From: Saccharomycodes ludwigii
Lineage: Eukaryota > Ascomycota > Saccharomycetes > Saccharomycodales > Saccharomycodaceae
Reading direction: 5' to 3'
DNA length: 64,000 nucleotides
Assembly: GCF_020623625.1 (NCBI RefSeq)
Contig: NC_060200.1
Location: 938,001 to 1,002,000, forward strand
The position numbers were made by a program, and so were the translations under genes. This document shows, in pieces, positions 1-64,000 of the stretch. The notes below the pieces were generated by a model that was given only the letters and a program-made list of their open reading frames with translations, was not told the origin of the DNA and searched no databases. Each line of letters starts with the position of its first letter. The first letter of the stretch is position 1.

Positions 1-430
1 TTTTAAACAATGGCAATATAGCTTGCGTAAAATTGATTAAAGCAACAACATCTGTTTGAATCATACCCTCAATATCTTCGATATTAATGTTACCAACTTT
101 ATCAGAACCCAAAGCTTTACCGGCGTTATTAATCAAAATATCAATATCCTTGAAGTCTTCTGGTAAATTTTCCAAGAATGGTCTAATTTTTTCAGTTTCA
201 GTGACATCTAATCTTTCAATGTGGACTTTAGTTTCAGGATAATCTTTAATAATTGTATTTTTTAATTCTTGTAGTTTTTCTAACCTTCTAGCAAGCAAAA
301 CCAATTTAACTTTACCGTTAGAAGCTGCACAGTACTCTAAAGCAGTAGCCTGACCAATACCAGCTGAAGCACCGGTGATCAAGATTGTTTTATTAGCTAG
401 TCTTTCAGCAGCTTTTGGACCTTGTGACAT
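1..430 (-). CDS. NADP-dependent short-chain dehydrogenase, YMR226C type (partial, first tandem copy)
   Basis: Cytosolic short-chain dehydrogenase/reductase related to S. cerevisiae YMR226C, which oxidises L-serine, L-allo-threonine and other 3-hydroxy acids with NADP+. Only the first 143 codons are present because the gene runs off the left edge of the window. The N-terminal Rossmann fold shows the glycine-rich cofactor loop TGASAGIG (about residues 19-26) and the structural NNAG motif. The start is the ATG at 428-430, preceded on the sense strand by a poly(A) leader, and the N-terminus [12 protein letters not shown] closely resembles the yeast protein. A second, more diverged copy follows at 1145-1948 in the same orientation. 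This copy looks the more ancestral. The catalytic Ser-Tyr-Lys lies outside the window. Confidence 0.9.
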
Positions 431-1144
431 TTTTTTTTTTTTTTGTTTACCTTTTTTTTAATTATTTTGGTTTCTAGTAGTTTGTATTTTTGGAGGAAAA
501 AGGACAGAGTACGAAAGTGGGAAAGTTGTATAAAACAGCTCTTAGGCAATTGAGAGAGGAAAAAAAGAGAAAAGAAAAACAAAAAAAAAAAAAAGTAAAA
601 CAAAAGAGGTGAAAGCGAAAATCAATTTAAGGGTTAGGATGCAAGAGATATTTATATATCATAAAAAGGTGAATTATTCTTCAGAAATAAGATTTTTTGA
701 TTAATAATAACAACACAGTAACAAAAATCTGTATTATGATTTCCGTATTTTTCCGCTGGTCCTCGAAACCATTTTAATTTCTTATCAGTGATAATGATAA
801 TAAAATCAATATGCGATCGGTTGTACTGTATTCAAAAACAAGCGCTCATACAAAAGCTTTTTATTTTATCTTTTATTTTTATTTTTTTCTTTTTCTTTTT
901 TTTTTTTTTTTTTTTAAAAAAAATTATTTATTGTAAGCTTTTAAGGGGAAATAGATCGCCGCTTACAGAAATCTTCCAGCAAACACACAAGAAAAGTAAT
1001 ACGCACTTTTAATGCTAAACGCAATATTGCTGTTTTATTCGTCATTCTATTATTTCTGATATTTCCTAAAAAAAGAGGCATGCAATACAGTACCGCATAA
1101 AATAACACACAACTTTATATTGGTTTGGTACATAGTTCCACCGC
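431..1144. other. Intergenic region between the two tandem dehydrogenases
   Basis: No gene was seen here. It serves as the promoter of the first copy (minus strand) and the terminator of the second. It holds a T-run directly upstream of the first start codon, a T-rich stretch at about 860-920, and a TATA-like element listed separately. The short ORFs here are low-complexity products of homopolymers. Confidence 0.6.
649..656 (-). promoter_or_regulatory. Candidate TATA box for the first dehydrogenase copy
   Basis: TATTTATA on the plus strand reads TATAAATA on the minus strand, matching TATAWAWR. It lies about 220 bp upstream of the ATG at 430. AT-rich sequence makes chance matches common. Confidence 0.35.
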
Positions 1145-1948
1145 TTATCTTTTAAAATTATGAGTAGCTGAGGCTTGCGAAGTTGGAAAAATTAGCCCCT
1201 CGGCAATAACAGTGTTTGGTTTTCTTGAAGTAGCATAAACAATAAAATCAGCAATATCCTCTCCGTACAAAGGCTCCATACCTTCGTATACTTTTTTAGC
1301 AAGGAGTTCGTCGCCATGATTACGAACTACAGAAAACTCAGTCTCAACTTTACCCGGTAATACTTCGATGACACGAATATTAGTATCGATCAATTCTTTT
1401 CTTAGTGACTCAGTGAAAGCTTTAACAAAATGCTTACAACCACAGTAGATAGATCCAGTTGGATAAGCATCAATTCCAGCAACGCTATCCAAATTGACAA
1501 TATCACCCTTGTTCTTTCTTTTAAAAAGAGGTAATACAGCTTGGGTAAAATTAACGAGCGCGATAACATCTGTCTGAATCATGCCTTGGATATCGTCTTG
1601 AGAAATATTACCTACTTTATCAGAACCCAAAGCTTTACCAGCATTATTGATTAGAATATCAATGTCCTTGAAGTCTTCTGGTAAATTTTCCAAGAATGGT
1701 CTAATTTTTTCAGTTTCAGTAACGTCTAATTTTTCTATATAAACCTTAGTTTGAGGATATTTTTCATTAATGATTAGTTTTAATTCTTTTAATCTCTCTA
1801 GTCTTCTTGCGATTAAACTTAATTTTATATTTCCGTTGGAGGCAGCACAATATTCTAAAGCAGTGGCCCTACCAATACCTGACGAAGCACCTGTAATTAA
1901 TACAGTTTTATTTGCTAATCTTTGAGCAGCTTTTGAACCTAATGACAT
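1145..1948 (-). CDS. NADP-dependent short-chain dehydrogenase, YMR226C type (second tandem copy)
   Basis: Complete 267-residue short-chain dehydrogenase, the same length as S. cerevisiae YMR226C. The cofactor loop TGASSGIG (about residues 19-26), [10 protein letters not shown], and the catalytic Ser, Tyr and Lys (in NLDSVAG and YCGCK) are all present. Residues around the active site differ from YMR226C as I remember it: NLGSIAG becomes NLDSVAG, and YCASK becomes YCGCK. Substrate preference may therefore have drifted. Compared with the first copy, the central part (residues about 73-115) is nearly identical, including 56 consecutive identical bases at 1665-1720. The start is the ATG at 1946-1948. 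An (ATTTT)n array begins 39 bp upstream of it. Confidence 0.92.
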
Positions 1949-2430
1949 CTCTTATATTTCTGATTGAGGTAAAAACTTAATATTGCTTTTATTTTATTTT
2001 ATTTTATTTTATTTTATTTTATTTTATTTTATTTTATTTTATTTTATTTTATTTTATTTTATTTTATTTTATTTTATTTTATTTTATTTGAGGTTTTCAA
2101 ATAAATGGTTGTTTTCTTGTCTTTCTCCCCTTTTTTTTTCTCTTGTAACTCGATTTGCCTTTCTTTCAGGGGGGAAAGGAACCAGTTATTGAAATTAAAA
2201 GAAAGCATTTGATAAATCCCAATAGACCAATCGGATTTGAATTATTAAATGTGGTAAGCAATTATAAAAGTAACTTGTTTTATAGCTATAATGGCTCTGT
2301 TTAAAAACCGATTAATTTTTTTTTTTATTTTTTTTTTTTTTTTTTTAAGATTTTATACATACATATTAATTCAAATTATATATGCAATCGTATGCCCTTT
2401 TTAGAATGGTTATCACTTCAAAGCTTCGCA
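1949..2430. other. Promoter region of the second dehydrogenase copy
   Basis: No gene was seen. The stretch is dominated by the pentanucleotide array at 1987-2089 and by T-runs at about 2318-2346. A G-run (GGGGGG at about 2170) stands out in this AT-rich background and contains AGGGG, the core of a stress-response element. That link is inference only. Confidence 0.6.
1987..2089. repeat. (ATTTT)n pentanucleotide microsatellite
   Basis: Nineteen perfect tandem ATTTT units run from 1991 to 2085, flanked by TTTT and ATTT partial units. On the sense strand of the adjacent dehydrogenase gene this reads (AAAAT)n and ends 38 bp before the ATG, so it lies in the core promoter or 5' leader. Shorter arrays of the same unit occur upstream of UBP8 and at 24376. 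Confidence 0.97.
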
Positions 2431-3210
2431 TTACATAGCGATTTTCTTGTTGGAATCATTTTTTGCATCTTTATTTTCAGTTACAATCTTTTCGTAAGTA
2501 CATAAAAATTCGTCATATCCGCAGGTACTCTTAGTACCTTCATATCTAATAACTTGTACAAAGTATTTTTTCCAGTTTTTATAAATAATGGACATTAAGT
2601 TGGTTTCATTACTTCCTTTTAAAATCAAATATTTAAAAGTTTGTTCTTTATCCCAATGTTGCTCAACCATAACGTCGGGCAAAAATGTGGCACTACATTG
2701 TATTCCATTGTACTCGAACACCAATTCAATTCCATGCTTGCCAATTTCCCAATCAAAAATATCACCACTACTATTTTTCTTATCATAAATTGTCTTAAAA
2801 GTATGCAAGATATTGCAAGTTACTTTTAAATTAACCAATTCATTGCTTTTAATAGGAGGAAACCTTGAGTCATGCAAAGCAGATATTAGAGAATATTTTT
2901 TAACACCTGATGATAAGGGCAATTTAGCAAAAGTTCCAATACAACCTCTCAACTTATACCCTTCTTCATCAGCACTTGAATCTGAATCTGAATCCGAGCT
3001 TGTGTGGTGATTAATTGGAGCAATAGCTTTTATATTCCAAGTAATAAATAACGAAGTTTTGCTTGTGGGCTTAAAACTGTTATCTAAATTATATAGAGAT
3101 GCAGTATCGTTTATTTGTTTAAACGTTACTTCTGGCTTTTCAGGATAAAAATGTTTATATAAGGAATAAAATGCGTAGAATGAAGAAACTGAGTTATTAA
3201 TACTTGTCAT
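2431..3210 (-). CDS. AMMECR1-domain protein, YOR289W orthologue
   Basis: A 259-residue AMMECR1-family protein corresponding to S. cerevisiae YOR289W, whose molecular function is unknown. The family hallmark RGCIGTF is present near residue 90, followed by the conserved block around LISALHDSRFPPI and a C-terminal segment with KGSNETNLMSIIYKNW. An acidic serine/aspartate run (SSDSDSDSSADEE) sits just before the RGCIGTF motif and looks like a yeast-specific insertion. The chosen start is the first ATG (3208-3210). The frame stays open upstream, but only to a TTG codon. It is divergent from MPD1, the same neighbour pair as YOR289W/YOR288C. Confidence 0.88.
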   Translation of the reverse strand: MTSINNSVSSFYAFYSLYKHFYPEKPEVTFKQINDTASLYNLDNSFKPTSKTSLFITWNIKAIAPINHHTSSDSDSDSSADEEGYKLRGCIGTFAKLPLSSGVKKYSLISALHDSRFPPIKSNELVNLKVTCNILHTFKTIYDKKNSSGDIFDWEIGKHGIELVFEYNGIQCSATFLPDVMVEQHWDKEQTFKYLILKGSNETNLMSIIYKNWKKYFVQVIRYEGTKSTCGYDEFLCTYEKIVTENKDAKNDSNKKIAM

Positions 3211-4069
3211 ATGTGCTATATATATATCAGTCAAATGAGAAAGTGTTTGAGTTTATCTCATGGAATGAGCTATAAAAGTTGTAAAATATAGAAAATGTTA
3301 TCCTGAGTAAGAAAAGATTTAAACAAAAAAAGAAAAAAAAAATTACTTGAAATATTAATTAAAAGTAATAATAAAGATACATAACATAGCTCTCTTTTTT
3401 TTTTTATAAAAACAAGAAAAAACATGTTTGAAATTTCTAAAAATAAAACAGTAATAATAATAATATAAAGGGTAAATTAAGTTCTTATATTTAATAAGGG
3501 GGCGAAGATACGATTAAATATAAAAAGTAGACAAAGCGAAATGGTCCAGTTAAAAAACTCTTTTTTTTTCTGTTTCAACATGAAATAGAAACAAAGATCT
3601 CGCAAAGGATAAAGGATGTATATGAAGTGGTTGCTCTCAGTTTAGATGTTTCGTTTCAAAACTTAGCCCTATTGATAAATGATTTTAGTTTCTGGGGATA
3701 ATACAAGTTTTTAAAGTTTATCATTTTAAAATGAGATGTGTATATCAAATTATTCCAAGCATTGAAGACAACTCCCGCAGATTAAAAAAAAAAAAGAAAA
3801 TAAAAAGTCTGAAAAATAAATAGGTGTAATTTTTGTTATTCGTGCGCGAATGTGATTCCCTTTTGTTTTATTTTCTTTTTTTTTTTCTTTTTGAAATTTA
3901 TTGAGTTGAAAAGAATATTCCAGATACATTTTTTTTTTTTAATTAATAAACAGCTATTCTTAAAACAGAAATTCTTTGTAAATAAAAGTATACACACAGA
4001 TATATATCTTTTCAAAACTGAATTAACCGTTTACGAGGAAAAGGAAAAGAAAAAGAGAATATTTGCCGG
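3211..4069. other. Divergent promoter region, AMMECR1 gene / MPD1
   Basis: No gene was seen in these 859 bp between two divergently transcribed genes. Contents are A-rich and T-rich tracts (for example 3392-3403 and 3786-3796). No unfolded-protein response element was recognised despite the ER function of MPD1. Confidence 0.6.
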
Positions 4070-5059
4070 ATGAAGTCATTATATATATACCATTTCCTAC
4101 TACTACTATTATTTTCAATTGTCACTAATGCACAAAATTTCTACGATAAAACACCAAACATTATTGAATTATCGCCATCTAATTTTGATAAAGTAGTTCA
4201 CAAGTCAAATTATACGACATTGGTAGAATTCTACGCACCATGGTGTGGTCATTGTCAACAACTAAAAAGTTCATATGGCAAAGTTTCCAAGCTATTAAAG
4301 GATTTGGCTGTACAGGTAGCGGCCGTGAATTGTGATGAAGCTAAGAATAAACAATTATGTGCAATAAACAGGGTCCAAGGATATCCCACACTAATGGTAT
4401 TTAGACCACCAAAATATGATGTCAATAGTAACGGTAATAGAAATAATAGGCAGTTTAAACATGCTAATGAGCTTTATAGAGGTGAAAGAAGCTTTAAATC
4501 AATCACTGATTTTGCATTAAGCAGAATTAAAAATTATGTTAAGAAGTACATCAGGCCAACAAAGTTGGTTGATGCATTGAAGAAAGATGTTAGTACTAAT
4601 GATATCAATAGTAATAGACCTAAAGTTGTTGTTTTAAGTAAGGGTAGTAAAATATCGCCAGTATTGAAGACTTTAGCTATAGATTGGTTAGGATTAATTG
4701 ACTTTTATATGATTCCAAAGGAATATCTAAGTGTTGATAGTACTTCTAATGATATTAAATGCCCCGTGAAGTCAATTGATGACAACAATATAAATATAGT
4801 TGATACATTCTTTTGTGATGAACTACCCAACTACGCATCAGATTCATTGCTTGTGGTTTTCAGTAGTGGCGCGAATGGCACCAATTATACTGTGATGGAC
4901 TCTGATAAATTTAGTCCATTAAATATTAATAAATTTCTAATTGAAATCTTACAAATGCAGCCTAGGGAAGGATACATGTCGAAAAGACACGAATGGTTAC
5001 ATAAACAAGCCACAAAGAAGTTGAAGAACCCTCCGCCTCCTGTGTTTGATGAATTGTGA
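4070..5059 (+). CDS. MPD1: ER protein disulfide isomerase family member Mpd1
   Basis: ER-lumen thiol oxidoreductase of the protein disulfide isomerase family, 329 residues (yeast Mpd1 is about 318). An N-terminal signal peptide with a hydrophobic core (LLLLLFSIVT) ends near residue 21. A thioredoxin domain carries the active-site motif WCGHC at residues 58-62, preceded by the usual FYAP. The region after about residue 150 is a degenerate second domain without a CXXC site. The protein ends in FDEL, a variant of the HDEL retrieval signal. The start is the ATG at 4070. Position next to the YOR289W orthologue matches YOR288C. Confidence 0.93.
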   Translation: MKSLYIYHFLLLLLFSIVTNAQNFYDKTPNIIELSPSNFDKVVHKSNYTTLVEFYAPWCGHCQQLKSSYGKVSKLLKDLAVQVAAVNCDEAKNKQLCAINRVQGYPTLMVFRPPKYDVNSNGNRNNRQFKHANELYRGERSFKSITDFALSRIKNYVKKYIRPTKLVDALKKDVSTNDINSNRPKVVVLSKGSKISPVLKTLAIDWLGLIDFYMIPKEYLSVDSTSNDIKCPVKSIDDNNINIVDTFFCDELPNYASDSLLVVFSSGANGTNYTVMDSDKFSPLNINKFLIEILQMQPREGYMSKRHEWLHKQATKKLKNPPPPVFDEL

Positions 5060-5515
5060 TTATAAAGTGTGATAATAAAAGAAGGTGTGTAATTTAAAAA
5101 AAATTCCCCCCCCCCCCATTTAAAGCTATATAATATAAACATTATTATTATATCTTGCAATTTTCGAACTCTTTTAAATGCAGATTTACATCTTCTCGAG
5201 GGTTTTATTTTCTCATGCCAATGGACACATCTTACCTTTAAAGCTAATATACTACGATTGGGTCAAATTTATAAATTCGTAGTAAATGATGTATTTAAAT
5301 TTAATTTAATTTTTTTTTTAAATAACTTTTCACTAAAAAAAAAAAAAAAAATTAAAATAAAATGAAAAATAAAAAAAATTTTTCCCTTATTTTTGAAGTA
5401 ACTTGTTGATTGTAACAACCGTGGAAAACATTGCTAAACTTCGGTTAAGATATTTATAAACAAAATATAGAAATTGATTACAAAAACTGAAAGGGCACAC
5501 ACAAACTATCGACTA
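5060..5515. other. Intergenic region between MPD1 and MRPL44
   Basis: No gene was seen. It contains a run of twelve C at 5106-5117 just past the MPD1 stop, unusual in this AT-rich DNA. Several A/T homopolymers near 5310-5385 probably form the MRPL44 promoter. Confidence 0.6.
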
Positions 5516-5818
5516 ATGATTACAAAATATTTCACTAAAATATTAACAAGATTTGATCCATTTGGTGCAGAAGCTAAAACAGCCAGACTATTTTTGAGTT
5601 CAATCCCGCCTTTACAAAGGAATACAACAACCTCTATTAAAAATGAATTATTAACTAATAACACTAAAGGAAACCAAAAACCACTAATTAAAGTTACTTT
5701 CAAGGACAAAAAAGAATTTGAATATGATCCATCTGCGCTGACTTTCAAGGAATTGGGCGCTTTGTTAGACAGGCATAGTAGACAGTTAAGTCTCAAAGAA
5801 AGTATTGAAAATCAATAA
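5516..5818 (+). CDS. MRPL44: Mitochondrial large-subunit ribosomal protein mL53 (Mrpl44)
   Basis: A 100-residue mitochondrial ribosomal protein of the mL53 family, matching yeast Mrpl44 (about 98 residues). The start [17 protein letters not shown] and the block [13 protein letters not shown] are characteristic. The first ATG is at 5516-5518. The open frame extends 42 bp further upstream only from a TTG codon, so 5516 is preferred. As I recall, the S. cerevisiae gene (YMR225C) has an intron close to its start. Here the frame is continuous with no splice sites. It lies between MPD1 and RRP36, a slot that interleaves YMR225C with YOR288C/YOR287C. Confidence 0.9.
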
Positions 5819-6511
5819 GGGTGTTAGGAAAAACCAAGAGACATCAAATAATATATTTGCAGTTTTTGATTTTCATTCATCCATTTTTTTTATCTTTTAT
5901 TTTCATCATCATAACCTATTGTTATTATTTTTTTCATGTAAATATGCCTAAATATGTGCTATAAAATTAAGCAAGAAAGAGAGTTTCTGAAGCTTATAAT
6001 GTTACTAAATAGTATTTTTCTCTCCCATAACACCATTATTAAATGCCAACATAGTAAGTAATATATATACGTTTTAAGAAAAAAATTTTTTTTTTTTTTT
6101 AAAAATCAATAATTGCTATTATTGACTTTGCAATTTTTCTGTATCAAGATATTTCCATACATCCCTCTTTAAAAGCAATAACAGAATGGCTAGAAGCCTT
6201 AATTGCTTATATTAGGTAAAAATTAAAGGGTTTTTTACTTTTTTAATGTACATTTTTGTTATAGCATTGATTTAAGTTACTATCTTTTATCTCGTTTCTT
6301 TTTTTTTTTTTTTTTTTTATTATTTTTTTACCTTTTATTTTTTTTTCTTTTTTTTTTTCATTCATTTTTAAAATATATAAAAGCCTTTGAATATCTCCAG
6401 ACGATTATAGCTTATGTTCTAAAAAGATATTTGAATAATACTAAATAAGGCCATCACAAAACCTAGCATCAAACATTTCTTCGTTTGTACATCTATATTT
6501 AGAAATATAAA
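5819..6511. other. Intergenic region between MRPL44 and RRP36
   Basis: No gene was seen. It holds poly(T) runs (about 6087-6100 and 6300-6319), an AAAAATTTTT segment (6081-6090) that resembles the RRPE element of ribosome-biogenesis genes but could easily be chance here, and a TATA box at 6374. Confidence 0.6.
6374..6382 (+). promoter_or_regulatory. Candidate TATA box of RRP36
   Basis: TATATAAAA matches TATAWAWR and lies 130 bp upstream of the RRP36 ATG, a usual distance in yeasts. Confidence 0.45.
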
Positions 6512-7534
6512 ATGTCTTTTTATTTTAAAAATATTCAACCAAATAATGTTAGCTCTACCGATGATGAAGACGATGTTGACTTGGATAATATAATATTATC
6601 CGGCAAGCACAAGTTCAAAAGGGATTTACACTACGAGAGTGATAATAGTGATGAAGAAACTGATGGGGCTTCCGAAATGGCATTTGTAACTTTAAAAAAG
6701 GCCCATGATGAATATGTTGCGGAGGAACGTAGCAAAAGTTCTATTATGAAGCAAAAGAATAATATTCGTGGTGATAAATACAAACAAGCAGAAATACAAA
6801 CAGAAGAGAGAGGGACTAAAACTAAAAATAGTGAGAATAGGGCAATAGAACCAAAAAAAGGTAAAGAAAATCTATACGCTTTCTCTAAAGATATCGATTC
6901 TATATCATCTGATGATAGTGAAGGTGGGTTTTTTGAAGGAGAAGAAGATTTGGAGTATGCTCAGAGCACAAATAAAAATCAACAAAAAAAACGTAAGCAT
7001 GCACCAACTGTACAATCGTCTAAAAAACCAGTCAGCTTAATAAGAACCATACCTGGTTTAAATACTAATAGAAATGCTAACGCTAACACTAATTTGTATC
7101 AGGATATAAGGTTTGACAAAAGCTTAGGAAAATCAGAAGATTATGCTAAAATTCGTGGGAGATATAAGTTTTTAGATGAATATAGGCAAAAGGAAATTGA
7201 ACAACTAGCTAATTTATTGCATGATAGAAAATTTATTAATAAAATTAGTGATGGGGAGAAAGTTGCTTTGGAACAGAAATTAACTAGTATGAAAAGTAAA
7301 CTACAGTCTTTACAAAGTAGAGATTTAGAAAAGAAGATCATCGATGATTATGAAGATCAAATGAATAAGGGTAATATGAACAAGTATCATTTGAAGAAAT
7401 CTGAAAAGAAAAAGATTGTCAATAAATGGAAATTCGACCATATGAAGGCCAAACAGAGAGAAAAGGTTATGGAAAGAAAGAGAAAGAAACAATTAGGTAA
7501 GGAATTCAAGCAATTTGAGTTTCATAAAAGGTAG
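6512..7534 (+). CDS. RRP36: rRNA processing protein Rrp36
   Basis: Nucleolar protein of the Rrp36 family, a component of the 90S pre-ribosome needed for early 18S rRNA cleavages. It has 340 residues (yeast about 300). The N-terminal half is acidic and low in complexity ([24 protein letters not shown]). The conserved C-terminal half has the family signature [10 protein letters not shown], the motif [15 protein letters not shown], and a long basic helical tail ([20 protein letters not shown]) ending in KQFEFHKR. The start is the ATG at 6512. It is convergent with the RDL2 orthologue, matching YOR287C/YOR286W. Confidence 0.92.
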
Positions 7535-7789
7535 TCATTCCATTTTATTTATTATATAAGCTTCATAGGTGTACTGACACAAGTCGTCTGATTATATATA
7601 TATATCGTATCATTTTATCTTTCATCTAGGGTGTAATGTTTAGTTTCCATCCTTTGTTATGGGAAAGACAAAAAAAAAAAAAAATTCATCCACAGCGTTT
7701 GATATTTACAGAATAATATTCGACCAAAAAAAAAAGGAAAAAAAAAAAAAAAAAAAAAAAAACTGTACAGACAAATAAACACATAGGAT

Positions 7790-8260
7790 TTAAACTTTTT
7801 CAATCTTTCCACTTTTAGCTAACCATTCATTCATAGAGCCTGGATAAACGCCGATCTTATTGTAACCAAAAGATTGAGCTAATTCAGCAGCAGCTTTAGC
7901 TCTTAAACCAGCAGCACAATAAAAGATCAGTTCATTTGTTTTGCTTGGCTTATCAAAAGAGTATAAATCTTTGAATTCATTTTCTGGTAAATTTAAACTA
8001 CCTGGTGCACTCTTATATGGAATATTCAAAGAACCTGGAATGGTTCCACTATTTTTCAATTCACTTGGTTCTCTAACATCCACCAAGACCTGTCCTGGAT
8101 GTGGATGAGCGATCAACTTGGAAATCTTTTCAAAAGTGTATTCGGTTGGAGCCATTGGTATTTTTATATTATTGTTTGAGTTTGTGGTATATAACCTTAA
8201 TTTCAATACTGAATTCTTTATCTGGGATGAAGATTTAAAGATGGTTTTTGAAGTAAACAT
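7790..8260 (-). CDS. RDL2: Mitochondrial rhodanese-like protein Rdl2
   Basis: A 156-residue single-domain rhodanese (thiosulfate sulfurtransferase family). The first 30 or so residues are basic, hydroxylated and free of acidic residues (MFTSKTIFKSSSQIKNSVLK), typical of a mitochondrial presequence, which favours RDL2 over the cytosolic Rdl1. The rhodanese fold follows with VLVDVREPSE and the active-site loop CAAGLR, whose Cys carries the persulfide. S. cerevisiae has RDL1 and RDL2 side by side (YOR285W, YOR286W). Only one gene is present here. The start is the ATG at 8258-8260. The 3' end is only 255 bp from RRP36, whose 3' end faces it. Confidence 0.9.
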   Translation of the reverse strand: MFTSKTIFKSSSQIKNSVLKLRLYTTNSNNNIKIPMAPTEYTFEKISKLIAHPHPGQVLVDVREPSELKNSGTIPGSLNIPYKSAPGSLNLPENEFKDLYSFDKPSKTNELIFYCAAGLRAKAAAELAQSFGYNKIGVYPGSMNEWLAKSGKIEKV

Positions 8261-8984
8261 TTATACGTATTTTAAACACTAAATATCGTTTATAAACCAA
8301 GTTTTCCAAGGATTGCGATTTTTTTCTTTATTCTCTTTCTAATGGAAAAAAAACGAAAAAGAGCAAATTTATTGCTAAAAACTGTGTTCCTTTATATAAA
8401 AAATGAAAAGGAGAAAAACATTTTAATATTTTTTTTCTTTTTTCATCATTTCCGCACCCCTCGGAGACAAAAATAAAAATAAAAATAATAACGATTTATT
8501 CGATCGAATTATACACACCTTTTTTTTTTTTTCGTTTTAATTATCAACTGCCATATATATAATATATATTACATATCGGTTTCCATATTTGCAGTGGTTT
8601 ATTACGCACAAATAAACATCATATAGCTAATCAATACAGACTTACTTACCTTTGTTTATTCCAAGAATGAATAATGATACCAGTACACAAGTTTATTGGT
8701 ATTTTCAATGATGGTCATATTTTATTTTATTAAACCCATATCAAATAATTCTCTTATTCTTATTCATCTTTTAGAAGTAATCTCTGCTGGATTAAATTGA
8801 TTATCATTTGAAGAAATGTATATATATATATTTAAATTATTAAGATTTTAAATACTAAAGTCAATCATAAGTGAGTTGTAATCAAAGTTATAGAACTTTT
8901 TTTTTTTTTTTTTCCCTTTTCCTTTTCATTTTCCTTTTCATTTTCCTTTTAGAAAAAAAAAAAGTTAATTCCCTTCCCCTTCTT
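8261..8984. other. Intergenic region upstream of RDL2
   Basis: No gene was seen. The region includes the RDL2 promoter with a TATA element (8391-8398) and a CCTTTTCATTTT-type repeat near 8920-8948 beyond the 3' end of the following gene. S. cerevisiae has YOR284W and YOR285W at this place; no trace of either was recognised. Confidence 0.6.
8391..8398 (-). promoter_or_regulatory. Candidate TATA box of RDL2
   Basis: TTTATATA on the plus strand reads TATATAAA on the minus strand, 131-138 bp upstream of the RDL2 start codon. Confidence 0.45.
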
Positions 8985-9701
8985 TTAGCGCACTCTAGTG
9001 TCATTGACCACAAATTTACCATCTCCTAAATGATTAGTATTACCAATAAGTCTAATCTTAAATACTTTTTCATCTCTAATATAGTCAATTATAGTAACGC
9101 TAGTGTTATAAACAATTAATTTCAAAGCAACATCATCGACATCACTCTTATAACCCAACCAAGATAAAATATATCTTATAGAACCACCATGACTAATTAA
9201 TCCAATGTTTTTGGCGTTAGGTTCCTGCTGGACCATTTTTTCAAAGGCTTTTGTCAACCTATTGTGAAACTCATTTTTCTGTTCACCAAACTCTCTGTAT
9301 GAAGCTTTCCCATTTTTCTTAGCATATTCAATAGCATCATCAATATGCATGCCTTGTATAACACCCATGCTACGTTCTCTTAATTGATCGGAAAACACAA
9401 CCGTGCCTTGCAGATTCGTATCAGTACCCTCATAACTTTTCAGAATTTGTTTCAATGTTTGCTGACATCTTTTTAAGTCGCTTGAGTAAAATTTCTCAAA
9501 TTTGATACGCTTATTATCATGTAGGTACTTGCCAACTTTGAAAGCTTGTTCTAATCCTTCTTCATTTAAATCTGTATCTAAATGTCCTTGCAAGATTTTT
9601 TTAACATTGTGATTTGTTTGACCATGTCTAATTATAAAGATACGTAAAACGTTTGGATCTGTATTGGTGGTATAATACACCTCGTCATTATTAACAGTCA
9701 T
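8985..9701 (-). CDS. Histidine phosphatase family protein, YOR283W orthologue
   Basis: A 238-residue phosphoglycerate-mutase-like phosphatase matching S. cerevisiae YOR283W (about 230 residues), a broad-specificity phosphatase of uncertain physiological substrate. The catalytic RHG motif occurs in FIIRHGQTNHN (about residues 24-26). Other family features are SSDLKRCQQT, the acidic ERSMG motif, and the second catalytic histidine in SHGGSIR. The start is the ATG at 9699-9701. It is divergent from MRE11. Confidence 0.9.
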   Translation of the reverse strand: MTVNNDEVYYTTNTDPNVLRIFIIRHGQTNHNVKKILQGHLDTDLNEEGLEQAFKVGKYLHDNKRIKFEKFYSSDLKRCQQTLKQILKSYEGTDTNLQGTVVFSDQLRERSMGVIQGMHIDDAIEYAKKNGKASYREFGEQKNEFHNRLTKAFEKMVQQEPNAKNIGLISHGGSIRYILSWLGYKSDVDDVALKLIVYNTSVTIIDYIRDEKVFKIRLIGNTNHLGDGKFVVNDTRVR

Positions 9702-10211
9702 TTTTATTCCTTTTAGTACAAAATTTTATTTATTATGTTATTTCTTTATATATTGCTGTATATCCAACTATAGTCGAATATTATTGGGGTAAATTAAAAT
9801 ACTTTTGTTCTGTAATATCAAAAAGAGACTCGGTATATTACTTACTTCATTAACAACATGAAAAAAGATAGAAAGGAAGGAGGAAATAGAGAAGAAGCTT
9901 ACATTGTATTTAAAGGCTTCCACAAATTTATTACGCATTGGACTACATAATATCTTGGTAATACGCACACCTCTATAGTCCGATTATGCGAATACTACTT
10001 TCCGAAGAAAGGGAAAAGAAAAAGAAAAAGAAAGAAAAAAAAAATATATATCTGAAGAAATCAAAACTAATGATAAAAATAAATCTTCATTAGATACCAT
10101 CTAAGTCCCAACGTATAAAATGAAAATAGTAAGTGCTAGTTTCCTCCCCCTTTTCTTCATTAATATTTAAATCCTACTTTATATTGCCACAACTTTTGAT
10201 ATTCATATAAA

Positions 10212-10250
<39 letters not shown>

Positions 10251-10258
10251 TAGAGATT
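9702..10258. other. Divergent promoter region, YOR283W orthologue / MRE11
   Basis: No gene was seen. Purine-rich tracts lie at about 10000-10040, and an A-run with few interruptions precedes the MRE11 ATG (10208-10250). A TATAAAA at 10114, about 140 bp upstream of MRE11, is a plausible TATA element. Confidence 0.55.
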
Positions 10259-12574
10259 ATGAATAAAGATGAAATTGAATCATTAGGTACTTATCCTGAT
10301 GAAAACACACTAAGAATATTGATCACAACAGATAATCATGTTGGTTATAATGAAACAGATCCTATAGTCGGCGATGATTCATGGAAAACTTTCGATGAAA
10401 TTTTAGCATTTGCTAAACGTTACAATGTAGATATGATTTTACAATCTGGTGATTTATTCCATGTAAACAAGCCTTCTAAAAAAGCCTTATATCATGTTAT
10501 GAAATCGCTGAGAGTAAATTGTTTCGGCGATAAACCTTGTGAATTAGAATTATTAAGCGACCCTTCATTAGTTTTTCTAGACGACCAATTTAATGATGTA
10601 AATTATGAAGACCCCAACTTAAACGTAGCAATTCCGCTTTTCAGTATTAGTGGGAACCATGATGATGCATCAGGGGAAGATTTGTTATGTGCAATGGATA
10701 TCTTACACGTTAGTGGACTAGTTAACCATTTTGGAAAAACTTACCAAAATGACAACATTGAATTAAACCCATTGTTATTTCAAAAGGGCGACACCAAAAT
10801 TGCTCTTTATGGTTTAAATTCCATAAGAGATGAGAGGTTATTTAGAACCTTCAAAGATGGACACGTGAAATTCAATGTTCCAACTTTAAGACAAGACGAA
10901 TGGTTTAATATTTTATGCGTCCATCAAAATCATACAGGCCACACAAATACTGCGTTTCTACCAGAACAATTTTTGCCTGATTTTTTAGATTTAGTAATAT
11001 GGGGCCATGAGCATGAATGTATCCCCAATTTTATACACAATCCAAGTAAGAATTTCGATGTTTTACAGCCAGGCTCATCAGTAGCAACGTCTCTGTGTGA
11101 TGCTGAATCAAAACCTAAATTTATTTTCATTTTAGAAATCAAACCAGATAAAACCACCAAATTGATACCTATCCCCTTGAAGACCACCAGACCATTTATT
11201 ATGCGAGATATTTCCTTAAATAATGTTCCGAATTTGAAACCAATGGATAAAGTTGGTATAAGTAAATTTCTAACTACAAAAGTTGAAGAGATGATTGCTG
11301 AAGCAAATGATGAAAGCAAAGAATATCTGTTGCAACAAGATTTAACTGAAGAGGAAATAAGTGAGAAACTGATACCATTACCCTTAATTAGATTAAGAGT
11401 TGATTATAGCCATAATTCAAGTGTTTCCTTTTTGGTGGAAAATCCAAGAAGATTTAGCAATAAATTTGTTGGGAAATTGGCTAATCCTAATAATGTTGTT
11501 CAATTTTATAAAAAAAAGAGAGAACAGATGGGCGGTAGATCAAAGATAAATAAGTCAAAGTCGGATTTGGACTTTGAAAATTTAGTTAACGGAACTGTAC
11601 CAGAAGATATTGGAATTGAGACTTTAGTCAATAGCCTATTAAACAATACTAAACTATCTCTTTTACCGGAAATTGGCATGCATGATGCAATTAAAAAGTT
11701 TGTTGATAAAGATGAAAAAAATGCTTTGAAATCATTTATTGAAACTGAAGTAGAAAATGAAGTCAAAGTTTTGAGCAAGAATAAGGATTTTTTACAAACA
11801 GATAATATAGACGATCTAAAAAAATTACTACGACAGGTTAAAGTAAGCATCCCTTCCACAAATATTAAGGCCTCCTCTGACACTATCTTAGACAAAAGCT
11901 TACCAACTGCATTGAAGGAAATGAATGGATCTGATATTCGCGATTCTATTATCACCAAAGGAAAGCAGATTGAGACTATCCACTTTGACGACGATAGAAA
12001 CAAGGGAGCAAAAACTAGACGTTCAATTACTGATGCCAACAGTCTTGTTGAAAATTGTGCTAGCAAGAAGGAAAATTTGCCATCTGGATCTTTGCTTTCA
12101 TCGTATACTGCCAATGATTTAGTATTGATGAGTTCAAATGACGCAGAAAATGAGGATTATATTTCATCTAAACCAAAACTCCTTCTCGAAGAAGATACTA
12201 CCATAAAAGAACATACTGTTACTAAAAAGGATGCTACTGGACTAATCGGTGCTGATATTTCAACGGCTCATATTACTGTTGATGATGACGAAGATTTGTT
12301 TTTGTATAGTGAAACAATGCCGTCAGCTGTAAACTCCCAAGACATTATACTCAGTGATGGAGATAATGATCTACACGCTACTAGATCAATTAACTTAAAA
12401 AATAAGAATATAATTACCAATAATACTACTTTAAAGACGGCAAATACGATTACCGCAAAAATTAGTAATAGTAGGAAGAAAAATATAAGGAACACTCAAA
12501 ATTCAAATATTCGAAGTTCACAAACACCAAAAACAGACATTTTACAGAGTTTATTAGCTAAGAGACGTAAATAG
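10259..12574 (+). CDS. MRE11: DNA double-strand break repair nuclease Mre11
   Basis: Nuclease subunit of the Mre11-Rad50-Xrs2 complex, which processes DNA ends in repair, meiosis and telomere maintenance. It has 771 residues (yeast 692). The N-terminal calcineurin-like phosphoesterase domain has all the metal-binding motifs in order: DNHVG (about residue 26), GDLFH (about 65), GNHDD (about 132), the histidine in CVHQNHTGH (about 222) and WGHEHEC (about 251). A capping/DNA-binding domain follows. The C-terminal 250 residues are long, polar and poorly conserved, ending in a basic tail (LLAKRRK). The start is the ATG at 10259. The gene corresponds to YMR224C and lies between genes from the YOR28x series. 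Confidence 0.96.
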
Positions 12575-12880
12575 ATGATTTAGTTTGTCTAGTATTAGAT
12601 ACTATTTTGTAGCATACATAGATGTCTTTTTTTTTTTTTTTTTTCTTTTTTAACTGAATTATTATATATTGCTCCTATATAGATGTATATTTTCTTTGCC
12701 ATCAAAAAAAAAAGGAAGATATTTTGAACCAATTCTGTATATATGTGCAGAAAATCAAATTTTTAAGAAACGTCAAAAAAAAATTTTTAATGTTAAGTTA
12801 TTAATCAACCTTTTAATATTTAGTAGAAATCAGAAAAAAAGAAAAAAAGGAGGTGGAACAGAATAGCTAATACAATCAAA
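12575..12880. other. Intergenic region between MRE11 and PLP2
   Basis: No gene was seen. There is a T-run at about 12627-12644 and a purine-rich leader just before the PLP2 ATG. Confidence 0.6.
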
Positions 12881-13684
12881 ATGCAAAACGCTAACAATGA
12901 ACCCATGTTTCAAGTCACTGTTGATGAAGCAGAAGATACTGAATGGAATGATATTTTAAGGGCAAAGGGTATTATACCAGAAAGAGAACCTTCACCAACC
13001 CAACAATTAGAAGAGGCCTTGGAGGAGGCCTTAAAAAAACAACATGAGAATAGACTAGAAGATAAAGATTTAAGTGATTTGGAGGCACTTGAAGATGATG
13101 AAGATGAAGATTTTTTAAATTTTTATAAACAAAAAAGAATTGCCCAACTAAAAAAAATGCAAGAGAAATCCAAATTTGGGGAAGTTTTCCATATAAACAA
13201 GCCTGAATATAACGATGAAATTACTTTGGCCAGTAGCAAAGACGAAAGTTTGTACGTTTTGGTTCATTTATCATTAACCAGCAAGTTACAAAGTAGACTA
13301 TTAAGTAATATTTTTGAAATTGCCAGTAAAAAGTATCCTGAATTAAAGTTTGTCGAGATCTCGGCTAATAGAGCAATTGAAAATTATCCTGAATCTAACT
13401 GTCCAACCTTATTAATATATCATAAAGGCGATGTTATCAAGAACCTAGTAACGCTATTAGAATTAGGGGGAAATGACACACGTTTAGAAGATTTTGAAAG
13501 TTTAATGGTTAAAGTTGGTTGTGTAGATGAAAAGGATCCTAGATTGCTTATTAACCAAGAAGATGATGAACGAAGAGAAGAAAAACATTTGAAATTTGCT
13601 AATAAAAAAGTTATAAGGTCAGGTAATAATAGTAAATTAAATCTAGGTATTGGAAAAGATGATGAGGATGATTTTTTTGATTAA
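12881..13684 (+). CDS. PLP2: Phosducin-like protein Plp2
   Basis: A 267-residue phosducin-like co-chaperone. In yeast, Plp2 is essential and works with the CCT chaperonin in folding actin and tubulin. The N-terminal helical part holds the family signature DTEWNDILRAKGIIP (about residues 19-33), followed by an acidic helix (DLEALEDDEDEDFL). A thioredoxin-like domain without a CXXC redox pair occupies about residues 110-220, and the C-terminus is acidic (DDEDDFFD). The start is the ATG at 12881. Its client chaperonin subunit CCT5 is also in this window, but that is not an operon-like link. Confidence 0.94.
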   Translation: MQNANNEPMFQVTVDEAEDTEWNDILRAKGIIPEREPSPTQQLEEALEEALKKQHENRLEDKDLSDLEALEDDEDEDFLNFYKQKRIAQLKKMQEKSKFGEVFHINKPEYNDEITLASSKDESLYVLVHLSLTSKLQSRLLSNIFEIASKKYPELKFVEISANRAIENYPESNCPTLLIYHKGDVIKNLVTLLELGGNDTRLEDFESLMVKVGCVDEKDPRLLINQEDDERREEKHLKFANKKVIRSGNNSKLNLGIGKDDEDDFFD

Positions 13685-13859
13685 TTTTTAGTCTTTCTAA
13701 GATAAAGATGCACAGATTTATATATGTATACATTCTCTAAGAATAGGTATATATAAAAAATGTATATAACAACTCTTCCCCACCCCTTCCTTTTCTGTTT
13801 TATGGTTTTCCCCAATCCCCATATACACTTTTTCCTGGCTGTTATTGGTATATGTACCA

Positions 13860-15368
13860 TTAGCCAAAGTTTTTAATGCAGTAAAATAATAAATATGCTC
13901 TTTCTTTCAAAACATCACTTTGCGACACTTTTTGAATCATATTATCATTAAACTTATACCATTCCATGTTTTGAACCTTACAGAATGAAACATAATGCCC
14001 AGTGTCTACGGAGCCATCATGGCTAATCACGGAAAATAGTTCATATATGATGTTTATTTTATTGTTATTATTCTTGTTACCGAGAATGGAATTAACTTCA
14101 CAGAAATCTTTTAAATTTAGATAGGCGGGAAATTCTATAAAATTATTCAATTTTTCACTTTTCCCATTTACCGTGTGTCTAAACCTTTTGAATTGAATAA
14201 CTAAAACTGGAGGTATTTTCATTAGAGTAAATTTTCTGCTGACACTGGTACTAGTTTTAGAACAATTATTACAGTTGAATTGGTAATCTTTTAATATTTC
14301 CTTTTTATGGAAGCTCTCTAAACATTGATACAAAGTAGTTTTATTTTCTGATATGTCTAAGGATAAATCCATATAAGGATCGATTGTAACCTGATCATTT
14401 GAACAATGTGGACATTTAATAATGCTTTTTAAAAATCCCTGGAAAGTTCTATGGGAAACACAATCACAAATGTGCCTTTGAAAACTCTTAGAAGAGTTAT
14501 TGTATTTGTGATTATTTCCATAATGTTTTGTGTAATCGTTGTGTAATTGGTTTAACAAGAACTGCCAAAACTCGTGAGCGTCTTGTTGTGTATAACCTGT
14601 AAAATTGTTGTTAACTTTCCAAGCACATTGTAAAAATTTTACAAACGAATGGTCTATATTTTTGTTTTGTAATTTCGAATCCAAAGAGTTAAGCTCCTTG
14701 TATTCCCCCAAGGATCCCACTGTCATAGTATAACCATATATGTCGTTTATTATATCGTACAATGTGCAAGACATACAGGACGAAGAATCAACCTTTTCAA
14801 CTTTTACATTGGAACCTGAGGTTATCGACTGATGACTGGCGCATATATGTGATTGATCCATAAAATATTTTACAATATAAGGGTTATGTGATATAGACTG
14901 AATAACACTGCTCATAAAACAAGTTGAACCCATGTTATGAATCCCACTTAATCCAGTGAACAATTCATAATTGGTTGGTTCAAATGACTTTTCTAATATT
15001 AAATCCCAGTCTTTTAGTTGGTCTACATGTGATACAAACTCATTATCCATAACATAGGTATTACATCTAAAACAATATAATGCTCCGTTTAAAGAATTGA
15101 CACCTAAAAAATGTTTACTTTTAAGATAATGATTCATGAAGTGATTGTAGTTCCAACAACCAACGAAGGAGCATTGTAAACATAAAAACGATTTCCCTGG
15201 CGGTATTACTTGGCAGTCCAAGCAAGTAAATGCAAATGTATACTGATAACTTTTTAACTCAGGAGTATTTGAGTTTAAAAGGACATTTTTAATTTTGGAA
15301 TAATTTTTTAAAACATTTGCTTTTAATTGTGGTTTAGTAAAAACTTGGTCTAAATGATTGCAGGTCAT
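13860..15368 (-). CDS. UBP8: SAGA deubiquitinase Ubp8
   Basis: Ubiquitin-specific protease of the SAGA deubiquitination module, acting on monoubiquitinated histone H2B. It has 502 residues (yeast 471). An N-terminal ZnF-UBP finger (paired Cys/His between about residues 3 and 110, including CLDCQ, CLQC, GCWNYNH and CFRC) tethers the enzyme. The peptidase C19 domain has the Cys box (NMGSTCFMSS, catalytic Cys near 150), the QQDAHEFW block, a structural Cys4 zinc site (CPHC and CNNC) and the His box DTGHYVSFC. The chosen start is the first ATG (15366-15368). The frame remains open 30 bp upstream, but only from a TTG. Confidence 0.95.
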   Translation of the reverse strand: MTCNHLDQVFTKPQLKANVLKNYSKIKNVLLNSNTPELKSYQYTFAFTCLDCQVIPPGKSFLCLQCSFVGCWNYNHFMNHYLKSKHFLGVNSLNGALYCFRCNTYVMDNEFVSHVDQLKDWDLILEKSFEPTNYELFTGLSGIHNMGSTCFMSSVIQSISHNPYIVKYFMDQSHICASHQSITSGSNVKVEKVDSSSCMSCTLYDIINDIYGYTMTVGSLGEYKELNSLDSKLQNKNIDHSFVKFLQCAWKVNNNFTGYTQQDAHEFWQFLLNQLHNDYTKHYGNNHKYNNSSKSFQRHICDCVSHRTFQGFLKSIIKCPHCSNDQVTIDPYMDLSLDISENKTTLYQCLESFHKKEILKDYQFNCNNCSKTSTSVSRKFTLMKIPPVLVIQFKRFRHTVNGKSEKLNNFIEFPAYLNLKDFCEVNSILGNKNNNNKINIIYELFSVISHDGSVDTGHYVSFCKVQNMEWYKFNDNMIQKVSQSDVLKERAYLLFYCIKNFG

Positions 15369-15856
15369 ACTTTTATTTTTATTGTTGATTGATTTCAATA
15401 TGTTTTTTATTTTATTTTATTTTATTTTATTTTATTTTTTTTCAGTTAATAATTGCCATATAAGTTTAGTCTAGTAAATAAAAGCAGGAACGAGAACGGG
15501 TAGTGAAAAGTTGAAATGCGATATATGATACGCTATAAAAATGAGTATAGAAAAATGGCTTGTCCAAAATTACTAAAACATCAGGAGAAATATAAATACA
15601 GAGGAAAAAAGAAAAGAAAAGAAAAGAGAGAAAAAAAAATAAAGAATAAAGGAAAAAGCATAATTTGGGTTATTACTTGGATTTAATTATATATATTATA
15701 TATATATACATTTTTTTTTTTTTTTTTGAGACAAATATCCACAAGATCTATTAAATACAACAGAAGTAAATATTACCAAGCTCAATAAAATTAAAAGATA
15801 TCTTAAAGTCTTACACATAATTCCACACTCACTACAACAACAAATCCATTTTAAAG
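15369..15856. other. Divergent promoter region, UBP8 / FSH3
   Basis: No gene was seen. It contains a short (TTTTA)n array (15405-15434), purine-rich sequence (15600-15655), a TA-rich stretch (15690-15711) and a T-run (15713-15727). Confidence 0.6.
15405..15434. repeat. (TTTTA)6 pentanucleotide array upstream of UBP8
   Basis: Six perfect TTTTA units begin 37 bp upstream of the UBP8 ATG. Unit, orientation and distance from the start codon match the longer array upstream of the second dehydrogenase copy. Confidence 0.95.
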
Positions 15857-16681
15857 ATGTCAACTGTATCCAATTCTACAATTGCTCCAAAAAAGAAAAA
15901 AATTTTAATGCTACATGGACATGCTCAAAGTGATAAAGTTTTTTCATCTAAAACAGGTGGATTAAGGAAAACTTTAAATAAATTGGGTTATGAATTATAT
16001 TATCCATGTGCACCAACTGAAATCGTTCCATGTGATTTCCCAGAAAATTTGGACATTGCTTCTACTTTTAATACTACCTCGGGTACTAATATGTATACTT
16101 GGCTACTCAGAGATCCAATAACACAATACGAACAAATTCCAGAGATCACAAAAGACTATTTATATAATTACATTTTGGAAAACGGCCCTTTTCATGGTAT
16201 AATTGGTTTCAGTCAAGGTTCAGGATATGGTGGCTTACTAAGTACTAATATAAACGAATTATTAAACTTGACTGAACTAGAGCAATCACCTTTAAACTTT
16301 TTCGTAAATTTTAGTGGATATCGAATGAAAACACCTGAGTTACAAAAGTATTATTCCAATGATATTCTAAATATCCCTTCATTACATGTCTTGGGTGAGT
16401 TAGATAGTGTTGTTGAAGAAAGTCGTGTCATGTCATTATATGATGCTTGTCCAGAAGATAAAAGAACTTTGCTAAAACACCCAGGCGGTCATTTTGTTCC
16501 TAATTCTAAATCCTTTGTTACTAAAGTGGCTAATTGGTTACAAGTTGTTGATGGTGGAATATCCGAACAACAAAAGGAAATTATTAATAAAGATGAAACT
16601 TCAACAAGCAATGAAACTTCAAATAAACCCATGCTAGACGATGATTTATTAGATATCATCGATGGTCTCGGTAAGATTTAA
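15857..16681 (+). CDS. FSH3: Family of serine hydrolases protein Fsh3
   Basis: A 274-residue alpha/beta-hydrolase of the FSH family of putative serine hydrolases, whose substrates are unknown. The nucleophile elbow is GFSQG (Ser near residue 123). The acid residue lies in LHVLGELDSVVEESR and the catalytic histidine in PGGHFVPNSK. The C-terminus DDDLLDIIDGLGKI is shared with S. cerevisiae Fsh3 (YOR280C). By position the locus is also the counterpart of FSH2 (YMR222C), so this single gene probably stands for both WGD descendants. The start is the ATG at 15857. Confidence 0.92.
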   Translation: MSTVSNSTIAPKKKKILMLHGHAQSDKVFSSKTGGLRKTLNKLGYELYYPCAPTEIVPCDFPENLDIASTFNTTSGTNMYTWLLRDPITQYEQIPEITKDYLYNYILENGPFHGIIGFSQGSGYGGLLSTNINELLNLTELEQSPLNFFVNFSGYRMKTPELQKYYSNDILNIPSLHVLGELDSVVEESRVMSLYDACPEDKRTLLKHPGGHFVPNSKSFVTKVANWLQVVDGGISEQQKEIINKDETSTSNETSNKPMLDDDLLDIIDGLGKI

Positions 16682-16775
16682 ATATTTCAGTATGTTTATC
16701 AAAGCTTTATTTGTATAACCGATTTTTTTTTTTATTTTTTTTTTATTGTTGCTATCTAAGATATAAAAAGTTTTT

Positions 16776-16874
16776 AATGGATGATCTCGTATATGGCGAG
16801 AATTTCGGAATTATCCGAAGTCCATTTTCACAATATTTCACGGTTATCGATTAAGTGACGTACCACTTGATAAC
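16776..16874. other. Cluster of inverted repeats, possible structured RNA
   Basis: AATGGA (16776-16781) can pair with TCCATT (16821-16826), enclosing two hairpins: TCTCG/CGAGA (16785-16789 with 16797-16801) and TTCGG/CCGAA (16804-16808 with 16815-16819). This gives a compact three-way junction. A further hairpin follows: GTTATC plus AAGTG pairing with CACTT plus GATAAC (16843-16874, with a 4-nt bulge). The transcribed strand is unknown and no RNA family was recognised. Confidence 0.35.
16804..16819. promoter_or_regulatory. Candidate Ppr1-type Zn2Cys6 activator site
   Basis: TTCGG-N6-CCGAA matches the published recognition sequence of the yeast pyrimidine-pathway activator Ppr1. It lies 123 bp past FSH3 and about 820 bp upstream of FMP42. 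No pyrimidine gene is nearby. The same palindrome is one hairpin of the three-way junction above. Confidence 0.35.
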
Positions 16875-17598
16875 ATATAATGTTGTTGTATTATAATTCG
16901 TTAAGTAATCACCTCAATTAGTTCCCTTTAGTTTGTTGTGAAATTGAAAAAGATTAAAAACAATTATTAATTAACAGGAACAACTCCAATTGAAGCCCAT
17001 TGTTTTTGTCCTATCTTAACTAACAAACTTTTATATAGAAGATACGTGCATGGTTGCCGATTTATCTATCTATATATATATATATATATATATTTCTTAT
17101 CTTATTATTATTTATTTTAAAGTGAAAATAAATAATATTGTTGATAAAAATACGAACTTTTTTTTCTTATGCAATTTCATTAGCTTTATCATTTCACTGA
17201 CAATCAATATAAAAAAAAAAAATGATGTTATGAAATAAATTATTGCTTTTCATTCCTTAAACAGAAATTGTCATCTGGTATATTTTATATAAATGCAGAT
17301 AGACTTTTGGGATTCTGTTATTATTATTACTAATTTTCTCTTTTTTTTCCTTTTCCTTTAGAAAAAAACTTTTTTTTTTTCTAACTTTTTTCCCATTGTT
17401 TTTACTCTTTTATTTTTCCATTTTCCCTTTTTTTTTTCTTTCTTTTTTCTAATTCACCTTATATCCCTTTTCTTGTGAACACTCATAACACTTGTGTAAA
17501 ATACAAAAGCCTAAACCATTTAATTAGAACATTTGAGAAGAGAATCTTTTTTATTCAAAAAATAACTCCCTTTTCCAGCAACATAACATTAAAAGACC

Positions 17599-17632
<34 letters not shown>

Positions 17633-17642
17633 AAATCTCGCG

Positions 17643-19238
17643 ATGAAGAAACCTAGTTTACCAGTTATTCAAATTGTATGTGCTGTAACATGGTGTCTAT
17701 TCGCAGCAGGCCCTATTTTCGGCTTTGCTGCCTTAAAGCCCATTTTAGTAAGTGAAGGTGTTTATTCAGACTTGTGTAAAACAAATTCTACCATTAGTCT
17801 AAATAATGATTACGCTATTACCAAGAATATGTTTACTTCGGGAAAATTTATTCCTGAAAAACCGTGCATTACTCAAGATTTAAAATTGAATATGATCTTC
17901 ACCATTGGGGCGGTAGTAACCAACCTATGTTCCCTTGCAGTCGGCTTTGTTTTAGATCATGCTGGTCCAAGAATCTGTGGGTATGTTGGTGTATGTTTCC
18001 TTACTATCGGTTCATTTATCCTTCAATTTTCTAAAAAAATACAATTATTTGACCCTTATTTGACTGGTTATATTGGATTAGCCATTGGTGGACCATTTGT
18101 TTTTATTTCCACTTTTCAATTGGCCAATAGTATCCCTAAACATAGTGGGAGCATTTTGGCTTTGATAACCGGTTCATTTGATACGTCAAGTGCCTTATTT
18201 TTATTTTACAGATTATATTATCAAAATGTTAATCCTAATTGTGGTTTAAAGACTTTTTTTAGTTGGTATTTACTCGTTCCAACATTCATTTTATTGTGTC
18301 AACTTTTTATTATGCCCAAGGATTCCTATAAAACAATTGGTAATATCCATAAATTGGAAATTGAAGGTTTAAATGAAAGCGGGTTTATTCCACAGGAGGT
18401 CATCGACACTACTCAAGATGGGGATGAAAGGGCATCCTTAATCCGTGCTAATTCTCAAGGATTGGATCCTGTTAAATCTACACATAGTGGCCGCAGAAAA
18501 TCTGTTGTTGAATTAGCCGTTGAAAACAAATTGAAATCAAAGACTAATGGCATTTTTGGTGTTCTACATAACTATACTGCTATGCAGCAATTAAAAACTC
18601 CATGGTATTTCTTAATGCAAGGTTTTACCATTATTTGCATGTTAAGAATTAACTATTTTGTTGCTACAATTAGATCACAGGAAGAATTTTTGCTAGGAAG
18701 TTATGAAGAAGCCTTAAGATTGAATGGTATTTTTGATGTAGCTTTGCCATTGGGTGGTGTAATTGCCATTCCATTTATTGGTATCATATTAGATCATATG
18801 GCTACTTTGTCTGTTTTAGTTCTAGTAACCTGTATTTCTGTAATCATTGGTATTTTGGGATTGATCCCACATTCCTTCACTGCTAATTTAATTGGTATTT
18901 TAATTCTAGTTGCTTATAGACCATTCTATTACACCGTTGTTTCTGATTACTGTGCGAAGGTTTTCGGGTTTGAAACTTTTGGTACTGTTTATGGTTTATT
19001 AATGACAATAGCTGGTTTGTTAAACCTATTACAAAGTGTCTTTGATAGATGGACCCACTCTGTATTTAAGATGAACCCAACCCCGATCAATAGTATTTTA
19101 GTTTTGATAACTATATTGTTTGGTGGCTCATTATTTTTTTACATTAAGTTGCAATTGAAGAAAATTAGCCAGGATAATGAAGCATCTCCAAGTAGCAGTA
19201 CTCATGGCTTATCAGAAACAACATACGGTTCTGTATGA
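17643..19238 (+). CDS. FMP42: Major facilitator superfamily transporter, Fmp42 orthologue
   Basis: Multi-pass membrane transporter of the major facilitator superfamily, 531 residues (yeast YMR221C/Fmp42 about 504). Yeast Fmp42 was found in mitochondrial or vacuolar fractions and its substrate is unknown. About twelve hydrophobic segments are visible: the first lies at about residues 8-30 (IQIVCAVTWCLFAAGPIFGF), and a polar central loop at about 225-300 separates the two six-helix halves. The chosen start is the ATG at 17643. The frame stays open back to a GTG at 17475, but that extension is mostly the lysine-coding A-tract and has no ATG. It is convergent with STE6, with an 89-bp gap. Confidence 0.88.
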   Translation: MKKPSLPVIQIVCAVTWCLFAAGPIFGFAALKPILVSEGVYSDLCKTNSTISLNNDYAITKNMFTSGKFIPEKPCITQDLKLNMIFTIGAVVTNLCSLAVGFVLDHAGPRICGYVGVCFLTIGSFILQFSKKIQLFDPYLTGYIGLAIGGPFVFISTFQLANSIPKHSGSILALITGSFDTSSALFLFYRLYYQNVNPNCGLKTFFSWYLLVPTFILLCQLFIMPKDSYKTIGNIHKLEIEGLNESGFIPQEVIDTTQDGDERASLIRANSQGLDPVKSTHSGRRKSVVELAVENKLKSKTNGIFGVLHNYTAMQQLKTPWYFLMQGFTIICMLRINYFVATIRSQEEFLLGSYEEALRLNGIFDVALPLGGVIAIPFIGIILDHMATLSVLVLVTCISVIIGILGLIPHSFTANLIGILILVAYRPFYYTVVSDYCAKVFGFETFGTVYGLLMTIAGLLNLLQSVFDRWTHSVFKMNPTPINSILVLITILFGGSLFFYIKLQLKKISQDNEASPSSSTHGLSETTYGSV

Positions 19239-19327
19239 AAATAAAATTTTTTTCATTATGCCTGCATATTTAGGATTGTATTTTAATTTATTAATATATG
19301 TATCTATGTATATACGCTATTTTTATT

Positions 19328-22300
19328 TTATTGTAAATCCAAATTGAAAATTCTATACAATTCACCCTTTTTTTCCATTAATTCTGAAAATGTTCCCTCC
19401 TCGCAAATAACACCTTCTTTCATAACCAAAAGCCTGTCACAAATTTTCATCATGGATTTTGAATGTGTAACAATTAGCACCGATTTATTACGTATTTTAT
19501 TTTTAATCATTTGTTCGATCTTATCAGCATTGAATGCGTCTAAAGCAGAAGTACACTCATCTAATAGTAACAAAACAGGATTGTGCAACAAAGATCTACT
19601 GATTGCTAACCGTTGTAATTGGCCACCACTCATTAAATTGGTATCTATTTCTGTATCTAATCTCCTTGGCAAAGCCATAACAAAATCATATATATTGGTG
19701 GCTTTTAAAGATTCATGGATCTCCCAATCATTAAACATTTTGACTGGTAATCCATAGAGCAAATTTTCCCTTACAGTACCTTGAAAAAATTTAGGGGTTT
19801 GTTGTACCAAACCAATATTATTTCGTAAAGCATTTATATCCCAAAAGTTTATATCAGTTCCATCAACAAATATGGTATTATTAGAAACAAAGTATAATTT
19901 TGTAAATAAGCTTAGTAGTGTACTTTTACCGCAGCCAGAGTCACCAACAATACCAACTTTTTCATTAAAATTTACAGTCAAATTCAAATTCTTATATATG
20001 TTAGCAGATAGAGTACAATTAAGCTGTGGATAACTAAATGAAAGATTTTTGACTTGAATCAATTTTTGACCGTTAACCTTATTTCGAATTAAATATTGTC
20101 TTTTCCTAACAGGATTTGCGTCCTTTCTTTCGGTAAGTATTGGACTGTCAATAATATTAAATACATAGGTTGCTGCCCGTTGGCCTCGCGAAAGTTCCGG
20201 AATACTATTTATTAATGAATTGCTTGACATTATAGTGAATAAAAGCAGTGTTAAAGTTTCAAACATTTTCTCCACTGAATACTCTTTAGTTATGACCAGT
20301 TTTAAACCGTAGTAATATATAATTGATTGAATAGCTATTGTCAGTGTGGCTAAAACGGAAACACCGAAACCAGTAGCCCAGGCTCGTGCACGGCCTATTT
20401 TTTTTAATTTTGATTCAATTTGAGCATATTGGCCTAAAAAATATGACTCCAATCGTAAAATTCTTATTGTTTTAATAGAAGTAATAATTTCATAACTTTT
20501 ATTTTCTAAATCAGAAACAGCAGATTTGTAATTATTTTCATGTTTTTGCAAAATTGAACCATAAACACCAGAAAATAAAATAAACATCGGGAACAAAGAA
20601 ATGCAAACCAAACTTAATTTCCAGCCAACAACAATAGCCCAGGTCAAACCAATAAAGGCTAACAATACTAATTTTAGAATAATACCTAAAAAATCAGAGG
20701 CTAAAATCCTCAAATCTCTCAAGTCGTTTAAAAGTAATGCAGAAATTTCGCTAGCTTTATTGAGCTCAGCTGAATACCAAAGCATATCCTGGTCCAAAAT
20801 TTTTTTCATTGCAAGAATCCTTAAATCCATAATCCAATACTCACTACAGTAATTTAATAGAAATTTCTCAAAAAAGGTACAAACACCGTCTATGAATGAA
20901 ACTGTAAATAGAATCAAGGACCATTTAATTAAATATTCAGCAGTCCCGACATTTGTATTCTCTTGGTTAGGAACAACTGCAGTCAATAATTTGGAGAAAC
21001 AAAATGAAAAAACAGGATTAGTAACACCTGTTGCAATTGCAAAAATCAAACCAATTGCTAATGTTTTTTTATGTTTTATGGTCGAAAACATTATGAAAAG
21101 AACCTTTTTCATAGGCAGTGGATCCAACCTGCCTAAAACATCGCCACTTTCAACATCGGTTTTCCGCTTCCTTTTTTTCTCATTTTTACTTTTTTTGAGA
21201 TTCACGCTAGTATTATTTTCCTTACCAAGTATAGAAAATGGTTCAGGTAAAACGCCAGTAATATCTGGCCCACAAAGGATAGAATTTCTGTCGGCTTGTT
21301 TTTGAAGATATCCTGGAGATAGTGCTTTTTCGTTTTCTTTGTAGAATGGAACTGTAATAGTTTCTGTAGCAGATAAATCATCATCGTCATTTAAGCATTC
21401 TTTCAGTTCGCTTATTTTAGATGAAGTAAAATTTTTCTGTAAATAAATACTGCTATTAGGATCCAAAACCGTGGTTTGATGGCTTATTGGTGTTTTAGCT
21501 TCTTCTTGTCCAGTTTTAATGTTTTGTAAAAACCAATAGTTGGCTAATTTGGAGTTTACATCTTTTAGTGAATTTTTTTGAAGCCCAAACTCTTTAACTT
21601 CACCATTTTCAAGAAGATAGACAAAATCCTCAGAACTTATTTGCGTTAAATCATGAGTTAATATTACTGTTGTTTTGCCAGCTCTGTGGTTCCTAATAGC
21701 TTTCATAATTAAATCACGCTGAACAATATCCAGGGCGCTTAAAGCCTCATCCAGAATTAAAATTGGTGTGTTTCTATAAAAGGCACGCGCCAGCGCAACT
21801 TTTTGTTGCTGCCCACCACTTAGACTTATGCCATTGGTACCTATTATGGTATTTAAGCCCTCCGGAAGATTTAATAATACATTTTCCAATAACGCCAATT
21901 GACAAGAATGCTTTAACAATGAGTTGTTCACAGTTGTGGGATCTTCAGAACCCATTAAAATATTGTTTTTAATTGTGTCATTGAATAAGGTGCATTTTTG
22001 TTCGACATATGTTATATTAGAAAAAAGCCAATCTTTATCTATGGCAGCGAGATTAATCCCATCTAAGATTATAGAACCCTCATAATTATCGTATAACTTT
22101 AATAACAAATTTCCCAAGGTAGATTTACCAGATCCGGATTTACCAATGATAAATGTGGTGCAATTTTTTTGAAATGATATATTAATGTGATTTAAAACTA
22201 AATCTGTCTTTCTTGATGGATATGAAAAACTTACCCCCTTGAATTCAATATTACATGATGGATTAACATAGGAAATTAGTTGTTGAGCATGAAACTTTTG

Positions 22301-23341
22301 CACTTCCAAAGAGTTATTTATTGATATTTGTTTCTGGATTTGAGATAGTGCAACTTTCCCCCTTTGCAATGCCACAATTTGGTGTAAAGAACTTACTAAA
22401 GTTGCACCTAACAAAACACAAGCAGAAAAACAAGTCATAGCGTTTGTAGTAGTTAACTTATTCTTTTTAATTTGACTATTAGCAAACCAAAAACCTTGCA
22501 CAAACATCCATAAAGATAAACATCGTAAACAACCTTGATTTAGTGAAAATGCAAAGGCATACTTAATGAAATAATTATTGCAATTTCTCGCAATTTTTCT
22601 AAAGTTTAAAAGTTCAAGCATTTGCGTAGAAAATAATTTAACCATTATTTGCGAGTCCACACACCATAATACTTTATTTGCACCCTTCATAGATTCATTG
22701 TTTTCCAATTTCGTATATTTTTCGATTATTGTAGAACATCTACTTGCAATAATTGCTATAACTGGAGATGAAGCCAAAATAACAAGAGTCATTGACCATG
22801 AATAGGTAAATGCGGTAAGAATTAGAGAAATAATGGTGACAAAGTTTTGGAAAATAACAGCACTTGCCTGAGAAGAACTATTTCTTAATTCTTCTACGCA
22901 TCTATTAGTTTGTGTGAATGAACCACTTAATTTTATTTCCTTGTCATACCATCCCATGTGTTTACCTAAATAACCCAGAAGTAATCTTCTTCTTGACCTA
23001 ATGCTTTGTCTTTCTCCTAAATCCATCCATTTAGCAATATTGACCCAAGCAATTGGTAGTGCAGCAGCACCAGTGGCTAGTATGGCCATTGGTTTTAGAG
23101 TTAATTGATTATTTATATTACCATTGGATGATAATGATATGCTTGTTGTATTTTCTAGGAGGCCAAAGCATTTACCAGTTAAAATACTGATTATACATGG
23201 TACAATACCTTGGATTATAGTTGTTAATGATATTATAAGTAATATTTTCCAATCTTTGGATTTATCAACAAAAAAGTAAATATTTTTCGAATATAAAAAT
23301 GAAGTGGTTTTATGTTTTTGAAAGTTTAGGATTTTGTCCAT
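19328..23341 (-). CDS. STE6: a-factor pheromone exporter Ste6 (ABC transporter)
   Basis: Full-length ABC exporter of the ABCB type, 1337 residues (yeast Ste6 1290), which exports the farnesylated a-factor mating pheromone. Two TMD-NBD halves are present. NBD1 has Walker A GKSGSGKST (about 400-408), signature LSGGQ (about 507) and Walker B ILILDE. NBD2 has Walker A GDSGCGKST (about 1133), signature MSGGQ (about 1237) and LLLLDE. The linker (about 600-740) is polar and contains a basic KKRKRK run. The start is the ATG at 23339-23341. Upstream lies a mating-type operator. Identity rests on full-length similarity plus the nearby tRNA-Thr(CGU) and CBT1, as at YKL209C. Confidence 0.93.
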   Translation of the reverse strand: MDKILNFQKHKTTSFLYSKNIYFFVDKSKDWKILLIISLTTIIQGIVPCIISILTGKCFGLLENTTSISLSSNGNINNQLTLKPMAILATGAAALPIAWVNIAKWMDLGERQSIRSRRRLLLGYLGKHMGWYDKEIKLSGSFTQTNRCVEELRNSSSQASAVIFQNFVTIISLILTAFTYSWSMTLVILASSPVIAIIASRCSTIIEKYTKLENNESMKGANKVLWCVDSQIMVKLFSTQMLELLNFRKIARNCNNYFIKYAFAFSLNQGCLRCLSLWMFVQGFWFANSQIKKNKLTTTNAMTCFSACVLLGATLVSSLHQIVALQRGKVALSQIQKQISINNSLEVQKFHAQQLISYVNPSCNIEFKGVSFSYPSRKTDLVLNHINISFQKNCTTFIIGKSGSGKSTLGNLLLKLYDNYEGSIILDGINLAAIDKDWLFSNITYVEQKCTLFNDTIKNNILMGSEDPTTVNNSLLKHSCQLALLENVLLNLPEGLNTIIGTNGISLSGGQQQKVALARAFYRNTPILILDEALSALDIVQRDLIMKAIRNHRAGKTTVILTHDLTQISSEDFVYLLENGEVKEFGLQKNSLKDVNSKLANYWFLQNIKTGQEEAKTPISHQTTVLDPNSSIYLQKNFTSSKISELKECLNDDDDLSATETITVPFYKENEKALSPGYLQKQADRNSILCGPDITGVLPEPFSILGKENNTSVNLKKSKNEKKRKRKTDVESGDVLGRLDPLPMKKVLFIMFSTIKHKKTLAIGLIFAIATGVTNPVFSFCFSKLLTAVVPNQENTNVGTAEYLIKWSLILFTVSFIDGVCTFFEKFLLNYCSEYWIMDLRILAMKKILDQDMLWYSAELNKASEISALLLNDLRDLRILASDFLGIILKLVLLAFIGLTWAIVVGWKLSLVCISLFPMFILFSGVYGSILQKHENNYKSAVSDLENKSYEIITSIKTIRILRLESYFLGQYAQIESKLKKIGRARAWATGFGVSVLATLTIAIQSIIYYYGLKLVITKEYSVEKMFETLTLLLFTIMSSNSLINSIPELSRGQRAATYVFNIIDSPILTERKDANPVRKRQYLIRNKVNGQKLIQVKNLSFSYPQLNCTLSANIYKNLNLTVNFNEKVGIVGDSGCGKSTLLSLFTKLYFVSNNTIFVDGTDINFWDINALRNNIGLVQQTPKFFQGTVRENLLYGLPVKMFNDWEIHESLKATNIYDFVMALPRRLDTEIDTNLMSGGQLQRLAISRSLLHNPVLLLLDECTSALDAFNADKIEQMIKNKIRNKSVLIVTHSKSMMKICDRLLVMKEGVICEEGTFSELMEKKGELYRIFNLDLQ

Positions 23342-23454
23342 TTTATGCCCTTTTCAAGTTTGTTTTTTTTTTTTTTTTTTTTTTTTTTTCCATGATTAAA
23401 ATTTTGATTTAAAGAAGAATTGAAAGTATGAACTAATATAAGGATTTTGTTTTA

Positions 23455-23462
23455 TATTTATA
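23455..23462 (-). promoter_or_regulatory. Candidate TATA box of STE6
   Basis: TATTTATA on the plus strand reads TATAAATA on the minus strand, 114-121 bp upstream of the STE6 ATG and between it and the operator. Confidence 0.5.
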
Positions 23463-23524
23463 GATTTACCTTTTTTTATTTAATTTAGCTGTTTTTTTTT
23501 TAAAAAAAAAAAATTAATTATAGG

Positions 23525-23556
23525 CATGTAAATTTCCTTTTTTGGAAATTACAATG
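23525..23556. promoter_or_regulatory. a-specific gene operator of STE6 (Mcm1 box with flanking mating-type regulator sites)
   Basis: The centre is TTTCCTTTTTTGGAAA, a perfect CC(A/T)6GG Mcm1 box (23533-23548). On the left is CATGTAAAT (23525-23533), which fits the alpha2 half-site CATGTAAWT. On the right is ATTACAATG, whose complement is CATTGTAAT, resembling both an alpha2 half-site with one extra base and the CATTGT core bound by HMG-domain a2 proteins. Overall length (32 bp) and distance (about 185 bp upstream of the ATG) match the alpha2-Mcm1 operators of S. cerevisiae a-specific genes. It predicts cell-type-specific expression of STE6. Confidence 0.8.
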
Positions 23557-23562
23557 AAAATT

Positions 23563-23596
<34 letters not shown>

Positions 23597-23951
23597 GCAT
23601 TCAAAAAAGGGGAAAATAGAAGGCAGTAAAAAAGAATTTTTTAAATACAAGATTTCTTTTTGTTTTTTTTTTTTTTTTTTTTTTTTATCTATCTATTTTT
23701 TATTAATTTAGATTCGAATCATAACATGAAGATTTTAAAAATAAAATGATGCTATGAAAGATGGCTGGAGATGAACCAGGATTTAAAGTATGTTGTTTAT
23801 CAAATATCATATACAAACAGTTAGCAGACTTTTTCAACAAATACATTTATTATCGGTATTTTTGACCTTAAATCAATAGCGATCATATTGCCTAAGTTTT
23901 TTAACTGATTTTAAAGTTGAGCTTATTTTTCGATAGAGATATTTGAAAAAT

Positions 23952-23961
23952 CACGTGAAAT
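23952..23961 (+). promoter_or_regulatory. E-box CACGTGAAAT, candidate Ino2/Ino4 (UASINO) element
   Basis: CACGTGAAAT differs from the UASINO consensus CATGTGAAAT at one position within the E-box. It could equally be a Cbf1 or Pho4 site. It lies in the OPI3/STE6 intergenic region, and OPI3 is a classical inositol/choline-regulated gene. Confidence 0.4.
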
Positions 23962-24016
23962 AAGACAAAAATATAATTGTGGTTCTTGGTGGTTAAAACA
24001 GTGTAAGTGATAATAT

Positions 24017-24022
24017 CACGTG
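24017..24022. promoter_or_regulatory. Second CACGTG E-box
   Basis: CACGTG in the context ATCACGTGCG, 65 bp from the previous E-box and preceded by the same AT dinucleotide. Candidate basic helix-loop-helix factor site (Cbf1, Pho4 or Ino2/Ino4). Confidence 0.35.
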
Positions 24023-24375
24023 CGCACCCAACATTTGTATGAAATTATTATAGTATATATATAACAATGTTAATTAAATAATTTGTACAGTTGTTGTTAT
24101 TGTTTGATTTTAAATATGTAAAATTACATTTTTGTTTGGTCTCTGTGAAATATCCAAAAAAATACATTACTGAATATACTAAAATAAACATAATATTAAA
24201 AAAAAAAAATAAAATTCTTTTTAAAGGGTTTTTTTTTTTCTTTGCGTTATAAATTCCTCACGTATTCGTAATAATGCTTAAAGTGGGACGGCAGGAATTG
24301 TCTTTTAGATATCAGTAACCAATTCGACCGAATTCCTAATGCTAGCATGTGATAGAAATGTGTCTTTTTTTGAAA

Positions 24376-24435
24376 TTTATTTTATTTTATTTTATTTTAT
24401 TTTATTTTATTTTCTTTTCTTTTCTTTTCTTTTCT
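24376..24435. repeat. Compound pentanucleotide array (TTTAT)7(TTTCT)5
   Basis: Seven TTTAT units (24376-24410) run directly into five TTTCT units (24411-24435). The change of unit looks like a single substitution spread by slippage. This is the third array of the TTTTA unit in the window. Confidence 0.95.
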
Positions 24436-24538
24436 TTATAGCTCCCTGAATAATAAAATATAAATAATAAAAAAAAAATAGAAAAAATCTTATTTAGATC
24501 GTGTCTTGTTGTTGTTGTTCTCCCTTTTCATAATAAAA

Positions 24539-24548
24539 CATGTGAAAA
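24539..24548 (+). promoter_or_regulatory. Candidate UASINO element of OPI3
   Basis: CATGTGAAAA matches nine of ten positions of the UASINO consensus CATGTGAAAT, 468 bp upstream of the OPI3 start. Confidence 0.45.
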
Positions 24549-24688
24549 ATTACAATGTAATAATATATATGTCATTCTATTTATAATATTATTTGTTCTT
24601 ATTTTCCTTTAATTTAATTTAATTCTTTTTTTTTTATTTTTAACGGAAAATAGTAAGCCACTATATATCAACATTAGTATTTTAAAGG

Positions 24689-24695
24689 CACATGC
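24689..24695 (-). promoter_or_regulatory. E-box GCATGTG upstream of OPI3
   Basis: CACATGC on the plus strand reads GCATGTG on the minus strand, the core of Ino2/Ino4 sites, about 320 bp upstream of the OPI3 ATG. Confidence 0.35.
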
Positions 24696-25015
24696 TGAAA
24701 TAAGAAAATAAAATATGTACGAATAGTCAACTTAAAATATATATTTATATATATATATACAATTTCTATAAACTACTATTATTATTATTCATCTTATATA
24801 AAGAAGGCTAGATCAGGAGTTTTTATTTTTATTTTTTTTTTGTTTCCGTTAATTATTATACTAACCATCAAATTATAGCTCGATTTCAAGTTGGTTTTCA
24901 CTACATAACCTATTAAAAAAATATCCTGATAAAAAATTATAATTTAAAAAAAAAAAAAAAAAAAAGGAAAATAAAAACAAAATACATTCCATACATAAAT
25001 ATTTTCGAATCACAG

Positions 25016-25651
25016 ATGTCTACTTTTTCATTTATCCCATTTGACGCTATTTCCAAAACAATTTCCTCAAATATAGATTTTTCAAATTCACATTTGAAAG
25101 GTGCTTTATTCTTGATCGCTTTTAATCCAGCTCTATGGAACGGTGTTGCAAGAATTGAATATAAAACCAAACTTTTCTCTAAATTAACGGGTTCACCCAG
25201 AAGGGCTTGTTATTGTTTGGCATTTATCATTTTCACTTTGGGGTTAGGAAGAGATTATTTGTTTAAACAAGGCTGTTGCATTGAGCAGGTTTCCAATGAA
25301 TTTTTAAGTAAACCTATTTTTAAAATTTTAGGTGCTTTAACTTTTGCAGCAGGACAAACTTTAGTATTAAGTTCAATGTATACATTAGGTATTGATGGTA
25401 CTTATTTAGGTGATTATTTTGGTATTTTGAAGGATGAAAGACTGACTGGTTTCCCATTCAATGTCTGTGAGCATCCAATGTATGATGGTTCTACATTGTC
25501 CTTTTTGGGTACTGCCTTATTTTACGCATCTCCTGCAGGTGTTTTTACCGCTGGGTTTGTTAAATTAGTCTACAGTATTGCCCAAATTTTTGAAGGACCA
25601 TTTACCGCTAAGATTTATGCCAAGAGAGATGCTGAAAGGAAACAAAAATAA
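25016..25651 (+). CDS. OPI3: Phospholipid N-methyltransferase Opi3
   Basis: ER membrane methyltransferase carrying out the last two S-adenosylmethionine-dependent methylations from phosphatidylethanolamine to phosphatidylcholine. It has 211 residues (yeast 206). Hydrophobic segments include one at about 25-40, one near 65-80 and one near 105-125. The conserved block GTYLGDYFGIL followed by GFPFNVCEHPMY and STLSFLG, and the C-terminal EGPFTAKIYA, are family signatures. The start is the ATG at 25016. In S. cerevisiae OPI3 is YJR073C. Here it lies between STE6 and the tRNA-Thr gene, the pre-WGD arrangement. Confidence 0.95.
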   Translation: MSTFSFIPFDAISKTISSNIDFSNSHLKGALFLIAFNPALWNGVARIEYKTKLFSKLTGSPRRACYCLAFIIFTLGLGRDYLFKQGCCIEQVSNEFLSKPIFKILGALTFAAGQTLVLSSMYTLGIDGTYLGDYFGILKDERLTGFPFNVCEHPMYDGSTLSFLGTALFYASPAGVFTAGFVKLVYSIAQIFEGPFTAKIYAKRDAERKQK

Positions 25652-25842
25652 AAAACAATTGTTATTATATATAATTAATTTATTACATACATTTGCACTA
25701 TTTTCTTTTTCTTCTTTTGTAAAGTTATAACTAGTATATTATGGAGAACATGACCGTGTTGACGAAACTTTTTTTTTTTTTTTTTTATAAACTTTAAATT
25801 AAATAAAAAAAAAAAAAAAAAAAAATTGCATCAGAGTCACTG

Positions 25843-25847
25843 AAAAA
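25843..25847 (-). terminator. RNA polymerase III terminator of tRNA-Thr
   Basis: AAAAA on the plus strand reads TTTTT on the minus strand, directly after the tRNA discriminator base. Confidence 0.8.
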
Positions 25848-25919
25848 TGCCTTCTGTGGGAATTGAACCCACGATCCCCGCATTACGAGTGCGATGCCTT
25901 ACCACTTGGCCAAGAAGGC
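25848..25919 (-). tRNA. tRNA-Thr (anticodon CGU)
   Basis: Full cloverleaf on the minus strand, 72 nt with discriminator A and no intron. The acceptor stem GCCTTCT pairs with AGAAGGC, and the anticodon stem CGCA/TGCG holds the loop CTCGTAA, giving anticodon CGU (codon ACG). The internal promoter A box TGGCCAAGTGG and B box GGTTCAATTCC are intact. The body is almost identical to S. cerevisiae tT(CGU)K (TRT2), which sits between STE6 and CBT1. Here it also lies on the STE6 side of CBT1, but OPI3 stands between it and STE6. Confidence 0.98.
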
Positions 25920-26108
25920 TTAGATTGTTTTATAAATGTCTTTCGACTTTGATTTTTTGATCTTATAATTTATTTTCTTTTTGATCACCACCTCTTTTTT
26001 TTTTTAATTATCAATCCTTCTTTTTTTTTTAATGAACAATGAACAACTTTAAGAAAAAACGAATACAACGAAGAAAAAAAAAAAAAAAAAAAAAAACATA
26101 TTACTACA

Positions 26109-26987
26109 ATGAAAAAGCAAAGTCTGAGAAAATTTCAGAAGAATAAATGCTCTCCAAATATAAGGTTGAAATTAGAATTCAATTTTAGATATACACAACC
26201 ATTAAAAACCAACCTAGAATTTCTACATAATTCATTTATCATTTGGGAAACAAAAGTACCTCATAGACATGATTTCTTAAAATCAAAATTGATACATGAT
26301 ATTTTCCCGCAATTTACATTTAAATCTGGAATTGCTGCGCCAATGTTGTTCGAGAATCAAATAAAATTGAAAATTTATGAGGGAATATTTAAAAGTTTAA
26401 ATAAAGAGAATTACGATGCTAATAATGAAAAATATTTAGGGAATGGAAAGACAAATATTTTTAACATAGAAAGTTCTGGTACTGCCACTAATGATATTAC
26501 TCCCTTTAACAAAAATTTACTGACTTCTATATCATTTCACAACATAAATACGATAAAAGATTTAAAAATTATGGATAGGTTAATGACAGAAAATGTAGTT
26601 AATAATGATCATAATAAAATCAACATTAATAAAAGTAAATTCAATAGTAACAATGATCATATTGTAAATATAGTAGATATCAATGACATCAGCGGTGGGA
26701 ACATCAACCCCAGAATTATTGCAGTTGGCTTAAAAACGTCAACCCCTATTATGTCAAGTATACCCAATTTATTAGAAGCTACTACCTCTTCATACTATAG
26801 AGATGGAAAGGTGTCGTATGCAAAATTGATGGAAGTGGCTAGGAAAAGATCAAAAGAGGATAGGTTTTCTGATGATTCGATAGAAGGTCAGGTGGGGCAA
26901 TTCTTACAAAATTTAGGAGTTAACAACGATTTATCTCAGCCACATTTACTATCTTCAGAGTGGTTATTATTTACTGAGAGCATTTAA
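26109..26987 (+). CDS. CBT1: Probable Cbt1 orthologue (mitochondrial mRNA 5' end processing)
   Basis: A 292-residue protein without a domain I can name, assigned to CBT1 (YKL208W, needed for processing and stability of mitochondrial cytochrome b mRNA) mainly by position between the tRNA-Thr(CGU) gene and EMC3. The N-terminus is strongly basic (MKKQSLRKFQKNKCS) and may target mitochondria. The first 90 residues (HDFLKSKLIHDIFPQFTFKS) look more conserved than the asparagine-rich middle (about 155-200). The start is the ATG at 26109, after an A-rich leader. Confidence 0.68.
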   Translation: MKKQSLRKFQKNKCSPNIRLKLEFNFRYTQPLKTNLEFLHNSFIIWETKVPHRHDFLKSKLIHDIFPQFTFKSGIAAPMLFENQIKLKIYEGIFKSLNKENYDANNEKYLGNGKTNIFNIESSGTATNDITPFNKNLLTSISFHNINTIKDLKIMDRLMTENVVNNDHNKININKSKFNSNNDHIVNIVDINDISGGNINPRIIAVGLKTSTPIMSSIPNLLEATTSSYYRDGKVSYAKLMEVARKRSKEDRFSDDSIEGQVGQFLQNLGVNNDLSQPHLLSSEWLLFTESI

Positions 26988-27370
26988 TGTGCGAATAAAA
27001 AAGATTTTTCTTTTTTTTTTTTTTTTTTTTGAACTTTACAAAATGTAGAAAGATTTGTAACATGTATATATATATATTTTTCACCCTTCCTCCCCTCCCC
27101 TCCCTTATTTTCCCGTTTTTATTTTTTATTTTTTATTTTTATGTTTTTATTTTTTTATTTTTTCAACTTATAAACAATCTTCGCCCTTTTCTTTATCCCA
27201 ATTTTATGCATGTTAAATTAGCTTAGTGTAACAACTATCATCTTCTCGAATCTACGTCTCAATACTATTAATACAGATCGCTTTCTCTGGGAAAAAGAAA
27301 AAAAAAAAAAAAAAAAAAAAGATATTACAAATTTAAGAACCTAATCCATATAGGTCCATTCACTAAACAC
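26988..27370. other. Intergenic region between CBT1 and the GH125 gene
   Basis: No gene was seen. Pyrimidine-rich sequence with T-runs (27008-27029) and an ATTTTTTATT-rich part containing TTTTATGTTTT (27137-27147), a match to the yeast origin core WTTTAYRTTTW. Such matches are frequent in AT-rich DNA, so I do not call an origin. A 20-base A-run precedes the next gene. Confidence 0.55.
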
Positions 27371-29260
27371 ATGATAATAATCAGGAAAAAATATAGACCG
27401 ATATTTCTGGCCTTAATAGTGTTCCTAATATACAAATGCTACCCGTCAAACTCAACTTATAATAACGATTACGATAATTCTGAACAGAAATTAAGCTTGA
27501 CTAAGGAAAAGTTGAAAAAACAACCGCCTCATAATGCAGATAATAATGACTTGAGGCCGTTATCCAATGGTAAATCTGGTGTTTTTACTAACAACAAAAA
27601 TCCCATGTTTTATCAAAACAGCGTTAAAAAATGTATTAATTATATGGAGTATTCCTCAGTAAAACACTATTTGGAAACTGATGATATAAGCGACCCATTA
27701 ACTTTGCCCTTCCAACGGCCTCCCAAAAATTGTAGAACTTTCCATAGTGATATAATAGAAATTGTAATTGATGAATTAAAAAAGAGATTTAAAGATCCAA
27801 GGTTGTCAAGAATTTTTGAAAACGCCTTTCCTAACACATTGGATACCACAATTTTGTTTCATGTTACCGCCGAGGAGAATTCTAAATTGTCCAAAAAAAA
27901 CCATAATAATCCAAGAACAGCTTACAGAAATATGTTACCCGAATCCTTTATTGTTACTGGTGATATTCATGCTGAGTGGTTACGGGATTCATCGTGGCAA
28001 CTATCTGTTTATCAGCCATTAATTAAATATGATTCCAAATTATTGGAATTAATTAGAGGTGCCATTAATACACAATCGCAATTGTTGGCAAGTAATCCAT
28101 ATTGCAATGCTTTCCATCCACTACCGTATATGAAAGTTAGTAAAGTGCCTGGCCATATTGATAGAGTCCGCCCCTCTCCAAATTGGGCGCATGTGTTTGA
28201 ATGTAAATATGAAATCGATTCCTTGGCAGCATTTTTGACATTGACCAGGGAATATTACGAAAATGCACCAAGAGTAGATGACATGGAGAAAAAATTTATT
28301 ACTAAGGATTGGTTGAGAGCTTTATCACAACTTATGCTTGTCTTAAATAGAGAAAAGACTCCCACTTTTCAAAAGGATACTGGAAATGTTAATAATTTTA
28401 ATTATATTTTCCAAAGAGACACTAATATTGGGTCAGAGACCAGGCCCTTGGCAGGAACGGGGAATCCAGCTAAATACGACATTAATTTAATTAAATCCGC
28501 CTTTAGACCATCCGATGATGCTACAATTTTTTCATTTTTTATACCTGGGAACGCACATATGGCAGTTGAGTTGAAAAAAATGGCCGCTATCTTGGAAAAG
28601 TTAAAAGATTATATTCATGTTAATGATCTAGATAATTTTATTAATGTTGATAAAACGCTTGAAGCGATGATGGTATATGCATTGAATATTGAAACTGGTA
28701 TTTTGGAACACGCAGTTTTTCAAGACCCCAAACATGGGCAAGTTTTAGCCTATGAGATTGATGGATATGGAAGTAAATTAATGATGGATGATGCTAATAT
28801 ACCATCCTTGTTATCCTTACCGGATTTAGGGTTTTTGAATGTAAGTGATCCACTGTACCAAAATACAAGAAAAATGATACTTTCAAGAGATGGGAATCCA
28901 TACTACTTGAAAGGTCCATATTTTGAAGGTATTGGTGGTCCTCATATCGGCATTCACAATGCTTGGCCGATGAGTCTAACAATGGCTATCAGAACTTCAA
29001 ATGACGATGCGGAAATATTGAAATATTTGGATTTATTGTTATCAAACACCGCGGGGCTGGGCTTGATCCATGAATCTATACAAGTGCATAAACCAAATGG
29101 ACAACAATATACTAGGCCGTGGTTTGCTTGGGCAAATTCTGAATTTGCTAAAACAATATTACATTTAGCTGAGCATAAACCAGACTTGATTTTTAAAGAA
29201 GAATATTGGGGGAAGCCTTTTGTTTTAAAAGATTTGGATCAATATAGAATAGTTGATTGA
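27371..29260 (+). CDS. Glycoside hydrolase family 125 protein (exo-alpha-1,6-mannosidase, Mug157-like)
   Basis: A 629-residue protein of glycoside hydrolase family 125 (formerly DUF1237), whose characterised members are exo-acting alpha-1,6-mannosidases; the S. pombe relative is Mug157. A short basic N-terminus and a single hydrophobic segment at about residues 10-23 suggest a type II membrane protein with a lumenal catalytic domain. Family signatures include GDIHAEWLRDSSWQ (near residue 200), the block SAFRPSDDATIFSFFIPGN and GPHIGIHNAWPMS. I do not recall an S. cerevisiae orthologue. The gene sits between CBT1 and EMC3, which are neighbours in S. cerevisiae. The start is the ATG at 27371. 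Confidence 0.9.
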   Translation: MIIIRKKYRPIFLALIVFLIYKCYPSNSTYNNDYDNSEQKLSLTKEKLKKQPPHNADNNDLRPLSNGKSGVFTNNKNPMFYQNSVKKCINYMEYSSVKHYLETDDISDPLTLPFQRPPKNCRTFHSDIIEIVIDELKKRFKDPRLSRIFENAFPNTLDTTILFHVTAEENSKLSKKNHNNPRTAYRNMLPESFIVTGDIHAEWLRDSSWQLSVYQPLIKYDSKLLELIRGAINTQSQLLASNPYCNAFHPLPYMKVSKVPGHIDRVRPSPNWAHVFECKYEIDSLAAFLTLTREYYENAPRVDDMEKKFITKDWLRALSQLMLVLNREKTPTFQKDTGNVNNFNYIFQRDTNIGSETRPLAGTGNPAKYDINLIKSAFRPSDDATIFSFFIPGNAHMAVELKKMAAILEKLKDYIHVNDLDNFINVDKTLEAMMVYALNIETGILEHAVFQDPKHGQVLAYEIDGYGSKLMMDDANIPSLLSLPDLGFLNVSDPLYQNTRKMILSRDGNPYYLKGPYFEGIGGPHIGIHNAWPMSLTMAIRTSNDDAEILKYLDLLLSNTAGLGLIHESIQVHKPNGQQYTRPWFAWANSEFAKTILHLAEHKPDLIFKEEYWGKPFVLKDLDQYRIVD

Positions 29261-29328
29261 TGAATAAGTTATTTAAAAAGTGGATTGTAATTATTACAAA
29301 AATGGACCAACAAATAGGAAAAAAAAAA

Positions 29329-29352
29329 GAAAGAAAGAAAGAAAGAAAGAAA
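29329..29352. repeat. (GAAA)6 tetranucleotide microsatellite
   Basis: Six perfect GAAA units just past the GH125 gene, following an A-run. Confidence 0.9.
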
Positions 29353-29538
29353 GTGAAACTTGAGTTTTTTTTTTTCTATATTATTTTATCTTATTTTGTT
29401 TTATTTATAATGTTTCATGTATAACATTTGTTATTATAGTTGACGATACATATCTCTTCTTTTTTTTACGCTTGTTTCTATCTGACATGAAAGCTATCTA
29501 CGTTCTATGATTATGACATTGACTTTGACTGGCATTTG

Positions 29539-29545
29539 TTACCCG
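29539..29545 (+). promoter_or_regulatory. Candidate Reb1 site in the EMC3 promoter
   Basis: TTACCCG is the exact core recognised by the general regulatory factor Reb1. It is 176 bp upstream of the preferred EMC3 start and next to a T-run, a typical layout of a nucleosome-depleted promoter. Confidence 0.45.
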
Positions 29546-29720
29546 AACATTTTTTTTTTTTTTTTTAAATAAAAGCTTGGAAAGAAAGATGTAAAACATC
29601 AAGAAAAATATTTATGCTAGTTTTTTTTTTCCTTTGCTTCCCTTCCTTTTTCCCTCTGTCTAAATGTTTTTAAACATATGTACCGTATCTGAAATATTCC
29701 AAAAAAGAAAAAAAACAAGT

Positions 29721-30557
29721 ATGGTTTCAACAGCAGCAGTGGCAATTGGTGCTATTGCAGAACTAACTTTGGATCCCAATTTAAAGTATAATGTGTTATT
29801 ACCCATTTCAATAGTTATGATTTTAACAGGACTTATCCGTAACTACGTGATGGTTCTGATTCGTCCTAACATTCCAGTAATGCCTAGAGTGAAGATTACA
29901 GAACAGCAGTATATCAATAAGGGTCAGATATTGTTACAAAATGGGGCTGTCTTGACACCAGATGGGTTTAAGATGAGAAAAGAGCTTATGGCCAAATTAT
30001 TGGGCGAGGCTCAGTTTGTTGCTGTGAAACAAAACAACAATGCTATTACGAATGATGCTGCTGACCAGGGCGCAACCCAACAGCAAAAGCCAGAAAATCC
30101 ATTAAGCGATCCCAATGCGTCAGATGCTATGATGTCTATGGCTAAAGGTAATTTAGCGAATTATATTCCACAAACTTTAATCATGTGGTGGGTTAATCAT
30201 TTTTTTGCTGGATTTGTTTTGATGAAATTGCCATTCCCTTTGACCGTTAGGTTTAAAGAAATGTTACAAAGTGGCGTTATGACCAATGACTTGGACGCTC
30301 GTTGGGCAAGCAGTATTTCATGGTATTTTATTTCTATGTTTGGTATGAATCCATTATTCAATTTAATTTTAAATGATGCAACGTTGCAATCAGATGTTTC
30401 CGGTATAAGTAATGACCCAACGATGGGTATGCCTGGTGCAGCCGGTGGTATCAACCCTGAACAAACAATGAGGGAATTGTCGAATGATATAACCATTGCT
30501 CCATACGAGAATGGTTATGAGGGTTTAGAAGAGAAAATTTTAAAAATATATTCTTGA
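29721..30557 (+). CDS. EMC3: ER membrane protein complex subunit Emc3
   Basis: Subunit of the ER membrane protein complex, an insertase for tail-anchored and multipass proteins. Emc3 belongs to the Oxa1/YidC superfamily. The protein has 278 residues (yeast 253). Three hydrophobic segments are visible: LLPISIVMILTGLI near residue 25, IPQTLIMWWVNHFFAGFVLM in the middle, and SISWYFISMFGMNPLFNLIL. The conserved MAKGN(L)ANYIPQT segment precedes the second. I prefer the ATG at 29721, preceded by an A-rich leader and nearest the conserved N-terminus. An in-frame ATG at 29664 would add 19 residues. This gene corresponds to YKL207W. Confidence 0.92.
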   Translation: MVSTAAVAIGAIAELTLDPNLKYNVLLPISIVMILTGLIRNYVMVLIRPNIPVMPRVKITEQQYINKGQILLQNGAVLTPDGFKMRKELMAKLLGEAQFVAVKQNNNAITNDAADQGATQQQKPENPLSDPNASDAMMSMAKGNLANYIPQTLIMWWVNHFFAGFVLMKLPFPLTVRFKEMLQSGVMTNDLDARWASSISWYFISMFGMNPLFNLILNDATLQSDVSGISNDPTMGMPGAAGGINPEQTMRELSNDITIAPYENGYEGLEEKILKIYS

Positions 30558-31155
30558 GTCTATTGGAAACTAGGCTCGTTTGGTTGGATATATACCTTGA
30601 ATTTATCTTCTATTTGGTATATTTTTAGTTAATAGACAAGTATTAAATATAGTTGAAAATTTATTATGTTTTTCACTTGCATTGTTTACATAAATATAAA
30701 TTTTTTTTTTTTTTTTTTTTTTAAATAAGTAACAAGTTTATATATACTTGATTTAGGATCCAAGTAATGGGTTATATAGTTGTGATATAAATTATTAGGC
30801 TCTAATCTTGTATATTCAAACTTGAGCGGTATGATTAAACTGATGGAAAATACGTTATTAGTCAAACTTTGTGATTACTTTAGCGCTCTGTGCATTTTCT
30901 GTGCAGGTAATAACCTAGCTGTTAGTTAGTATCAAATTTTTTTTTTTTAATGAGAAACGAATTTTTTTTTCTTTTTTTTTTCTTTTCTTTTTTTTCCCCT
31001 TCTGTCTTTCTTTTATATATATTCTGAATTTTTAATATATAAATGATGTTATTAATGTTATTAAAGCACAATACAATACTATATTAATCATTAATCACTA
31101 CATATAGATTTTGAAAAAAAATAAAAAGGGTCAAACAAAAAAAAAAAAAATTGAA
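30558..31155. other. Intergenic region between EMC3 and NPA3
   Basis: No gene was seen. T-runs at 30702-30721 and pyrimidine-rich sequence at 30960-31010, with an A-rich leader before NPA3. Confidence 0.6.
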
Positions 31156-32319
31156 ATGCAGACTATCATATGTATTGGTATGGCTGGGAGTGGAAAAACC
31201 ACTTTTATGCAACGTTTAAATTCACACTTACATTCTAAAAAGAATCCGCCATACGCCATAAATTTGGATCCTGCAGTTTTAAAAGTTCCATATGGTACTC
31301 ACATTGATATAAGAGATTCTATTAAATATAAAAAAGTTATGGAAAACTATCAATTAGGGCCTAATGGTGCAATAGTAACTTCGTTGAATTTATTTTCTAC
31401 AAAAATAGATCAAGTAATTAATATTGTTGAGAAAAGACAGGATAATTATAAATATTGCATTATAGATACCCCAGGTCAAATAGAATGTTTTGTTTGGAGT
31501 GCTAGTGGTAGTATTATAACCGAATCATTTGCATCTACTTTCCCCACTGTTATTGCCTATATAGTTGACACACCAAGAAACACCAGTCCCACTACATTTA
31601 TGAGTAATATGTTGTACGCTTGTTCTATTTTATACAAGACGAAATTGCCGATGATTATTGTTTTTAACAAGACTGATGTTAAAAAAGCTGATTTTGCCAA
31701 GGAGTGGATGACTGACTTTGAAAAATTTCAACAAGCGCTTAGCGAAGATCGTGAATTAAATGGGGAAGGTGATAGTATGGGTAGTGGATATATGGGATCT
31801 TTGGTTAATTCCATGTCTTTAATGTTGGAAGAATTTTATTCACAATTGGATATGGTTCAGTGTTCGAGTTACACTGGTGCTGGGTTTGATGACTTCCTCA
31901 ACGCTGTCGATAAGAAGATGGATGAATACGAAAAATATTATAAAGTTGAAAGAGAAAGAATTTTGAAAGAAAAGGCTGAAAAATTAGAAAATGATAAGGA
32001 AAGATCGCTAAATAAACTAATGAACGATTTGGGAATTAAAGATAAGAATGGAGAAAAGAAGAAAAGCAATGTTGATGACGAAGTAGAAGTTCTAAGTGAT
32101 TATGAAGAGGGAGAGCATGATGGTATAATATTAAGAGATGAAGAAGAAGATTATGTTGAAAGAGAATATACGTTTCCAACCAGTGACAGAGAAAAGGGTG
32201 AGGTTAATGAAAGCACAGAACCAGATTTACAAAAGAGATACCAAGATGCGTTTGAAAGTACTGCAAAACCGGTAAGTGGCGAAACAGCCAAAAACATAGC
32301 GCGTTATATTAGTCAATAG
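31156..32319 (+). CDS. NPA3: GPN-loop GTPase Npa3 (RNA polymerase II assembly/import factor)
   Basis: GPN-loop GTPase required for nuclear import and assembly of RNA polymerase II, 387 residues (yeast 385). The P-loop is GMAGSGKTT (about residues 8-16), the signature Gly-Pro-Asn loop lies in [10 protein letters not shown] (about 75), the switch II motif is DTPGQIE (about 106-112), and the guanine-specificity motif is NKTD. The C-terminal third is a charged helical and acidic tail. The first ATG is at 31156. The frame is open 45 bp further upstream only from a TTG through a lysine-rich A-tract. It is convergent with ADD66, with a 72-bp gap. Confidence 0.95.
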
Positions 32320-32391
32320 ATTTGTTTATTATTTATTTAAAAAAATAGTTGGCAATTTTTTTTACGTTTTCTACACTAATACTCTCTTTTT

Positions 32392-33330
32392 TTATATATA
32401 TAGTCCTTGTTCCATAGAATCTGGCACTTCACCAAAACCATACAAACCCTTCCACGATATTGGTGGAGATAGATCTTTAATAGTCAATTTCTTTATTCTA
32501 TTTGCACTGTTTTCGGACACCATATTTTTATAGTTGTAAGTGTATAAAATTTCTACTAAATAAGCAGCATCTTGTGAATTGTCGCCTTCATAAACAAACA
32601 TGTCAAAATATGATAAATCCAAATGTATGTTAAAATGCAAGATATGATAAATCAATTTGAAGGCAAATCTGGTTCTGTCTAACCCGAGTTGGAAATTTTC
32701 CTTACGTGAAGTAAAATTAAGTAATAGTTTGTCAATGTTATTGCTTTTAATTGCAGTGTCACTTGGAGAAGATAACAATGATAAAGCTAAATATTTCTTG
32801 TCTATATCTTCAATTGAATTAGAATCATTTTTTTCACCAATAGACACTCTTGAAGAAAATATTTTATCTTCTATATAGATAGAATTATCGCTGTCATTAT
32901 TATTGTCGGCCACCTGCATTTCATAAGGTCCAATACTATCTAGTACTATAATTTTTTTAATTTCATTTTTGTACTCTTTTAATAAGGGCAATATAGCTGA
33001 ATTAATAAAATTATTTTCATAGGTTGGCACGATAGGAGTACGTTGTTGTATGATATATGTGTTTTCTTTTTTACTGTAATACAATTCAATTGGTGTAGAG
33101 AATTGTTTTACGTTTATTTTTGATGAAGTAGAAGCATCATCATTGGTATACAATTTGCTAATACCTTGTTCGCCTGAGAGCTTATCTAATGGACCTAGAA
33201 ATGGATGCAAAAATTGTGCATTTAAATCTTTAACATATTTATAATTGGTATGCTCATTATGTAACAATAAATCAACTGTTAGTTGAGGAACATTACCGGT
33301 AGAAACCAGTGGTATAATTAAGGTGGACAT
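32392..33330 (-). CDS. ADD66: Proteasome assembly chaperone 2 (Add66/Pba2)
   Basis: PAC2-family chaperone that pairs with Pba1 to assemble the 20S proteasome alpha ring, 312 residues (yeast 267). The N-terminus MSTLIIPLVSTGNVPQLTVD is the family signature (a beta strand followed by a GN-PQL-D motif). The centre contains an asparagine/serine/aspartate-rich insertion (around residues 140-190). The C-terminal part shows the segment DLSPPISWKGLYGFGEVP. The start is the ATG at 33328-33330. The position matches YKL206C, next to EMC3 and LOS1 in S. cerevisiae. Confidence 0.88.
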   Translation of the reverse strand: MSTLIIPLVSTGNVPQLTVDLLLHNEHTNYKYVKDLNAQFLHPFLGPLDKLSGEQGISKLYTNDDASTSSKINVKQFSTPIELYYSKKENTYIIQQRTPIVPTYENNFINSAILPLLKEYKNEIKKIIVLDSIGPYEMQVADNNNDSDNSIYIEDKIFSSRVSIGEKNDSNSIEDIDKKYLALSLLSSPSDTAIKSNNIDKLLLNFTSRKENFQLGLDRTRFAFKLIYHILHFNIHLDLSYFDMFVYEGDNSQDAAYLVEILYTYNYKNMVSENSANRIKKLTIKDLSPPISWKGLYGFGEVPDSMEQGLYI

Positions 33331-33604
33331 TTTTGATTTTGTAGATAACGATGGTGGTAAAATTAAAATTATTTTTTCTGAATATAAAAGATAACAACTA
33401 CTTGATTCATAATATCACAAAAAGATGGAAAGGAAAAAAAAAAAAAAAAAAAAGGATAATGCAAGAACTAATAAGAAATGTGAATTACAAATATTTTATA
33501 ATTATGTATGAAGTTGTAGTGAAGAAAAGGGTACACGTTATAACTATGAGGGTTTTTGTCTTTTGTTCCCGCGGGGGTTTTTTTTAAAAAAAAAAAAGAA
33601 ATAA

Positions 33605-33613
33605 AGTGGCAAA
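33605..33613 (+). promoter_or_regulatory. PACE-like element upstream of ADD66
   Basis: AGTGGCAAA differs at one base from GGTGGCAAA, the site of the proteasome regulator Rpn4. It lies 275 bp upstream of the ADD66 ATG, which encodes a proteasome assembly factor. It could be a chance match. Confidence 0.25.
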
Positions 33614-33740
33614 AAAAAACATAAGCTTTTTAGACAGAAACAACAAGAATATTTTTTTTTTTTGGATAATATAAACAAACAATTCATGCCAAAAGTAATT
33701 ACGAATTGTTTATTAATTTAAATTTATGTCCGGGTGATAA

Positions 33741-33879
33741 ACAGCTGCAATTGTAAGTAATATATATGGGGTTATTATTTATTTATTATTATTATTATTA
33801 TTATGTTAAATTATATTAACATAAAAAGTTGCAGGGCTAGACAACAACAAAAAAGGATACATACTGGTCCTGCAGCTGT
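33741..33879. other. Inverted repeats, possible structured RNA or regulatory palindromes
   Basis: Three pairings are visible. TTGCAGGGCTAG (33829-33840) and CTGGTCCTGCAG (33864-33875) can form a continuous 12-bp RNA helix, three of the pairs being G-U, with a 23-nt loop. TATGTTAA (33802-33809) pairs with TTAACATA (33816-33823). ACAGCTGCA (33741-33749) is complementary to TGCAGCTGT (33871-33879) and would compete with the first helix. The many G-U pairs favour an RNA role on the plus strand. No known RNA family was recognised. Confidence 0.35.
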
Positions 33880-34861
33880 GATTATGAATTAAAAAAAAAA
33901 AAAAAATGTAGATCTTATCAGAAAATAGAGATTCTTTTTTCTTTTTGGATAACATGACCAAGAAAAATAATTGTTCCGGTCTGCCTTTTGTTTTTCCTAA
34001 AAGATATAAATATTTTACATGTTATGTGACTTTTTATTTTTGTTTTGGTTAGCATTTTGTGCAGATCTTTTAAAAAAATTTTTTTTATTCGTTTCTTTTT
34101 TTAATTTTAATTTTATTTTTATTTTTATTTTTATTTTTTAGCATACTTTGTTTTTCTAAACGAGGAAAACGCTATAGTCCATTACTTTATACGTACAAAA
34201 ACCTAAATGATCGCAAAAGAAGAAAAAAATAAAAAAAATAATAATAATAATGAGATGAGAAGTTACAATGAACAAAAAAAAAAAAAAAAATCTGAAATTA
34301 ATAATCTTAAACAATATAATAACATTTTCATCATCTGCAGAAAGACTTCATCTATATTTTTTAACTTGAACTTCCTTTTTCTTTTTCTTTTCCTTTTCCT
34401 TTCCTTTCTTTTTTTTTTTTTTTTTCTTTCTTTCTTTTCATTTTAACAAATATTTAAAGATAATAAAAGAAAGCTATAAGAACTGGACATTCTCTCAAAA
34501 AGAATAAAAAATTTTTTTTTTCCTTATGTTTATTTTCCTTATTCTCTTTGCTCTTTTTTTCCCTTCTTCTTTTCCTTTTACACCTTTCTTCTTTCTCTTT
34601 TGATGCTCTATTTTAATTAATTCTTTCAATTGCTATTTGAAAACTCGCTATTAATTTTAATTTATAGTAGAAATTGGAAAAAAAAAGAATTGTAAAAAAA
34701 GTCAAGAAAGTCTTTTAACAAGGTTAAAACTTTAATTACTAAGTAATTGAAAAAAAAAAAAAAAACATATTTATTCCATTCTAAGCGAATAAAAGGTATA
34801 TCTTCACTACATTAATTTAAAGGGAACTAAAAGAATCATCAAAACAACACATAAACTAATC

Positions 34862-35830
34862 ATGTCTACCAATTTTGAAAAGCATTTTCAAGAGGATGTG
34901 GATAATTTAAACTTAGAGCAATTGAGAGATGTGCTAATAAACAAATCGGGTTCTACAAAATTAGCCAATAGGTTCAGGGCTTTATTTAATTTAAAGTGTT
35001 ATGCTGAAGATTTCAATAATAAAAAAAAAGCTGACACAGCAGTTCACTACATTTCCTTAGGCTTTGATAATGAGCCAAGTGAATTATTAAAACATGAGGT
35101 CGCCTATGTGCTAGGCCAAACTAAAAATTTGACTGCTTGTCCATCCTTAAGAAAAACTATGCTGGATCCAACTCAACAATGTATGGTTAGACATGAGGCA
35201 GCAGAAGCTTTGGGCGCTTTAAATGACAATGATTCTATTCCATACTTGAAAAAGTGTATGAAAGAAGATCCAGAAGAAAGTGTTAGACAAACATGTGAAT
35301 TGGCAATTTCAAGAATTGAATGGCAACATAGTGAAACTGCTAAAAAGGAAGTTTTGCAAGATTCTTTATATTCCTCAATAGACCCAGCACCACCCTTAGA
35401 TTTGAGTCAAAACTATGATATTGAGCATTTAAAATCTATGCTAAACGACAACTCATTACCTTTATTTATAAGATATAGAGCTATGTTTAGATTGAGAGAT
35501 ATTGGTACTGATGAAGCTTGTTTTGCTTTAGCTTCTGGTTTCGATGACGATAGTGCATTGTTTAAACACGAAATTGCTTATGTGTTTGGCCAAATTGGTA
35601 ATCCAGTTATTGTTCCTAATTTGATTGAGGTTTTGAATAGAGAAAAGGAAGCTCCAATGGTAAGACATGAAGCTGCTGAGGCTTTAGGTGCTATTGCTAC
35701 TGATGATGTTTTACCTATTTTAAAGGACCACTTGCAAGACGACGAAGATGTTGTTAGGGAAAGTGCTATTGTTGCGTTAGATATGTATGATTATGAAAAT
35801 AGTAATGATTTAGAATACGCACCATCATAG
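34862..35830 (+). CDS. LIA1: Deoxyhypusine hydroxylase Lia1
   Basis: Di-iron enzyme that completes hypusine synthesis on translation factor eIF5A, 322 residues (yeast 325). It consists of two HEAT-repeat halves, each with two His-Glu iron ligands: [10 protein letters not shown] (about 77-86), [10 protein letters not shown] (about 110-119), [10 protein letters not shown] (about 237-246) and [10 protein letters not shown] (about 270-279). The two halves read as an internal duplication. The start is the ATG at 34862. It corresponds to YJR070C. Confidence 0.97.
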
Positions 35831-36196
35831 TATAGTGGTAATGCCATATTTATTTATTTAATTTTTTTTTTTTTTTTTTTTTTTTTTTCTTTTACTATAT
35901 GTTTCTTTTGTGTTTGTATTGTAGTTCACTTATGTTAATTTTTATATTATATATATTTTATTATTTTTTTTAAATTTGTTGTCCGTATTGTATTAGCATT
36001 ATTTTTTTTTTTCACCGAGTTATAAAATTTTCCGTATAATACGTGAAGAAAAAAAAAAAAAAAAAAAAAACAACCTCTTTTTGTTAATACTTTATTTGCT
36101 TCCGTATATTTTGTACTTTTTGACCAAATCTACTAGAAAACTTTAAAAATGATAGCCAAGAAAAATAGTGTGTCGACTAGTATATAAAAATAACTA
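35831..36196. other. Intergenic region between LIA1 and HAM1
   Basis: No gene was seen. T-run (35863-35888, one C interruption just after) beyond LIA1 and an A-run (36049-36070) upstream of HAM1. Confidence 0.6.
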
Positions 36197-36766
36197 ATGT
36201 CTCACAATAAAATAGTATTTGTTACGGGGAATGCTAACAAATTAAAAGAAGTTCAACTTCTGTTGAAAGGGATCAAGTACGAGTTAGTTAATGAGCCGTT
36301 GGATTTGGACGAACTACAAGAATCCAAGTTGGAATCGATAGCGATTTCAAAAGTCAAGCAAGCAACAAGCCAGTTGGGTGCAGGTGTACCGGTGTTTGTT
36401 GAAGATACTGCCCTGTGTTTTAATGCAATGAATGGTCTTCCAGGTGCCTATATTAAATGGTTTGTTAAAGAAATGGGCATTGATAATATTTATAAAATGT
36501 TGACTGGCTTTGAAGATAAAACAGCAAAAGCTATTACTACGATTGCTTACTCTGATGCTATGGGTAAAATCCATGTTTTCCAAGGGATAACTGAGGGTAC
36601 TATTGTTGAACCCCAAGGTCCTAGAACTTTTGGATGGGATTCACTTTTTAAACCTAATGATGGTGTTGGCTTGACATATGCTCAAATGGATAAAGAGGAA
36701 AAAAATAAAATTTCTCAAAGGGCAAGAGCTTTTTTTAAATTAAAAGAATATTTAGAACAACAATAA
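36197..36766 (+). CDS. HAM1: Inosine triphosphate pyrophosphatase Ham1
   Basis: House-cleaning nucleotide pyrophosphatase that hydrolyses ITP, dITP and XTP, 189 residues (yeast 197). The N-terminal substrate-binding motif is FVTGNANKLKEV (about 7-18), the metal-binding EDT lies in VEDTALCFNAMNGLPGAYIKWF, and the late motif FGWDSLF followed by the C-terminal helix SQRARAF completes the family pattern. The start is the ATG at 36197. It corresponds to YJR069C. Confidence 0.96.
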   Translation: MSHNKIVFVTGNANKLKEVQLLLKGIKYELVNEPLDLDELQESKLESIAISKVKQATSQLGAGVPVFVEDTALCFNAMNGLPGAYIKWFVKEMGIDNIYKMLTGFEDKTAKAITTIAYSDAMGKIHVFQGITEGTIVEPQGPRTFGWDSLFKPNDGVGLTYAQMDKEEKNKISQRARAFFKLKEYLEQQ

Positions 36767-37066
36767 AAAAAAAAAGTGGAAGGTTGAAAAGAGTAATGAT
36801 ATCTTTGTTAGATATATTTATCATATATATTTACATTTGTATACCCTTTTATTTAATAGCGATAACAACAAAATCAATAAATGACTTTTTTTTTTGTCAC
36901 AAAATATCGGCTAACATGGCTAGTATTTGATATTTAAGATGGTCTTATTCTTTAAATATTTGCTAGTTAAAAAAAGTCACTTTTCTTTAATCTGGTCCGT
37001 TAGAGACGGGAAAGTGTTAATAATCGGTCCAAAGTATTTCTTGAATATTATTTTTTAGTGAAAAGT

Positions 37067-37073
37067 TTACCCG
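37067..37073 (+). promoter_or_regulatory. Candidate Reb1 site between HAM1 and LOS1
   Basis: TTACCCG, exact Reb1 core. It lies 301 bp past HAM1 and 778 bp before LOS1, so it could act in transcription termination as well as in initiation. Confidence 0.4.
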
Positions 37074-37588
37074 ACGATATTCTATATATATATCTCCGTA
37101 GTGTCTTGATTTCGGATTTCGGTGTAATGAGTATATATACTAGAGTACTTTAAGTTATTGGGGAGCAAAAACATTTAAATTGAAAAAAAAAAAAAAAAAA
37201 AAAAGAAAGGTCTTCTTTTTTCAATTTTTTTTTTTTTTTTTTTCAATTTTTTTTTTTCAATTTTTTTTTAATTATTTTTCATCCTTGTCTATAGATATCT
37301 TATTAATTAATTAGCCCACCTATTTTTAAAACAAATATACTCTGATCTTCATGCTTTTTATTTTCTTCTTCTTCTTCTTTTTTTTCCCTTTCAATTTTTA
37401 ACATGTAATTTTTATTTGAATAAGAAAAGAAGAGAAGTTTAGTGACACATTTCACGGCATACGAAAAGATATTCCTCATATTTAACAAGCAAGAAGGGAA
37501 AAAAAAAAAAATAAATAAATAAATAGATAGACTAATATATACAACAAAATCTTTTCAAAGAAAAGAAAGTGAAAGTATAATTAAAAAA

Positions 37589-37615
37589 CAACAACAACAA
37601 CAACAACAACAACAA
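37589..37615 (+). repeat. (CAA)9 microsatellite upstream of LOS1
   Basis: Nine perfect CAA units about 235 bp before the LOS1 ATG, in a probable unstructured leader or promoter segment. Confidence 0.9.
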
Positions 37616-37850
37616 AAAAAAAAAAGAAAAAAAAAAACTTTTCACATAATTAAGCTAGTACCTATACAACCAAAAAAAAAAACAAAAAAAAAACAAGTTT
37701 CCTTAATTAAAGTATTACCTATCCATTGTCCCCTCCCCTCACCTTTTCTTTCCTTTTTTTTGTCTTTATATTCGTGCTTGAATAATAATTATAAAATATA
37801 GACCATTGTTTTCTCTTTTTTAATTTAGTCTACAGAACATAATTCTAAAT

Positions 37851-40800
37851 ATGACCACTGAACAGACGTTGCAACAAATTACACAGGCCATCGATGTGGC
37901 GAACTCTCCGACATCAAATACTGAATTTAAAAGAGAAGCTGTAGAATATTTAAATCAAGTCAAAAATTTGCCAAATTCAGCAGAAATATTTGCCGACTTA
38001 ATCGCCAATGATAATTCATTATATAAATTTGTAGCGTTGCAGACATTGTCGGAAATAATCCCCACTGCTGCTGCTAACAACTCTTTGGAAATCCTAAACT
38101 TTATTAAAACCAATATACTAGGATATTTAGGTAAAAATATCCAGGATCCTGAATTCATCAGGAACAAAGTAGCAGAGCTATTATCTCTTTTATTTTATTT
38201 CATGTACGGCGAGGTTAATTCCAATGCATGGTCAACTTTTTTTGTAGATTTAATTCAATCGTTTAACATATCTGATGCTATTAGTGGTAACATAGTCTCT
38301 GGAAAGTTACAAAACTCTTTGGGCGTTGATTATTTTTTAAGAACGTCTTTACAAATTAATACTGAGATAGCAGACCAAACTTTTGTTAGAAACAAAGATA
38401 TTCAGTTGAAAAACAACCTATTAAAGGACTCTATGAGGGTAAACGATGTTACCATCCTTTCCACTCTTTGGTTTAATATACTATCTAAATGCAGTGTTAA
38501 CTATCAAGATTTAACATTTCTAACTTTAAAATCAATTGGCTCTTTTGTTTCTTGGATAGATATTAACTTAATTGTCACCAATGACTTTATTACAGCAATA
38601 ACTAGATGCTTAGATAAGGAAAGCACAAGCATTCCATGCGGGGACTGTTTGTGCGAAATAATCTCCAAAAAAATGAAAGCACAGGATAAATTACACTTAT
38701 TGGCCATGTTAGATTTAACCAACAGAGTAGGAAAATTTAATAATACAGATGTTGAAGTCATTGAAAATTTGGCTAAATTAGTTTCCGTCGTTGGCGTGGA
38801 ATACACCATTATTATAGATCATGATAATAATTTAATAGAACAAGCTGATTTACAAATTACAACCAAGATATGCCCACTAGTTTTGGAATTTTTGTCTCAC
38901 GAGTACGATAATGTAAGCCAACAATGCTTCCCCTTTGTTACTGCATATTTATCATTTTTGAAAAAGTTTTTTGCTTTAGGTGGTAAACCTGGTAGTGCGA
39001 TTTCAATGAACTCGAAAAAGTTGGCTATCGACCAAACTCATTTGGATTTTTTGGAGAAATTATTAACCATTATTAATTTGAAAATGAAAATAGACTCTGC
39101 TTCTGAACCTGGCTCCATCGATGAAATTGAAGAATTCGATGAAACCATTAGATCTAAATTAAAGGTTTTTCAGGATACTATCGCTGTCATCAATCCCACT
39201 TTATACATGCAATTCATGACCAGAATTATAGAACAGCCTCCAGTGGATAATGATTGGAGAACCAAGGAGTTGCATATTTTCCAAATGCATAACTTTGCCG
39301 AGAGTGTTAGAAATAATTTATTTGGCATTCCTAAAAACCTTATTGGTGAATCTGAACCTTATAGATTGATGAAAAGATTTGCCTCCAACAATTTATTGCA
39401 AGATACCAGTGTATTCCAGTTCAATAATCCATGGATTCAAATCTCCTTTTTTGAGCTAATTGTTAGGCACTATAATTTCATTGATGTTGAAAACGAATTA
39501 CCGTTGCTAAATGTTTTTGTTAGCACTTTTGGTATCTTTAGCAGTGCAGAAAGAGTTAGACTAAGAACCTGGTATTTATTTAGCCGATTTGTGAAATTAA
39601 CCAAACCAAAATTGGGTGCCTCTGATTTGCTGGCTTTGTTGGATAAAATATCCTCGCTGTTAATCATCAGTATGCCGCAAGTCAACTCTCCTACGTTAAA
39701 TATTAATAATGACAGTGCTATAGAATCCGATACAACTTTTGACAATCAATTATACTTGTTTGAGTCCGTCGGCATTTTAATTGCTGGTAACAAGAAACAA
39801 AATTATAACATGTTAGATGGCATTATGTCACCGTTATTCCATAACCTGGAACATTGTATTTCGGTACCTACTAAAACACAACAACTCGTATTACAAACTA
39901 ATCATGTTTTGATGGCCATTGGTATTGTTGCAAGAGGTATACATTCAGGGATTGTTCCTGAAAGTCAATTGAACACTGTCGCTGTAAATGAAAAGTTAGT
40001 GGATAAAACGTTGATCGAAAAATTTAGCAATATCGCTGAAGTTGTCTTAGTTACTTTCCAGTATTTTAATAAATATGAAATTGTAAGGGACTCAGCAAGA
40101 TTTGCATTTGCAAGATTGGTTCCTATCTTAAACAGTAACATTATCCCGTATATTAGCAGATTATTAGCGATATTCTACGAAAGCGATTTGAAAGTTTTAG
40201 AAATGAATGATTTTTTGGGTTTTGTTGGACAAATTATCCATAATTTCCAAAACAATAATAACTGTTATCAATTATTGAACAGTTTAGTTACCCCATTGGT
40301 GAAAAAAGTTTTCCAAACAATGAACATTATTGATAAAGAACAGATGGAACCAACCAACTTATCCAGTGCTGCTAGTGGCAGAACTTCTAATGGGAAAAAT
40401 GTCATAGTCACAGATGCATTCAGGGAGAAGATACTATTGAAAAAAGCATACTATGGATTTTTACAAGCTTTTATCACTAACCATGTTACCTCATTATTTC
40501 TAACAGAAAGCAACAGAGAGGTCTTTGCGTTGATTTTGGAGGACCTTTTAACTTACGAGCCTCAAGAGCTTCAAGAAATGTCAACCATGAAATTATCCCT
40601 TAGTGTTTTGTTAAAAATATTGAGATTTTTAGGGACTGGCGCTTGTACAGATTTACAAGATAATAATCGTAATGATTTAGTCAGGTTGGATGGGCTAAGA
40701 GAATTTTTTATTGCTAAAATTGTGCCGCTATGTTTTGAGATTCCATTCAAGCCAGAATATGCATTTAACATAAATGACGGTAGTTGCCGCGTGATAGCAT

Positions 40801-41087
40801 CTGATCTTGCAAGATTGTTAAAATCTTTGTATACTATAAACAATTCTGCTAATACTATTGGCGCTATTAATAACGAAAATGTAAATAACAACGATACAAA
40901 TGGTGCAGATGGTAGCAGTAGTATTTTAGGCACTAATAAATGCATAGTATATCTAGTTGACGTATATTTTCCACAGATTCAATTCCCCAATAACATTTCA
41001 ATGGAGTTTATCAACGCATTGATTAGTTTAGATGAAAAGAAATTTGAGAAATATTATGTTAGTTTCATTGTTCAAATAGCATCATGA
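37851..41087 (+). CDS. LOS1: tRNA exportin Los1 (exportin-t)
   Basis: Karyopherin-beta family nuclear exporter of tRNAs, 1078 residues (yeast 1100). The protein is an all-helical HEAT-like solenoid without a compact motif. The N-terminal part corresponds to the Ran-binding and exportin-1-like region (about residues 1-260; note FIRNKVAELLSLLFYFMYG near 100-118). An asparagine-rich loop (NNENVNNNDTNGADGSSS) interrupts the region near residue 1010. The start is the ATG at 37851. It is followed in the same orientation by EAP1, as YKL205W/YKL204W in S. cerevisiae. Confidence 0.93.
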   Translation: MTTEQTLQQITQAIDVANSPTSNTEFKREAVEYLNQVKNLPNSAEIFADLIANDNSLYKFVALQTLSEIIPTAAANNSLEILNFIKTNILGYLGKNIQDPEFIRNKVAELLSLLFYFMYGEVNSNAWSTFFVDLIQSFNISDAISGNIVSGKLQNSLGVDYFLRTSLQINTEIADQTFVRNKDIQLKNNLLKDSMRVNDVTILSTLWFNILSKCSVNYQDLTFLTLKSIGSFVSWIDINLIVTNDFITAITRCLDKESTSIPCGDCLCEIISKKMKAQDKLHLLAMLDLTNRVGKFNNTDVEVIENLAKLVSVVGVEYTIIIDHDNNLIEQADLQITTKICPLVLEFLSHEYDNVSQQCFPFVTAYLSFLKKFFALGGKPGSAISMNSKKLAIDQTHLDFLEKLLTIINLKMKIDSASEPGSIDEIEEFDETIRSKLKVFQDTIAVINPTLYMQFMTRIIEQPPVDNDWRTKELHIFQMHNFAESVRNNLFGIPKNLIGESEPYRLMKRFASNNLLQDTSVFQFNNPWIQISFFELIVRHYNFIDVENELPLLNVFVSTFGIFSSAERVRLRTWYLFSRFVKLTKPKLGASDLLALLDKISSLLIISMPQVNSPTLNINNDSAIESDTTFDNQLYLFESVGILIAGNKKQNYNMLDGIMSPLFHNLEHCISVPTKTQQLVLQTNHVLMAIGIVARGIHSGIVPESQLNTVAVNEKLVDKTLIEKFSNIAEVVLVTFQYFNKYEIVRDSARFAFARLVPILNSNIIPYISRLLAIFYESDLKVLEMNDFLGFVGQIIHNFQNNNNCYQLLNSLVTPLVKKVFQTMNIIDKEQMEPTNLSSAASGRTSNGKNVIVTDAFREKILLKKAYYGFLQAFITNHVTSLFLTESNREVFALILEDLLTYEPQELQEMSTMKLSLSVLLKILRFLGTGACTDLQDNNRNDLVRLDGLREFFIAKIVPLCFEIPFKPEYAFNINDGSCRVIASDLARLLKSLYTINNSANTIGAINNENVNNNDTNGADGSSSILGTNKCIVYLVDVYFPQIQFPNNISMEFINALISLDEKKFEKYYVSFIVQIAS

Positions 41088-41123
<36 letters not shown>

Positions 41124-41687
41124 TTATGTTTATAAGAATTTTTAGTTTATTATAAGTTATTATAAAAAAGTAATTGTTCAATCAGCTACATTTTTGGCCT
41201 GAGGATAGATTGTAAAGTATAACAATAATTAAATATTTATGAATAAAAGTGTAATTAGTGATGAATTAAATGTAACAGTTGATTTAAAAATTTATTTATT
41301 TTTCTTAACAGGGCAAATAACAACGAAGGGAGGAAATACAGGAAGGGAAGGGAAGTGAAAAAAGAGAAGGGGGCGAAAAACTAAATGATATATAAAAGAC
41401 GAAGTTAAATAGGAAAAAAATAAAAAAAAAAAAAGAAAATTTTTTTCTTTTCTTCTGTTGTATTTATCTTTACTTTTGTTCTTATTTGTTTTTTTAATTT
41501 CTTTTTTTAAGTTTACTTTTAATTTACTCTCAAGTATATATAAAATTAAGTCTGTAAAGAAATAATAAATCATTACAAAATTTCAATTAAAAATAAGCAA
41601 TCTAATCAATATTATAGAACATTGATATATATATAGATAACCAAAAAAAAAAAAATAAAAAAAAAAAGGCAAAACAACAAGTAAATA
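41088..41687. other. Intergenic region between LOS1 and EAP1
   Basis: No gene was seen. A (TA)n run followed by (TG)n occurs right after the LOS1 stop (41089-41123), and A-rich sequence precedes the EAP1 ATG. Confidence 0.6.
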
Positions 41688-43679
41688 ATGCGAGCACCTG
41701 AACTTAGTGATCCATCCATAATGCCTACTACAACTGCCACGTCCAATGCCAATGAAGACAATATAGTGGCGTTTTTAAATAGTATCAAACAAAAAAATCA
41801 ATTAAATTTTACAACCACATCCTTATCAAAGGAACATGATTTTCTAACAAACGACTATAAACCTAAAGACTGTAAGAACAAAGAATATATATATAGTATT
41901 AATGAATTATTGAACTTGAGAAATAATGTGTCCGAAAAGGGGTTGTTGGCGTGTAAAAGCAAATTGCCTATTAAGTCTTTTTGGAGATTAAAGCTGCGTC
42001 CTAACAACGACGTGTTATATTCTAATAATGGTTATAATAACAACAGTAATAAGCACTTCAGATATAATCCAACGCATGGCTCTATTAATAACAATATTAA
42101 GCAAAAAAACCAGCGCCGTAGGAAATCGCATAGCAAGTACAACAACAATAGTAATGGTAACAACAATAACAATAATAACAATATTAGTGGTGGTAGTAAT
42201 AACAGTACTGGTGGCAACAACAATACAAACGATTTTATGGGCGATTTTATGGGTGATAGCGAACTATTTCAAATTGAACAGGAAATACAAACAAGTGGAA
42301 ATTCAATTGCTGATTTTGAAAAATGGAAGGCTAAAATGAAGGAATTGGATCGTAAAAAGAAGGGGTTGCCGGTATTGAAAAATGAAGAGTCGAGTGGTTC
42401 CCATAATAATATTAAAATTACCGAACATGAAGAAGAATCGGATAAGGTGTCAGAATATAAATCCACTGGTTCAATTTCAGATTTTTTTAATTTGAAGAAT
42501 GAATCCAGTAGTAATTTTGAAGAATTGGAGCCAACTAGGCAGCAAGGTCAACAACTTCACCATAATAAGAGTGCTTCGAGATTTTCCTCATTGTTTAATG
42601 CTTCTAAAAACACTGATACACTCGATATTACTCCACATGAAGACACCGTCTTATCTTCGCTTGGTAAAGACACATCTACTAACACTTCAACAATAGTGAC
42701 AAACAATACTTCGCCAGCCTTAAGAGCCAGTTCCAGAATGCTCTCATTTTTTGATAATACAGAATCAACTAAAACAAATAATAAGGAGCCTGAAGAAAAT
42801 GCTGGGAAACCTAGCCAACAGCAAAATAACTTTTTTTTTCAGAGCTTGTTAAACAAGGGGAAACATCAAAACGAAGAGGATACTTGTTCTGTTAATGACA
42901 AATCAGAAGATCTAGGATCAAAAACTCCCCTTTTCTCACATGTTGAAGGGTCCGAGCCAGATGTACATATCAATAATAACAGTAAAGATATAAATAATTA
43001 TGGAAATATTACTGATAGGTCCAAAAATAATGTGAACAAAAACAATAAAAATGGTAAAAAGAGTAGTAGTGATTATAATACTAAGGATACTAATAACAAA
43101 GTGGCATTAAATAGCCAAACTGCCGAAAGCAACGAGGTTTTACCACCACCTGGAATATTTAATGGACCATCTGCGGACAACTTACTTAAGCGTAATATAG
43201 GCCCTAATAACAACAATAATAACAACAACAACGCGATTGGTAACAATCTTCCTTTGCCTCCACCAGGGTTTATGGGGTTTGGCCCCAATTTCTTTCCACC
43301 GGGTGCTACGCTCCCACCATATATTATGAATCCAACTGTTCCGCAGCAACAAATGGGGACAGTTCCTCAATTATCGCTGCCACAACCACAACAGCAGCAA
43401 CCACAACCACAGCATTATCATCATCAGATGCCTTATCAGATGTCATTATTACCAATGCAACAGCTTCCACCTGGGCAATTTCCACCTAACTTTATGCCTA
43501 TGCAATTCACTCCTAATAATAAAATGTCTGGCATACCGCCTCCTATGGGATTTCAGAATTTTCCTCCCTCATATATAAGACAAGAACAACAAGAACAACA
43601 AGAACAACAAGAACAACAACATCAACAACATCAACAACAGTTTATGAGAACGTCTAAGGTACCTCCAAATAAAAAGTAG
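41688..43679 (+). CDS. EAP1: eIF4E-binding protein Eap1
   Basis: Translation regulator that binds eIF4E and promotes decapping of some mRNAs, 663 residues (yeast 632). The eIF4E-binding motif YXXXXL-hydrophobic is YSINELL at residues 69-75. The following PIKSFWRLK segment is also typical of Eap1-like proteins. The rest is disordered: asparagine-rich stretches (around 140-175 and 500-515), proline-rich segments (LPPPGIF, LPLPPPGF), and a glutamine-rich C-terminus with QEQ units encoded by repeated CAAGAA/CAACAA codons (43583-43640). The start is the ATG at 41688. It corresponds to YKL204W. Confidence 0.88.
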   Translation: MRAPELSDPSIMPTTTATSNANEDNIVAFLNSIKQKNQLNFTTTSLSKEHDFLTNDYKPKDCKNKEYIYSINELLNLRNNVSEKGLLACKSKLPIKSFWRLKLRPNNDVLYSNNGYNNNSNKHFRYNPTHGSINNNIKQKNQRRRKSHSKYNNNSNGNNNNNNNNISGGSNNSTGGNNNTNDFMGDFMGDSELFQIEQEIQTSGNSIADFEKWKAKMKELDRKKKGLPVLKNEESSGSHNNIKITEHEEESDKVSEYKSTGSISDFFNLKNESSSNFEELEPTRQQGQQLHHNKSASRFSSLFNASKNTDTLDITPHEDTVLSSLGKDTSTNTSTIVTNNTSPALRASSRMLSFFDNTESTKTNNKEPEENAGKPSQQQNNFFFQSLLNKGKHQNEEDTCSVNDKSEDLGSKTPLFSHVEGSEPDVHINNNSKDINNYGNITDRSKNNVNKNNKNGKKSSSDYNTKDTNNKVALNSQTAESNEVLPPPGIFNGPSADNLLKRNIGPNNNNNNNNNAIGNNLPLPPPGFMGFGPNFFPPGATLPPYIMNPTVPQQQMGTVPQLSLPQPQQQQPQPQHYHHQMPYQMSLLPMQQLPPGQFPPNFMPMQFTPNNKMSGIPPPMGFQNFPPSYIRQEQQEQQEQQEQQHQQHQQQFMRTSKVPPNKK

Positions 43680-43918
43680 TTATACTTGGACAAAGAACAA
43701 AATATTAAATATATATATATATATATATGTAATGAGAATAATCGCATATTAAAATTGCTTTATTATTGATGCTATTATATAGTTTTTTTTTTTTTTTTTT
43801 TTATCGTTTTTTTTTTTTTACATTTTCAATTAAGCTTAACCCTGAAGCGCATAATCAGCCCGTAACATGAATACAATTTTATCATTTCATTTTCATCATA
43901 TATGCATACATTTTACAC

Positions 43919-44986
43919 TTAGTATAATTGAGACAATTGTAAAGATAAATTTAATAGCTGAATATGCTCATTGGTACCATTCGTCAATTTAGAGTCAGTA
44001 TCAAATAGTAACCAATCAACTTTACTTTGCAAGTTGTCACTCTCTTCAGCTTTAGTATAATAATCATATAATTGTGACACAACTGCCGATACACTCCATC
44101 CTTGCCTAATAAAATCATTAACGAAGGTAATTATATACTGAACGTTCTTACTGGATATAGATTCTATTAATTTTTCTAAATAATTGTCTGGAATTACACC
44201 AGCTAATTCGTTAATTTGCGCCGAAGTTATTTCTCCAGTTCCATTACTAGTCATTTTGGAGGACGATTGTAATAGTGTAATTGCCTTTCTTAAATCTCCA
44301 TCACATATTTTTAAAATTTGAAAGCATATACCATTCATATCATCATTTTCAAAATGTAACAATTCCTTAGTAGAAATATATGTCAATCTATCCAACGCAT
44401 TCGTTTCATTTAATGGTTTAAACCTAAACTTGGTACATCTTGAAGCTAGCGGATCAATGATTCTGGTAACATAGTTACAAATTAGACAAAACCTGGTGAC
44501 TGAAGAATAAGTTTCCATTGTTCTACGTAGTGCGCTCTGCGCATCTGACGTCATTGAATCGGCTTCATCTAGGATAATAATTTTGTATGGAGGACAAGCA
44601 TATTTAGCTAAATCATCATTTGTTGGCTTAGAAACGGTTAAACTGGCAAAATTTTTAACTTTTTCACGAACGATGGAAATTCCTCGTTCATCGGACGCAT
44701 TTAGTTCTAAAACACGTGATTTAATCAGTTTAGGGCCAAATAATTCTTTGGTCAAAGCTAAAATGGTTGAAGTTTTACCTGTACCTGGTGGACCATAAAA
44801 TAACATGTGCGGCAAATTGGCTGATTTTAAAGATGTTTTTAAAACGGCAATTGCATGTTCCTGGGCTGTAACTTCATCCAAGTTGGAGGGCCTATATTTT
44901 TCAACCCATGGCTTGTTGCTGTTGTCTTGTATTCCTAGTGTGGTGGAAGGTGATAATTTGGTTTTTTTATTGGGGAAATCCGTCAT
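43919..44986 (-). CDS. RFC2: Replication factor C subunit 2 (Rfc2)
   Basis: AAA+ clamp-loader subunit that helps load PCNA, 355 residues (yeast 353). Motifs in order: PWVEKYRPSNLDEV (RFC box II), Walker A GPPGTGKTS (about 65-73), Walker B LDEADSM with sensor-like RRTMETYS, and RFCLICNYVTRIIDPLASRC containing the SRC arginine finger. A C-terminal collar domain follows. The start is the ATG at 44984-44986. It corresponds to YJR068W. Confidence 0.96.
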   Translation of the reverse strand: MTDFPNKKTKLSPSTTLGIQDNSNKPWVEKYRPSNLDEVTAQEHAIAVLKTSLKSANLPHMLFYGPPGTGKTSTILALTKELFGPKLIKSRVLELNASDERGISIVREKVKNFASLTVSKPTNDDLAKYACPPYKIIILDEADSMTSDAQSALRRTMETYSSVTRFCLICNYVTRIIDPLASRCTKFRFKPLNETNALDRLTYISTKELLHFENDDMNGICFQILKICDGDLRKAITLLQSSSKMTSNGTGEITSAQINELAGVIPDNYLEKLIESISSKNVQYIITFVNDFIRQGWSVSAVVSQLYDYYTKAEESDNLQSKVDWLLFDTDSKLTNGTNEHIQLLNLSLQLSQLY

Positions 44987-45132
44987 ATTTGTCCCTTTTA
45001 ATTACTGTCTTTCTTTTTACTTTTTACTTTTATTTTTCAAGTGAGTTAAACAATTAACATCATGAGCAAAAGAATCCTTAATAAATTAAGAAAAGTTTGA
45101 TATGTTTAAATGCAAATTGATTTGATGTGCTT

Positions 45133-45229
45133 TTTTTTTTTTTTCTTTTTCTTTTTTTCTTTTTCTTTTTTTCTTTTTCTTTTTTTCTTTTTCCTTTTTT
45201 CTTTTTCTTTTTTTCTTTTTCCTTTTTTC
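45133..45229. repeat. Pyrimidine (T4-7 C)n array upstream of RFC2
   Basis: Irregular tandem repeat of short T-runs separated by single C residues, about 150-240 bp upstream of the RFC2 ATG. A polypurine strand of this kind may exclude nucleosomes. Confidence 0.85.
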
Positions 45230-45250
45230 TGTTAAAAGCTTTATAATGTA

Positions 45251-45264
45251 TCGTGTTAAATGAT
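45251..45264. promoter_or_regulatory. Candidate Abf1 site in the RFC2 promoter
   Basis: TCGTGTTAAATGAT is a full match to the reverse complement of the Abf1 consensus RTCAYTNNNNACGA, 265 bp upstream of the RFC2 start. Confidence 0.5.
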
Positions 45265-46018
45265 CTGAAGTTTTTGCTAATAATGACCATCGGTAATTCT
45301 GTTAGGGCATACACCCATTGTATGAAATACAAACTCGTTGCAAGACCATTCTGCTAGCGACATAATAAGATGCATACAAATAATACCAAAAACACAATTA
45401 CAATAATAAATAACATCTATATGAGACCAGGCGCATTCCACGATACGATTATTATAGAGATTGTCAAACACAACAACGTGTACTAAGCAGGAATCCTAAT
45501 GATAGTAATACAAGTATATTACCAATCAAGAGAAATGTTGCAATAAAACAAGCTTTAAGTGAACAACCATTAAATCAGTATTAATCCTAGAACAATAATA
45601 AAGACTGCAAATACAAGAGACTTGGTAAAGTAAAGCCAATTATAAGTTGCCGATAACAAAGAAAAACATAGTTGGTAATATAATTCGTGAATAAGCAGTT
45701 GAAACAATTTCAAGAAAAAAAAAAAAACAGTATATTTGTGACAATAAGAGGTTAAGTTTGGTTATAGAGGAAACAAGAAAGGTATATATAAAAAGATTGA
45801 TTTCCAACCTTTCACAAGGCATTATTTTGTCAAGTGATTCATTATCCATATATAACTATTAGCTTAGATCATATAAAAGGGGGGATAATAATAAGGAAAA
45901 CTAATAAAAAAACAGACTAATTCAATATATATCAAGATTAAACAACCCCAAAAAAACAAACCACTGCATAAATTCTTTTCATAATAAATCACCTAATACG
46001 AAGATCCGAGTATAACTT

Positions 46019-46025
46019 CGGGTAA
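46019..46025 (-). promoter_or_regulatory. Candidate Reb1 site in the YAE1 promoter
   Basis: CGGGTAA (reverse complement TTACCCG) is an exact Reb1 core, about 150 bp upstream of the YAE1 ATG. Confidence 0.45.
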
Positions 46026-46171
46026 CAACCCAGGCAACAAACCGTTCCAACATTCATTACAATTTTAAACGTTTTTCTAAAAAAAAAAAAAAAAAAAAAA
46101 AATCAAAAAAAATCAAAAGGGAGAAAAAAATCAAAAAAAAAAAAAAAAAAAAAAAAGTAAAAATAAACAAA

Positions 46172-46600
46172 ATGGATATTAATAATGATGTCAATGAAAT
46201 TTGGGATGATGCTAACCACAACAATGACCAGTCTTTTGAAAAAAATCCAGATCTAATAAATCTTCAAGAAAAGCACAGAAAAAGAGGATATTTAGACGGC
46301 ATAGTTTCTGCTAAAGAAGAAAAATTACAAGACGGATTTGATTCAGCTTATCCTGTAGGTGCTGCTTTGGGTAAAGAAGTTGGTGAAATTATAGGCACTT
46401 TACAATTCTTAACTAATTTATATGGTGAAAAAGATCCTAATCTTCAATCAGATTTCAAACTGTGTATTAAGGAATGTTATATTGGCAAAATACTTTCTAA
46501 CGCAAACTTTAATCATGAATATGAGCTACAAAATAAAATAATTATAGATAAATGGCAAAAAGTGGGTAAGGATTACTTGGAAAAATATATAAATAAATAA
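46172..46600 (+). CDS. YAE1: Yae1, adaptor for Fe-S maturation of Rli1
   Basis: A 142-residue essential protein that with Lto1 links the cytosolic iron-sulfur targeting machinery to the ribosome-recycling ATPase Rli1 (ABCE1). It has the family's deca-GX3 pattern: RGYLDGIVSAKEEKLQDGFD, then GAALGKEVGEIIGTL, with glycines spaced every four residues (about 48-88). The N-terminus shows the conserved tryptophan in EIWDDA. The start is the ATG at 46172, after long A-runs. It corresponds to YJR067C and is convergent with the TOR gene, as YJR067C/TOR1. Confidence 0.92.
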   Translation: MDINNDVNEIWDDANHNNDQSFEKNPDLINLQEKHRKRGYLDGIVSAKEEKLQDGFDSAYPVGAALGKEVGEIIGTLQFLTNLYGEKDPNLQSDFKLCIKECYIGKILSNANFNHEYELQNKIIIDKWQKVGKDYLEKYINK

Positions 46601-46626
46601 AGTATAATATAATCATTCTTATTTTT

Positions 46627-46657
<31 letters not shown>

Positions 46658-46700
46658 CCTCCCCAAGAAAGAAAAAAAAAAAACATAAAAGAAATAATTT

Positions 46701-49700
46701 CTACCAGAATGAACACCAGCCAATATAATGCTGACATAAGTTTTCTACATTCGTTGCTTGTTGAATCAACTTATCCACTTGATCTTCGACACTTAATTCT
46801 TTAAATCTTTTGAAATCATTTCCTGTTAATTTGTTATTAATTCTATTCAAAACCAAAGTGGCTCTTGCATTACGAACCTGAATTCTTTGTTCAATTTCCA
46901 TACGAGCAGCCTCTTCCGTAGTGATTTGACCATTTCTTAACATTTCACTAGGGTTTGTTAAAGTCAATTGAATGCCTGTTTGCTCCGTGATGGTTTCCGT
47001 TGGTAGGTCAAACCCCCAATTAATTAACGGATCATACGCAAAGGCTTCTAAGATAGCCATCAAAGATTCCTTATTATCTCTTAAAACCCTCATGACATTT
47101 TCACATGTAATACGGAAACTGCCTTCAATTCCACTAACTTCCATTGCATAGGTTAACATTCTGGTTAATCTAAATGGTACCTTTTCTGGATATTTCTCTC
47201 TTAATATAGCTGCTTCAAAACAATCACCAAAATCAATATGGATAACTTTACCAGTGACACGATCCAACATTAAATTACTTGGGTGGCGATCACCCAAACC
47301 CAAAATGTAACCCACCATGGACATTACTGCTAACGAACGTGTATAGGTCGTACGACGTTCTAGCCAGGATTCTGAAGATCTACTTTTTAACCATAATACC
47401 CTATATAAATCCTGTCCTTTAGTATTATCTAACGCATAGGTAAATACCTCCACCTTTTCTAATAGAGTTAATGTGTCATAATCTGGAGACATTTGCAACA
47501 TTGTCATGTGTTCCAAACTTAGTTGGATATTGTGAGCGGCTCTATATTCCTTGATCAAAACATGGAATGTATCACTATTTGGAACCCAACCTAGCAAACC
47601 AGACTTGGGTGATAATGGGATAGCTGGATACCTTTGAATATCTAAATGTCTTTGGAAACATTCAGAATCATTATGCAATAGAGTGTTTACTAAACCAAAT
47701 AATTGCATAACTAGATTATCTTGTCTAATATCTTCATGTCCCTTTAGTACATATTGATAGTCTCTCCCATCACTACCTTTTATTGACAAGCGGCGAGGCC
47801 TTTGCTTTGATGAAATTACCGAAAAAACAGGCTCGAAATATGAAATTCTAATAACAGTTTTGCCCGCATGGTAAGTACCAGGAAGCGCCAATTCTAGATC
47901 ATGCGCTTCTAACAACCGAGGAGACACATGCTGCAATTCTAAAGTTTGGAGTTGTGGCAATTGTCTACTAATACGTCTGAAAACGTTGTAGTAGATATCC
48001 CAAGCCTGATTTAAATTACTAATGTCCTTGGTTTGTTTAAAATTCATTATCCATTCATACGCATCATCTAGATCTCTACCAAAGGAATTTTGAAATGCAA
48101 TCTCTTTCAAAGTTTCAGGTCCTCTTCTCAACATTTCATGCAATGGTTCTAATGTTTCAAACATTTTTTCTGTGTTATGCTCGCCAAAAAATTGTCTACT
48201 AGCATCCTCCAAACCTTCATACCATAGTTCATGCCATAAAACAGCCACCCTAATTAATTCATGACTTACTAACTCCGCTTGGTCCACCAATACTGAACTA
48301 TGTATTCTCATTTTCTCAATGATACTTAACGCAGCTCTTTGTCTAGAAACAGATTCTGATTTAATAGCAACTGTTAATGGGTATATCAAAGCCTGCGGAT
48401 GTGCTTTACCCAAATCAGATAGCAATGACAACAAGGTTTTAGAGACATTTTTATTAGGCTGATGTATACGAGAAATTAGCTGAGGTATGACGGACAACCA
48501 GTTGTCAATTTTTATTAAATTAAAACCCTCATGGATAGCCTGCGAAGCCTCGTTTATACCACCAAATGTAAACCATAAAGTCAATAAACGTAACGTGTCT
48601 TGTAATGAATTTGATTCGGATAATGAAATGGAATGGAAGAAGCCCTTGATAGCTGGAACAACGTGTCTTTGAATCAATTCTGGCGGATAATTATCACTCA
48701 TGTTGTTATTATTATTCATATTCATTCTGTTCATATCAAAAATGGAATTGCTCTCCTTATTTTTATTTTTATTTTTATTTTTTTCTTCACTAACATCTAC
48801 ATCAATTGCATCATCGTCAATTTCTTCGATTTTCCCACTATCAACTTGATCTCTCATACTGGATGTTAATAGTGAAATAACTTCAAAATTGGCCAACGCC
48901 CAATTATGCCAAGCTTTATACCACGTGTCGTCAAAATGAGTGGCCAATAAATAAGAACCTAAAATCGCATCGGGATTCTCAATTCTCCAATTTGGACTTA
49001 GAGCCACACGCCATTCACCTTGTTTCAAAAAACAACGCGCTAGTAATTTTGTATATTCTTTAATATTCTGAGGTGGAATAGTGCTATTGGTAGGAATGCT
49101 TTTCGCAATCATGTTACTTGGATCCAACCCTAAATCATGAGCCATCCTAGAGGTAAAATTAATCAAATAGCGCAAAGCTTCATTTTGGGACCCAGTAGCC
49201 CACATAAACTTTAACTGGGCATAGACAACAGGCGGCGGAGCCCTAGCGGTGTTCGGATGTTGTGGATCTCCACCTTCTTCTAATAACGAATTTAAAGCCT
49301 TTTGAGCCAACCGTAACCTAGAGGATTTTCTGCATAAATTGGCAAACTTGATCCAGATATCTATATCTTGTTTGGGCTTAATAACCAGAGATCTGACTCG
49401 TAATATTCTTTGCCAGACATCTACATTTTTTTGACAACCTAATAACCTGATTTTCCAGGTATTTCTCATTAGCGCCTTCTTTTTACTTAGAGTGGGTAAT
49501 TTTTTGTATTCAATAATTTCCTCTAATTCAGCAATCATTTGAGTACGAACAACAACGTTATATGCTCTGTTGTAACTTTCATTAATCAAGGCTGAGATTT
49601 CAGTAACTAGCAAATCACGTGCTTGTCCAATGTGCACCGCCGCCTCGTTAAAATTATTTCTATGCAAGCTCAAAATTGCATCAAAAAACGCTTTATCAGG

Positions 49701-52700
49701 CGATTGGGGCTTCATGACATATATGTATTTTTCAATCCTATCCCATTGACCCAATCCCCAAGAAGCAGCGGCAGCCAAGGGAGCCATCAATCTTTTAATT
49801 ATCAGTGAAGAGGTATCCCACTTATTGGATGCTAGCTCAGATAACTGTTCCCATTCACCCAACGCATGCAAAGACCTCATCTTACCCATCATAATCTCTA
49901 TATTGTCACCGTGTCCTTCTGCCTCCCTTTTATTATAAGCAGCCAATGCATCCTCCCATCGCTGCAATTTTTCGTACCAAGTTTCCTTTAGTTGTAAATC
50001 GTGATGTTGTTGTGCATGTTTTAAAATACCAATAGCAGCATCTGTTTGATGCAATTGATTATTGATACTAATTAATGATTCAATAGTAGAGGTAGTTGGC
50101 TCCTGAATAAATTCAATTTCCTTGTAATGCAAAGCTTTTGCAAACGCATGACATTTCTGTGCATATTGCCCCAACTTAGATATACGAATGGGTAACGGCT
50201 TGTCATCATGTTCCATAAATTCTACCAAGTTTAACAATACTTGGTGGATTTCAGGTGGGTTATTCGGAGCCGATAGTGCAACACATAAGGACTTAATCAA
50301 ATCATCCTGGTATTGCGAATACAATTCACTCCAACAACTCGAAAAAGATGCATTAAAAAGCTCTTTAGCTAATGGATAGTATATGCTACCCAAAGAGGCG
50401 CAGGCTCTCAAGGCATGAGATGGTGATTCTTTTAAAAACTGAATTGATAACCTTCTTAACCAATCTTGCCAGTCCTCTTTAGTACGTTGCTGGGAGGAAT
50501 CCCAGGAGTTTTTCAAGACTTGTTGATTAACCGGCAATTTTTTCGTCTGTACATTGGAGTCGTTGAATTCATTTTGTTGTTCGTCAAAGTCTTTATCAAT
50601 AATAATATTTCTTGGTAACGGTTCATTGTTTAGTAGCTTGTTAACCAATTGGTCATAAATTGTATGTTGAATATTGTTTTTAACCAGAACTTTGTTGATA
50701 ACTGTTATATAAATAATAAAGTCTGTGTCCATTTGTAGTAATAATAAACTTAATGTATTGATTATCGATTTGATTGTATCTTGATCGCTAGCGTTTAATA
50801 TACGAACCAAAGCGTGCACGATCCTAGAGGACATTTCACCTAGACTAACATTTCTGGCTAACTTACCCAAAGTAACAATAGAAACTTTTTTCAAGGGACC
50901 ACTGTTATATTCAGCAATTCTCACAATGGTTGGAACGATCAAATGGGAAAACTCTTCCAAGTTTGAACCAAATACCACTAACGACTTCATAATTCTAATA
51001 GAAACTACTTTTTTCGAGGAAACATCATTTTCCAAAACATTCAAAAATAAAGTTAAAGTTATTGGCAAGTATTGTTTAAAATCTCCCTCAAGAGCCTTTG
51101 ACAATGATTCAATAACAGAAATGATGGTTAATTGTAAAGAGACCATAGAAAAGAGCTCTTGGATTACATCGAATATGTTGGATACATATGGTCTTATATG
51201 TTGTTTCATTATTGAACTTAAAGAACCTAACTGTTGGAAGTAAAATTCAAGCAACGAGGGGGGACAGGTATGCATGGCCTTTATTATACCAGGAATCACA
51301 TCCTTTAAAAATGCAACACATCTCAAACGCAAAGCTTGGAAAATAATCATAATTGCCTGTACCACGGCAGTGTGATGGAGTGATAAGGAGGGATCTTTCA
51401 AAATTTTCATCAAGGTACCAATGACTACAGTTGGGTAATAATCTTCATTTGATGGTGACATTCCCTTCATCAACAAACTAACATCTAGTGGTGGGGCATT
51501 TTGCTCGACAGAAACTTTTTCGCTTGAATTCCTTTCCAGTTCTCTTTGTTTATAAGGATCTAATGCCCCTAAAACACCAATTAGCTTTACCGTTTCTCTT
51601 TTAATATTCTGAGAGCTTTCGGTTTTTAATAAGTTTAGAAGAATGCCCAATAATTGGGGGTAGTCCAAGTAGGGTTGAATGACATAACCCGAGGAAGCTG
51701 CAACTTGACCTAAAGTTTTTAAAGCGGCATCCCTCTTGAAGGAATTCGATTGATCTTGAAAACAACTTATAATCAAAGGCATCAAATCAGTTAAAAAGGG
51801 CATAATATCCTCGCCACCAACAGTAGCCAATTCTCCAATCGCGACCAATGCCGTGGTGGCTACAGATGATGAACTATCTTCAGCCTTTGGTAATAAAACT
51901 TCTAGGATTGAATCAATATAAGGTTTGGTCACATCTTCGCTAGAGCTTATTAAAACAGATATCAACGATGCACTTTCCTCCTTTTTCCTACTCATTGTAA
52001 AATATTTCAGTTGCGTTAAAAGCTGTAGTAAAGTTTTGCGCAAACACGGAATAACATAGGCTGAATTAATTGCTGAAAGTCTCCCAATAATCCTCATCAC
52101 TTCCAACTGAATAGCAAACACCTCGTCATTTAAAGCCAGAAATAACAACCTGACATTATAGGGCTGAGATAACTGGTAATCAAAATGAGAACCCAAACGT
52201 TTCAAGATTTCAAATCTAATTTCAGCAACTGGATCTGTAATAGCTACTATCAATAATTTACCCAAGACCTCAGAAACAGTGTTAAGAGCATGCATCGATG
52301 TTTGTCTGTATATGGAATCACTAGAGAATAAGTCGCAGGACGTCAAAGCAGCAGCTTTCCTTACTAACGGGTTTTCATGCTCAATATAACGGATAGTGAC
52401 CAACCTAACCAATTCAGATAAAGAATAACTTTGTTTAACTGTTTCTAACATTTTCAATGCTTGGATTAAATATTGCGCATCTTTACTATCATCATTTATC
52501 TCACCGGTTTTCTTTAAAATTGTCTGGTCTCTATAGTGTCTTGCTTTAGTTTCGTTCAGAGATTTCATAGGAACTGGGGATCCTTGGTATTTAAACTTTT
52601 CCCCACTTAACGTGTAGCATAGTAAATTCAATAAATTTTCATCTATTTTGGAGCTTAAAGCCGGTATTTTCCTTTTTAATATCATTAAAGTATCCTCCAT

Positions 52701-54137
52701 ATAATCAGAAAGCGGACAGTCTAGCATCAAGCCCAACAAATCTCTATTTAAATGCTTGGACAATGCGGTACCCACAGCACAGGCCAATTTGCCTATACAA
52801 TAAAATACCTCCCCCTCGTAACCGTGCCTTACTTTGTACTTAGTCCTCAAACAAACCCTTATGTTATCCAAAATTGCAGAAATATAGGGGGAAATATTGG
52901 ATTCCACTTGGAAGGCAATATCGCCAATCGAAATAAATATAGCAGCTTTATCTGATGAGGTGTGATTTAAACTGTTGTTATTATTTTTCAAAAGGGACAA
53001 ATAATAGACCATTACTTGATCCAAATATTTTGAGGTAAACTTTAGCGCATTAAATGTCGCAAAAAGAGGTAGAATGGTATAAACTTCTCTTCTAATAACA
53101 TCATATTTATGATCTCTATATCTTAAAGTATTTTCATAAAATGTGTCGAATTTATCTTGTAATTGTGATTTTATTTGTAATAAGTCTCGATAGACTAATA
53201 ATGACCCATGGATTGATTCATTGGTGTTCATTTGAAAGCCATAATTACAACCTTGAAACAATTTTTCGCACCAATGTTTAATCAATTTGGAGTCCCTATT
53301 TTCCAAAATATTCAAACACTTGCCTAATATTACAGCCGCATCGGTTCTGATGAGTAGTTTATAATCTCTCAAAGCCCTCCAAATATTATCCAATATAGAG
53401 TTAACATAGGGGTATAATAAATATGGCGAATTACTGGCTATAGCGTTAATTATTAACAAAGCTGCGTGCTTTTTATACTCTTGTTTAGAATTTGCGCTGG
53501 AAGATTCTGGTGATGTAGTTAACCATTCAATGCAGTTTTTTGCCTCGTATTCTACAAAATCAGAAGTTAAAGCACCACCAGGGACGGCCAATTTCCCTAA
53601 ACTATTAGCCGCAGCCCGCATGACCCCAATGTCATTTGACGGAATCAAGACTCGTAAATAGTTGGCCATTCTAGGTGTTTGGTTTGGCAATTCATCAGTA
53701 GAATTGAAGAAATCAATTAAGGTATCAACAGCCAGTATACCGCCTAGTTTTTGGTTACTATCTGACCCATGGATAAGTTCAAAAATTTGATTATTAATGT
53801 CATTTGTGAACCTCTGGAATTGTTCACTACTAACCTCACGTGCTAAAGTAATTAAACTGGTCTTCAATTCATAGGATGCATTTAATCTTTCGTGTACGTT
53901 GGGGCTCTTTAACTTTTGAAAAATTAATGAGAATGCGTTGGTTGCTGAACCAGAATCAGTATCAACCACGGCTTCCCCAGCAGCAGCAGAGGGGGAAGAG
54001 TTAGGATTGTGGCTATTTGGATTTGTATTTGAGGGACTATTTTTTTTGTTCTTTAAGGTATGAGCCCTATCTGATGATGGTAATAGTTTTCTTAAGGCTG
54101 AAGAGGAACCATCTAGTTTTTTATGGTTACTTAACAT
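46701..54137 (-). CDS. TOR2: TOR phosphatidylinositol kinase-related protein kinase
   Basis: The catalytic kinase of TOR complexes, 2478 residues (yeast Tor1 2470, Tor2 2474). An N-terminal HEAT-repeat solenoid covers about residues 60-1250, followed by the FAT domain, the FRB domain ([18 protein letters not shown]; Ser near 1980 corresponds to the residue whose mutation gives rapamycin resistance in yeast), the kinase domain with catalytic loop GDRHPSNL (about 2283) and DFG (about 2303), and the C-terminal FATC ending in IGWCSFW. A low-complexity KN-repeat and Asn/Met-rich insert sits in the FAT region (about 1780-1815). Flanks show this one gene is the pre-WGD parent position of both TOR1 and TOR2. 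Confidence 0.97.
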
Positions 54138-55050
54138 GAAGTTGTTTTTTCTCTTTTTAAAATTTTTGTTAATAAAAGTGTTATTGTGACTTTTGTTGTT
54201 TAATGTTGTTGTAATTAATTTACTGTTTAGTATAATTTTTTTTTTTTAATTAAACATATAAATTAATTTACTCTCAGTAAAAATACTTAAATACGTACAA
54301 AGTGGACTGGAGCAAAAGAAAAATATAAGTTAACGCTTTTCGCCAAAAATAACATGAATTTTATAAAAGATAGCTAAGATATTCCAAGTAGTGGTTTGTG
54401 CACGTGTTTCTCTGGATGAGGAAAAAAGAGTAAAAAAAAATTTTTTTTTTTTTTTTCTTTGCTGTATTTACATTAAAGTTCTTATCAACATTAGCTCAAA
54501 AAAACCAAGTTAGGAACCAGGGTTATTTAATTTAGCTGAGAATAACATTTTGTTAATATGGATAAGGTAGATCACTTGCATTATGTAAAGTTGCCAAATA
54601 AAAATTTTATCTGTTTAATAGTTTTCAAAGACATGATGCTACTGTGATATATAAATTCCAAATACCTTCCCGTACACAATGATGTGATCAACTCATTTCG
54701 TTTCTGCCTGGTTTATAAGAGCTTTTATTATTTTATTATATATATAAAAAAAAACAAAAAAAAATAATTCCTAAATAAAAAAAAATAATTCCCAAATAAA
54801 AAACAATCTTATGCTATATTTATTTTTTGTTTGAAAAACTCGCTTTGGCTCTCCTTTTTTTTTTTTTTTTTTTTTTTCTCCCCTTCCCTCCCAAATATAT
54901 ATATATTTTCCTATGTAATTCAAATATTAATATCCACTTCCTAACGTAAATTAAACTTAAACAGTTCATCAATTATCCACACTATTGAGTAATCTACTCT
55001 ATAAATATACAAAAACACATTATCGCGAATCAATTGAGAAAACATATAAA
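54138..55050. other. Divergent promoter region, TOR / ARP3
   Basis: No gene was seen in 913 bp. There is a CACGTG E-box at about 54404, T-runs at 54440-54456 and 54857-54877, a TATATAAAA at 54741 and a short repeated AATAATTCC(T/C)AAATAAAA segment near 54763-54798. Confidence 0.6.
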
Positions 55051-56439
55051 ATGTCATACTTAAATAATCCAGCAGTTGTCATGGACAATGGTACCGGTTT
55101 AACCAAATTAGGGTTTGCCGGTAATGATTCACCATCTTGGGTTTTCCCTACAGCAATTGCTACCTCCAGTGGTAATGGCAACAGTGGGTCTACAATGTTA
55201 AAAAAAACCTCTGTGATGGATAATGAAGGCGCGGTTTCCAATAATGGACCACAAAGCATAAAGGCTTATTTAACTCCAAATTCTACATCCGCTACGAGCT
55301 TTAATAACCTAAGTTCCAACGCTTTACTATCCAATAATTTGGCTGGGAAAAGAGGCACAGAAGATTTAGATTTTTACATTGGTAACGAAGCCTTGATAGC
55401 ATCACAAGGCGCAGGATATTCGTTAAGTTACCCAATTAGACATGGTCAAGTGGACAATTGGGATCATATGGAAAGATTTTGGGAAAACTCTATTTTTAAA
55501 TATCTAAGAACTGAACCTGAAGATCATTGCTTTTTATTAACTGAGCCACCTTTAAATCCACCTGAAAATAGGGAGCAAGTTGCAGAAATTTTTTTTGAAA
55601 GTTTTAATTGTGCTGGTCTGTATATTGCTGTTCAGGCAGTTTTAGCCCTAGCTGCTTCTTGGACGTCTCCCAAAGTTACTGATAGGTCATTGACGGGTAC
55701 TGTTATTGATTCTGGTGACGGCGTCACACACGTCATTCCAGTGGCTGAGGGTTATGTTATTGGTTCTGCCATTAAGAATATTCCGATTGCTGGTAGGGAT
55801 ATCACATTGTTTATCCAACAGTTATTAAGAGAGCGTGGGGAAGCCGATACTTCGTTGAAAACAGCTGAAAGAATTAAGCAAGAATATTGTTATGTTTGTC
55901 CAGATATTGTTAAAGAATTTAACAAATTTGACAGGGATTCCAGCAAATTTGCTCAATTTGTTGTTGAAAACCAAGAAAAAACACAGAAAAAGATAATCGA
56001 TGTTGGTTATGAAAGATTTTTGGCTCCTGAAATTTTCTTTAATCCTGAAATCGCATCATCTGACTTTTTGATTCCATTACCTAACCTAGTTGATCAAACA
56101 ATACAAGCTTGTCCAATCGATGTTCGGAAGGGGTTGTATCGTAATATTGTTTTAAGTGGTGGCTCAACAATGTTTAAAGATTATGGTCGTCGTTTGCAAA
56201 GGGATTTAAAAAGTTTGGTTAATGCTAGAATTCAACAAAGCGAACTTTTAAGTGGGACTAAATCCACCGGTGTAGATGTGGAAGTTATTTCTCATAGAAG
56301 ACAAAGAAATGCTGTATGGTTTGGCGGGTCTTTATTGGCACAAACTGCAGAGTTTAAGAGTCATTGTCATACTAAAAAAGATTATGATGAATATGGCCCA
56401 GCCATTGTCAGGAACTTTAGTTTATTTAATATGGTTTGA
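55051..56439 (+). CDS. ARP3: Actin-related protein Arp3
   Basis: Actin-fold subunit of the Arp2/3 complex that nucleates branched actin, 462 residues (yeast 449). The N-terminal nucleotide-binding phosphate loop lies in [16 protein letters not shown]. Further signatures are [42 protein letters not shown] (phosphate 2) and [20 protein letters not shown] polar insert between about residues 45 and 105 is longer than in most Arp3 proteins. The chosen start is the ATG at 55051. The frame is open 66 bp further upstream only from a TTG. It corresponds to YJR065C. Confidence 0.96.
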
Positions 56440-56571
56440 TATATATATATATATGTATATATTCATAATCTAATGTTGTTAGGAATATAAAGAGCCAATG
56501 TTTATTTTATTTTTTCCCATATTTTATTTTCCACACATAATTGCTTCTTTTTTCTTCTTCAATTTTTTTCT

Positions 56572-56609
<38 letters not shown>

Positions 56610-56671
56610 CTACATTATATAGAAATTCTGTATATCTAAAAACAATACGTACGACACCCTTTTATGTAATA

Positions 56672-56702
<31 letters not shown>

Positions 56703-56922
56703 AGTATTTGATATTCTGAAATATGATTACACACATATGATGCTAAGGGTGCTTAATACATTTAAATATTATATTTGCAACTTAATTGAAAACAGCATCT
56801 TTAGAAGAAAGAAAAAAAAAAAAGAAAATGGGAGAAAAATAACATACAATTATACCATAGTATATATTTATACATATGTTTAAAATAAAAAGCATTACTG
56901 AAAAATAATCCCACTATATTAT
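56440..56922. other. Convergent intergenic region, ARP3 / CCT5
   Basis: No gene was seen. (TA)n runs lie at about 56440-56452 and 56674-56698 and a T-run at about 56577-56605. Transcripts from both sides must end here. Confidence 0.6.
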
Positions 56923-58629
56923 TTAATAGTTGTCTTTACCGCTTATAATTACATTATCTATTTTCAAGATCATTCTACATAGTTGTGTGGCCAACAATAT
57001 TTGTTGTTTTTTGCCAACCAATGGATCGACCACAAACAACTCTTCCATATCATTGGTATTATTACCTAGGCAGTCAACACCGAGATTAGAAATATTTTCT
57101 CTTGCTTGCGCACTTTTAATGCTAGATAAAACTTCTATTGGATCTAAACCACTGTTTTCAGCTAAAGTCATTGGAATAGAGTCCAAAGCCTTAGCAAATC
57201 CACGGAAAGCATACTGATCAATGCCTCTTTGTTTGTCAGCTTCTTCTGAAACGGCCAATGACATAGAAACTTCCGCAGCACCACCACCATAAACAATCCT
57301 TGAGTCCTTGCATAAATTACGAACTGCGCATAAGGAATCGTGTAAAGCTCTTTTAGCCTCGTCCACAATCATCTTGTTGGAACCTCTAATGAAACAGGTG
57401 ACCATATTTGTGTATTTATCATCCTTGTTTTTCTTATGTTCGTTTTCAATTACTAACATACGATCTTTTGTGGTACCAAATTCCAATTCAGAAACAGAAG
57501 AACATTTGCCCAATTTTTCAGCCGACAAATCTTGGAAACGTGGAACTATACGACCATTGGTGGCGATAGCAATTAATTCTAACTCCTGACCACCAACCCA
57601 TCTAACAGCAGGTAGTTCATTCTGTAACAATAAATGGTTAGCCTCATCATCGAACCCCCACTGACATATTACTACATCTGCTCCCGAGTCTTTAACAAAA
57701 GTGATCATCTCTTTAAATTTATCTTGCTCGTAGTTTTGTAATTTCTCATATTCCTGAACAGTAGAAATATCTAACTTGTGTTTAGTCTTAGGTTTTGGCG
57801 GTTCAAACGGGCAAGTTAATATAGCTAATTTGACAGAATCTTGCCCCTCTTTAGGAACAATCTTCTTTGGCATTTGAGGATGTGAAAAATCTTTATCTAA
57901 TAAAACACCATTGATTAGTTTGCTATCTTTTAGCGAACCACCAACTCTACCTTCCAACTTAATCAGTTCAAAATCTACATCCTTACGTTCCCAATCAACA
58001 ACAGAAACAATGGCGTCAACAGCCATAGATGCAAACTTGTGGTGCTCCTTGGAGACAATTTTAGAATTTAGAGAAGTGGAAGCCACTTTATATAACATGT
58101 CAATAAAATTTTTTCTATCGACATTGAATAAGTCCTGACCAATAGTATCTAGATGTTTAACAGCAATTTTACAAGCCTCATCGAAACCATTGGCAATTTT
58201 AATTGGATGAATACCTTTTTCAATTAATTCCAGAGCTTGGTCCAATAGAGATGAAGCTAAAACAACTACACCAGTAGTACCATCACCAATCTCATCATCT
58301 TGCGACTTGGATAATTCAACTAATAATTTAGCAATTTCATTGTCCAACTCCATCTGGGATAGAATGGTAGCGCCATCGTTTGTGATCGTGATGTCGCCAT
58401 CTGGGCTAATTAAAATTTTATCTAAACCTCTTGGTCCTAAAGATGATTTAATAATGTCACAGACAGCTCTTGCTGCAAAAATATGGGATTTTTTAGCCTC
58501 TAGTCCATGTTGTCTTCTTTTATTTGATTGGTCTCTGACAATAATAAATGGTCTGCCCATCTCATCCTGTGCTACAATTGCGTTGGATAAATCAGGCATA
58601 GGGACTTGTTGATGTTGAGGAGCTGCCAT
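56923..58629 (-). CDS. CCT5: Chaperonin CCT/TRiC subunit epsilon (Cct5)
   Basis: ATP-dependent group II chaperonin subunit, part of the eight-membered cytosolic ring that folds actin and tubulin, 568 residues (yeast 562). Nucleotide-binding motifs: [11 protein letters not shown] (about 60-70), NDGATIL and [11 protein letters not shown] (about 115-125), and later VYGGGAAE. The epsilon-specific N-terminus contains [13 protein letters not shown]. The start is the ATG at 58627-58629. It corresponds to YJR064W. Confidence 0.97.
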
Positions 58630-58940
58630 GGTTTTTTGCTACTATATTTGTTGTAGTTTATTTATTTATTCTTTTTATTTTAAAGTATTGTGGCAAGATT
58701 ATAAAACAAACTATAGGACGCAAACTAAGTTGAACGATAATATATATTTGCCACTATTATTTTTAGACAGGGTAACAAAAGCTTAAAAAATTTTTTTTCC
58801 CTCTATTTTTTTTCTTTTTTTTTTTTCTTTTTTTTTTCTTTTTTTAATAACAAGAATTTACGGATGTAATCTGTTTCTTTTTTTTTATCTTTTACATAAA
58901 GTAAAGCTTTAGTTCTTCTCTTAGAAAACAAAAAGAGGGG

Positions 58941-58972
<32 letters not shown>

Positions 58973-59076
58973 AATCATTTTATACGGTTTATGCGTCGCT
59001 ATAATTAAAAGCCTATAAATACAATATCATTTTTATACAAATGGGGTATGTTTTTCATATATATAATTATATCGAA
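58630..59076. other. Intergenic region between CCT5 and RPA12
   Basis: No gene was seen. Pyrimidine-rich sequence at 58795-58845 and an A29 run at 58941-58969. It is the CCT5 promoter and the RPA12 terminator. Confidence 0.6.
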
Positions 59077-59460
59077 CTAATTATTTGTTCTAGTTCTATA
59101 GCCACACGAAGTACAAGTGTAAAAAACAGTAGCACCTTCATCAGCAGATCTTAGTTGTAAGGTATGATAGCTCATTTCATCGTTACCACATTGAGGACAT
59201 TTTTCCTTAATGATGGCTCCTGATCCACTGCCATTCAATTCATTCTTCTTTAAGCTAGTTTTCACTACTGATTTTTTCGCATGTAATTTCGAGGGGAATG
59301 CATCTTGTGCTGTTTTCGTGATAACTTTTAAATTTTTAAAATTTGACTTGGGATAACTTGCCTCACATTGTGAACAATCCAAACTTGAAGAATTGTTATT
59401 TGAGTTATCCAATAGATTACCACATTCTACACAAAAAATTAAAGAACCAACTACTGACAT
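59077..59460 (-). CDS. RPA12: RNA polymerase I subunit Rpa12
   Basis: Small RNA polymerase I subunit (A12.2) with a TFIIS-like role in transcript cleavage and termination, 127 residues (yeast 125). The N-terminal zinc ribbon uses FCVECGNLL and a later SQCEASYP pair. The C-terminal zinc ribbon uses CPQCGND and CTSCGYRTRTNN, between which lies the acidic RSADEG hairpin that enters the polymerase active site. The start is the ATG at 59458-59460. It corresponds to YJR063W. Confidence 0.96.
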   Translation of the reverse strand: MSVVGSLIFCVECGNLLDNSNNNSSSLDCSQCEASYPKSNFKNLKVITKTAQDAFPSKLHAKKSVVKTSLKKNELNGSGSGAIIKEKCPQCGNDEMSYHTLQLRSADEGATVFYTCTSCGYRTRTNN

Positions 59461-59608
59461 AACCTTTTTTTTTGTTCGAGCTTTAATGATTGTCTGATAA
59501 TTCTTTTGGTGACATTCGTATCTATTATTGATAAATAAATATATTCAATGGGGGATAGAAAAAAAAAGAAAAAAGAAAAAAAAAAAAAAAAAAAAGCGAA
59601 TTTTTCTG

Positions 59609-59645
<37 letters not shown>

Positions 59646-62037
59646 ATATGGAAGAACACAGAAAAAAAAAAAAAAAAAAAAAGAAAAGTTTACCCAATTT
59701 TTTGGGACGTGTTTTTCTTTACTGTATGAATATAACACACCGACACATTATTAACAAAAAAAATAGTATTAGATTCAGCATACGGATGTATCTTTTATTT
59801 TATTTAAAAGACCTTTGAGTTTACAATTATTATAAAGGATAATTAGCAAACTATCTTCAAATTTATTTATTTATAATGTGTAACAACTATTTGCTCTTAA
59901 TTCTCTAATTCCCTTTTTCCAATCCAAATACACTAACAAAAAATTTTCTTTCCAGAAATAGTGCTTGTGATGAAAGTAATTTTTTTTTTGAATGAGATTC
60001 TGGCATCGATAATTTTTCATTTTTCAATTGTCACTAAATATTATAATTGCAAAATTTTACAAGCTTTTCCAACTCTGACATAATATAAATCAATAAATAT
60101 ACATTGTATGATTAGAAATAGCCTTATGATTTATATTGTATGGATACATGCAATATAGTATCACGTTAAAAACATATTTATATTTAATAAATGAAAAAAA
60201 ATATTTGAACTCGGTTAATTTTTTGCTAGAAACAAGTAATCAGTGTTTATAGATTCTTTGTTATTAAACCGGTTTCATTATTAGTAAAAAAAAAAAAAAA
60301 AAGACTCTACGACTTACGTCTAAAAAATACAACAAAAATAATTAGTAGTAACAAGAAATTATATGTTGGAAACTATACATTATGTTTATTAATTCAAACC
60401 TTATCATATGTACAAACAAAACAATAAACACAAAGAAAAGGATGATTTGAGCTTAGTTACCCTTTAAATATATTTTTTTTTTTGGATCCTTCGATACTTC
60501 CTATTCCCTCTGTCAATTTGTTTTTAATTTATCTAATTTTATTTTGTCCCAAGATTTAGTTATTATTTTTTTTTTTTTTTTTTTTTTTCAATTTTTAAGA
60601 ATTTCTTTTCTTAACAAGACAGTAGATGATACTCTGCATAACATATTGTTTCCGGTTAATTAATTAATTCATTTATTTATTTATATTTATTTTAAGAAAG
60701 TAAAACAAGGAAGAAAAGTAATATGATTATTCGTTTATTGTTTCATTCGATTACACCCTGAACCCTTTTCTTCTCCAATTATTTACAAATTCTTATTATA
60801 TATATATATATATCTTCTCCACTTTCTATGGCTTAAAATAAATATAATAAATGATACAAGAGGGCAAAGAACGTATTTCTCCTTTTTTCTATATAAGAGT
60901 AAAAATGTTAAAAAAACAAAACCCTTGAAATAGTGAGGGGGTGTGTATTATCGCCTATTACAAATTTTTTTATTTTTATTTTTATTTTTATTTTTAGCGT
61001 TCCGATAAATGTTTCTAAGAAATAAGCGTACATTCTAATAAAAATCTCACCAATTTTGGATTGAAACAGCGCAGGGCAATAAACAAACCCTTTCAAAAAA
61101 AAAGCAACGTTAAAATACAACAAGCGCCTAAAAAAAAAACAAATAGTACACATTCTTATAAATAAATAAAATAATATATGTGATAACCTTTTGCATTTGT
61201 TTCAGTTATCTTGTTTTTGTTTATAGTTGCAGACTTGTACGCAGCAAAAATCTAACCTTGCCTTTTTCCCACATTGACACGTAATTAAAACGCATTAGAA
61301 AAATGTGTAAAAAAAAAAAAAAAAAAAAAAAGGCTTCTCACTTATCTTATTTTTATTACAACATTCTTACAAAAATACGTATAATATATTATGTGGCATA
61401 ATTAACTACTGCAACGTTTATTCAAAATAAAATAAATTATATAGTGTAAAGTTTGTATATTTTTTTTTAATTTTTTTTTTTTAATTTTTTGAACCGAGGG
61501 TTATTTCCGTATTAATAAGTAATAACCAAATAGCAATAATAATACTTTTTTTTCTAGAAACAAATGAAAAATGATATTAATCTACAATTAGCTGGTAGTA
61601 ATATATTTATTTATAAATATATCTTCATATAAATTCAAGAGAGCACGTTTTTTAAAAAAAAAAAAATTAAAAAAAATAGACCTTTTCTTCTCATATCTTA
61701 CTTTTTTTCTTATTTTTTTTTTTATTTTTTTTTTTTTTTTTCGCTTTGCTGTCTTTGTCAAATTAGGCCTAAAGTCATCTTGTTCACTCAGCGGAGATAG
61801 TAAAAAAGAAAAAGGAGGAAAAACAGGAAGAACTACAAAAAAAAGAAAAGAAAAGAAAAAACAAAAATTAACAAACAAAAGAAATATATTAATATTTTTT
61901 TATTTCCTCTTCTTTTAATGTTTCAATTCCTTTTTGCCTGTCATTTCCTTTTAATCTAATTTGCCTTTTCCACTAATAATATAATTCAGAAAAAAAAAAG
62001 TGCTTTATAAAATTATCATACTTCAACTAGCATCACA
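59461..62037. other. 2.6-kb gene-free region between RPA12 and the MNN4-type gene
   Basis: The longest non-coding stretch in the window. Near RPA12 it is crowded with A-runs (59561-59682, including 36 consecutive A at 59609-59644). The middle is AT-rich with ordinary complexity. It contains two matches to the yeast origin core sequence at 60176-60186 and 60679-60689 (ATTTATATTTA in both). Nearer MNN4 it has pyrimidine tracts (61701-61741) and A/G tracts. No protein, tRNA or known RNA was recognised. S. cerevisiae has NTA1 (YJR062C) at this place. Confidence 0.6.
59561..59682. repeat. Cluster of long A homopolymers upstream of RPA12
   Basis: Several A-runs separated by a few bases, the longest being 36 A at 59609-59644. 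They lie within about 220 bp of the RPA12 ATG and give rise to spurious lysine or phenylalanine ORFs. Confidence 0.95.
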
Positions 62038-64000
62038 ATGCTTCAGCAACATACAACAAACAATGGTAATAGAAGTCCTTACGATAGGAACAGAGGTGGC
62101 CTCCACAATTTAGTAAAGAAGTTATCGAGTATATTATTTAGAAAGATAAACCTGCTTCAATTTACTAATTTTAGTAAAACTCGTAATGCTAAATCGTTGC
62201 TAAGAAAATATTCCTCAAAGAATTTTTTGTTGGTTCTATTATTTCTCATTGTAATATTAACTACTATATTCAGTTTAAGTGTTATTAGCACTGATACAAA
62301 TAGAATGCTAGATACTTCTGGTTTTAGAGAAAATATAGATTTATCTGAAGTACCAGATTATTATTCATCTAGTCACCTGGATGCTGGCTCCGATGACATT
62401 GACAAAAATGGTAATGCCGGTATAAAAGATTATTTAAGCTCTATTTTGGAATGGACTTGGGGATATGATGAAGTCATTGATTATTCTGTTAACGTTGATG
62501 ATTTTGAGAATGGTGATGTATATGTGTCATTGTATGGACAAGATGATTTTTCATATAAATTAGTTAATAACGAGTTGGATCTATCTCTAAAAGACATCGA
62601 AACTGCATTATTAAAAATAAACAGTGGGAGTGACGCTGATGAAAGCAACATTTTGCTTGATGTTTTTGCTAATTTTTATAAGCACTGGAAATTTAATACG
62701 TCCCTAAGTTACATATTCGAGTACAGTTTTATTAAGAATTTTTTGAAAAGATCTAGGTTTAAAATTGATAATCTAAGTGATATTTTCAATGAGACAATGC
62801 AAAATTCGGCAAATCCAGTCTTGAGAACTTATGAGCACGACCCAAGATTGACGATTTCTGTTTACTCAAAGTACATTAATACCCATTATAAAAATTTAAT
62901 TGAAATTGGAGATACGGAAATACCCTTTTCATGGTACGATTGGGCTAATATGGATATTTTAAATGATTTTATTGACTTGGATAGTAAAGATAAGCCAAAT
63001 TGTAAATGGATTTTGAACAAATATTTGAAAACTGAAGATTTGGAGAAGTTTGAAAAAAAATTTCATCACAAAATATTTAATACTGATCGTACTACCGCGT
63101 TGGTCATGGATGTCTTCACTTCTAACTCCAAGTTAATTCCAAGTAATGAAAAAGAACTAAAAGAACAAGAAATTTTGGACCCGCAGGAATACTGTATAGA
63201 TGATAATTCACCATTTTCACCTGGCTTTAAGTCGCAAAAAGTATGGGCTTTTGGTAGACCTGAGGTTTGTAATATCCATGGTAGATCAACTTTATTGTCA
63301 AATTCAAAGCCACCGGTTTCAATTAATTTTATGGACAGGACAAATTATAAAATTTTACAAGTGTTCACCATGAATTCCACTTCAGATAACTTTATAAAAA
63401 ATGGTATGTTGGAGGAGTTTTTAATTAGCGAATATCCAACTTATCCCCATTTGAAAAATGATTTTATGTTTAATCATTTAGATTACTTTAAGCTAATTCA
63501 AGATAAGTTTCAATTTGTTAGTTTAGACACCAATAAACAAAGCAAAAAATCGTTGAAATTTCAAGTTACTTTGAGTCCAGAAGATTTTGAATTTGATGCT
63601 CAAAAAAAAATCAGTGAATTAGAATCAAATTTACCAAATTTAAATAGGCACCAAGTTTCATATTTAGATTCTTTAAAATATTCGTTATCGTTGCATCCGG
63701 CTGATGTCCCTAAGTTTTTCAAAGAGGCGTCTAAAGTCAAAGATTTTGGTCATCTTGGCCATCATTATGATTTAAGGTTTTTCCATGGTTCTTTGCCATT
63801 TTTGGAAGTTAGAACAAGATTGAATAGTATAGTGAGAGCATGGTTGCAATTTACGCAATTTGCCGATCTAAATACTTGGATAGCACATGGTACGTTATAT
63901 GGCTGGTTATACGATGGTCTGAGCTTTCCATGGGATGGTGATCATGATGTCCAAATGTCTATTGTTGATTTGAACAAATTGGCTGAATTTTATAATCAAA
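62038..64000 (+). CDS. MNN4: Mnn4/Mnn14-type LicD-family mannosylphosphate transfer protein (partial)
   Basis: The first 654 codons of a Golgi type II membrane protein related to S. cerevisiae Mnn4 (YKL201C) and Mnn14 (YJR061W), which are needed for mannosylphosphate transfer to N-linked glycans. A basic cytosolic segment is followed by a single transmembrane helix (about residues 63-83) and a long lumenal stem. Conserved regions include FSPGFKSQKVWAFGRPEVC and, near the right edge, a LicD-type nucleotidyltransferase core with WIAHGTLYGW and the aspartate motif WDGDHDVQM (about residues 630-638). The start is the ATG at 62038. The 3' end lies beyond the window, so the lysine/glutamate-rich tail known from yeast Mnn4 cannot be judged. 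Confidence 0.92.
   Translation, partial: MLQQHTTNNGNRSPYDRNRGGLHNLVKKLSSILFRKINLLQFTNFSKTRNAKSLLRKYSSKNFLLVLLFLIVILTTIFSLSVISTDTNRMLDTSGFRENIDLSEVPDYYSSSHLDAGSDDIDKNGNAGIKDYLSSILEWTWGYDEVIDYSVNVDDFENGDVYVSLYGQDDFSYKLVNNELDLSLKDIETALLKINSGSDADESNILLDVFANFYKHWKFNTSLSYIFEYSFIKNFLKRSRFKIDNLSDIFNETMQNSANPVLRTYEHDPRLTISVYSKYINTHYKNLIEIGDTEIPFSWYDWANMDILNDFIDLDSKDKPNCKWILNKYLKTEDLEKFEKKFHHKIFNTDRTTALVMDVFTSNSKLIPSNEKELKEQEILDPQEYCIDDNSPFSPGFKSQKVWAFGRPEVCNIHGRSTLLSNSKPPVSINFMDRTNYKILQVFTMNSTSDNFIKNGMLEEFLISEYPTYPHLKNDFMFNHLDYFKLIQDKFQFVSLDTNKQSKKSLKFQVTLSPEDFEFDAQKKISELESNLPNLNRHQVSYLDSLKYSLSLHPADVPKFFKEASKVKDFGHLGHHYDLRFFHGSLPFLEVRTRLNSIVRAWLQFTQFADLNTWIAHGTLYGWLYDGLSFPWDGDHDVQMSIVDLNKLAEFYNQ

Follow-up and report, generated by a model that had tools for sequence, protein, structure and literature searches.

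The switch of a-specific genes from activation to repression is a well-known case of circuit rewiring. In S. cerevisiae, alpha2 and Mcm1 act through operators that lie in front of STE6 and the a-factor genes, while operators of the Candida/Kluyveromyces type, on which a2 acts together with Mcm1, are said to have been described by Tsong in 2006. For Lachancea kluyveri, hybrid a2/alpha2 control is attributed to Baker 2012 in a source that also counts the agglutinin genes AGA1 and AGA2 among the targets (PMC6405483). Tuch 2008 links species with purely negative control to changes at those Mcm1 residues that contact alpha2, and terms the earlier state putatively hybrid (PMC2253631). In Hanseniaspora, the better-known genus of the order Saccharomycodales and a member of the same family (Saccharomycodaceae) as Saccharomycodes ludwigii, the MATa idiomorph is described as encoding a2 alone and the MATalpha idiomorph as encoding alpha1 alone, the locus of H. 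opuntiae being a recombined one (PMC10970870). Saccharomycodales is the order closest to Saccharomycetales, with a split about 138 million years ago (PMC12711049), and a member that has both alpha2 and operators with split arms would help to date the gain of the alpha2 site.

Here, we analyzed a window of Sd. ludwigii DNA, i.e. the whole stretch of 64,000 nucleotides, which includes the gene of an ABCB exporter (Table 1). We take this gene as STE6, on the basis of the S. cerevisiae exporter among its relatives and of the element described below; among its solved relatives, mammalian ABCB1 entries outscore 7qkr. At -215 to -184 relative to the start codon, the window reads CATGTAAATTTCCTTTTTTGGAAATTACAATG, i.e. 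CATGTAAATTTCC-TTTTTT-GGAAATTACAATG, and these 32 bases are the sole match in the genome (12,500,424 bases, 8 contigs) when up to three mismatches are allowed. The initial annotation had described a perfect Mcm1 box with a perfect alpha2 half-site on one side and an arm with an HMG core on the other, and this anatomy was confirmed. The box, CCTTTTTTGG, is framed by TTTCC-N6-GGAAA, and 13 bases run from the C of the alpha2 arm through the end of the CC of the box. The right arm, ATTACAATG, matches CWTTGT on the minus strand, CWTTGTW being the HMG/SOX core, and doubles as a 5/7 alpha2 half-site at 12-base spacing. The element has the CCN6GG box of an alpha2-Mcm1 operator and lacks two alpha2 half-sites at 12/13 bases, its arms scoring 7/7 and 5/7 (T for A). 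Long T and A runs flank it (window 23363-23389 and 23564-23593), and these are perhaps nucleosome-poor promoter tracts.

Table 1. Coordinates of the STE6 gene, the parts of its upstream element and the related elements (numbers without a contig or locus prefix are window positions; far ends are relative to the start codon)
Feature	Position	Strand	Remark
STE6-type ABCB exporter, 1337 aa	19328..23341	-	solved-structure match to S. cerevisiae a-factor exporter 7qkr, 3.2e-107
alpha2-type half-site CATGTAAAT, gene-proximal arm	23525..23533	+	7/7 to CATGTAA
Mcm1 (MADS) box TTTCCTTTTTTGGAAA, flanks perfectly palindromic	23533..23548	.	TTTCCN6GGAAA
HMG-type arm CATTGTAAT, gene-distal	23548..23556	-	CWTTGT 6/6
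Entire composite operator CATTGTAATTTCCAAAAAAGGAAATTTACATG	23525..23556	-	relatives in three further promoters
a-factor gene 1 element	C6:871745-871776 (L068:1861-1892)		far end -284
a-factor gene 2 element, weaker copy	L069:1044-1075		far end -457; flawed Mcm1 box
Wall-protein gene element	C2:586105-586136 (L073:1501-1532)		far end -698

Each half of the element was compared with chance. With up to one mismatch allowed, CATGTAANTTNCCN6GG gave one match in the 64-kb window (0 mismatches) and a mean of 0.12 in shuffled windows, with a match in 12 of 100 shuffles; CWTTGTN5CCN6GGAAA also gave one match with 0 mismatches, against a shuffled mean of 0.22 and a match in 21 of 100 shuffles. In a simulation of 20,000 1-kb promoters, built from the base-pair steps of the kilobase upstream of STE6, the HMG-type arm with a box occurred in 4, the alpha2 arm with a box in 6, and both together in 0. 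Perfect TTTCCN6GGAAA boxes number 58 genome-wide, against 17 for the reversed pattern. Among the 50 of them that were scored for arms, where one pair (L050/L058) resembles mutual copies, STE6 alone has CWTTGT 6/6 at the STE6 spacing and alone has CATGTAA 7/7, with scores of 5/6 and 6/7, respectively, found at none.

Related elements precede the two a-factor genes identified in the genome (Pfam MFA1_2) and a wall-protein gene. Read toward the gene, the sites are CATTGTAATTTCC AAAAAA GGAAATTTACATG (STE6), CTTTGTAATGTCC CTATCG GGAAATTTATATT (a-factor gene 1), CTTTGTAGATGCT CAAAAA GGAAATTTCTACT (a-factor gene 2), and GTTTGTAACATCC AAAAAG GGAAACTTACATG (wall-protein gene). Their orientation is the same in 4/4, with the HMG-type arm distal and the alpha2 arm proximal, and in 4/4 the distal arm carries a (C/G)WTTGTA core of HMG type whose spacing does not vary: it is 13 bases, counted from the first base of the arm through the CC (CT in a-factor gene 2). 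Against CWTTGT, this arm scores 6/6 in STE6 and both a-factor genes and 5/6 in the wall-protein gene. Scored as alpha2 at 12-base spacing, it reaches 5/7 in STE6, a-factor gene 1 and the wall-protein gene and 4/7 in a-factor gene 2, with T at the A preferred by alpha2 in all four, a base that the search pattern required in the case of the a-factor gene 2 site. The proximal arm, scored as alpha2 at 13-base spacing, is 7/7 in STE6 and the wall-protein gene, 5/7 in a-factor gene 1 and 3/7 in a-factor gene 2. By these per-site scores, the HMG-type arm, which lies at a fixed spacing beside an Mcm1 box in 4 promoters, is general, while the alpha2 arm is strong in two. STE6 and the wall-protein gene each have both arms within one promoter. 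In the two a-factor genes this pairing is weak, as the alpha2 arm falls to 5/7 and 3/7, so that a strong hybrid form is confined to STE6 and the wall-protein gene. The initial annotation had held that an ordinary, symmetric alpha2 half-site at this arm in other a-specific genes would speak against its reading, and none of the three further sites has one.

These scores bear on purely negative control as in S. cerevisiae, in which both arms would be alpha2 half-sites, spaced 13 (CATGTAAATTTCC) and 12 (ATTGTAATTTCC, imperfect), and a cells would express the genes by default through Mcm1. The 12/13 geometry indeed matches the S. cerevisiae operators, 2/4 sites have a perfect proximal arm, and TGTA is retained in the distal arm of 4/4 sites, where TTGTAAT may be taken for a weak alpha2 half-site. 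However, the CA of CATGTAA is missing from every distal arm, the scores being 4/7-5/7 as alpha2 against 5/6-6/6 as CWTTGT, and CTTTGT persists in the a-factor genes, where the alpha2 arm decays. We consider purely negative control unlikely. The opposite alternative is that a2-Mcm1 control is purely positive, the mode of Candida and, judged by gene content, of Hanseniaspora; CATGTAAAT would then be an AT-rich flank of the Mcm1 box whose likeness to an alpha2 site is accidental. This alternative agrees with the HMG-type arm being the sole arm retained in 4/4 sites, but it has to accommodate a perfect CATGTAA at alpha2 spacing in two genes, a 7/7 score seen at 1/50 perfect Mcm1 boxes (STE6).

With the S. 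cerevisiae alpha2-Mcm1 operators, the Sd. ludwigii elements share the Mcm1 box, the CATGTAAATTTCC arm, the geometry and the position before STE6 and the a-factor genes, whereas the second arm is (C/G)WTTGTA in Sd. ludwigii and CATGTA in S. cerevisiae. As in the Candida/Kluyveromyces-type operators, one flank of the Mcm1 box carries an HMG-type core whose spacing is fixed, yet STE6 and the wall-protein gene of Sd. ludwigii add a full alpha2 half-site opposite. The proposed logic is the same as that of L. kluyveri, a yeast of a different order (Saccharomycetales), in a comparison made by description.

The further sites were reached by different routes. The a-factor gene 1 site was matched separately by each arm pattern with 2 mismatches apiece, and either pattern is noisy alone, with 37 matches genome-wide against 23 in the reversed control for the HMG-type arm and 32 against 10 for the alpha2 arm. 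The wall-gene site was found with the alpha2 arm plus box pattern at 1 mismatch and is, besides STE6, the sole match of the 32 with 0-1 mismatches; recovered without the HMG arm in the query, it still has 5/6 to CWTTGT in its other arm at the same spacing. A looser pattern, run over four loci, gave the a-factor gene 2 site, with one match each at STE6 and both a-factor loci and none at the STE2 locus. A 32-base composite pattern was designed post hoc, after all four sites were known, and omits the a-factor gene 2 site (4 mismatches, counted by hand). In 12.5 Mb, at up to three mismatches, it had 3 matches, namely STE6 (0 mismatches), a-factor gene 1 and the wall-protein gene (1 each), and 0 in the reversed control; the chance expectation in random sequence is 0.002 at exactly 1 mismatch, 0.05 at 2, 0.92 at 3 and ~0.97 at up to three. 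With leave-one-out matrices, each of the four sites outscored all 568,457 other windows of analyzed DNA, which are a subset of the genome with overlapping loci counted repeatedly, and under the four-site matrix the next best window reached 12.6 bits, compared with 36.0 for the weakest of the four. A Fisher test of 4/5 promoters versus 0/49 other Mcm1 boxes gave 1.6e-5, a value obtained with the wall gene chosen post hoc, the AXL1-like genes excluded and the promoters searched more freely than the boxes. Calculated by hand, the a-factor genes plus STE2 give 2/3 versus 0/49 (about 0.002), and adding the two AXL1-like genes gives 2/5 versus 0/49 (about 0.007).

The narrow range of the composite also bears on whether the distal arm is used by another HMG protein (Rox1/Ixr1-like) or Mcm1 partner, as a site unrelated to mating type. 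Candidates would come from the 7 HMG-box matches of the genome, which fall in about 6 genes, with no match on C5; one of the genes (L008) has a PRPRNAFILFRQ-type box. Genome-wide, however, the composite marks no genes other than STE6, one a-factor gene and one wall-protein gene, and we regard such a use as very improbable. A reading of CAATG as an alpha1 Q-box was dropped because the other three sites read CAAA, and Fkh2 or Yox1 motifs did not fit the shared arm.

The initial annotation had named, as its check, a CATTGT-like arm in other a-specific genes; such an arm is present at both a-factor genes and the wall-protein gene but not at STE2 and two AXL1-like genes. In the 1500 bp upstream of STE2, the best-known a-specific gene, CCN6GG boxes at -305, -250 and -186 have no a2- or alpha2-type arm at the spacings tried; partial arms at imperfect boxes (CATATAA, 6/7, at -1008; CTGTGT, 5/6, at -333) were considered chance. 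The three boxes lie inside about 130 bp (L010:1160-1300). AXL1 is a-specific in some yeasts, not all, and the regions upstream of the two AXL1-like genes (1050 and 754 bp) have no element, with single partial arms at imperfect boxes (CTTAGT, 5/6, at -980 of one copy; CATTAT, 5/6, at -397 of the other, the latter at the same spacing as the operator) that were also considered chance. These two M16 protease genes, L076 (C1:1873300-1875400) and L077 (C3:524800-526900), lie on different chromosomes and have near-identical N-terminal parts, and an identical 21-base match lies ~0.7-0.8 kb past both frames, which suggests a recent duplication extending past the gene.

The wall-protein gene (G000 C2:581506-585438; L078, L072, L073) encodes a repeat protein of 1311 aa, of which Ser and Thr together make up 48%; it begins with a signal-like segment and ends in a hydrophobic GPI-type tail, and its first 278 aa gave no Pfam or NCBIfam match. 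The protein is a candidate a-agglutinin core, by analogy with AGA1, which is a-specific in L. kluyveri (PMC6405483), and its gene is a putative a-specific gene in Sd. ludwigii.

With regard to the proteins that would read these sites, both MATalpha1 and MATalpha2 were located on C5, where their neighbor is a 1073-aa frame that we take to be SLA2. A MATa2 search of the genome with a made-up HMG query gave 42 candidates, none of which scored. As the assembly is that of a single-MAT, heterothallic MATalpha haploid (NBRC 1722 is described as heterothallic with one MATalpha locus, on chromosome E; PMC8567612), the absence of MATa2 is to be expected and decides nothing, although the initial annotation had counted such an absence against its reading. 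The Sd. ludwigii STE2 record maps to two contigs and the MATalpha2 record to one, counts that may hint at a second sequenced strain being MATa.

The homeodomain and N-terminus of MATalpha2 are well conserved, and a search of proteins with MATalpha2 recovered only itself. KIAIKDLLNP lies near its start, an N-terminus of the type that forms the Tup1 contact in S. cerevisiae, and its recognition helix carries QIKNWASNRRRK, presumably the base-reading residues; judged from its sequence, an alpha2 with both features is present. Compared with the S. cerevisiae chains of structure 1MNM, the Mcm1-contact strand of MATalpha2 reads SSFRIVKQN versus GLVFNVVTQD, where F, V and Q are unchanged, I stands in place of V, L is absent and S replaces V. 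Mcm1 has 7 differences from S. cerevisiae between ERRKIEIKF and NAPDDE, including KKAYELS and FTTPKF (Y, T) versus KKAFELS and FSTPKF (F, S), positions that we take to be alpha2-contacting. That both alpha2 and Mcm1 are encoded is in keeping with purely negative control, whereas Y and T in place of F and S argue against it, by the link made in Tuch 2008 (PMC2253631), if the two are contact residues. The diverged contact strand, which also counts against the hybrid reading, and the description of Hanseniaspora with a2 and without alpha2 (PMC10970870) fit purely positive control better; retention of alpha2, though possibly for a1-alpha2 alone, weighs against it, and we hold purely positive control to be improbable. 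Since Hanseniaspora idiomorphs are described with only a2 or alpha1, Saccharomycodes appears as a Saccharomycodaceae member that keeps alpha2, and the a2-encoding MATa idiomorphs of Hanseniaspora were counted for the hybrid reading in Sd. ludwigii.

We favor the reading of the STE6 element as a probable bipartite hybrid a2/alpha2-Mcm1 operator, i.e. a real, repeated and polar element, with a probability of roughly 0.55. In this hybrid operator, an Mcm1 dimer would occupy CCN6GG. In a cells, the HMG-box protein a2 would bind the gene-distal (C/G)WTTGTA arm beside Mcm1 and activate, and in alpha cells MATalpha2 would bind the gene-proximal CATGTAAAT arm with Mcm1 and repress through Tup1; it might also make a second, weaker contact with TTGTAAT of the distal arm. 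We infer that a2 and alpha2 occupy the sites, which way each acts, and that MATa strains of this yeast encode a2; the best reading of the four sites would make the a2 arm the general one. The hybrid nature proposed in the initial annotation is supported in part, by sequence and recurrence, whereas its claim that the operator preserves this state implies ancestry, which goes beyond what one species can show. Sd. ludwigii may keep the in-between state through which the mating control of baker's yeast presumably passed and, if hybrid, would offer an intermediate directly testable in a living yeast. The hybrid logic itself is already known from L. kluyveri, to which Sd. ludwigii adds another order, arms that are split and an alpha2 that is retained. 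We found no report of the element in Saccharomycodes or of hybrid control in Saccharomycodales in a literature judged mostly by title and covering few subscription journals.

Loss of one T turns CATTGTAATTTCC into CATGTAATTTCC and shifts the arm from 13 to 12 bases, and S. cerevisiae operators have unequal 12/13 spacing. A tentative extension, which we think doubtful, is that the polar operator (HMG distal, alpha2 proximal) predates the Saccharomycodales/Saccharomycetales split, such that the 12/13 asymmetry would be a scar left by the former a2 arm, with the alpha2 site newly gained in the 13-base arm.

Two minor observations concern other parts of the DNA. The precursors encoded by the a-factor genes (L068:1498-1608 and L069:1501-1617) share the end DNFGVKGVWVDPQCVIA and differ at the start. 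At the edge of the window, positions 1-300 and 1519-1818 form a 300-base direct repeat of 80% identity, the second copy of which lies within a minus-strand ORF (1145-1948); the repeat is perhaps a tandem gene pair cut by the window edge.
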